This document shows, in pieces, positions 1 to 29,854 of a stretch of DNA of 29,854 nt. The DNA lies in IMG/VR virus record IMGVR_UViG_3300026264_000004, positions 1 to 29,854 of that record. One strand, 5' to 3'. A program made the position numbers and the translations under genes. Position 1 is the first letter of the stretch, and each line of letters starts with the position of its first letter. Under the pieces are notes generated by a model that was not told the origin of the DNA, did no database searches, and saw nothing but the letters and a program-made list of their open reading frames with translations. The DNA is from a virus.

Positions 1-2409
1 GGCGCTGAAACAAGCGAGTACGGACTATTAGCGGCTTATCAATATCTAGGAGTATCGAACAACGCATATGTTATTCGTGCAGATGTTGACTTAGCAGAAC
101 TAGAAGCATCTTCAACAGAACCAGCAGGCGTTATCACAAATGGAACACATTGGCATGATATCGCATCTACAGATTTCGGACTATTCAGACACGATGGAAC
201 AGACTGGGCTTCAGTATCAGTATTAGTTTTAAATGACACACCAGGAACAGGCAACGTTGAGACATCAGGTTCACCAATATCCAGTGTTGGTCAAATTGAT
301 GAGTACGCAGTTGTAACATCTACGGCTGACGTTACATATCATCAAAAAGTTGCGGGAACATGGTCACAACTAGGACCTACAGGAACATATGACACTCAAT
401 TTTCAATGTTTGCCCCAACTAAACAATCAGATGGCACGTCTACACTAGTAGCAGGCGATTCATATATACGCATGGCATTAGCAGGTGGTGGATTAGACGT
501 AGATTTATCGTCTTATAGTTCTACATCTGGATTGTTTACTACTATACAAGCACCAATTCACGCAGATGACGACACAGCATCAGCAACTTTGATTTCTGTA
601 GGCGATGTTTACACTAAACATCATGCAACACTTGGATCTTGGGAATTGAGACGCCACACAGGTTCGGCTACAACAGTTCTTACTTCAGATGCTATTTCAG
701 ATATAGTAACTATTACATGTGCATTTACTTTAGAAGGTGTTTCTAAGTCTTTCTCAGCGGTAACATTAGACGCAGTAATCACAGATTTACAAGCAGATGC
801 AGGATTAAATACAGCAAACGTTAGTGTTGAAAAAGTTGGAACAAACAAAATTCGTTTCACTAAGACAGACGGTCTTGAACTTAATTTAGTATTCTCAGCA
901 GGCCAAACAGATATAGGCTTCACAGTTGCTACAAATGTAGCATCAGTTTGGGAAGCATTAGTTTATCAAGCAAAAGCAACACAAATTACAGGTACAATTG
1001 CAGAAGGTACTCTATGGCATAGTTCAAGTCTAAACATTGAATTCTTAAAGAATACAAACGTTAGCGGAAGCATGACATGGGTAAAATATGCATGGTCAGA
1101 AGACACAGATAGTCTTGCTCCAAGCGAATGTCAACTAGTTTCAGGTGCTCCAGCAAAACGTAAAGATGGCACATCTGCACTAGTAACAGGCGACCTTTGG
1201 GTAGACGGTGACGCAGTTCCTTACGCAACAGTATGGCGCTGGTCAGGTACAGCATGGGTCAAATTAGACAATGCAGACCAATCATCTACAAACGGAATGG
1301 CATTTAGTCATTATTCACACGATGCACCTTATGATTCAAACGGTGTAGCAAACAGCAGAACAGTACATGCATCAGTAGATAATCCAGATTTACATCCAGA
1401 AGGTATATTGATGATTAACATGGACTACTCTACTTACAACGTTAAGAAATACACTAACGGTGCATGGGAATGGGCTTCAGGTATAAACACTGATGGTTCT
1501 GGTAAGTTCGGCACAGACGCACAACGTCATATGGTTGTCGAAGCAATGCAGGCAGCAATTTCTTCAAACGATGGAATTCGTTCAGAAGCAGTTTATTTCA
1601 ATCTAATCGCGGCTCCAGGATACTTCGAGTTAATGGACGAAATGATTACATTGAACAAAGACAAGAAAGAAATAGCATTCGTTATCGGTGATTGTCCAAT
1701 GACATTGAAATCAGATTCAACGTCAATGAAAGCATGGGGAACAGCAAATGTTCCAGCAGAAACTTACGCGGCAATTTATTACCCACATGGCTTGTCAAGT
1801 GACTTGTCAGGTAATGACGTAGTTATGCCTTCATCAGCAATCGCATTAAGAACTATCGCTTTTTCAGACCAGGTTTCATATCCATGGTTTGCACCAGCAG
1901 GACTTACACGTGGTGTAGTTTCAAACGCATCACAAGTTGGTTATGTAAATTCAGAAAATGAATTTGTTAAAGTTCAATTAAGTGAAGGTCAACGTGATGT
2001 TCTTTATGGACAACGTATAAACCCAATTGCAGACTTCCCAGCAACGGGAATGGCAGTTTATGGTCAGAAAACAACACAAGCAACTTCAACTGCTCTAGAC
2101 AGAGTAAATGTTGCACGTTTAGTTAACTACATGCGCCATAACTTAGACCAGATGTCTCGTGGATTCTTATTCGAGCAAAACGATAAGATTACTCGTGACA
2201 ATATGAGAGATGCAGTTGAACGTTTCTGTGGTAATCTTGTTACACAAAGAGGTTTATATGATTTCTTAGTTGTGTGTGATGATTCAAACAACACACCAGC
2301 ACGTATAGATAGAAATGAACTATGGGTTGATGTAGCAGTACAGCCAGCGAAATCAGTAGAATTTATTTATATTCCACTTCGCATCAGAAATACAGGCGAA
2401 ACACTATAA
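1..2409 (+). CDS. 18: Tail sheath protein, T4 gp18 family (5' end outside window)
   Basis: Contractile sheath subunit that polymerises around the tail tube and drives DNA injection. The frame is open from base 1, so the N-terminus lies outside the window; the internal ATG at 406 is not the start. The first residues (YLGVSNNAYVIRADVDL) are typical of the gp18 N-terminal region, and the C-terminal ~150 residues (GQKTTQ, RVNVARLVNYMR, NDKITRDNMRDAVERFC, ending RNTGETL) match the conserved polymerisation domain. The visible part is 802 residues, already longer than T4 gp18 (659). The extra length lies in a Ser/Thr/Gly-rich middle (about residues 120-430) that carries two related segments (see repeats at 430 and 1165). 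A strong terminator follows. The family assignment is secure; the function of the inserted domain is unknown. Confidence 0.93.
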   Translation, partial: GAETSEYGLLAAYQYLGVSNNAYVIRADVDLAELEASSTEPAGVITNGTHWHDIASTDFGLFRHDGTDWASVSVLVLNDTPGTGNVETSGSPISSVGQIDEYAVVTSTADVTYHQKVAGTWSQLGPTGTYDTQFSMFAPTKQSDGTSTLVAGDSYIRMALAGGGLDVDLSSYSSTSGLFTTIQAPIHADDDTASATLISVGDVYTKHHATLGSWELRRHTGSATTVLTSDAISDIVTITCAFTLEGVSKSFSAVTLDAVITDLQADAGLNTANVSVEKVGTNKIRFTKTDGLELNLVFSAGQTDIGFTVATNVASVWEALVYQAKATQITGTIAEGTLWHSSSLNIEFLKNTNVSGSMTWVKYAWSEDTDSLAPSECQLVSGAPAKRKDGTSALVTGDLWVDGDAVPYATVWRWSGTAWVKLDNADQSSTNGMAFSHYSHDAPYDSNGVANSRTVHASVDNPDLHPEGILMINMDYSTYNVKKYTNGAWEWASGINTDGSGKFGTDAQRHMVVEAMQAAISSNDGIRSEAVYFNLIAAPGYFELMDEMITLNKDKKEIAFVIGDCPMTLKSDSTSMKAWGTANVPAETYAAIYYPHGLSSDLSGNDVVMPSSAIALRTIAFSDQVSYPWFAPAGLTRGVVSNASQVGYVNSENEFVKVQLSEGQRDVLYGQRINPIADFPATGMAVYGQKTTQATSTALDRVNVARLVNYMRHNLDQMSRGFLFEQNDKITRDNMRDAVERFCGNLVTQRGLYDFLVVCDDSNNTPARIDRNELWVDVAVQPAKSVEFIYIPLRIRNTGETL
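430..459 (+). repeat. Intragenic direct repeat, copy 1 (sheath gene)
   Basis: About 30 bases encoding DGTSTLVAGD. They match bases 1165-1194, which encode DGTSALVTGD, at nearly all positions. The two copies are 735 bp apart in the same frame of the sheath gene. Confidence 0.7.
1165..1194 (+). repeat. Intragenic direct repeat, copy 2 (sheath gene)
   Basis: Second copy of the DGTSxLVxGD-coding segment at 430-459. It is followed by a Trp-rich stretch (VWRWSGTAWVKLDN) typical of the inserted region of marine T4-like sheath proteins. Confidence 0.7.
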
Positions 2410-2431
2410 TATAAACTAGAAGGTTTAGTTT

Positions 2432-2459
2432 AAAACCCCTCCTCAGTGAGGGGTTTTTT
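2432..2459 (+). terminator. Intrinsic terminator after tail sheath gene
   Basis: Perfect 10-bp stem (AAAACCCCTC / GAGGGGTTTT) with a 6-base loop, running into a T tract. It sits 22 bases after the gp18 stop and separates gp18 from the next late unit. Confidence 0.9.
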
Positions 2460-2481
2460 ATTGGGTGACTATATAGTAACT

Positions 2482-2490
2482 GATAAATAC
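2482..2490 (+). promoter_or_regulatory. Late promoter box GATAAATAC
   Basis: Exact copy of the recurrent GATAAATAC box, which resembles the T4 late consensus TATAAATA. It follows the sheath terminator and lies only 4 bases before the ATG at 2495. A transcript starting about 6 bases downstream would therefore be almost leaderless. Confidence 0.65.
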
Positions 2491-2494
2491 AGTT

Positions 2495-3892
2495 ATGCGA
2501 ATAAATGAAGTAATATTACACGAAGAAATGCTAGACGTAAAGTCTGTGGTAACTTCGTCTATCAAAAAATTAGATAAAGTTTTCAAAAATAACAACTACG
2601 AATTAAGAATAGTAGGTGGTGCTGTTAGAGATATTGCTTTAGGTAAATTACCTAAAGATATTGACTTGGCAACTGATGCTACACCAGACGAAATGATTGC
2701 TATACTTGATAAAGCAAATATCAAACATATACCAACAGGTATAGACCATGGTACTATCACAGCAATCTTAGGCAAAGAACCATTTGAAATCACAACATTA
2801 CGAGCAGACACAGAAACTGACGGCAGACATGCTGAAGTTGAATTTGTAACTAACTGGGAAGAAGATGCTAAACGTAGAGACCTAACATACAATGCTATGA
2901 GCATGGATATGGAAGGTAATGTATTTGATTACTTTAACGGTATGGACGACTTACAAGATAAAGTCAGTAAGTTTGTGGGCGATGCCAGACAAAGAATACA
3001 AGAAGATTACTTGCGTATACTTAGATATTTTCGTTTTCAAGGTAGACTATCAACACCAACTTGGAATGAAGATACATTAAAAGCAATTAGTTCAAATGTA
3101 AAAGGTTTACAACAAATAAGTGCTGAACGTGTTTGGCAAGAAATGAGTAAAGTTCTCGCAGGTAACAATGTTGCTAACGTTTTAACTCATATGACTAAAT
3201 CAGGTGTCAGTAAAGTTATTGGATTATCAACAAACGACTTAAACAAAGTAAAAGATAAAGGCAACTCTATTGTAGCATTAGCACAAATGGGCAACACAAT
3301 AGATATAGCAAAACGTTGGAGATTAAGTAACAACGAAGCAGTTCTGTTAGACTTTCTCATTAAGAATAAAACTAACACACTTGATAAAAAGAAAGTAGAA
3401 GATATGATTGCTGACGGAGTTGATAAGAATTTAATTTCCGCACTAGCAACTTTACAAGGTAAAGAAGATATGGCAAGTCATGTAAGTTCTGCTAAAGTGC
3501 CAGATTTTCCGATAACTGGCTCAGATTTAATTGCTAAAGGTATGAATCCAGGTCCAGAGATGGGTGCGAAACTTAATTTATTAAAACAACAATGGAAGAA
3601 AAGTAACTTTACTGCTACTAAAGATGAATTGTTAAAAGAAGTAAAAGAATTCGTTACACTTAAAAAGGGTGACCAAACTGTAAGAGTTCCTAAGTCTAGA
3701 CTTGAGTTTTATTTAGGTCAACATTATGAACTTGTTGAAAAAATAACAAAATCTACACCAATGGGTGATGTTATTAAAGACTTTTATAAGAGTGATGCGC
3801 CACAATTCAAAGGTAAAAGCAAAGCAAAGAAAAGACAAATGGCTATTGCGGCTAAACTATCTATGAACGAAGAAGAAAAAGATGCTCATTAG
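2495..3892 (+). CDS. CCA-adding enzyme / poly(A) polymerase-type nucleotidyltransferase
   Basis: Class II tRNA nucleotidyltransferase-type protein, 465 aa. Motifs in order are GGAVRD (41-46), the metal-binding DIDLAT (55-60), RRDLTYNA (127-134) and the base-selecting helix RIQEDYLRILRYFRF (167-181). This family adds CCA or A residues to RNA 3' ends; which activity applies here cannot be told. A C-terminal half of unknown function ends in a Lys-rich tail (FKGKSKAKKRQMAIAA). The N-terminus, MRINEVILHEE, looks like a T4-type capsid-targeting peptide and is unusual for this enzyme; an ATG at 2528 (Met12) would remove it. The gene follows a late box and a terminator, so late expression is inferred. 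Its last 11 bases overlap the HAD gene downstream. Family assignment is strong; packaging in the virion is a hypothesis. Confidence 0.88.
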   Translation: MRINEVILHEEMLDVKSVVTSSIKKLDKVFKNNNYELRIVGGAVRDIALGKLPKDIDLATDATPDEMIAILDKANIKHIPTGIDHGTITAILGKEPFEITTLRADTETDGRHAEVEFVTNWEEDAKRRDLTYNAMSMDMEGNVFDYFNGMDDLQDKVSKFVGDARQRIQEDYLRILRYFRFQGRLSTPTWNEDTLKAISSNVKGLQQISAERVWQEMSKVLAGNNVANVLTHMTKSGVSKVIGLSTNDLNKVKDKGNSIVALAQMGNTIDIAKRWRLSNNEAVLLDFLIKNKTNTLDKKKVEDMIADGVDKNLISALATLQGKEDMASHVSSAKVPDFPITGSDLIAKGMNPGPEMGAKLNLLKQQWKKSNFTATKDELLKEVKEFVTLKKGDQTVRVPKSRLEFYLGQHYELVEKITKSTPMGDVIKDFYKSDAPQFKGKSKAKKRQMAIAAKLSMNEEEKDAH

Positions 3893-4496
3893 AGAGATAA
3901 TTTCAGAAAAACCAGAAAGCAAACCGATTGTTTATTTGGATATGGATGGAGTTCTAGCAGATTTCTTTTCAGAGTGGGCAAAATTGGCAGGAATTAAAAC
4001 AGGAAACTATAAAGATATTCCACCAGCAAACGTGGACAAAACACTGGACAAAATGATTGGCACAGATTTTTTTGCTAAACTTCCAAAATTTCCTACAGCA
4101 GATAAATTAATTCAAATGATTATAAATAATTTTGGCTCATATAAAATATTAAGTTCGCCACTTAGATATGACCAAGAGAATAGTAAAAAGCATAAGATAG
4201 ATTGGATTGGAAGAAAACTAAAGATTAAACCAAGTGAAACTATTATAGTTAGTGACAAAGGGTCATATGCTACACAACCAGATGGTACACCAAACATATT
4301 AATTGATGACTTGGGTAGAAACATTCAGAACTGGATGAACAATGGTGGACTTGGAATTAAATATCAAGCAGATGAAGACCCATTATCAAAAGTACAACAA
4401 TGGTTAGAACAGTTTAAAAAAGGAGAAGTAACACAAGAAACTAATACAAATGAACGACAAGAACACATATTTAAGAATGATGAATCTAAGTACTAA
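3882..4496 (+). CDS. HAD-superfamily 5'(3')-deoxyribonucleotidase-like phosphatase
   Basis: Predicted phosphatase of 204 aa that would remove phosphate from nucleoside monophosphates, fitting phage nucleotide metabolism. Motif I is YLDMDGVLADF, with nucleophile and acid D20 and D22. Motif II is ILSSP (S91/S92). Motif IV is the acidic pair D142-D143 in NILIDDLGRNIQNW. The arrangement matches the NT5C-type 5'-nucleotidase family. The ATG lies inside the end of the nucleotidyltransferase gene (11-base overlap), implying translational coupling and late expression. The N-terminus MLIREIISEKPE precedes the catalytic fold and resembles both the upstream protein's N-terminus and T4 capsid-targeting peptides. 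Substrate specificity is not readable from the sequence. Confidence 0.82.
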   Translation: MLIREIISEKPESKPIVYLDMDGVLADFFSEWAKLAGIKTGNYKDIPPANVDKTLDKMIGTDFFAKLPKFPTADKLIQMIINNFGSYKILSSPLRYDQENSKKHKIDWIGRKLKIKPSETIIVSDKGSYATQPDGTPNILIDDLGRNIQNWMNNGGLGIKYQADEDPLSKVQQWLEQFKKGEVTQETNTNERQEHIFKNDESKY

Positions 4497-4680
4497 AACC
4501 ATAGAACTTTTGTTAGTAAATTTGAAGAATATGCATAGTGCTATGTTAAAAGATTGTGCTGATAAACAAAGAATTGGTAAATTAATTATTGAATTGGAAA
4601 CAGAATTAATGAAAATAGATAAAGACAATCAAAGTCATATTAGATTAGGTACGTCATCATTTGCGAGGATGTTTGAATAA
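4450..4680 (+). CDS. Small helical hypothetical protein
   Basis: Predicted 76-aa protein, not recognised. It is largely helical and charged (for example KTIELLLVNLKNMHSAMLKD and KLIIELETELMKID), and might form a short coiled coil. The first ATG gives a 47-base overlap with the HAD gene. ATGs at 4477 and 4480 (Met10 and Met11) would cut this to about 20 bases, and none has a clear Shine-Dalgarno sequence, so the start is uncertain. The stop overlaps the next start by one base (TAATG), so it belongs to the same translationally coupled unit as the zinc-ribbon gene. Confidence 0.6.
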   Translation: MNDKNTYLRMMNLSTKTIELLLVNLKNMHSAMLKDCADKQRIGKLIIELETELMKIDKDNQSHIRLGTSSFARMFE

Positions 4681-5018
4681 TGCAAGTTTATAAAGAAACA
4701 ATATGGCACTTCACTTGTCAATCATGTAATGGTTTTTGGACTGTTGCGGCTTCAGACAAATGGGTACCAAAAGAATTGTTCTGTACTCATTGTGGTTCAA
4801 AGCGAACACACAATAAAGAACTCATTGAATGGGTAGATGATAATGATTATATTCCTACAAGAAATGATAGTCAACACGAAAATTATTTAGAATTTGAAAA
4901 AGAGTTTCTTAAAGAGGACAAAGATGAGTTATGTTCGTGTGGACATAATCCAATAGAATGTGACTGTGCGGCAGGATGTAAGTGTGGATGTAGGAAGAGA
5001 TATTTAAGGGCATATTAA
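4680..5018 (+). CDS. Zinc-ribbon protein with C-terminal Cys-rich cluster
   Basis: Predicted 112-aa protein. The N-terminal half is a four-cysteine zinc ribbon (C13-x2-C16 ... C35-x2-C38, with Trp at 20 and 28), a fold common in small phage nucleic-acid or protein-binding proteins. After an acidic linker the C-terminus carries seven cysteines and one histidine in 20 residues (C85, C87, H89, C94, C96, C100, C102, C104), mostly C-x-C pairs, which looks like a second metal-binding module. The tail is basic (RKRYLRAY). The start is coupled to the previous stop. No specific function is known to me. A similar Cys cluster occurs in the 617-aa protein at 9406. Confidence 0.75.
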   Translation: MQVYKETIWHFTCQSCNGFWTVAASDKWVPKELFCTHCGSKRTHNKELIEWVDDNDYIPTRNDSQHENYLEFEKEFLKEDKDELCSCGHNPIECDCAAGCKCGCRKRYLRAY

Positions 5019-5044
5019 CATACAACTTAATTATTAGTAAAATA

Positions 5045-5053
5045 GATAAATAC
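5045..5053 (+). promoter_or_regulatory. Late promoter box GATAAATAC (tail tube)
   Basis: Exact late box 54 bases before the gp19 start, in the 80-bp gap after the zinc-ribbon gene. It is followed by a good ribosome site (AGGAGA, 5085-5090). Confidence 0.75.
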
Positions 5054-5098
5054 TAGTGTTAAATCATAGTTCAAAAATTATTACAGGAGATTAATAAA

Positions 5099-5695
5099 AT
5101 GAGTAGAACATTAAACAATTTTGGTGTACCAACAGATTCTGGTGATGGAGTCACAGGCACTGGTATATTACAACCAAAACTTAACTATAGATTCCGTGTA
5201 GTAGTTGCTGGTTTTGGCGGAACTGGAACAAGTTCACAAGAATTCACAAGACAGGTTATGAATGTATCCCGTCCAAAGGTATCACATGAGTCAATTCCAT
5301 TAGATTCGTACAACTCACGTATGTACGTTATGGGCAAGCACACATGGGAACCAATTACAATTACATTGCGTGATGACATCGCAAACAATCTAACTAAACT
5401 AGTTGGTCGACAAGTACAATCACAGTTAGATCATAAAAGTCAAAGAGGTCCTTCAGCAGGTACTAACTATAAGTTTTCAACATTGATTGAAATTCTAGAT
5501 GGTAACTCTGGTGACGCAACAGAACAATGGCAATTAGAAGGTTGTTTCATTACTAACGCTGATTATTCACAAACTGATTATGCAGTGTCAGATCCAGTTA
5601 CAATTACGCTAACGCTTCAGTATGATAACGCAGTATTGAATGATGATATTATGCCAGATATGGACTTTGTGTCGGATTCTACTATAGCCGGTTAA
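5099..5695 (+). CDS. 19: Tail tube protein, T4 gp19 family
   Basis: Major subunit of the inner tail tube through which DNA passes; it stacks as hexamers inside the sheath. Diagnostic features are the early beta strand LNYRFRVVVAGFG (28-40), the IPLDSYNSRMYVMG segment (66-79), WEPITITLRDD (83-93), the LEGCFITNADYSQTDYAVSD region and the closing strand VTITLTLQYDNAVL. At 198 aa it is somewhat longer than T4 gp19 (163), with extra residues at both ends. It has a strong ribosome site (AGGAGA) and its own late box. Downstream is a second protein with the same fold. Confidence 0.92.
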   Translation: MSRTLNNFGVPTDSGDGVTGTGILQPKLNYRFRVVVAGFGGTGTSSQEFTRQVMNVSRPKVSHESIPLDSYNSRMYVMGKHTWEPITITLRDDIANNLTKLVGRQVQSQLDHKSQRGPSAGTNYKFSTLIEILDGNSGDATEQWQLEGCFITNADYSQTDYAVSDPVTITLTLQYDNAVLNDDIMPDMDFVSDSTIAG

Positions 5696-5713
5696 TAAAC
5701 GAGGCGCAAGCCA

Positions 5714-7372
5714 ATGGCTGATGATAGAAAAAGTGCTAAGAACACATGGAAGAGAGTTTTAGCCGATAGTGCTAACGCAAAACATAGATTTGGATTTGCA
5801 GGAACTCATGGGTCTCCTCTTATCGACCCAACGTCTGGGCTTGGTCCAACTCCTAAACTCTCTGACCTTTGGTTTATAGAATTTAAGACAGTATCTGGTG
5901 GAAGCACATCCGATACATCTCGCATCTCTGCTTTAGCAAAATCAGTATCTCCAATTTCTATCTCAACATCAACTATGCCTATTGATGCATATGGCAAAAG
6001 AATTTATGTTCCTACCCGTGTAGATTTTCCAGAAGTAGGAATTACGATGTATGATACAGTTGACGGTCAAATGTTTAAGATAGCAGAATCTATATATAGT
6101 AAATTTTTTAAGAATCAAGATGCTAAAGTTACTGGTGCAAATGCAGAACAAGTTCTAACAGACAGTCATTTACATGGTAGAAAAATACCAGATGACAAAC
6201 ACGAGTATTATCATCAGCATTTTGAGAAAATCACAATATATCACTTCTTTGGTAATCTTGAAGATTCAGCACCACCCGGTAAAAAAGACATGTTATTCGG
6301 CGCCCGTGCGACTGCAGGACAAGGAGTAACAAGTACAGGCTCTGTTCAAAAGATTGAATTAATTAATCCATTAGTTACAAATATTACCTTTTCTCCTAGT
6401 GATTATAGTATTGCAGAGTTAAGAACTACGGACCTTTCAGTTCAGCCAGAAAATGTAATAATAGGTAACGTAGATGATGCTGTAGCATTCCCACATTGGA
6501 TGACATTAGGAATGGATTATATGATGTCAGAATTAAGTCCACAAATGAAGAGAAAAGATTTAGATGGTATTTATCCTGATTGGTTTGGCGATACTGGGTA
6601 TGGACCTAGAACCCACGATCCTAGATTTAAGAAAAAGAGTAGAGATGATGGAACTAAAGAATGGGAAGATGCCAAAGGCAAAAAACGAAGTAATGTATTT
6701 GGTGATGATAAGAGCAAGAGAGAACAGGCGGAAAGTCTTACAGATCCTTTAAGAATAGAACAACAAGAATACAACGACACTAACAGAAAACTTAATGAAC
6801 TAATGACATTATATAATGCCGCAATTCAAAATCCTAATGAACAAGGAAACAAAGCATTAGAGATGGCTTTAAAAGACAGAATTGGCGTAATAGATGCGGC
6901 AAGGGCAAATAGATTTTCTAAAGAATCAAGTAAAACTTATATAGACGAGGGCAATCAATTTGATACTCCTTATATTGCAACATATACAAATCCAGATATT
7001 CCAACATTTGGCGGTATCGGAGATAGTAATCCACCAGGAACTAAGTTTCCAAGATATTCTACAGATTTAGGATCAGCAATGATAAGAGAACTTGTTGGAG
7101 CATTTTTCGGCAAACGTTCTTTTAATGTTAATAATATCAAAGGTGCTATAATAAATAAGATAATTGGAAATGATGGTAAATCAGAGAGTAAAAATATTCT
7201 AGGCTCAATATTAACAGATGGCATGATTTCAAGTAAGAAAGGCGCATATGTTACGACAACAAAAGCAAATCAATCCATACCGACTAATAAACCAATAGTA
7301 TATAAAACTAATTCTACTGACCGGGCAATTGGCGTGAGTAAAGCACTCTTAAGAAAATTCTTAGGACAATAA
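5714..7372 (+). CDS. Second tail-tube-fold protein (gp54/gp48-like tube-baseplate protein)
   Basis: Predicted 552-aa tail protein. Its N-terminal ~260 residues repeat the gp19 pattern: LWFIEFKTV (52-60), MPIDAYGKRIYVP (88-100, matching IPLDSYNSRMYVM of gp19), FPEVGITMYDTVDG, then KITIYHFFGNLED and a closing region around INPLVTNITFSPSDYSIAELRTTDLSV. T4 gp54 and gp48, which cap the baseplate and start tube polymerisation, share this fold, and position directly after gp19 fits. The remainder is hydrophilic, charged and low in recognisable motifs, and may contact other baseplate proteins. The fold assignment is good; whether it is gp54, gp48 or another tube-fold protein is uncertain. A weak GAGG ribosome site precedes the ATG. 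Confidence 0.72.
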   Translation: MADDRKSAKNTWKRVLADSANAKHRFGFAGTHGSPLIDPTSGLGPTPKLSDLWFIEFKTVSGGSTSDTSRISALAKSVSPISISTSTMPIDAYGKRIYVPTRVDFPEVGITMYDTVDGQMFKIAESIYSKFFKNQDAKVTGANAEQVLTDSHLHGRKIPDDKHEYYHQHFEKITIYHFFGNLEDSAPPGKKDMLFGARATAGQGVTSTGSVQKIELINPLVTNITFSPSDYSIAELRTTDLSVQPENVIIGNVDDAVAFPHWMTLGMDYMMSELSPQMKRKDLDGIYPDWFGDTGYGPRTHDPRFKKKSRDDGTKEWEDAKGKKRSNVFGDDKSKREQAESLTDPLRIEQQEYNDTNRKLNELMTLYNAAIQNPNEQGNKALEMALKDRIGVIDAARANRFSKESSKTYIDEGNQFDTPYIATYTNPDIPTFGGIGDSNPPGTKFPRYSTDLGSAMIRELVGAFFGKRSFNVNNIKGAIINKIIGNDGKSESKNILGSILTDGMISSKKGAYVTTTKANQSIPTNKPIVYKTNSTDRAIGVSKALLRKFLGQ

Positions 7373-7388
7373 TGACAAGGGAACTATA

Positions 7389-7652
7389 ATGAAAATAGAT
7401 ATATTAACTGCAAAATTATTGAAAAAGGGATTTACTCAACAAAAAGCAGAAGCATATGCGGTAGAACTTACAAACATTGCAAAATTATATGGTGTAAGCC
7501 CGTATGACTTTGTTGATGAACTTTCAGAAGATTTTTCTTTCAATGACTTGGGAGCATTCGTCTTTAATAATGCATTGCGATTTGGATATAAGACGGGAAA
7601 GATGACTCCGCGAACACCAAATACTTATATCGCAAGAGCAATTATTAAATAA
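7389..7652 (+). CDS. Conserved-looking 87-aa protein between tail and head-completion genes
   Basis: Predicted 87-aa protein, not recognised. It is predominantly helical: two N-terminal helices (KLLKKGFTQQKAEAYAVELTNIAKLY) and a mid-region rich in Asp/Phe. It ends in a basic stretch (KTGKMTPRTPNTYIARAIIK). There is no signal peptide or membrane segment. A ribosome site AAGGGA precedes the ATG. The stop overlaps the start of the gp4-like gene by one base (TAATG), so it is probably co-translated with a virion assembly factor. A structural or assembly role is inferred from position only. Confidence 0.7.
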   Translation: MKIDILTAKLLKKGFTQQKAEAYAVELTNIAKLYGVSPYDFVDELSEDFSFNDLGAFVFNNALRFGYKTGKMTPRTPNTYIARAIIK

Positions 7653-8125
7653 TGGCAAAATTCCATCAAGGCAAATACCAAATATTAAATCAATCAAAAT
7701 ACTCAGGAAGTGGAATGCCCACTTTTAGAAGCAGTTGGGAACAGACTTTCATGCAGTTTTGTGATACAAATCCAAATGTAATGGCATGGGCAAGTGAGCC
7801 TGTTAGAATTTCATATCAAAATCCAATAACTGGCAAAATAACATCATATGTTCCTGATTTTGTTATCGTATATAGAGATGCTAAAGGTAAGAAAAACGCA
7901 GAATTAGTTGAAATAAAGCCAATGAATCAATCTAATCCTAAATTTGCACGTGGTAGGGCACAACAGACACAAGTAGCAGTAAACTATGCTAAGTGGGATG
8001 CCGCAACACATTGGGCAAAAAAACGAGGTATGAAATTTAGAGTTCTCAATGAGAATGATATTTACGCCAATACTAAGAAACCTAAAGCAGTTAAGAAACC
8101 CGTTAAGCCCAAGAAACCAAGATAA
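7652..8125 (+). CDS. 4: Head-completion nuclease-fold protein, T4 gp4 (gp50/65) family
   Basis: Acts after DNA packaging to make heads competent for tail joining. The 157-aa length is close to T4 gp4 (150). Conserved features are RSSWEQTFMQFCD (26-38), the WASEPVRISY segment, YVPDFVIVY with D69, and LVEIKP with E87-x-K89. E30, D69 and E87-x-K89 form a TnsA/PD-(D/E)xK-like nuclease signature as in gp4. VNYAKWDAATHWAKKRGMKFRVL is the conserved C-terminal helix and strand. A Lys/Pro-rich tail (about residues 138-157) is extra. The last gene of its unit, it is followed by a 156-bp gap. Confidence 0.88.
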   Translation: MAKFHQGKYQILNQSKYSGSGMPTFRSSWEQTFMQFCDTNPNVMAWASEPVRISYQNPITGKITSYVPDFVIVYRDAKGKKNAELVEIKPMNQSNPKFARGRAQQTQVAVNYAKWDAATHWAKKRGMKFRVLNENDIYANTKKPKAVKKPVKPKKPR

Positions 8126-8281
8126 TACATCTTAGGACCTATATAAGTTTCGGCTTTGCTGTTACCTATTTCTAAGATGAGGATGCCGTTATCCTTTAAT
8201 ACATAATTCGCTACTATGGTTACAAAAAACGGCAACTTTATTTTTGATAAATACGTATATAATTAACTAAGAACGTATATT
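8126..8281 (+). other. Non-coding gap with inverted repeats (possible structured RNA or gene relic)
   Basis: No plus-strand gene fits here. Two perfect inverted repeats are visible: CATCTTAG (8128-8135) with CTAAGATG (8172-8179), and TGCCGTT (8184-8190) with AACGGCA (8228-8234). Small hairpins (AGGAT/ATCCT, 8180-8195) lie between. On the minus strand, 8220-8128 reads like the end of a class I SAM methyltransferase (DNGILILEIGNS resembles the PrmB-type EVGNS segment), but there is no convincing start and no ribosome site. The gp16 late promoter lies at its downstream end. Confidence 0.4.
8246..8254 (+). promoter_or_regulatory. Late promoter box GATAAATAC (small terminase unit)
   Basis: Exact late box beginning 36 bases before the ATG at 8282. 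This is essentially the same spacing as at the large terminase and the 766-aa gene. Confidence 0.8.
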
Positions 8282-8794
8282 ATGACTAAAAAACTAGAAG
8301 AAACATTCAATATTAAACCAGCAGACGAGGGTGAAGAAGAACTTCAGAAAGAAACTCCCTCTATTGAAGAGTCAAAAGAATTAACAGAGATTCTATATGC
8401 TGAATTAAAGACTACTGAGAAGATTGACAACGCATTACCACTTGTACAAGACCTTAATCAGCACGATAAAGAAATGGATGATATTCATAAAAAGGCATTG
8501 GACGCTTTCAATGATTTACTTACATTAGGTATGAATGTAGAAGTACACGCTGGTGCTAAATTGCTAGAAACAGCAAATCAGATGCTGAAAACTGCCATGG
8601 AAGCAAAAGATAGTAAAGTCGATAGAAAATTAAAGATGATTAACCTTCAATTGCAAAAAGCAAAGTTGGATCATAATATTTCTAAAAACAAAGATGGTTT
8701 TGAACTTGAAAGTGAGGGTGCAGTCACAATTAGCAGAAATGAACTGTTAAAACGAATTGATTCTGCCCAAAAAGATATAGAAAATGATAAATAA
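8282..8794 (+). CDS. 16: Probable terminase small subunit, T4 gp16-like
   Basis: Predicted 170-aa, highly charged and almost wholly helical protein. The size (T4 gp16 is 164 aa) and layout fit gp16: a disordered acidic N-terminus (1-45), a central antiparallel helical pair (about 60-115; DKEMDDIHKKALDAFNDLL and HAGAKLLETANQMLKTAMEAKD) and a helical C-terminal part. gp16 forms a ring that regulates the gp17 packaging motor and recognises DNA. There is no catalytic motif to confirm it, so the call rests on size, helical pattern and proximity to gp4 and gp17. It has its own late box but only a poor ribosome site. Confidence 0.62.
   Translation: MTKKLEETFNIKPADEGEEELQKETPSIEESKELTEILYAELKTTEKIDNALPLVQDLNQHDKEMDDIHKKALDAFNDLLTLGMNVEVHAGAKLLETANQMLKTAMEAKDSKVDRKLKMINLQLQKAKLDHNISKNKDGFELESEGAVTISRNELLKRIDSAQKDIENDK
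8786..8794 (+). promoter_or_regulatory. Possible late promoter box GATAAATAA
   Basis: Variant of the late box with one change (final A instead of C). It covers the last codons and stop of gp16 and lies 54 bases before the ATG at 8840, a distance also seen at gp19. Confidence 0.4.
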
Positions 8795-8839
8795 GAATAA
8801 GAGTTATTTATATATTAAAAAACATATATGGAACATACA

Positions 8840-9409
8840 ATGAAAACATTTAAACAATACTTAACAGAGTCAACAAAAGAACATAAATTCACATTAAGAT
8901 TCTGTTGTGACTTAGATGAAGCACAGGAAAATCGTATTGAGACATTTTTGACAAAATACGACCTTAAAACGATGTCAAAGACATCTACAACGCCTATCAC
9001 TAAGAATCCAATGTTTTTTAATAATGCAACAAATTCAAAAGTTTCAAAAATTGATATAGTTACTGGTTATCCATTGTCAGCAGATATTCTACAACAACAA
9101 TTAAGTGATATACTTGGTGTTTCACTTGAGAATGTAGTTGTTCATCCAGAAGGATGGGAACCTGAAGCAGAATCGGAAGATGACGAAGATAAAAAAGCAC
9201 TATTAGGCACAGACTATGATGATAAATCAGATGACGGTGCAAATTACGGTAAAACTTTTGTAGATAAATTTTTAAACAATTTAGAGAAAAAAGAACATGA
9301 CACGGTTGAGAACGCATTAAGCGTTAAGACAAAATCTGATCCAGCACAGGAACAGATGTCAAAAGACGAACAATCAAGTGCATCAGTTATCAGTGGAGAT
9401 GAAAAATGA
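8840..9409 (+). CDS. Putative prohead/internal head protein with capsid-targeting N-terminus
   Basis: Predicted 189-aa protein. It begins MKTFKQYLTES, which closely resembles the capsid-targeting sequence of T4 internal protein III (MKTYQEFIAEA). In T4 such peptides bring proteins into the prohead core and are cut by the gp21 protease after L/I-x-E; here the predicted cut is after Glu10. The start at 8840 was chosen over the in-frame ATG at 8828 because it begins exactly at this motif and has GGA upstream. The middle (about 65-105; YPLSADILQQQLSDILGVSLENVVVHPEG) looks folded. The C-terminal third is acidic and disordered. It overlaps the next gene by 4 bases (ATGA). The role inside the head is inferred; the body is not recognised. 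Confidence 0.72.
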   Translation: MKTFKQYLTESTKEHKFTLRFCCDLDEAQENRIETFLTKYDLKTMSKTSTTPITKNPMFFNNATNSKVSKIDIVTGYPLSADILQQQLSDILGVSLENVVVHPEGWEPEAESEDDEDKKALLGTDYDDKSDDGANYGKTFVDKFLNNLEKKEHDTVENALSVKTKSDPAQEQMSKDEQSSASVISGDEK

Positions 9410-11259
9410 GCAAACAATATAACCTATCAACAACAGAGGACAACGGGCAGTCAGTAACGACTAGCCAGACTGTCACAGAGCATCCAGAAGAAATTCTACG
9501 ATTGATGAAACTAGCAGGCCTAGAAAACGCACAAGTAGTTGCTGAGGATGACTCAGTGTTTGAACCTACTCCTGCGAATGATAAATTAGATTTAGATGAT
9601 TACTCTAAAAAATCTCCAGAAAGTATTGCAAAACAAAAGAAAACAATTCAACCAACACTTGGTGATAATCCATTAGAGTACTCTTTAGACGAAAATGAGA
9701 TTTATGAAGCAATGATGGAAGAATTTGATAAGTCTGAAGAAGTTAACGAAGACAACACAAGACTTCAACGTGCAATTCAAACTAATTTTGGTGAGAATGG
9801 AGAAGGTGACTCCGATTATGACGCCTACTGGCCTGACTATATGAATAATAAAGACGTGATTGTAGCAATTTTCGGTAGTAATGTACCAAAAACAATTTTC
9901 GATGCCTTTAATAAGCACAAAGCCTATAGCAAGAATGATGAAGATAGAGCGAAAAATAAAAAAATTCCATCAGAACGAAACAACCATGCCCCATATTATC
10001 CAGAAAACCGAGATGAAGAAATATTAGCAGACCTTGGTGAAAGGGTCCGTGATACAATTGTACTATACGCTGAAGATATTGGCATTGAAACGCTTGAAGA
10101 AGTTAACGAAGAATTAACAGCAGGACAAAAGAAATTACCTGCTGGATTACAAAAAGCAATTCTTGCCAAACAAGGCAAAAAAGATGAAGCAGTTGAAGAA
10201 ACTGACGAAGAATCTACAGAAGAAGTTGTTGTCGAAGACTTTGAAGTTGATCCTGATTCTGTCGGATATGATGACCATATTAAAAGACTAGCAAGAAAAA
10301 GGGGCAATATGTCAACAAAAGACATGATAGATGCTGGCATTCCAGTCCACCAACAAAAGGTAGTTCATGTAAGCACAGATGATGACGATTCCTCGAATAA
10401 TCCTTATAAAGATGAAAAAGGACCAGTTAAAATGAGAAAAGCAGTATTGACAAATGACTTTGATGAATCAAAAGAAGTAGTAACAGAAGAAAAACTAACT
10501 GAAGGTTGCTCTTGTGGTTGTAGTTCAGGTTGCAATTGTGGACCAGAATGTGGTTGTGGTTGTAACGCAGTTAATGAAGACCAAGATAGAATGGCTAAAT
10601 TAGCAGGTCTTAATGAAAGAGGTGCAACACGTCCAATGAACTTTGCAGGTACTAAGGATCATCGTATTAAAGGTGACACAAGTAAATCAGGACCTGAGGT
10701 GGATACTCTTAAACATGTTGATAAAATACAAAAATTAGCATGGAATAAGGCTAAAGCCAAGCCATCACATCATGATTCGTCTTCTAAACAAGCAAAGATT
10801 GATATTATTATGCCTAAGAAACGTGATACTGTTGCTATTAAAGGTGACTTAACTAAAGTAAACCCAAATGCAAAATCGTCAAAAATTGATATTAAAGGTG
10901 ACTTAACTAAAGTAAACCCAAATGCAAAAGAGCCAAAAATTGGTATTAAAGGTGACTCAAGTAAATCAAAACTTCGTGGAGAAGATTTAGAAAGACTTAA
11001 GAAATTAGCAGGTATTCAAGAAGATGGTTCGGAAATGAATCCTAGCAGACTACCACATCCTGATATTGACCCTGGAGACCAATCATTTGATTGGCCAGAA
11101 GATGGACCTAAAATTGATATCGATAATATGGAAAAAATGCCAAAAGTAACAGTTAAAGGACCTAAGAACTATGATGACAGAATTCAAAGACTAGCAAGGG
11201 CGAAAGATAAAGCCAATCCAAAAGAACCTCTTAGTCTAAAAGCATATCTTAATTTTTAA
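9406..11259 (+). CDS. Large acidic repeat protein of the virion module (probable prohead core or structural)
   Basis: Predicted 617-aa, highly charged, probably largely disordered protein without a recognised enzyme domain. Visible parts are a KLAG-type motif at 33-39 (LMKLAGL); a short possibly folded region at 115-170; KKLPAGLQKAILAKQGKK (242-259); an eight-cysteine cluster at 368-386 with C-x-C spacing; RMAKLAGLNE (395-404); four IKGD repeats (421, 478, 496 and 514), two of them in an almost identical 18-residue tandem; LERLKKLAGIQE (528-539); and DRIQRLARAK near the end. The L/I-x-E that often follows KLAG could be cut by a gp21-type prohead protease. Start codon overlap with the upstream gene suggests coupling. 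The role is inferred from context only. Confidence 0.7.
   Translation: MSKQYNLSTTEDNGQSVTTSQTVTEHPEEILRLMKLAGLENAQVVAEDDSVFEPTPANDKLDLDDYSKKSPESIAKQKKTIQPTLGDNPLEYSLDENEIYEAMMEEFDKSEEVNEDNTRLQRAIQTNFGENGEGDSDYDAYWPDYMNNKDVIVAIFGSNVPKTIFDAFNKHKAYSKNDEDRAKNKKIPSERNNHAPYYPENRDEEILADLGERVRDTIVLYAEDIGIETLEEVNEELTAGQKKLPAGLQKAILAKQGKKDEAVEETDEESTEEVVVEDFEVDPDSVGYDDHIKRLARKRGNMSTKDMIDAGIPVHQQKVVHVSTDDDDSSNNPYKDEKGPVKMRKAVLTNDFDESKEVVTEEKLTEGCSCGCSSGCNCGPECGCGCNAVNEDQDRMAKLAGLNERGATRPMNFAGTKDHRIKGDTSKSGPEVDTLKHVDKIQKLAWNKAKAKPSHHDSSSKQAKIDIIMPKKRDTVAIKGDLTKVNPNAKSSKIDIKGDLTKVNPNAKEPKIGIKGDSSKSKLRGEDLERLKKLAGIQEDGSEMNPSRLPHPDIDPGDQSFDWPEDGPKIDIDNMEKMPKVTVKGPKNYDDRIQRLARAKDKANPKEPLSLKAYLNF
10837..10944 (+). 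repeat. 54-bp tandem repeat, two copies, inside the 617-aa gene
   Basis: Copies at 10837-10890 and 10891-10944 are identical over their first 39 bases and differ at a few later positions. Each encodes IKGDLTKVNPNAK plus five residues. Diverged units begin at 10665 and 10945 (IKGDTSKS, IKGDSSKS). Confidence 0.9.
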
Positions 11260-11286
11260 ATAACATTCCTCTATTGCTAACAAATA

Positions 11287-11309
11287 AAGTCTCCTAGTGA
11301 GACTTTTTT
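11287..11309 (+). terminator. Intrinsic terminator of the plus-strand late unit
   Basis: 7-bp stem AAGTCTC/GAGACTT, 5-base loop, then a T tract, 28 bases after the stop of the 617-aa gene. Confidence 0.88.
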
Positions 11310-11322
11310 GTTTTTACCCAAT

Positions 11323-11344
11323 AAAAAACCCGCTTTTCAGCGGG
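11323..11344 (-). terminator. Intrinsic terminator of the minus-strand gene
   Basis: Read on the minus strand: CCCGC stem, 6-base loop, GCGGG, then a run of six T. It lies just downstream of the minus-strand gene and back to back with the plus-strand terminator at 11287. Confidence 0.85.
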
Positions 11345-11370
11345 CTTCCTAAATACTAATTTAGAGTTGA

Positions 11371-11664
11371 TTAATACCCATAAGATTCATCATTATAACC
11401 TAAATCCGAAGATGCAGTTACAGTAATTGAACCCATATCTTGTGTGTCAACTTTAACACCCGTAAGTTCACCTAGATTGGTGTGACCACGAGTTGCTCCT
11501 GTTGAACCACCAGTTGAAGCACGGTGACATGCACCTGCTGTTGGTAAATCATCACCGCTTGAAGTAATCGCACCAAAATCAGACAATTCTCTCAAATCGA
11601 TTGAACGTCTAACCTTAATACGAGCCATACCAGCGATTGCTCTAAGACCTCTATATCTTGCCAT
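11371..11664 (-). CDS. Single minus-strand late gene, small Gly/Ser-rich protein
   Basis: Predicted 97-aa protein starting MARYRGLRAIAGMARI. The start was chosen because the minus strand has GGGAG 8 bases upstream; a longer version from a TTG at 11709 has no such support. A basic N-terminal segment (1-22) precedes a Gly/Ser/Thr-rich middle and an acidic tail ending YGY. No enzyme motif, signal peptide or membrane segment is visible. It is the only convincing gene on this strand, inserted between the gp16 unit and the large terminase. It has its own late box upstream and terminator downstream, so it is a self-contained late cassette. The composition suggests a small structural or decoration-type protein, which is a guess. 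Confidence 0.82.
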   Translation of the reverse strand: MARYRGLRAIAGMARIKVRRSIDLRELSDFGAITSSGDDLPTAGACHRASTGGSTGATRGHTNLGELTGVKVDTQDMGSITVTASSDLGYNDESYGY

Positions 11665-11718
11665 ATTATTTCTCCCATATGATTGATGATGAAGGTGGGA
11701 ATCCCTCAAACATCAATA

Positions 11719-11727
11719 GTATTTATC
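11719..11727 (-). promoter_or_regulatory. Late promoter box GATAAATAC, minus strand
   Basis: GTATTTATC on the plus strand is an exact late box on the minus strand, 63 bases before the ATG at 11664. It diverges from the terminase box at 11755; the two lie 27 bp apart. Confidence 0.75.
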
Positions 11728-11754
11728 TGATTTACTCACTGCGTTATATGTAAA

Positions 11755-11763
11755 GATAAATAC
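11755..11763 (+). promoter_or_regulatory. Late promoter box GATAAATAC (large terminase)
   Basis: Exact late box beginning 35 bases before the GTG start of the large terminase. Confidence 0.82.
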
Positions 11764-11789
11764 TATTATAATTAACTGAGTATTTAATA

Positions 11790-13349
11790 GTGGCAGATTT
11801 AACCAAAAAACCATATACAAAAACCCAATTTAGTAACGTACAATTGTTAGAATTTAGCAAATGTATGTCGGACCCGTTCTATTTTCTGAGTAAGTATTTT
11901 ATGATTCAGCATCCTATACGGGGAAGTATACTATACAAGGCATATGATTATCAACAGGATTTAGCACACTCTTATCATAATTTTAGATTTTCTATATCTA
12001 TGTTAGGAAGACAGATGGGTAAGTCTACAACAGCGGCTGGATATCTATTGTGGTATGCAATGTTTAATCCAGACCAAACTGTTCTAATTGCGGCTCATAA
12101 GTATTCAGGCGCACAAGAAATCATGCACAGAATTAGATATGCATATGAGATGTGTCCAGACTATATTAGAGCAGGCGTGACAAACTATAACAAAGGTAGT
12201 ATCGAATTTGACAATGGCTCACGTATTATTGCTCAAGCAACGACTGAAAATACTGGTCGTGGTCTTTCTATTTCATTGCTATATGCAGATGAGTTTGCAT
12301 TTGTTAGACCAACAATAGCAAAAGAATTTTGGACTTCTATCTCACCAACATTAGCAACAGGTGGTAAAGCAATTATTACATCAACACCAAACTTAGATGA
12401 TGACCAGTTTGCAACTATATGGTCTGGTGCGAATAAGAGATTAGATGCTTATGGAAATGAAACAGAAGTAGGTATTAATGGTTTTAGACCATACAATGCA
12501 GTATGGCATCAACATCCTGATAGAGATAAGAAATGGGCAGTTGAAGAAGAAGCACGGGTGGGTAAAGAACGTTTTCTAAGAGAACATGAATGTCAATTTA
12601 TCGCATATGATGAAACGTTAGTTAACAGTTTGAAATTGTCAGGAATCAAAGGAAAAGAACCAATATTAAGAACTGGGCAAGTTAGATGGTATGAACATAT
12701 TAATAAAGAGTCTACTTATGTTATAGGATTAGATCCTGCTATGGGAACTGGTGGAGATAACTCTGCTATTGAAGTGTGGGCGTTACCAGAACTTATACAA
12801 GTCGCAGAATGGCAGAATAATAGAACAGATGTTCATGGACAAGTTAAAACAATGCACACCATTCTTACTATTATCAATGATGAAATGAGAGAACTTGGTA
12901 ATAATGCACCCGAAATATATTGGAGTGTAGAGAACAACTCATTAGGAGAAGCCGCTTTAGTTGTCATACAAGAGATGGATGAAGATAAGTTTCCTGGTAC
13001 ATTCTTACATGAACCTAAAAAGAAAGGTAGACAACGAGTATCAAGAAAAGGATTTACTACAACATATAAGACAAAAATTACTGCTTGTATGAAGATGAAA
13101 TCTTGGATTGAAAGTGACAAGATGACACCACTAAGTAAGAATTTCATAAGAGAATTAAAGACTTTTATAGCAAAAGGAAAAAGTTATGAAGCAAAAACTG
13201 GTGAAACAGATGACTTAGTTTCGGCAACATTATTGTGTGTAAGACAGATTCAGGTTATATCTAGGTTCGAGGAAGGATACGAAGAACTGCTTGGATCAGT
13301 GTTGGACAGTGATGATGATTACTCAGACCCACTTCCTGTGATATTTTGA
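11790..13349 (+). CDS. 17: Terminase large subunit, T4 gp17 family
   Basis: DNA-packaging motor ATPase plus headful nuclease that docks on the portal. Walker A is G73RQMGKST80, Walker B is LLYADE with D167-E168, and the coupling motif is TSTP (197-200). The RNase H-like nuclease domain begins at VIGLDPAMGTGGDNSAIEVW, with D315, then WSVEN with E381 and TDDLVSA with D474/D475, matching the acidic triad of gp17. At 519 aa it is shorter than T4 gp17 (610), mainly at the N-terminus. It starts with GTG; the late box 35 bases upstream supports this start, though the ribosome site is weak. Unlike in T4, it is not adjacent to gp16 or gp18. The stop codon TGA is part of the next late box. Confidence 0.96.
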   Translation: MADLTKKPYTKTQFSNVQLLEFSKCMSDPFYFLSKYFMIQHPIRGSILYKAYDYQQDLAHSYHNFRFSISMLGRQMGKSTTAAGYLLWYAMFNPDQTVLIAAHKYSGAQEIMHRIRYAYEMCPDYIRAGVTNYNKGSIEFDNGSRIIAQATTENTGRGLSISLLYADEFAFVRPTIAKEFWTSISPTLATGGKAIITSTPNLDDDQFATIWSGANKRLDAYGNETEVGINGFRPYNAVWHQHPDRDKKWAVEEEARVGKERFLREHECQFIAYDETLVNSLKLSGIKGKEPILRTGQVRWYEHINKESTYVIGLDPAMGTGGDNSAIEVWALPELIQVAEWQNNRTDVHGQVKTMHTILTIINDEMRELGNNAPEIYWSVENNSLGEAALVVIQEMDEDKFPGTFLHEPKKKGRQRVSRKGFTTTYKTKITACMKMKSWIESDKMTPLSKNFIRELKTFIAKGKSYEAKTGETDDLVSATLLCVRQIQVISRFEEGYEELLGSVLDSDDDYSDPLPVIF

Positions 13350-13356
13350 TAAATAC
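13348..13356 (+). promoter_or_regulatory. Late promoter box GATAAATAC overlapping the gp17 stop
   Basis: Exact late box beginning 35 bases before the ATG at 13383. Its first two bases belong to the TGA stop of the large terminase. Confidence 0.8.
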
Positions 13357-13382
13357 TACCATAACGAACGAGAACAAAAATT

Positions 13383-15683
13383 ATGGCTATAAATTTAGAT
13401 AATATCGCAACAAAAGTAATGAAATTAATGCAAGGCAGTGGACTTCAAATGAAGATGTTTGATGCTACTAGTGGTAAAAGTGTAGCAGTCCCAGGCGATG
13501 CAAGATTTTTTTATGTCAAAGAACCAAACATGATGGTTCATATTGACGATAATACTAGAGAATTAAAATTTCATATTGGAGAAGATATCGATATCGATAA
13601 TCCTGCTGTTAATAATATGATGCATCAACTAAAATCTATGGCACGTACTAATATGTTAGATTTCGATATTCGTTCATTCGGAAAACATATAGAACCTAAA
13701 AATTATGCATATAAGGTTGAACAAAATAAGGAGCAAACCATGACTGACCACGTCAATGAAGGCATGGGCCCATTGTCTGGGTCATCACGCACAAGCCGAC
13801 AAACATTAGAAAATGTGCGATTAATATTAAAACACCGTGCGCCAGTAAACGAGGAATCTCGTGGCTCACGTTCACGTAACATCACAGCAATTTTTGTTGA
13901 ATCAGGAGAAGGCGAGCGTTTCAAGTACCCATTTATACATTTGAATGGTGCAAGAGCAATGGCGAGACACGTAGCATCAGGTGGAGTTCCACATGATATA
14001 GTAGGAGAGGCTATTGTAGAGTTGTCTGACAACTTATCAAGATTGAAAGAGTTTATGGGCGTAGTTAACAGACAGCAATTAGTAAACGAAACTAATCGTG
14101 CTGATATATGGAATGTTAAACGTAGTATGAATTCAATTAAAGAAACGGTACAGAGAATTCAAGGTACGAAAGGATATGCTAGTTTTGTAGAAGGTATTGC
14201 TCTTAAAGAAGAAAAAATACAAGAAGAAATTTCAGAAGAAGCAGTAGATACATTTGTACAAAAGTTTACAAAATCAACATTTGAAGAATCATTAAGAGAT
14301 ATTTTCCCATTGCTACACAAAGTCAACGAAGAAGAATTGCAAAATCGTAGACTCAATCAAGTAGATAGAGTTAGAGAAATAATTTCGGCAAGAACAAAAA
14401 AGACTGACGAAATAATCAATGTGATATCTTTCGGTGCACCGAAAGGTGATTATGACTATGAGCAGATTAAGAAGCAATATGCTGAACCTCGTACACCGGA
14501 AGAAGCGGCACAAAAGAAAATTGATATGATAGCAATGACATTTGATGATTTGGCTGACAGAATTGAAGTAGACACACTAGATGATAAAAATAAGAAAAAG
14601 AAAGGTCACGACAGAGCGGCAGAATTGTCATTCTTTTTGACTGATATTGCTAATGATATTCGCAAGAATCCAGCAGGAGTTGATAAAGAAGAAATTAAAG
14701 TTGCTGGTCATTTACTGAAAATGTCTAAAGTAAAGATAGAAAAACAGACAAAAACAGCAGATGAAAATTGGGATGTGATGGTTGAATCAGCATTCTCAAA
14801 GTTTGACCCAGATAGTGTTATTCAGGAAAGTCAACCAAGTATCAACGAAGAAGTTCAGAAGATTAATGAACTCGCTTGGATTGGATGGCAAATATTTCAA
14901 TGGGGCGAGCCCTTAGGCGCGGAATTAAAATATAATGGCGAACACGTTTACTGGTTAGATTCAACTGATAGAGAATATGTTGAAAAAATAAAGGATAAAG
15001 TTAGACCTAATATAAGAAACTTTACAGGCGACCAGGACGATGGGTCATTAGAAAATCCAAACCAGAATAGATATAAGTTTGACCCAGATGATATGACTGA
15101 TGAAGAAAGACATGACTACGAACTAGATAAAACAGAAAAAGAAGCAGGTTTTGGTGGTGGATCACCACGTGCAACTATTAGGAATTTATCTAAAGAACAA
15201 AAAGCAAAACTATACAATGAAAAAGTTAGACCTAATTTGAGAAACAATGTAAATGAAGACGATGACAGATTGTCACCTGATAATAATGATTTTATTGAAT
15301 ATGTACGTTCGTATTACGGAAAGGATGAATTTCGTGCTAGTGAGTTCAAAAATGACGATGGTTCTGAAGGTGTCAGCATAGAAGAAATTAAAAAAGCAAT
15401 AGAAATGATGGCTAATGACGATACTTGGAATTGGGTAGGTGGCGACACAGATGATAGAATAGAAATTGCAGATATTATGCTTAGGAATCGAGGCATTGAC
15501 CCAAACGCCGCCGCTAATAAACATGCAGATGCATTTAGGAAAAAAGAACTTGCTAGAGTAGATACTCAGGACAAACGTGATAGAGAAGAACATCCCGAAT
15601 GGTTCGACGGGTCAGAAGATTCTGGAGATGAAGCGGCATATGCAAGAGCCGAAGAAAGACTTAAAAAATTAGCAGGCGTTTAA
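13383..15683 (+). CDS. Large probable virion structural protein with nested in-frame start
   Basis: Predicted 766-aa protein resembling large conserved hypothetical proteins of marine T4-like phages, by memory of the pattern RSRNITAIFVESGEGERFKYPFIHLNGARAMARHV. An N-terminal domain (1-119) is followed by Met120, which has a perfect internal ribosome site (AAGGAG at 13728-13733, ATG at 13740). Next come a conserved domain (about 135-300), helical charged regions, two KVRPN(I/L)RN repeats (about 540 and 615), an acidic region with EF-hand-like Asp clusters, and a C-terminal ERLKKLAGV shared with neighbouring proteins. It has its own late box and is followed 13 bases later by a coupled small gene. 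A structural or prohead role is inferred from context. No enzyme motif is visible. Confidence 0.75.
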   Translation: MAINLDNIATKVMKLMQGSGLQMKMFDATSGKSVAVPGDARFFYVKEPNMMVHIDDNTRELKFHIGEDIDIDNPAVNNMMHQLKSMARTNMLDFDIRSFGKHIEPKNYAYKVEQNKEQTMTDHVNEGMGPLSGSSRTSRQTLENVRLILKHRAPVNEESRGSRSRNITAIFVESGEGERFKYPFIHLNGARAMARHVASGGVPHDIVGEAIVELSDNLSRLKEFMGVVNRQQLVNETNRADIWNVKRSMNSIKETVQRIQGTKGYASFVEGIALKEEKIQEEISEEAVDTFVQKFTKSTFEESLRDIFPLLHKVNEEELQNRRLNQVDRVREIISARTKKTDEIINVISFGAPKGDYDYEQIKKQYAEPRTPEEAAQKKIDMIAMTFDDLADRIEVDTLDDKNKKKKGHDRAAELSFFLTDIANDIRKNPAGVDKEEIKVAGHLLKMSKVKIEKQTKTADENWDVMVESAFSKFDPDSVIQESQPSINEEVQKINELAWIGWQIFQWGEPLGAELKYNGEHVYWLDSTDREYVEKIKDKVRPNIRNFTGDQDDGSLENPNQNRYKFDPDDMTDEERHDYELDKTEKEAGFGGGSPRATIRNLSKEQKAKLYNEKVRPNLRNNVNEDDDRLSPDNNDFIEYVRSYYGKDEFRASEFKNDDGSEGVSIEEIKKAIEMMANDDTWNWVGGDTDDRIEIADIMLRNRGIDPNAAANKHADAFRKKELARVDTQDKRDREEHPEWFDGSEDSGDEAAYARAEERLKKLAGV
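14997..15020 (+). repeat. 24-bp direct repeat, copy 1 (766-aa gene)
   Basis: Encodes the KVRPNIRN segment. It differs from 15222-15245 at two of 24 positions, with copies 225 bp apart and in frame. Confidence 0.75.
15222..15245 (+). repeat. 24-bp direct repeat, copy 2 (766-aa gene)
   Basis: Encodes the KVRPNLRN segment; partner of 14997-15020. Confidence 0.75.
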
Positions 15684-15696
15684 ATCGGAGAAAACA

Positions 15697-16062
15697 ATGG
15701 ATCAAGAAAGACTTAGCAAATTAGCAGGTATTATGCCTGAAGATGTAGAAGCAGATGAAGAATTAATTACCAAGATTGCTGAATGGATTTATCACGAAAG
15801 TTCTGAACCAATAAGTGAAATAGAGCATTTAGTTAAAAGGGCTGATGCAGTAGGTGATTATATTGACGCTGTTTCAGAACGCAAAGAAACAGGTATTAAC
15901 GAAATAGAAATCAATCCAGGAGATGAGATTGCAAACCACTTAAACGATATTGAAGAATACATTTCTACAATAGATTGTGACAATCTATCTGAGATGGCAA
16001 TGAGAATTCAAGATACCATTGAGGAAATTAGAACTAAACTCAATTGGGATCAATATGACTAA
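15697..16062 (+). CDS. 121-aa acidic helical protein with N-terminal KLAG motif
   Basis: Predicted 121-aa, strongly acidic, helical protein of unknown function. It begins MDQERLSKLAGIMPED, nearly repeating the last residues of the preceding protein (EERLKKLAGV) and the KLAG motifs of the 617-aa protein at 9406. Four helices are likely (about 20-38, 45-62, 75-92 and 95-115). A GGAG ribosome site lies just upstream and the gap to the previous gene is 13 bases, so it belongs to that late unit. It is the last late gene before the terminator and early promoters. It could be a partner or scaffold-type protein of the virion module. Confidence 0.75.
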   Translation: MDQERLSKLAGIMPEDVEADEELITKIAEWIYHESSEPISEIEHLVKRADAVGDYIDAVSERKETGINEIEINPGDEIANHLNDIEEYISTIDCDNLSEMAMRIQDTIEEIRTKLNWDQYD

Positions 16063-16086
16063 TTACTAAAATATGTCATTTTATGG

Positions 16087-16116
16087 TTGACAAGCACACC
16101 CAAATTGTGTTATAAT
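16087..16116 (+). promoter_or_regulatory. Sigma70-type promoter overlapping a terminator
   Basis: Consensus TTGACA (16087-16092), 18-base spacer and consensus TATAAT (16111-16116). The predicted start, about 16123, lies within the left arm of the terminator hairpin at 16118-16144. Confidence 0.8.
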
Positions 16117-16117
16117 T

Positions 16118-16144
16118 AAAGGAAGTTAAATGCTTCCTTTTTTT
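16118..16144 (+). terminator. Intrinsic terminator ending the late block
   Basis: 8-bp stem AAAGGAAG/CTTCCTTT, 7-base loop, T tract to 16144. It lies 56 bases after the last late gene. Transcripts arriving from upstream would form the full hairpin. Those starting at the overlapping promoter would lack most of the left arm. Confidence 0.88.
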
Positions 16145-16210
16145 ATGGTTTAAATAATTTTCACCACAATTTTGAAGTTAAGAAAACTTACAAAAAGTAG
16201 CATTTAACTC

Positions 16211-16239
16211 TTGACTTTTGCAAAAAAGATAAGTATAAT
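16211..16239 (+). promoter_or_regulatory. Strong sigma70-type promoter for gp32 unit
   Basis: TTGACT (16211-16216), 17-base spacer, TATAAT (16234-16239). The predicted transcript starts near 16246, giving a leader of about 80 bases to gp32. It probably drives the early/replication operon. Confidence 0.85.
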
Positions 16240-16240
16240 A

Positions 16241-16327
16241 GTATCATGCTTAAAAAATATATGATACGTTTAGGCTAATATAACTAATATACAACAAAAC
16301 TAATAAAGGCTAATATAGGAGAATATA
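16241..16327 (+). promoter_or_regulatory. gp32 mRNA leader: hairpin plus four CTAATA repeats (candidate autoregulatory operator)
   Basis: A perfect inverted repeat, GTATCAT (16241-16247) and ATGATAC (16261-16267), lies at the predicted 5' end. It is followed by an A/U-rich stretch with CTAATA at 16275, 16284, 16300 and 16310, ending at the ribosome site AGGAGA (16317-16322). T4 gp32 represses its own translation by binding a folded element plus unstructured A/U-rich RNA before its ribosome site. This leader has the same general layout. Confidence 0.55.
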
Positions 16328-17320
16328 ATGGCTACACTAGCAGAAATCCGTGCGAAATTACTCGCACAAGACAATAAGGCATCAGAAAACTCACAAGCAA
16401 ATCGAGGCTCAGATGCAGTATATCCTTTCTGGAATATGGACAATGACAATACAGCAGTATTGAGATTCCTTCCAGATGGAGACCCCACTAACACATTCTT
16501 TTGGAAAGAACGTCAAGTTGTTAAACTTCCGTTTCCAGGTGTTAAAGGCGGGGATGAAACAAAACGAGTAATCGTTCAAGTTCCTTGCGTTGAAATGTGG
16601 GGAGAACCATGCCCAATTCACGCAGAAATTCGTCCTTGGTTCAAAGATCCAGCGATGGAAGATTTAGGTCGCACATATTGGAAAAAGCGTTCTTACGTTT
16701 TCCAAGGATTGCTTTGCACGGATCCAATCGGTGGTGAAAAACCAGAAAATCCAGTACGTAGATTTATCATTGGACCACAAATCTTTAAGTTGTTAAAAGC
16801 GGCTTTGATGGACCCAGATATGGATAATCTACCAACTGATTATGAACAAGGTACTGACTTCCGTCTTACTAAGACAACAAAAGGTCAATATGCTGATTAT
16901 TCAACTTCAAGTTGGTCACGCAAAGAACGTTCATTAAATGAAGAAGAACGTGCGGTAATTGAAACGCATGGTCTTTTTAACTTAAATGAGTTCATGCCAA
17001 AACGTCCAACAGAAGACGATATGAAAGTAATCTTTGAAATGTTTGAAGCATCTGTTGATGGTGAATTATATGACCCTGTACGTTGGGGACAATATTATAA
17101 ACCTTACGGTTTAGATGTTCCTGCAGGAACTTCAGCAACCAAAACTGCAACTCCAACTGCTCCAAAGGTAGAAGAAGTTAAAGTAGAGGCAACGAAGGAA
17201 GAGACAGTAGCACCAACAACTGCAACACCAACACCAACGCCTGCACCAGTAACTGCTGATGCACCGAAGGCCGATGCGGCAGATATCTTAGCAATGATTC
17301 GTAGTAGAAAAACTGACTAA
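16328..17320 (+). CDS. 32: Single-stranded DNA-binding protein, T4 gp32 family
   Basis: Coats single-stranded DNA in replication, recombination and repair and recruits UvsX/UvsY and the helicase loader. At 330 aa it is slightly longer than T4 gp32 (301). The N-terminal cooperativity segment (1-22; LAEIRAKLLAQDNK) leads into the OB-fold core with FWNMDNDNTAVLRFLPDGD (34-52) and FFWKERQVVKLPFPG. C87-x7-C95-x2-H98 are probable zinc ligands, and YWKKRSYVFQGLL and FIIGPQIFKLL are conserved blocks. A Thr/Pro/Ala linker (about 270-315) leads to the C-terminal tail DAADILAMIRSRKTD. AGGAGA precedes the ATG. It heads the early operon behind two sigma70-type promoters and a leader that may mediate autoregulation. 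Confidence 0.95.
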   Translation: MATLAEIRAKLLAQDNKASENSQANRGSDAVYPFWNMDNDNTAVLRFLPDGDPTNTFFWKERQVVKLPFPGVKGGDETKRVIVQVPCVEMWGEPCPIHAEIRPWFKDPAMEDLGRTYWKKRSYVFQGLLCTDPIGGEKPENPVRRFIIGPQIFKLLKAALMDPDMDNLPTDYEQGTDFRLTKTTKGQYADYSTSSWSRKERSLNEEERAVIETHGLFNLNEFMPKRPTEDDMKVIFEMFEASVDGELYDPVRWGQYYKPYGLDVPAGTSATKTATPTAPKVEEVKVEATKEETVAPTTATPTPTPAPVTADAPKADAADILAMIRSRKTD

Positions 17321-17331
17321 GAACTAATATG

Positions 17332-17358
17332 AGTGTGGGAAGTAATTCCCACACTTTT
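17332..17358 (+). terminator. Hairpin between gp32 and uvsX (attenuator-like terminator)
   Basis: Perfect 10-bp stem AGTGTGGGAA/TTCCCACACT with a GTAA (GNRA) tetraloop followed by only four T. A partial terminator or RNA-processing/stability hairpin would give more gp32 than uvsX transcript. It lies 11 bases after the gp32 stop. Confidence 0.7.
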
Positions 17359-17379
17359 ATAACACATTAGGAGAAATAC

Positions 17380-18459
17380 ATGGCAAGAGCCTTTGATGCG
17401 AGTAAATTTCGCAAAAGTATAACGAAATCTGTTCCTGGTATGAGTGTTGGTTTCAGAGACCCAGATACTTGGATATCAACAGGAAATTATACATTAAACA
17501 AACTTATCAGTGGAGACTTTAATAAAGGTGTACCACTGGGCAAAGTAACAGTATTTGCTGGCGAGAGTGGAGCAGGAAAATCATTTATTGCCGCAGGTAA
17601 CATTGTAAAAAACGCACAAGACCAAGACATATTTGTAGTACTAATCGATAGTGAAAATGCACTTGATGAAAAGTGGTTACATGCACTAGAGGTAGATACT
17701 ACACCAGAAAAATTATTAAAATTAAGTGTATCAATGATTGATGATGTTGCTAAAATCATTTCAGACTTTATGAAAGGGTACAGAGAAGACTACGGAGACA
17801 CACCAGACGCAGACCGTCCAAAAGTTTTGTTTGTGATTGATAGTCTAGGAATGATGATGACCCCAACCGATGTTGACCAGTTTAATAGAGGTGACATGAA
17901 AGGTGATATGGGTCGTAAACCAAAAGCATTAGCATCATTAGTACGCAATAGTGTCAATTTGTTTGGACAGTATAATGTAGGATTAGTTGCTACCAATCAC
18001 ACATATGCATCACAAGATATGTTTGATCCAGATGATAAAATCTCAGGTGGTCAAGGATTTATCTATGCTAGTTCTATTGTAGTAGCAATGAAGAAACTTA
18101 AGTTAAAAGTAGATGCTGATGGAAATAAAACTTCACAAGTACATGGTATCAGAGCGGCATGTAAAGTAATGAAAACTCGTTACTCAAAACCATTTGAAAG
18201 TGTACAAGTTGAAATTCCATATGAAACAGGAATGAATCCATATAGTGGGTTAGTTGAATTTTTTGAGGCAAAAGGGTTACTAGTAAAACAAGGTAATAGA
18301 TTGAAATATGTGACAAAATCAGGTGAAGAGATGATTGAATTTCGTAAGAATTGGACATCAGAAAAACTTGATACTGTTATGAATGAGTGGAATGATGAAA
18401 ATCTAAATGATGAAAAACATGAGTTAGAGCAACAAGAGTCTGAAGTAGAAAATATATAG
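17380..18459 (+). CDS. uvsX: RecA-like recombinase UvsX
   Basis: ATP-dependent strand-exchange protein for phage recombination-dependent replication and repair. It is 359 aa (T4 UvsX is 391). Walker A is G61ESGAGKS68, preceded by KVTVFA; the SENALDEKWL segment carries the conserved acidic residue after strand 2. Walker B is VLFVIDSLGMMM with D154. Loop regions around DMKGDMGRKPKALASLVRN and the GGQGFIYASSIVVAMKK stretch match UvsX. The acidic C-terminus resembles the family's regulatory tail. AGGAG precedes the ATG. It lies between gp32 and uvsY, its known partners. Confidence 0.96.
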   Translation: MARAFDASKFRKSITKSVPGMSVGFRDPDTWISTGNYTLNKLISGDFNKGVPLGKVTVFAGESGAGKSFIAAGNIVKNAQDQDIFVVLIDSENALDEKWLHALEVDTTPEKLLKLSVSMIDDVAKIISDFMKGYREDYGDTPDADRPKVLFVIDSLGMMMTPTDVDQFNRGDMKGDMGRKPKALASLVRNSVNLFGQYNVGLVATNHTYASQDMFDPDDKISGGQGFIYASSIVVAMKKLKLKVDADGNKTSQVHGIRAACKVMKTRYSKPFESVQVEIPYETGMNPYSGLVEFFEAKGLLVKQGNRLKYVTKSGEEMIEFRKNWTSEKLDTVMNEWNDENLNDEKHELEQQESEVENI

Positions 18460-18466
18460 CAATATA

Positions 18467-18475
18467 TATAAATAC
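18467..18475 (+). promoter_or_regulatory. T4-type late box TATAAATAC
   Basis: Contains the exact T4 late sequence TATAAATA, 50 bases before the TTG start at 18517 in the gap after uvsX. It may add late transcription of the uvsY-nrd operon. Confidence 0.5.
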
Positions 18476-18516
18476 ATTGCTTACACATATTAAGATATAC
18501 TAAGAGGAGACTTTTT

Positions 18517-18732
18517 TTGGAATCAGAATCACTTTACGAATTATGGGAAACTTTAAGAAGTTATATACCCATCAAAGACAGGACAGAAGCAGGTGAAATG
18601 TTTATTAAACAATGTGACAACTTAGGAATGAGCATCGAAGAAATTAAAGAATTGATTGACGGCGATGAAGTCCTACACGTTGCGTTGGATAAATATTTTG
18701 AAGATGATGAAGATTATGATGATTGGGACTAA
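18517..18732 (+). CDS. Small acidic protein between uvsX and uvsY
   Basis: Predicted 71-aa protein with TTG start, supported by a strong ribosome site (AGAGGAGA, 18503-18510). It begins MESESLYELWETLRSYIPIKDR and ends in a very acidic tail (EDDEDYDDWD). The body is helical. Small proteins starting with a similar LYELWETLRSYIPIKDR pattern occur in T4-like marine phages to my recollection, but I know no function. The stop overlaps the uvsY start by one base, so it is translationally coupled. A role with the recombination proteins is inferred from position only. Confidence 0.75.
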   Translation: MESESLYELWETLRSYIPIKDRTEAGEMFIKQCDNLGMSIEEIKELIDGDEVLHVALDKYFEDDEDYDDWD

Positions 18733-19196
18733 TGAATTGGTATAGCAACATAGTAAAAGACTGGAGTGAAATACCCAACTTTATTCAATTTTTTGAAAAA
18801 GAACTCACGGACGCAAGAAAAGAAGTAAGAATACATGGAAATATTGAGATGAATTCTACTCGACTTCCTGCATATGTTGAATTACGTTTCGGTCAATTAC
18901 AAGAGATAGAAGCAATATTAGAACATTTAAATATTCAATTACGCAGAAAGAGAAGTCAATATTTAAGAAAATATTTAGAGAATTATAACAAAGTTTTAAG
19001 TAGCAGAGATGCTGAGAAGTACGCAGACGGCGAAGATGAAATTGTTGCAATTGGGGAATTGATAAATCAAGTAGCACTTATAAGAAATCAGTACCTAGGA
19101 ATAACAAAAGGATTCGAAATTAAACACTTCCAACTGACAAACATTATTAAGTTACGTGTTGCAGGAATGGAAGACTCAGAGATTAACACATTTTAG
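18732..19196 (+). CDS. uvsY: Recombination mediator UvsY
   Basis: Helps UvsX displace gp32 from single-stranded DNA. It is 154 aa (T4 UvsY is 137). The match rests on the C-terminal block KGFEIKHFQLTNIIKLRVAG (T4: RGFAIKHIQDMRAFEAG) and the central basic helix RRKRSQYLRKYLENY, followed by an acidic pair of helices. The ATG at 18732 was chosen over an upstream in-frame TTG because it overlaps the previous stop as TAATG. It sits directly downstream of uvsX and a small gene. Its end lies 13 bases before nrdA. Confidence 0.88.
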   Translation: MNWYSNIVKDWSEIPNFIQFFEKELTDARKEVRIHGNIEMNSTRLPAYVELRFGQLQEIEAILEHLNIQLRRKRSQYLRKYLENYNKVLSSRDAEKYADGEDEIVAIGELINQVALIRNQYLGITKGFEIKHFQLTNIIKLRVAGMEDSEINTF

Positions 19197-19209
19197 GGTA
19201 GAGAAAAAA

Positions 19210-21516
19210 ATGGCTAGTATTCAAATAGTTAAACGAAATGGAGAAAAAGAAGATTTAGATTTAGAAAAAATGCACAAAGTTGTGTTTCAGGCATGTAACA
19301 GTATTAATAATGTGTCTGCTAGTGAAATTGAATTAAAATCACATATTCAATTTTACAATGGAATGACAACTAGTGAAATTCAAGAAACATTAATCAAAGC
19401 GGCAGCCGAATTAATAACAGAAGAGTTGCCAAACTATCAATGGGTTGCTGGAAACCTAATCAATTATCACATTAGAAAAGAAGTATATGGTGCTTTCAAA
19501 CCATGTCATCTTTTAGAGTTAGTTAATAAGAATGTTGAATCTGGATTTTATGATGAATCATTACTAACTGACTATACAGTAAATGAATGGGAAAAGATTA
19601 ATGGTTTTATCAAACATGATAGAGATTTTGACATTACTTACGTTGGAATGGAACAGTTCCGTGGAAAATACTTAGTTCAGAACAGAGTTACAAAACAACT
19701 TTATGAAACACCACAAATGTCGTATGTGTTAATTGCGGCAACATTATTCAGTGAATATCCAAAAGAAGAAAGATTAAAATGGGTCAAAGATTACTATGAC
19801 GCAATTAGTACTTTTGATATCTCATTACCGACTCCTGTTATGGCAGGTGTTCGTACTCCACAAAGACAATTTAGTAGTTGTGTATTGATTGAAACAGATG
19901 ATTCGTTAGACTCAATTAATGCTACGACTAGTGCTATCGTTAAGTATGTTTCTCAAAAAGCGGGAATTGGCATCGGTGCAGGAAGCATTCGTGCTATTAA
20001 TTCACCAATCAGAAATGGCGATGCTAGTCATACAGGTGTAGTTCCTTTTTATAAAATGTTTCAAGCGGCAGTAAAATCATGTTCACAAGGTGGTGTTCGT
20101 GGTGGTGCGGCTACATTATATTATCCAATTTGGCACTATGAGGTAGAAGATTTACTTGTATTGAAGAACAATAAAGGTACAACAGATAATCGTGTCCGAC
20201 ATATGGATTATGGAGTTCAATTCAATAAACTTATGTATGAACGTCTAATGGCGGGGGGTAATATTACATTATTCTCGCCCAATGATGTTCCTGAGTTATA
20301 TGATGCATTTTTCAATGACCAAGATAAGTTTCGTGAACTTTATGAAGCGGCAGAACGCAAAACATCTATTCGTAAGAAAACAGTATCTGCTCTTGACCTA
20401 TTTTCGTCATTTATGACTGAACGTAAAAATACTGGTCGCATCTATTTGATGAATGTTGACCATGCTAATGACCATAGTTCTTTTGATTCAAAAGTAGCAC
20501 CCATTAAACAAAGTAATCTATGTTGTGAAATTACTCTTCCAACTAAGCCACTGAATAGTATAGTAGATGAAGAGGGCGAAATTGCTCTCTGTACACTAAG
20601 TGCTATTAATTGGGGTAATATCAGAACACCAGAAGAATTTGAGAAACCATGCGAGTTAGCAGTGAGAGGACTTGATGCATTATTGAGTTATCAGAACTAT
20701 CCATTAATCTCGGCAGAGTTAGCAACTATGAATCGGAGACCATTGGGTGTAGGCATTATTAATTTTGCGTATTGGTTAGCAAAAAATGATATGACTTATA
20801 CTGATGCTAACTTAGAGTTAGTTGACGAATGGGCAGAAGCATGGAGTTATTATCTCATTAAAGCATCAAATCAGTTAGCCCAAGAGCGAGGACCTTGTCC
20901 TAAGACAGATGAAACAAAATATGGACATGGTATTGTACCAATTGATACTCGTAAAGTAGAAGTTGATGAACTTGTTGCTTATAAAGAGAGAATGGATTGG
21001 AAATCTCTTAGAGAAGACCTTAAAGAATATGGAATAAGAAATTCAACTCTTATGGCTCTAATGCCAGCAGAAACATCTGCACAGATTTCAAATTCTACAA
21101 ATGGAATTGAACCACCAAGAAGTTACGTGTCAATAAAACAATCAAAACATGGAGTATTAAAGCAAGTTGTTCCTGGTATTCATAAATTAAAAAACAAATA
21201 TGAACTTCTTTGGGACCAAGAATCTCCAGAAGGTTATTTGAAAATTATGGCAGTATTACAAAAGTATATTGACCAAGGTATATCAGTGAACACAAGTTAT
21301 AATCCTGTGTTCTTTGAAGACGAAAAGATACCAATGAGTGTAATGTTACAACATCTTATTATGTTCTACAAATATGGCGGAAAGCAGTTATACTACTTTA
21401 ATACATTTGATGGACAAGGTGAAATGGATGTTGGTTTCAATACAATGGACAAGAATGAAGAAGTACCGACAGGTTCTCTAATAGATGATGAAGATTGTGA
21501 TAGTTGCACAATATAG
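19210..21516 (+). CDS. nrdA: Class Ia ribonucleotide reductase, large (alpha) subunit
   Basis: Reduces ribonucleoside diphosphates to deoxyribonucleotides for phage DNA synthesis, with NrdB. 768 aa, very similar along its length to E. coli/T4-type NrdA. An N-terminal ATP-cone (about 4-95) for overall activity control is present. Active-site residues are C224 (FSSCVLIE), N436, C438 and E440 (SNLCCEI), and C461 (ALCTLS). The radical-path tyrosines lie in QLYYFNT, and the C-terminal redox pair is C763/C766. The ATG at 19210 was chosen because homologues begin near ASIQIVKRNG; a longer frame from a TTG at 19156 would overlap uvsY. A short G/A-rich ribosome site precedes it. Confidence 0.97.
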   Translation: MASIQIVKRNGEKEDLDLEKMHKVVFQACNSINNVSASEIELKSHIQFYNGMTTSEIQETLIKAAAELITEELPNYQWVAGNLINYHIRKEVYGAFKPCHLLELVNKNVESGFYDESLLTDYTVNEWEKINGFIKHDRDFDITYVGMEQFRGKYLVQNRVTKQLYETPQMSYVLIAATLFSEYPKEERLKWVKDYYDAISTFDISLPTPVMAGVRTPQRQFSSCVLIETDDSLDSINATTSAIVKYVSQKAGIGIGAGSIRAINSPIRNGDASHTGVVPFYKMFQAAVKSCSQGGVRGGAATLYYPIWHYEVEDLLVLKNNKGTTDNRVRHMDYGVQFNKLMYERLMAGGNITLFSPNDVPELYDAFFNDQDKFRELYEAAERKTSIRKKTVSALDLFSSFMTERKNTGRIYLMNVDHANDHSSFDSKVAPIKQSNLCCEITLPTKPLNSIVDEEGEIALCTLSAINWGNIRTPEEFEKPCELAVRGLDALLSYQNYPLISAELATMNRRPLGVGIINFAYWLAKNDMTYTDANLELVDEWAEAWSYYLIKASNQLAQERGPCPKTDETKYGHGIVPIDTRKVEVDELVAYKERMDWKSLREDLKEYGIRNSTLMALMPAETSAQISNSTNGIEPPRSYVSIKQSKHGVLKQVVPGIHKLKNKYELLWDQESPEGYLKIMAVLQKYIDQGISVNTSYNPVFFEDEKIPMSVMLQHLIMFYKYGGKQLYYFNTFDGQGEMDVGFNTMDKNEEVPTGSLIDDEDCDSCTI

Positions 21517-21522
21517 AAGAAA

Positions 21523-21741
21523 ATGAATAATAGATTTTACAACAACGAGACAGAGATTACTTGCACAGACAATGGCAACGTTGTTACTGCTGAAATCGAT
21601 GATTTTAGATTAGAAGACTCGTTAAACGCATTTGTTGTCACTAATAAAATTCATATGAAATGGAACGGTAGTGTATATGTAGGCAATGCATTTGGTATGG
21701 AATTTACTACTAAAGGCCCAAAGTACTTAGGAAAAAAATGA
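21523..21741 (+). CDS. Hypothetical protein between nrdA and nrdB
   Basis: Predicted 72-aa protein, not recognised. The sequence alternates short polar and hydrophobic stretches (EITCTDNGNVVTAEIDDF, KIHMKWNGSVYVGNAFGMEF), suggesting a small beta protein. The start lies 6 bases after nrdA, with only AGAAGAAA as a ribosome site. The stop is one base before the nrdB ATG, so it is within the nrd operon. The two cysteine-containing NrdA/NrdB subunits function without it in T4, so a role in reductase activity is speculation. Confidence 0.7.
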   Translation: MNNRFYNNETEITCTDNGNVVTAEIDDFRLEDSLNAFVVTNKIHMKWNGSVYVGNAFGMEFTTKGPKYLGKK

Positions 21742-21742
21742 A

Positions 21743-22873
21743 ATGACAGTTCTTAATCTAGAAAATAAACAAGACCATACAAAGTCATTAGCATTCTTGG
21801 ACCCGTCTGGTGGCGTAACAATTCAACGTTTTGACACATTAAAGTATAAACAGTTTGACAAATTGACTGAGAAACAATTAGGTTTCTTTTGGCAACCTGA
21901 AGAAGTAGATATTCATAAAGATGCTAACGATTTCAAACTTCTTACAGAACATGAACGACATATTTTCACATCAAATCTAAAACGTCAAATCTTATTAGAT
22001 AGTGTACAAGGTCGTGCCCCTAGCGAAGCATTTGGACCACTTATTAGTCTTCCAGAACTAGAAGCATGGACAACAACGTGGACATTCAGTGAAACAATAC
22101 ATTCACGTAGTTATACACATATTATTCGTAATGTGTATGCCAATCCTAGTGAAGTCTTTGATGATATCATGGATATTAAAGAGATTGTAGATTGTGCTGG
22201 TGATATCAGTAAAAACTATGATGAACTGATTGACCTTACTTTAAAATATCAGTTATTGGGCGTAGGCAAACACACAGTCAATGGTAAAAAAGTTAAAGTT
22301 GATTTGTATGAAATTAAAAAATCACTCTATAAGACTCTTATGAGTGTGAATATTTTAGAAGGTGTGCGTTTTTATGTTTCATTTGCGTGTAGTTGGGCAT
22401 TTGCTGAACTCAAGAAGATGGAAGGTAATGCTAAACTCATTAAATTGATTGCACGAGATGAAAATTTACATTTAGCATTTACACAGTCACTTCTAAAACT
22501 TCTTCCAAAAGATGATAAAGATTATAAAAAAATTGCAAAAGAAACAGAAGAAGAATGTATTCAAATGTTTGTAGATGCAGTTGAACAAGAAAAAACATGG
22601 GCTGATTATCTATTTAAAGATGGTTCAATGATTGGTCTTAATGGACAGTTACTACATGATTATATTGAATGGATTTGTTGTAAACGTATGATTGCTGTTA
22701 ATTTAAAATGTCCTTATACAACGCCACAAATGAATCCTTTACCCTGGACTCAAAAATGGATTGCAGGTGGGGAAGTACAAGTAGCACCACAAGAAACAGA
22801 AATAACATCTTATATTATAGGGGGAGTTAAACAAGATGTGTCAGAAGATACATTTAACCACTTAACATTATGA
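21743..22873 (+). CDS. nrdB: Class Ia ribonucleotide reductase, small (beta) subunit
   Basis: Houses the di-iron centre and tyrosyl radical needed by NrdA. 376 aa, the usual length. All metal ligands are present: D86 (LLDSVQGR), E117 and H120 (SETIHSRSYTH), E206 (LEGVRFY), and E240 and H243 (ARDENLH). The radical tyrosine is Y124. WADYLFKDGSMIGLN and the C-terminal segment VAPQETEITSYIIGG, which docks onto NrdA, are conserved. Its TGA stop overlaps the next ATG by 4 bases (ATGA). Confidence 0.97.
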   Translation: MTVLNLENKQDHTKSLAFLDPSGGVTIQRFDTLKYKQFDKLTEKQLGFFWQPEEVDIHKDANDFKLLTEHERHIFTSNLKRQILLDSVQGRAPSEAFGPLISLPELEAWTTTWTFSETIHSRSYTHIIRNVYANPSEVFDDIMDIKEIVDCAGDISKNYDELIDLTLKYQLLGVGKHTVNGKKVKVDLYEIKKSLYKTLMSVNILEGVRFYVSFACSWAFAELKKMEGNAKLIKLIARDENLHLAFTQSLLKLLPKDDKDYKKIAKETEEECIQMFVDAVEQEKTWADYLFKDGSMIGLNGQLLHDYIEWICCKRMIAVNLKCPYTTPQMNPLPWTQKWIAGGEVQVAPQETEITSYIIGGVKQDVSEDTFNHLTL

Positions 22874-23298
22874 TAGAACTAGATAAGATTGGTACAATAG
22901 AGTATGAGGTTAAAGATTTTGTTGCGTTGGTACCGCATAATGATGCTCATTTTTGTTTGGTGCCTAGAAACGTTGACCAGCAAAGTATTTTAAAATTACA
23001 AAAGATTATGATGGATATTGGTAATGCTAACATATCAAATGGAGTATGTAAGCAGTATAAGACGACAATGAAGTTTGTCGATGACCATCCAATCATAGAA
23101 ATTCATTTAACTAAGGAGAAAGACATGACTACAATGGGACTAGAGTTTCAAAAATGGGTACAAAGTACCTGGATGGAGCATTTAGATGAGAAATTGATGT
23201 GGAGAGAGAAAGTAGATTATTCTCAAGCCGAGTGGCTTAAGAAGAATTTAGAGTTCTTAACTGATAAATTTCAGAAAACAGTTAGAAATAAACAATGA
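22870..23298 (+). CDS. Hypothetical protein with internal translation start
   Basis: Predicted 142-aa protein of unknown function, overlapping nrdB by 4 bases and the next gene by 4 bases. The N-terminal ~80 residues look like a small alpha/beta domain (FVALVPHNDAHFCLVPR). The C-terminal 57 residues are Trp-rich and helical (FQKWVQSTWMEHLDEKLMW). They begin at Met86 (ATG at 23125), which has a strong in-frame ribosome site (AAGGAGAA, 23113-23120). Two products, full-length and C-terminal, are therefore possible. No motif ties it to nucleotide metabolism apart from its place in the nrd operon. Confidence 0.75.
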   Translation: MIELDKIGTIEYEVKDFVALVPHNDAHFCLVPRNVDQQSILKLQKIMMDIGNANISNGVCKQYKTTMKFVDDHPIIEIHLTKEKDMTTMGLEFQKWVQSTWMEHLDEKLMWREKVDYSQAEWLKKNLEFLTDKFQKTVRNKQ

Positions 23299-24074
23299 AA
23301 ATAGTACTTGCTACGGGTGGTTTTGACCCGATTCATTCAGGACATATTGAATTTCTTAACTCTGCGGCAAAGTTAGGTAGTATGCTTCTTGTAGGTTTAA
23401 ACTCTGATGAATGGTTAGAACGTAAAAAAGGCAAAGCATTTATGCCTTGGAATGAACGTCTTAAGATTTTAAATAACTTACAGATGGTTGACGAAGTATT
23501 TACGTTTGTAGATGACGATGATTCTGCTATAAATTTTATAAAACAAGCAAAAGCACATTATCCAAAAGATAAACTAATTTTTGTTAACGGCGGAGACAGA
23601 ACAGCAGATAATATTCCAGAAATGATATTTGATGATGTTAAATTTGTATTTGGTGTTGGTGGCGAAGATAAAAAGAACTCAAGCAGTTGGATATTAGAAG
23701 AATGGAAAGCACCTAAAACTATTCGTGATTGGGGATATTATAGAATATTACATGAGGATGGTATGGGCGCCAATCTTAAGACTAAAGTAAAAGAACTCAC
23801 ATTAGACCCAGGAAAGTCTATATCGTTACAACGTCATAAATTCAGACGTGAGTATTGGGTAGTTACATCTGGCACAGCCACCATAGAGATTGAAGGTCAA
23901 TCTAGAACATTAGGTATACACGAGGATGTAGAGATACCTACAGGATGGTGGCATAAACTAAGTAATAAAACAACAATGCCTTTGCGAATGGTGGAGATTC
24001 AAACAGGATTGAAGTGTGAAGAAGAGGACATAGAACGTGCGCCTCATAAGGAAGATTTCGATTTTCGAGTATAA
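23295..24074 (+). CDS. Nucleotidylyltransferase-cupin fusion (sugar-phosphate type)
   Basis: Predicted 259-aa two-domain enzyme. The N-terminal domain (1-140) is a cytidylyl/adenylyltransferase of the TagD/RfaE type: GGFDPIHSGH (8-17) with the HxGH site H14-H17, then VNGGDR and a KNSSS segment in place of the usual ISS motif. The C-terminal domain (about 150-259) is a cupin like that of type II mannose-6-phosphate isomerase/GDP-mannose pyrophosphorylase (LDPGKSISLQRHKFRREYWVV, IPTGWWHKLSN, VEIQTG, EEDIER). Together they suggest activation or isomerisation of a sugar phosphate for nucleotide-sugar synthesis, but the substrate cannot be read. It is coupled by a 4-base overlap within the nrd operon. 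Confidence 0.85.
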   Translation: MKIVLATGGFDPIHSGHIEFLNSAAKLGSMLLVGLNSDEWLERKKGKAFMPWNERLKILNNLQMVDEVFTFVDDDDSAINFIKQAKAHYPKDKLIFVNGGDRTADNIPEMIFDDVKFVFGVGGEDKKNSSSWILEEWKAPKTIRDWGYYRILHEDGMGANLKTKVKELTLDPGKSISLQRHKFRREYWVVTSGTATIEIEGQSRTLGIHEDVEIPTGWWHKLSNKTTMPLRMVEIQTGLKCEEEDIERAPHKEDFDFRV

Positions 24075-24088
24075 CTAAGGAGAATAAT

Positions 24089-24316
24089 ATGCAAGGAACT
24101 ACAACAGAAAGAGTATACGACAGCAAGAATTCAATGAATCTATTGGGCTTATCTGAAACAGAGATAGCACAATTAATCGAGTCCTTGGCTACAAATCCAA
24201 ATATCAAAGCAGACGAAAAAGAATCAACATTAAATTGGATGCGTGAACAATTTTCTGAACAGAAAATTGGCGGTGCATGGAAACGTAGAATTAGAGAAAA
24301 AGGATACGTTATATGA
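24089..24316 (+). CDS. Small hypothetical protein
   Basis: Predicted 75-aa charged helical protein, not recognised. It has a good ribosome site (AAGGAG) and starts 14 bases after the cupin fusion. A LLGLSETEIAQLIESLATNPNIK helix pair is followed by a basic C-terminus (GGAWKRRIREKGYVI). It overlaps the following secreted-protein gene by 4 bases (ATGA). Confidence 0.7.
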   Translation: MQGTTTERVYDSKNSMNLLGLSETEIAQLIESLATNPNIKADEKESTLNWMREQFSEQKIGGAWKRRIREKGYVI

Positions 24317-24696
24317 TAAAAATTCTGAGAGCGCCCTTACTTGCTTTGAGTATGATGCTTTTAATGGGCGCGACTTCAGATAGTCGTTCTGATTTTTTAG
24401 TTAAATCTCCGTCAGAGTTTACTTTGGCACCTGAATTATTAGATAAGAACATAGCGATATTTATTTTAGGCGGGATTGATTATTACGTTAAGAACTGTGC
24501 TGAATTAACTCCACTCGGAGTTGAATATAGAAATTATATTATTTCCTATCATAATATTAATGCAGTTTTACTACCTACTACTTCTCTATATATTGAAGGT
24601 GCGTTTGCGATTTCTATATTCACCTGTAATGAAATGTATAAAATGGTGACTACATTAGATAGTAATAATCTTGTAATGAAGCCAGAGGACTATTAA
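24313..24696 (+). CDS. Putative secreted/periplasmic protein
   Basis: Predicted 127-aa protein with a signal-peptide-like N-terminus (MIKILRAPLLALSMMLLMGATS, cleavage likely near residue 20). The mature part has two cysteines about 50 residues apart (NCAELTP, TCNEMYK) that could form a disulfide, fitting an exported location. No family is recognised. It is unusual to find an exported protein in a nucleotide-metabolism operon. Coupled by overlap to the preceding gene, it is probably early-expressed and may act on the host envelope, which is inference only. Confidence 0.7.
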   Translation: MIKILRAPLLALSMMLLMGATSDSRSDFLVKSPSEFTLAPELLDKNIAIFILGGIDYYVKNCAELTPLGVEYRNYIISYHNINAVLLPTTSLYIEGAFAISIFTCNEMYKMVTTLDSNNLVMKPEDY

Positions 24697-24697
24697 A

Positions 24698-24705
24698 CTA
24701 AATAT
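24698..24705 (+). promoter_or_regulatory. Possible late box CTAAATAT
   Basis: T4/cyanophage-like late-box variant 12 bases before the radical-SAM ATG, with the predicted start at the ATG itself. Weak on sequence alone. Confidence 0.3.
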
Positions 24706-24709
24706 TAGT

Positions 24710-26080
24710 ATGACAAATTATCCTTCAAAAACTTGGTGTACATATCCATTTTCATCTTTAGTTTTACATAATGGTGGCACATACAGTCCATGTTGTACGG
24801 CTACTGAATCAGTAACCACTGATTTACATGGCGATGAAATTGTTATGAAAATGTATGACTCAAGTGATAAGAGAGAGTTCAAACCCTATGACATGACCGT
24901 GAATGAGGCATTTCATAGTGAATTTATGAAAGACATTCGTCAGCAAATGGTAGATGGCAAAAAATCAACTGCGTGTAGTAGTTGTTGGCATGATGAAAGT
25001 ATTGGGTTGAAAAGCAAACGTCAAGGCATGAATGAGTTTTATTTAGATTCACGTGGGGCAGGAGCCCGTGACGGTGGATTTGATTATGATGTCGATGAAA
25101 TGGTTAAAAATCCACAGATACGTTCATTAGATTTAAAGTTTGATAATAAATGTAATTTGCATTGTTTAATGTGTAGTAGTGGTAGCAGTGATATGTGGGT
25201 TCCGTTAGATACCAAAATGCATAAGTATCTTGCTTTACAAAATGTAACTGAAGAAAAAGATTTAGACTTATATATGGCGGATTCACATAGTCAACGATGG
25301 GTACCAGCAGAATTTCCTGAATCATTATTTGAAGAAATTAAATCATTAGTTCCACAATTACAAGAAATACAATGTACAGGCGGCGAACCTTTTATAAATT
25401 CACATTTTATTGAATTGTTGAAATATATAATCGATACGGGTCACGCAGAACATATATCACTAGAAGTCACTACAAATGGCACTAAATTTGTCACTGAGGT
25501 TATGGAGTTATTAACACATTTTCGACACATACGATTTTTGATAAGTGTAGATGGTACTAATAGCACATATGATTATATTAGGGCACCTTATCGTTATGAT
25601 TTATTATTGAAACGATTGAAAACATTGGATGAATATTTCGTATCAGGAAAGATTAGAGGTTGGGCTGAGATTAGTGCAGTAGCAATGTCATATAATATAT
25701 TTGATTATCAAAACTTATCTACAATTACTGAAGATTTGAAATATGAACAATTTCAAGTTGATGGTAATATAAACTTTTTTATGCATAATATGGACAATCC
25801 TTTACATATTAAATGGTTGCCTGATAGATTAATAAATGAAGCAATAGATTATTATAAGTCTTTATCACCAACACAAGAAAAACATTTGAAACTTGTTATT
25901 TCAAAATTTGAAGGATATGCAAAGAATAATCAGGTTGATAAAGAAACAAAATTACATAATCAACGCCGAATGAAAAATTATACAGTATTAATGGATAAAA
26001 TGCTCGATAGAGATTACCATGATTATCTTGATTCTCGTCTATGTAAATTTTTAGATACTGTTGATTGTGATGTTAAATGA
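24710..26080 (+). CDS. Radical-SAM protein with twitch/SPASM-like extra cysteines
   Basis: Predicted 456-aa radical S-adenosylmethionine enzyme. The [4Fe-4S] motif is C148-x3-C152-x2-C155 (KCNLHCLMC), followed by GGEP (224-227, SAM binding) and TTNGTKF, ISVDG and a Lys-rich C-terminus. An N-terminal extension holds further cysteines (C10, C28-C29, C89-x2-C92) in a WCTYPF...SPCC...CSSCW layout, like twitch-domain radical-SAM proteins seen in marine phages. These probably bind an auxiliary cluster. The substrate is unknown; such enzymes commonly modify peptides or cofactors. It is the last gene of the nrd-associated operon. The ribosome site is weak (AGAGGA about 20 bases upstream). Confidence 0.88.
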   Translation: MTNYPSKTWCTYPFSSLVLHNGGTYSPCCTATESVTTDLHGDEIVMKMYDSSDKREFKPYDMTVNEAFHSEFMKDIRQQMVDGKKSTACSSCWHDESIGLKSKRQGMNEFYLDSRGAGARDGGFDYDVDEMVKNPQIRSLDLKFDNKCNLHCLMCSSGSSDMWVPLDTKMHKYLALQNVTEEKDLDLYMADSHSQRWVPAEFPESLFEEIKSLVPQLQEIQCTGGEPFINSHFIELLKYIIDTGHAEHISLEVTTNGTKFVTEVMELLTHFRHIRFLISVDGTNSTYDYIRAPYRYDLLLKRLKTLDEYFVSGKIRGWAEISAVAMSYNIFDYQNLSTITEDLKYEQFQVDGNINFFMHNMDNPLHIKWLPDRLINEAIDYYKSLSPTQEKHLKLVISKFEGYAKNNQVDKETKLHNQRRMKNYTVLMDKMLDRDYHDYLDSRLCKFLDTVDCDVK

Positions 26081-26089
26081 GATAAATAT
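26081..26089 (+). promoter_or_regulatory. Possible late box GATAAATAT
   Basis: One-base variant of the late box directly after the radical-SAM stop, upstream of a sigma70-type promoter. Confidence 0.35.
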
Positions 26090-26098
26090 GTATATAAT

Positions 26099-26127
26099 TT
26101 GACATTTTTATATCTTTATGCTAAAAT
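26099..26127 (+). promoter_or_regulatory. Sigma70-type promoter for small early genes
   Basis: TTGACA (26099-26104), 17-base spacer, TAAAAT (26122-26127). It lies 34 bases before the ATG at 26161, which has AGGAG as ribosome site. Confidence 0.75.
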
Positions 26128-26160
26128 AGATTTAGAAGTTTTATAAAAAAGGAGTAATAG

Positions 26161-26409
26161 ATGACAGAGTTAACTGATACATTTTACATGATATGGATTG
26201 CATGTGGAGTATGTATGTTTCTTTCTTATTTTATAGGCAAAAGTGCAGGATATAAAAAGATGCATTTGCAGATAGCAACTTCATTAATTGATATAGAATT
26301 AGAACGTGCTAAAATACAGATAATGAAAGCCGAGATATCAAAAGTTCAAGACGAGTTAACACAAACAATCGAAGATAATCCTCCATTTGAAATTGAGGAT
26401 AACAAGTAG
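26161..26409 (+). CDS. Small inner-membrane protein with coiled-coil tail
   Basis: Predicted 82-aa protein. One N-terminal transmembrane helix (about 8-27; FYMIWIACGVCMFLSYFIG) is followed by a charged, probably coiled-coil region and an acidic C-terminus. It has its own sigma70-type promoter and AGGAG ribosome site, so early expression is likely. No family is recognised. The layout (N-terminal anchor plus cytoplasmic or periplasmic coiled coil) is seen in many small phage membrane proteins, so it is not diagnostic of a lysis protein. Confidence 0.75.
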   Translation: MTELTDTFYMIWIACGVCMFLSYFIGKSAGYKKMHLQIATSLIDIELERAKIQIMKAEISKVQDELTQTIEDNPPFEIEDNK

Positions 26410-26420
26410 ATTATGAGATT

Positions 26421-26615
26421 ATGAGTTTAGCAAGACAAAGAAATCTAAGACTTCAATCGAGTCGCATTATGAGAAATCTCCAGATGCGGAGACGAGTATC
26501 GATGAAACAGAAGACAAAAAAGAAGATTCAAGAGCAGGAAGACAGCGTTGACTCAACCGAGACGAAAAAAGATTCTATAAATCCTAGATTATGGAGGTCA
26601 GATTGGAACAAATAA
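26421..26615 (+). CDS. Small, very basic hypothetical protein
   Basis: Predicted 64-aa protein with an Arg/Lys-rich N-terminal half (SLARQRNLRLQSSRIMRNL, RRRVSMKQKTKKK) and a mixed C-terminus. The composition would suit nucleic-acid binding, but no fold is visible. The start lacks a clear ribosome site, and it shares its last bases with the next gene. It may be translated only by coupling to the membrane-protein gene 11 bases upstream, or may not be real. Confidence 0.45.
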   Translation: MSLARQRNLRLQSSRIMRNLQMRRRVSMKQKTKKKIQEQEDSVDSTETKKDSINPRLWRSDWNK

Positions 26616-26842
26616 CACAATTAAAAGTAGGAACAGTAATTCAACATAAGCACACTCATAGACTGGCAAAAATTACTGATGCTTATCAACCACCTGATAA
26701 TCCCGCGGTCATATCTGTAACATATAAGTATGTAGACACAGACCAAGGACGTACAATAATAGATAGTACAATTGAAAGATTTAGTGAAAAATGGGACATA
26801 CTAGACACTAAACCGAAGACAAATAAACGGAATCCCGTTTAA
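26603..26842 (+). CDS. Small beta-rich hypothetical protein (TTG start)
   Basis: Predicted 79-aa protein. The TTG at 26603 is preferred over the in-frame ATG at 26591 because the ribosome site GGAGGT (26593-26598) lies between them, 4 bases before the TTG. The sequence EQITQLKVGTVIQHKHTHR then ISVTYKYVD suggests a small beta-barrel, with a basic tail (KPKTNKRNPV). Not recognised. It overlaps the end of the basic protein gene by 13 bases. Confidence 0.7.
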   Translation: MEQITQLKVGTVIQHKHTHRLAKITDAYQPPDNPAVISVTYKYVDTDQGRTIIDSTIERFSEKWDILDTKPKTNKRNPV

Positions 26843-26883
26843 ATACCCCAAAATCCCCTTAAAAATTTAAAAAAAAGTTAAAT

Positions 26884-26900
26884 CCCTTATGGTATAAGGG
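26884..26900 (+). terminator. Short hairpin without T tract
   Basis: 7-bp stem CCCTTAT/ATAAGGG with a 3-base loop in the 137-bp gap after the TTG-start gene. The missing T tract makes it a weak terminator or an RNA-stability element. Confidence 0.4.
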
Positions 26901-26919
26901 TTCTAGCCGCGTCTAAAAC

Positions 26920-26947
26920 TTGACAGATCCTTGATTAATGCTATAAT
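26920..26947 (+). promoter_or_regulatory. Sigma70-type promoter with shared early box
   Basis: TTGACA (26920-26925), 16-base spacer, TATAAT (26942-26947). The -35 region AAACTTGACAGATCC is nearly identical to that at 28056-28070. It drives the gene at 26980, whose ribosome site is AGAGGT. Confidence 0.82.
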
Positions 26948-26979
26948 AGTAGTATATTTAATAAAAAGAGAGGTTAGAA

Positions 26980-27321
26980 ATGTTAATAAACGCAGAAGAA
27001 TTAAAAAATATCATTAACGAAGCAAAAACAGCCGCAAATAAGGCATCTAAAGAATATTTAGATGTAAACCTTAAAGGCGAAGACAATTATCCTTGTGGAT
27101 TTGCTTGGGTTAACATTTATGGTGTTAAAGGTAACACTAAACAAGGTAAAGCATTTAAAGTCGCCGGTCTTGAAAAAGATTACAGCGGTGCATATAATAT
27201 TTGGAATCCAGGTAATGTAAATGTTCAAAATGTTGATGTTAAAGAAGCAGGTGCCGAAGCGGCGGCTGATGTATTTACAAGTTACGGTTTTAAAGCATTC
27301 GCTGGTTCAAGGTTAGACTAA
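26980..27321 (+). CDS. Conserved phage hypothetical protein (PCGFAWV family)
   Basis: Predicted 113-aa protein resembling, by memory, a family of small proteins common in marine and other phages with the pattern PCGFAWVNIYGVKGNTKQGK (37-56) ... AYNIWNPG ... VDVKEAGAEAAADVFTSYG ... SRLD at the C-terminus. Its function is not known to me. A short helical N-terminus (NAEELKNIINEAKTAANKAS) precedes a small alpha/beta domain. It has its own early promoter, AGAGGT ribosome site and a leader sharing AGAGGTTA with the next gene. Confidence 0.82.
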   Translation: MLINAEELKNIINEAKTAANKASKEYLDVNLKGEDNYPCGFAWVNIYGVKGNTKQGKAFKVAGLEKDYSGAYNIWNPGNVNVQNVDVKEAGAEAAADVFTSYGFKAFAGSRLD

Positions 27322-27344
27322 TTTTAATAAAAAAGAGGTTAAAA

Positions 27345-27626
27345 ATGAAAATTTACGCTGATTATAATAAAGAAGATAAAAAACTATTAGGAAAGTACAT
27401 TAGTCCTAATTCAGAATATAGCACTTTCAAAGGCATTCCTATGTCTTTATTTGAAAAGGTTATGAGATTGCTACCTAACAAAGATAGACGAATTAAATTC
27501 AGAGGTCCTTCAACAGCAACCTTCAAAAGGTCCCCATTTAATACTATTAAAAAAGAGGCAACATCATTCGCTGTCTATTATGACAATGATGTAATTTTAT
27601 ATCTAGGCAAACCAGGAGACGTATAA
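27345..27626 (+). CDS. Hypothetical protein of early cluster
   Basis: Predicted 93-aa, basic, compact protein (MKIYADYNKEDKKLLGKYI start; FAVYYDNDVILYLGKPGDV end). The C-terminal beta-hairpin pattern suggests a small folded domain. Not recognised. It has the same AGAGGTTA leader as its upstream neighbour. Its stop overlaps the next ATG by one base, with that gene's ribosome site (AGGAGA) inside this coding region. Confidence 0.78.
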   Translation: MKIYADYNKEDKKLLGKYISPNSEYSTFKGIPMSLFEKVMRLLPNKDRRIKFRGPSTATFKRSPFNTIKKEATSFAVYYDNDVILYLGKPGDV

Positions 27627-28054
27627 TGGCTTATATTTCAACAAATGAAGTAAAAGAAGTTCGTGTTGCTCTTAAAGAGCGTTTCAAAAATAAACTAAAA
27701 TTCTCAGTTAAAAGAGACCACTATTCAAGTGTTGTAGTTTCTATCATGTCGGGTGAGATAAACTTCTATGATGGAAGTTTAGACCGCGAGGACTCTTGGA
27801 ATAAAGATGCCGCCAAACATATATTTGATGGTCACGAATCAATTAACGAATATTATCCTGAAAATTACGGCAAACATGGTGCGTTATTTCAAGATATTGT
27901 TAATATTATGAAAACTGCTCCTGCTAAAGCAGAAGATGGTCGTGAATGGTATGACAAGTCGGACGCAATGACTGACTATTTTGATACTGCATTTTATGTA
28001 AATTTAAGTGTTGGTAAATGGAACAAACCTTACGAATTCAAGGGAGCAAAGTGA
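27626..28054 (+). CDS. LPD29-like domain protein
   Basis: Predicted 142-aa protein. The N-terminal pattern EVRVALKERFKNKLKFSVKRDHYSSVVVSIMSG resembles the LPD29 (large polyvalent-protein-associated) domain found in phages and mobile elements. The rest is acidic and Tyr-rich (DYFDTAFYVNLSVGKWNKPYEF). The LPD domains often accompany DNA-processing or antirestriction proteins, so a host-interaction role is possible but unsupported here. Expressed with the two preceding small early genes. Confidence 0.6.
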   Translation: MAYISTNEVKEVRVALKERFKNKLKFSVKRDHYSSVVVSIMSGEINFYDGSLDREDSWNKDAAKHIFDGHESINEYYPENYGKHGALFQDIVNIMKTAPAKAEDGREWYDKSDAMTDYFDTAFYVNLSVGKWNKPYEFKGAK

Positions 28055-28059
28055 AAAAC

Positions 28060-28087
28060 TTGACAAATCCGAAAAATGTGTTATTAT
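28060..28087 (+). promoter_or_regulatory. Sigma70-type promoter for AAA+ ATPase gene
   Basis: TTGACA (28060-28065), 16-base spacer, TATTAT (28082-28087), within the same AAACTTGACARATCC box as at 26916. The following leader has a five-codon ORF (28103-28120) whose stop overlaps the ATPase ATG. Confidence 0.75.
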
Positions 28088-28116
28088 ATAAGTAGGTTAA
28101 AAATGAGGGAGAGGTT

Positions 28117-29127
28117 ATGAATAATATAAAGATTGAAAATGGGTTATACAACAATACAGATATAAGTGGTGTATTTCCTTTACTTAAAGGTCTTACAAAA
28201 TCAAAAGATGGTTCGTATTTTGTAAAAGTTAAGGTTACTGATTCCGACGAAAAAGTCTTCAAAGGTCGTGATTCAGTTCGAGTTAGAATTGAAAACCAAG
28301 ACCAAGTTACCGAGATTGAAGATGTTAAACTTGGTAAAAAAGAAGTTGAAACTGACGAACAAGGAATGGATAGAATTAAAGAACGTTTTGAAATTCTGGA
28401 AGAAATGACTAATGCTACTCTTGACGGTATAGTTAGGGGTATGATTGTTACAGGACCTCCAGGAGTTGGTAAAACATACGGTGTTGAACAAGTTCTTGAA
28501 AAAGATGGTTTGTTCGATATGATGGCAGACCGACCAATGCGACATACATTTGTTAAAGGTGCCATGTCGGCACTTGGGTTGTATTCTAAACTTTATGAGT
28601 ATAGAGATTCTACTAATATCCTTGTTCTTGACGATTGTGATACAATTCTGTTTAATGAAGATGCTCTTAATATTCTAAAAGCGGCTCTTGACTCTTGTAA
28701 GAGAAGAAAGATTTCTTGGAATACGGACTCTCACTTACTGCGTAGAGAGGGTGTCCCATCTCAATTTGAGTTTAACGGTTCTGTTATCTTTATTACTAAC
28801 TTAAAGTTTGATAATATGAGAAGTACAAAGATTAAAGACCACTTAGAGGCTATCCTTTCAAGATGTCACTATCTTGATTTAACTCTTGATACAACTCGTG
28901 ATAAGTTGTTAAGAATTAAACAGATTGCCAGAGAGGGCGGATTGTTTGATACTAAGGGCTTGACTAAAGTTCAAGAACAAGAAATTATCGACTTTATGTA
29001 TGAAAACAAAAATAAACTTAGAGAGATTTCTTTGAGAATGGCTCAAAAGATTGCTGACCTAAGAAACATGGATTCAAATAGATGGAAACTTCTGACTGAA
29101 TCAACTTGTATGAAACGAGCAGTTTAA
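28117..29127 (+). CDS. AAA+ ATPase
   Basis: Predicted 336-aa ATPase, probably a remodelling or DNA-processing factor. The N-terminal ~95 residues are charged and unfolded-looking. The AAA+ module has Walker A GPPGVGKT (113-120), Walker B ILVLDD (168-173), sensor 1 VIFITNLK with N228, and Arg-rich segments (LLRREGVPSQF, ILSRCHYL) that may supply the arginine finger. The C-terminal helical lid is present. It sits just upstream of a secreted protein and uvsW, under its own early promoter. Resemblance to cyanophage ATPases is from memory only. The exact client is unknown. Confidence 0.87.
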   Translation: MNNIKIENGLYNNTDISGVFPLLKGLTKSKDGSYFVKVKVTDSDEKVFKGRDSVRVRIENQDQVTEIEDVKLGKKEVETDEQGMDRIKERFEILEEMTNATLDGIVRGMIVTGPPGVGKTYGVEQVLEKDGLFDMMADRPMRHTFVKGAMSALGLYSKLYEYRDSTNILVLDDCDTILFNEDALNILKAALDSCKRRKISWNTDSHLLRREGVPSQFEFNGSVIFITNLKFDNMRSTKIKDHLEAILSRCHYLDLTLDTTRDKLLRIKQIAREGGLFDTKGLTKVQEQEIIDFMYENKNKLREISLRMAQKIADLRNMDSNRWKLLTESTCMKRAV

Positions 29128-29136
29128 ACTGCTCGT
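29115..29136 (+). repeat. 22-bp perfect palindrome over the AAA+ stop codon
   Basis: Two 11-base arms (ACGAGCAGTTT and AAACTGCTCGT) meet with no gap, and the TAA stop (29125-29127) lies at the centre. There is no following T tract, so it is not a typical terminator. It could be an mRNA hairpin or a protein-binding site. Confidence 0.8.
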
Positions 29137-29155
29137 CTACTAATAGGAGTATAAT

Positions 29156-29548
29156 ATGAAAAAATTTACAATTGGAATGATTTTTACTTTATTGATATTT
29201 TTTGTAGGTTCTGCATTTGCTGACACATTTTGTATGACAAGTGATGCAACTGTCTTCATAGATGGGCAAGAAGATATGTTGGAGAGTTCAAGTACCAAAA
29301 GAGCAGGGGTTGAGGCTGGAATGTTTGACCTTGACTTTAATGCTCCAAAATATACCATTTTAAAAGATGATGAATACCAATGGATTGGTTGGGAATTCAA
29401 GAGTGAAGGTGAAAATACTATGAGTACTATTGCTACAATGGACTGGCCTACAATGACGTATACAAAACACCTGGCAATGTTTGCCTCTGAGGATGGTGGA
29501 CATACTGCAAATTATTTTATAGTTAATAAATGTAAAGGTAGCAGATAA
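29156..29548 (+). CDS. Putative secreted/periplasmic protein
   Basis: Predicted 130-aa protein with a clear signal peptide (KKFTIGMIFTLLIFFVGSAFA, cut likely after residue 22). The mature protein has two cysteines (near its N-terminus, FCMTSD, and near its C-terminus, NKCKGS) that could form a disulfide, and a Trp-rich acidic middle (EYQWIGWEF, MDWPTM). Good ribosome site (AGGAG). No family is recognised. A terminator follows, so it is a single-gene unit or the end of the ATPase transcript. Exported early phage proteins may act on the host envelope or exclude other phages, which is inference only. Confidence 0.8.
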   Translation: MKKFTIGMIFTLLIFFVGSAFADTFCMTSDATVFIDGQEDMLESSSTKRAGVEAGMFDLDFNAPKYTILKDDEYQWIGWEFKSEGENTMSTIATMDWPTMTYTKHLAMFASEDGGHTANYFIVNKCKGSR

Positions 29549-29572
29549 AGTTTAAAAAGTTAACCTCCCCGG

Positions 29573-29605
29573 CGGCAGTAAGAGAAATTTTACTGCCGTT
29601 TTTTT
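29573..29605 (+). terminator. Intrinsic terminator after the secreted protein
   Basis: Perfect 9-bp stem CGGCAGTAA/TTACTGCCG with an 8-base loop and a run of seven T. It lies 25 bases after the stop. Confidence 0.92.
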
Positions 29606-29625
29606 ACATCTGAGACTAAAATCAC

Positions 29626-29654
29626 TTGTATTTTGTGTCAGAATATGTTATACT
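29626..29654 (+). promoter_or_regulatory. Sigma70-type promoter for uvsW
   Basis: TTGTAT (29626-29631), 17-base spacer, TATACT (29649-29654), between the terminator and the uvsW start. Confidence 0.65.
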
Positions 29655-29682
29655 AACACATATGTTGAGAATAATGTAATAA

Positions 29683-29854
29683 ATGAATAAATGTACAATT
29701 ATAATCAAGGACGAAGTAAACGTAAAGTTAGAAGGACTTGACCCGGCAACACGCAGAAAGTGTAGTGATAAACTGAAATTTTTCTTACCACACGCCTTTC
29801 ATATGCCTGCATATAAACTAGGTAGATGGGATGGAACAATTCGTTTTTGCGATG
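29683..29854 (+). CDS. uvsW: UvsW helicase, N-terminal part (truncated by window end)
   Basis: Only the first 57 residues are visible. The pattern MPAYKLGRWDGTIRFCD matches the start of UvsW (RFRYGNWDGRIRLLD in T4), the small DNA-binding domain that precedes the helicase core in this recombination and R-loop/branch-migration enzyme. The ribosome site is weak (TTGAGA). The ATG at 29683 is the first in frame; a nearby upstream ATG (29662) runs into a stop. Its location after uvsX/uvsY and an AAA+ ATPase fits the phage recombination set. Confidence 0.82.
   Translation, partial: MNKCTIIIKDEVNVKLEGLDPATRRKCSDKLKFFLPHAFHMPAYKLGRWDGTIRFCD

Follow-up and report, generated by a model that had tools for sequence, protein, structure and literature searches.

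Capsid-targeting-like N-termini on a CCA-adding enzyme and a HAD nucleotidase in the late block of a T4-like phage

The enzyme genes and their late-block context

The window analyzed here, 29,854 bases in its entirety, is a fragment of a marine T4-like phage. On its plus strand, a tail sheath gene (406..2409; phrog_10581, E 5e-172) is followed by the genes for a CCA-adding enzyme and an NT5C-type HAD nucleotidase, two small ORFs and a tail tube gene (5099..5695, plus strand; phrog_4542, E 6e-57). Downstream are located a second tube-like gene, a gp4-like head-closure gene, ORF8840, the large terminase, a virion structural protein and then replication genes. The CCA-adding tRNA nucleotidyltransferase (CCA; 2495..3892, plus strand, 465 aa) matches PF01743 (PolyA_pol, E 6e-36), PF12627 (E 8e-9) and phrog_2244. 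As expected for this class, its PolyA_pol head domain contains the GG..RD, DxD and RRD motifs, which are intact and invariant here as GGAVRD, DID and RRD. Its C-terminal module SDAPQFKGKSKAKKRQMAIAAKLS (3761..3877, plus strand) is common to unrelated phage proteins; in the form SDAPQFKGKSxEKRRQMA it is also present in seven otherwise separate families (L048, L069, L072, L076, L077, L080 and L081). The HAD nucleotidase (3882..4496, plus strand, 204 aa; PF06941 (NT5C), E 8e-8; phrog_2643) begins with MLIREIISEKPE. Its invariant DMDG, SSPL and DD motifs provide the DxD nucleophile, the motif II serine and the motif IV DD of NT5C-type 5'(3')-deoxyribonucleotidases. The HAD gene shares its first 11 nt with the 3' end of the CCA gene, with the start/stop overlap GATGCTCATTAG. 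ORF8840 (8840..9409, plus strand) encodes a protein of 189 aa. Initiation at an alternative ATG in the same frame (8828) would extend the protein by MEHT, but the three relatives G002, G003 and G004 start at the 8840 position. The peptide SVISGDE lies at or near the end of two different late proteins, one encoded at 8840-9409 in the window and the other at 51783-53477 in G002.

A T4-type late promoter box, GATAAATAC, is present directly before the CCA gene (2482..2490, plus strand), with GATAAATA 5 nt away from the ATG. Further GATAAATAC boxes precede the tube gene (5045), ORF8282 (8246), the terminase gene (11755) and ORF13383 (13348), and a late-promoter-like box, GATAAATAA (8786..8794, plus strand), is found before ORF8840, as in G002. 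These boxes directly support the preliminary description of both enzymes as late-expressed. The box-to-start-codon distance is 27-46 nt at the other window genes versus 5 nt at CCA, and this short spacing is kept with GATAAATAC in 24 of 25 homologous upstream regions. Together with T4 late-promoter geometry, it implies that the CCA late mRNA would be leaderless, as the transcript is predicted to begin approximately with the first base of the start codon (window 2482-2497). Another short peptide, [RL]xKLAG[LIV], occurs at the ends and in the interior of late proteins (8 families versus 0.35 expected), including those encoded in the window at 9406-11259, 13383-15683 (C-end) and 15697-16062 (N-end) and in G002 at 55810-56931 (C-end). 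The G002 ORF that follows the protease gene ends with it. It is possibly another core-binding peptide.

A family of N-terminal tags

CCA starts with MRINEVILHEE (2495..2527, plus strand; LxE at 8-10), HAD with MLIREIISE (3882..3908, plus strand) and ORF8840 with MKTFKQYLTE (8840..8869, plus strand; F4, Y7, L8 and E10). The ORFs, coordinates and peptides given in the preliminary description were correct, and the T4-type copy MKTFKQYLTES is indeed present at 8840. The formula proposed there, M-[KR]-x5-[IL]-x-E, fits CCA and ORF8840 but not HAD, which has Leu at position 2 and IxE at 7-9. Leu-Ile at HAD positions 2-3 is explained in part by the overlap of the HAD start with the CCA stop.

Motifs were counted in 1313 protein families from related loci, whose ORFs and starts were defined with a simple gene caller of our own, and compared with a null obtained by independent shuffling of the N-terminal columns. 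The original formula was too loose: it was found in 5 families versus 3.46 expected and is thus not enriched. A less strict pattern in which Asp could replace Glu was only weakly above expectation. The motif M-[KR]-[ILVF]-x-E-[ILVF] was present in 27 families versus 2.13+-1.43 expected (maximum 7 in 400 shuffles), and M-[KRL]-x-x-[ED]-h-h-x-[ED] in 15 versus 0.65+-0.80 (maximum 4 in 500 shuffles). The T4-type motif MKx[FY]xx[FYLI][ILVM]xE was found in 2 families versus 0.10 expected. No M[KRL]xx[ED]hhx[ED] was found among 272 genes of other viral contigs, a weak control as 0.12 was expected. The tagged families are mostly unrelated, and their genes are clustered in runs. In L103, eight consecutive ORFs (1601-8064) start with a tag, as do four others around the HAD gene at 9998; similar runs are seen in L122 and L105. 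We also scanned IMG/VR, for which the match lists include near-duplicates. Among the matches listed, MKIxEIIxE was N-terminal in 69 of the 80 examined, 31 of these 69 having Ala or Ser as the next residue, and the T4-type MKxFxEFLxEA was N-terminal in 79 of 81. MKIxEIIxE occurred in at least 120 stretches, versus 25 in the whole collection for its scrambled version (8 of 25 N-terminal). Carriers of MKxFxEFLxEA include cytidylyltransferase, GNAT, RlpA-like, glucosaminidase-like, ORF8840-like and many unknown proteins.

The CCA tag is conserved across 24 distinct 5' sequences. In pairwise comparisons of these, the nonsynonymous share of codon differences is 0.28 for codons 2-11 versus 0.52 for codons 12-21, and synonymous changes are seen within the tag (CGA/AGA/CGT for Arg2, ATA/ATT/ATC for Ile3). 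Codons 2-11 are under purifying selection, and the combination of synonymous change with a low nonsynonymous share means that the peptide is translated and selected. Fused and distant homologues have the enzyme domain but lack the peptide. HADs of cultured relatives and many distant homologues have no clear tag, which counts against a targeting function; in HTVC008M, where the HAD gene is near a cytidylyltransferase gene, HAD starts with MKYSAFKAETL.

The conservation of the peptide in close CCA homologues would be expected if the tags were ordinary enzyme N-termini, kept as part of the fold. This explanation is largely refuted and we consider it highly improbable. In AlphaFold models, pLDDT is below 50 for CCA residues 1-10 (in a moderate model, mean 73.7) and for HAD residues 1-9, and the predicted folds follow these peptides, with a confident HAD fold from about residue 11. 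The fused and distant homologues lacking the peptide, and the same peptide ahead of unrelated proteins, also argue against it. As modelled, removal of the tag would leave both enzymes whole. An origin in base composition, with the A/T-rich early codons favoured at translation starts yielding M-K-I-N-E-I, is more improbable still. Lys and Ile codons are A/T-rich and Lys is common at position 2, but the column shuffles retain position-specific composition and nevertheless gave 2.1 expected families against 27 observed. Moreover, scrambling the peptide while keeping its codons gives a less frequent sequence that in most cases is not N-terminal, and the tags are clustered in consecutive genes. By these computations the tag is a genuine, modular motif located N-terminally of the enzyme fold, and these peptides very probably constitute one functional tag family.

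Relation to the T4 signal, prohead protease and virion proteins

The ten N-terminal residues of T4 IPIII are sufficient as capsid-targeting signal (CTS), with positions 4 and 7 involved in targeting and 8 and 10 in processing (PMC9026906). Asp at position 10 blocks processing and not targeting (PMC9026906). Like the CTS, the peptides described here lie at the extreme N-terminus, comprise about 10 residues outside the mature fold and are common to otherwise unrelated proteins. The T4 signal sequence is MKTYQEFIAEA, and one viral contig (G033) carries MKTYQEFISEA. MKIxEIIxE corresponds to this signal minus one starting residue, with I3, I6, I7 and E9 at the same spacing. In this one-residue-shorter register, I3, I6, I7 and E9 of HAD are equivalent to T4 positions 4, 7, 8 and 10. 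The hydrophobic or aromatic residues of T4 positions 4 and 7 are F4 and Y7 in ORF8840 and I3 and I6 in HAD, and the register of CCA is ambiguous. The [IL]-x-E site is L8-H-E10 in CCA, L8-T-E10 in ORF8840 and, one residue earlier, I7-S-E9 in HAD. MRINEVILHE has one extra residue between Glu5 and Glu10 compared with MKIxEIIxE, which counts against targeting. As judged from these alignments, the HAD tag is the better match to the T4 functional positions, and the probable assignment as a capsid-targeting signal is more secure for HAD than for CCA.

Neither gp21 nor gp23 is encoded within the 29,854-base window, which also counts against targeting; the window is a fragment. In G002, where CCA is 78% identical, a gp21-type protease gene is located in the head-gene block. 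Among records of at least 130 kb, gp21 is present in 7 of 7 with MKIxEIIxE and in 5 of 7 with a T4-type tag. Profile searches for the T7-type connector (PF12236) and the sheath (PF04984) were uninformative for the tagged records without gp21/gp23. One of these records (G022) has a portal gene (phrog_213) and a gp46-like gene, and the contig with MKTYQEFISEA also belongs to this group. The T4-type tag may therefore occur also in phages without gp21.

The two tag types are exchanged between homologous proteins. Cytidylyltransferases start with MKKFSAFLNEA in S-SM1, MKTFAEFLKEA in L248, MLLKELLEAQ in L105 and MILNELLEPN in L093, and the L093 cytidylyltransferase forms a fusion protein with a HAD that has 69% identity to that of the window. 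DUF6267-like proteins likewise carry either type; their family was assigned with Pfam in L103 and by visual inspection in the remaining cases. CCA and HAD are also found in a single ORF, as CCA-HAD in G002 (823 aa) or HAD-CCA in L092, L094 and L095, and longer fusions are HD_4-CCA-NT5C (L047, 1216 aa) and NT5C-CCA (L057, 1184 aa). Most long fused ORFs start with a tag (MRINEV, MRLHEF, MKIKEL or MKIFEV) and their inner domain has none; from the fused CCA-HAD ORFs it follows that the HAD peptide is dispensable behind a tagged partner. Within the 22 residues preceding the inner domain, [IL]xE is present in 5 of 12 cases versus 1.2 expected (p 0.003), in linkers that are Glu-rich, so that it is only suggestive as a sign of cleavage. 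The giant mosaic ORFs (L047, 8627-12277; L049, 9038-12100; L057, 8132-11686) join CCA, NT5C, HD_4 (RelA/SpoT-like, in L047), GNAT-like and recurrent basic modules (MYHWCANMKSGRKK, NTTxDVxPGE).

Tagged proteins have been detected in virions of other phages. The S-SM1 cytidylyltransferase T4-GC190 (SSM1_190, starting with MKKFSAFLNEA) was found in purified virions by Sullivan et al. (PMC3037559). Packaging, considered unusual for these enzyme families in the preliminary description, therefore has a precedent in a nucleotidyl-transferring enzyme. In phage PA5oct, the ORF8840 homologue EST35_0202 (MKSFRDYYDAS) is a structural protein identified by mass spectrometry. Three other PA5oct proteins marked ESI-MS/MS start with MKINDIITEG (encoded just after the portal gene), MKIKDILVES and MKLFEVFTLY, and one motif-bearing protein is not so marked. 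Tags are thus present in 3 of 93 detected versus 1 of 265 non-detected proteins (p 0.055), a difference in the expected direction based on few tags and on a detected set that includes ribonucleotide reductase and other likely contaminants.

Proposed head packaging of the tagged enzymes

We propose that MLIREIISE and MRINEVILHE are diverged capsid-targeting sequences of T4-like phages of aquatic bacteria, which we consider likely. The unfolded peptide ahead of the enzyme would bind the prohead core while the head assembles, and a gp21-type protease may subsequently cleave behind the Glu of [IL]-x-E. Both the CCA-adding enzyme and the nucleotidase would thereby remain intact within the head and be injected with the DNA. 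They could serve to repair tRNA 3' ends and to control nucleotides during the first minutes of infection. Processing of the CCA and HAD tags by gp21 is slightly favoured on present evidence; for their injection and its benefit to the phage, we rely on inference. The central idea of the preliminary description, capsid-targeting-like N-termini on late enzymes, gains strength from the motif statistics, the tag exchange, the S-SM1 and PA5oct mass spectrometry precedents, the late promoters and gp21 in relatives, but in a form other than its formula.

The tag could instead direct proteins to another assembly, such as the tail, the neck, an intracellular enzyme complex or a replication compartment. 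The tagged window genes lie between the sheath and tube genes, and an association with the tail is conceivable for the tagged lytic transglycosylase, lysozyme and PG-binding proteins. The match to functional positions of the T4 head signal, the position of one mass spectrometry-positive PA5oct tag next to the portal gene and the co-occurrence with gp21 make this unlikely. It is also conceivable, if rather doubtful, that the proteins are targeted to the prohead core without cleavage and remain full-length. Targeting and processing are separated by Asp at position 10 in T4 (PMC9026906), and many tags of relatives, such as MRIFEVDRK and MKIFEVTEV, have no [IL]xE at 7-10. On the other hand, the CCA homologues of L038, L040 and L041 retain [IL]xE despite residues inserted before it, and the excess of [IL]xE in fused-domain linkers points, weakly given their Glu-richness, in the same direction.

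The peptides resemble the CTS of T4 IPI, IPII and IPIII in their N-terminal position, length of about 10 residues, unrelated carriers, hydrophobic residues with [IL]-x-E and a gp21-type protease in the clade. They differ in that the common form is one residue shorter, with aliphatic rather than aromatic targeting residues, and in that the putatively packaged carriers include recognizable enzymes and belong to very many families. T4-GC190 of S-SM1 is likewise a nucleotidyl-transferring enzyme of a marine T4-like phage with a CTS-like N-terminus. Its family is joined to a HAD domain in L093 and has a HAD gene as neighbour in L105 and HTVC008M. In contrast to CCA and HAD, it has a T4-type tag and was detected in virions by mass spectrometry (PMC3037559). 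The packaged ADP-ribosyltransferase Alt of T4 would be similar in role, as a head-packed enzyme delivered at infection, but is a different enzyme that is processed by gp21 at both ends (PMC9026906). The N-terminal signal of P1 DarB is sufficient to package a foreign protein (PMC9024508), but it requires more than 9 residues, with 30 as the upper bound, and has no common sequence, and P1 apparently has no separate scaffold. Ejection proteins of the giant phages phiKZ and SPN3US are numerous, packaged and matured by a protease that cuts after Glu (PMC9026906), with an apparently different signal.

The proteins that phages inject besides their DNA are mostly unknown, as they have to be found by proteomics, phage by phage. 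Should the tag prove to be a capsid signal, a list of injected proteins could be drawn up from sequence for very many uncultured phages, and it would be rich in enzymes that could act early in infection, for tRNA repair, nucleotide hydrolysis and acetylation, a RelA/SpoT-like domain, ClpS and cell-wall enzymes. A review has remarked that the CTS may allow T4-like phages to carry various proteins; beyond this remark, we found no paper in the open-access literature that applied the T4 signal to marine phages. More tentatively, aquatic T4-like phages might possess a large and exchangeable set of head-packaged effectors, readable from the N-terminal code, including polyproteins cut by the prohead protease in the capsid before injection. 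Its members would be CCA, HAD, cytidylyltransferases, GNATs, HD_4 (RelA/SpoT-like), ClpS, lysozymes, transglycosylases and many unknown proteins, with the 1216-aa HD_4-CCA-NT5C ORF as an example of a polyprotein. In L324, L346, L239 and L266, tagged proteins include ClpS, identified by Pfam, and protein-kinase-like and ADP-ribosyltransferase-like proteins recognized by eye, without Pfam matches.
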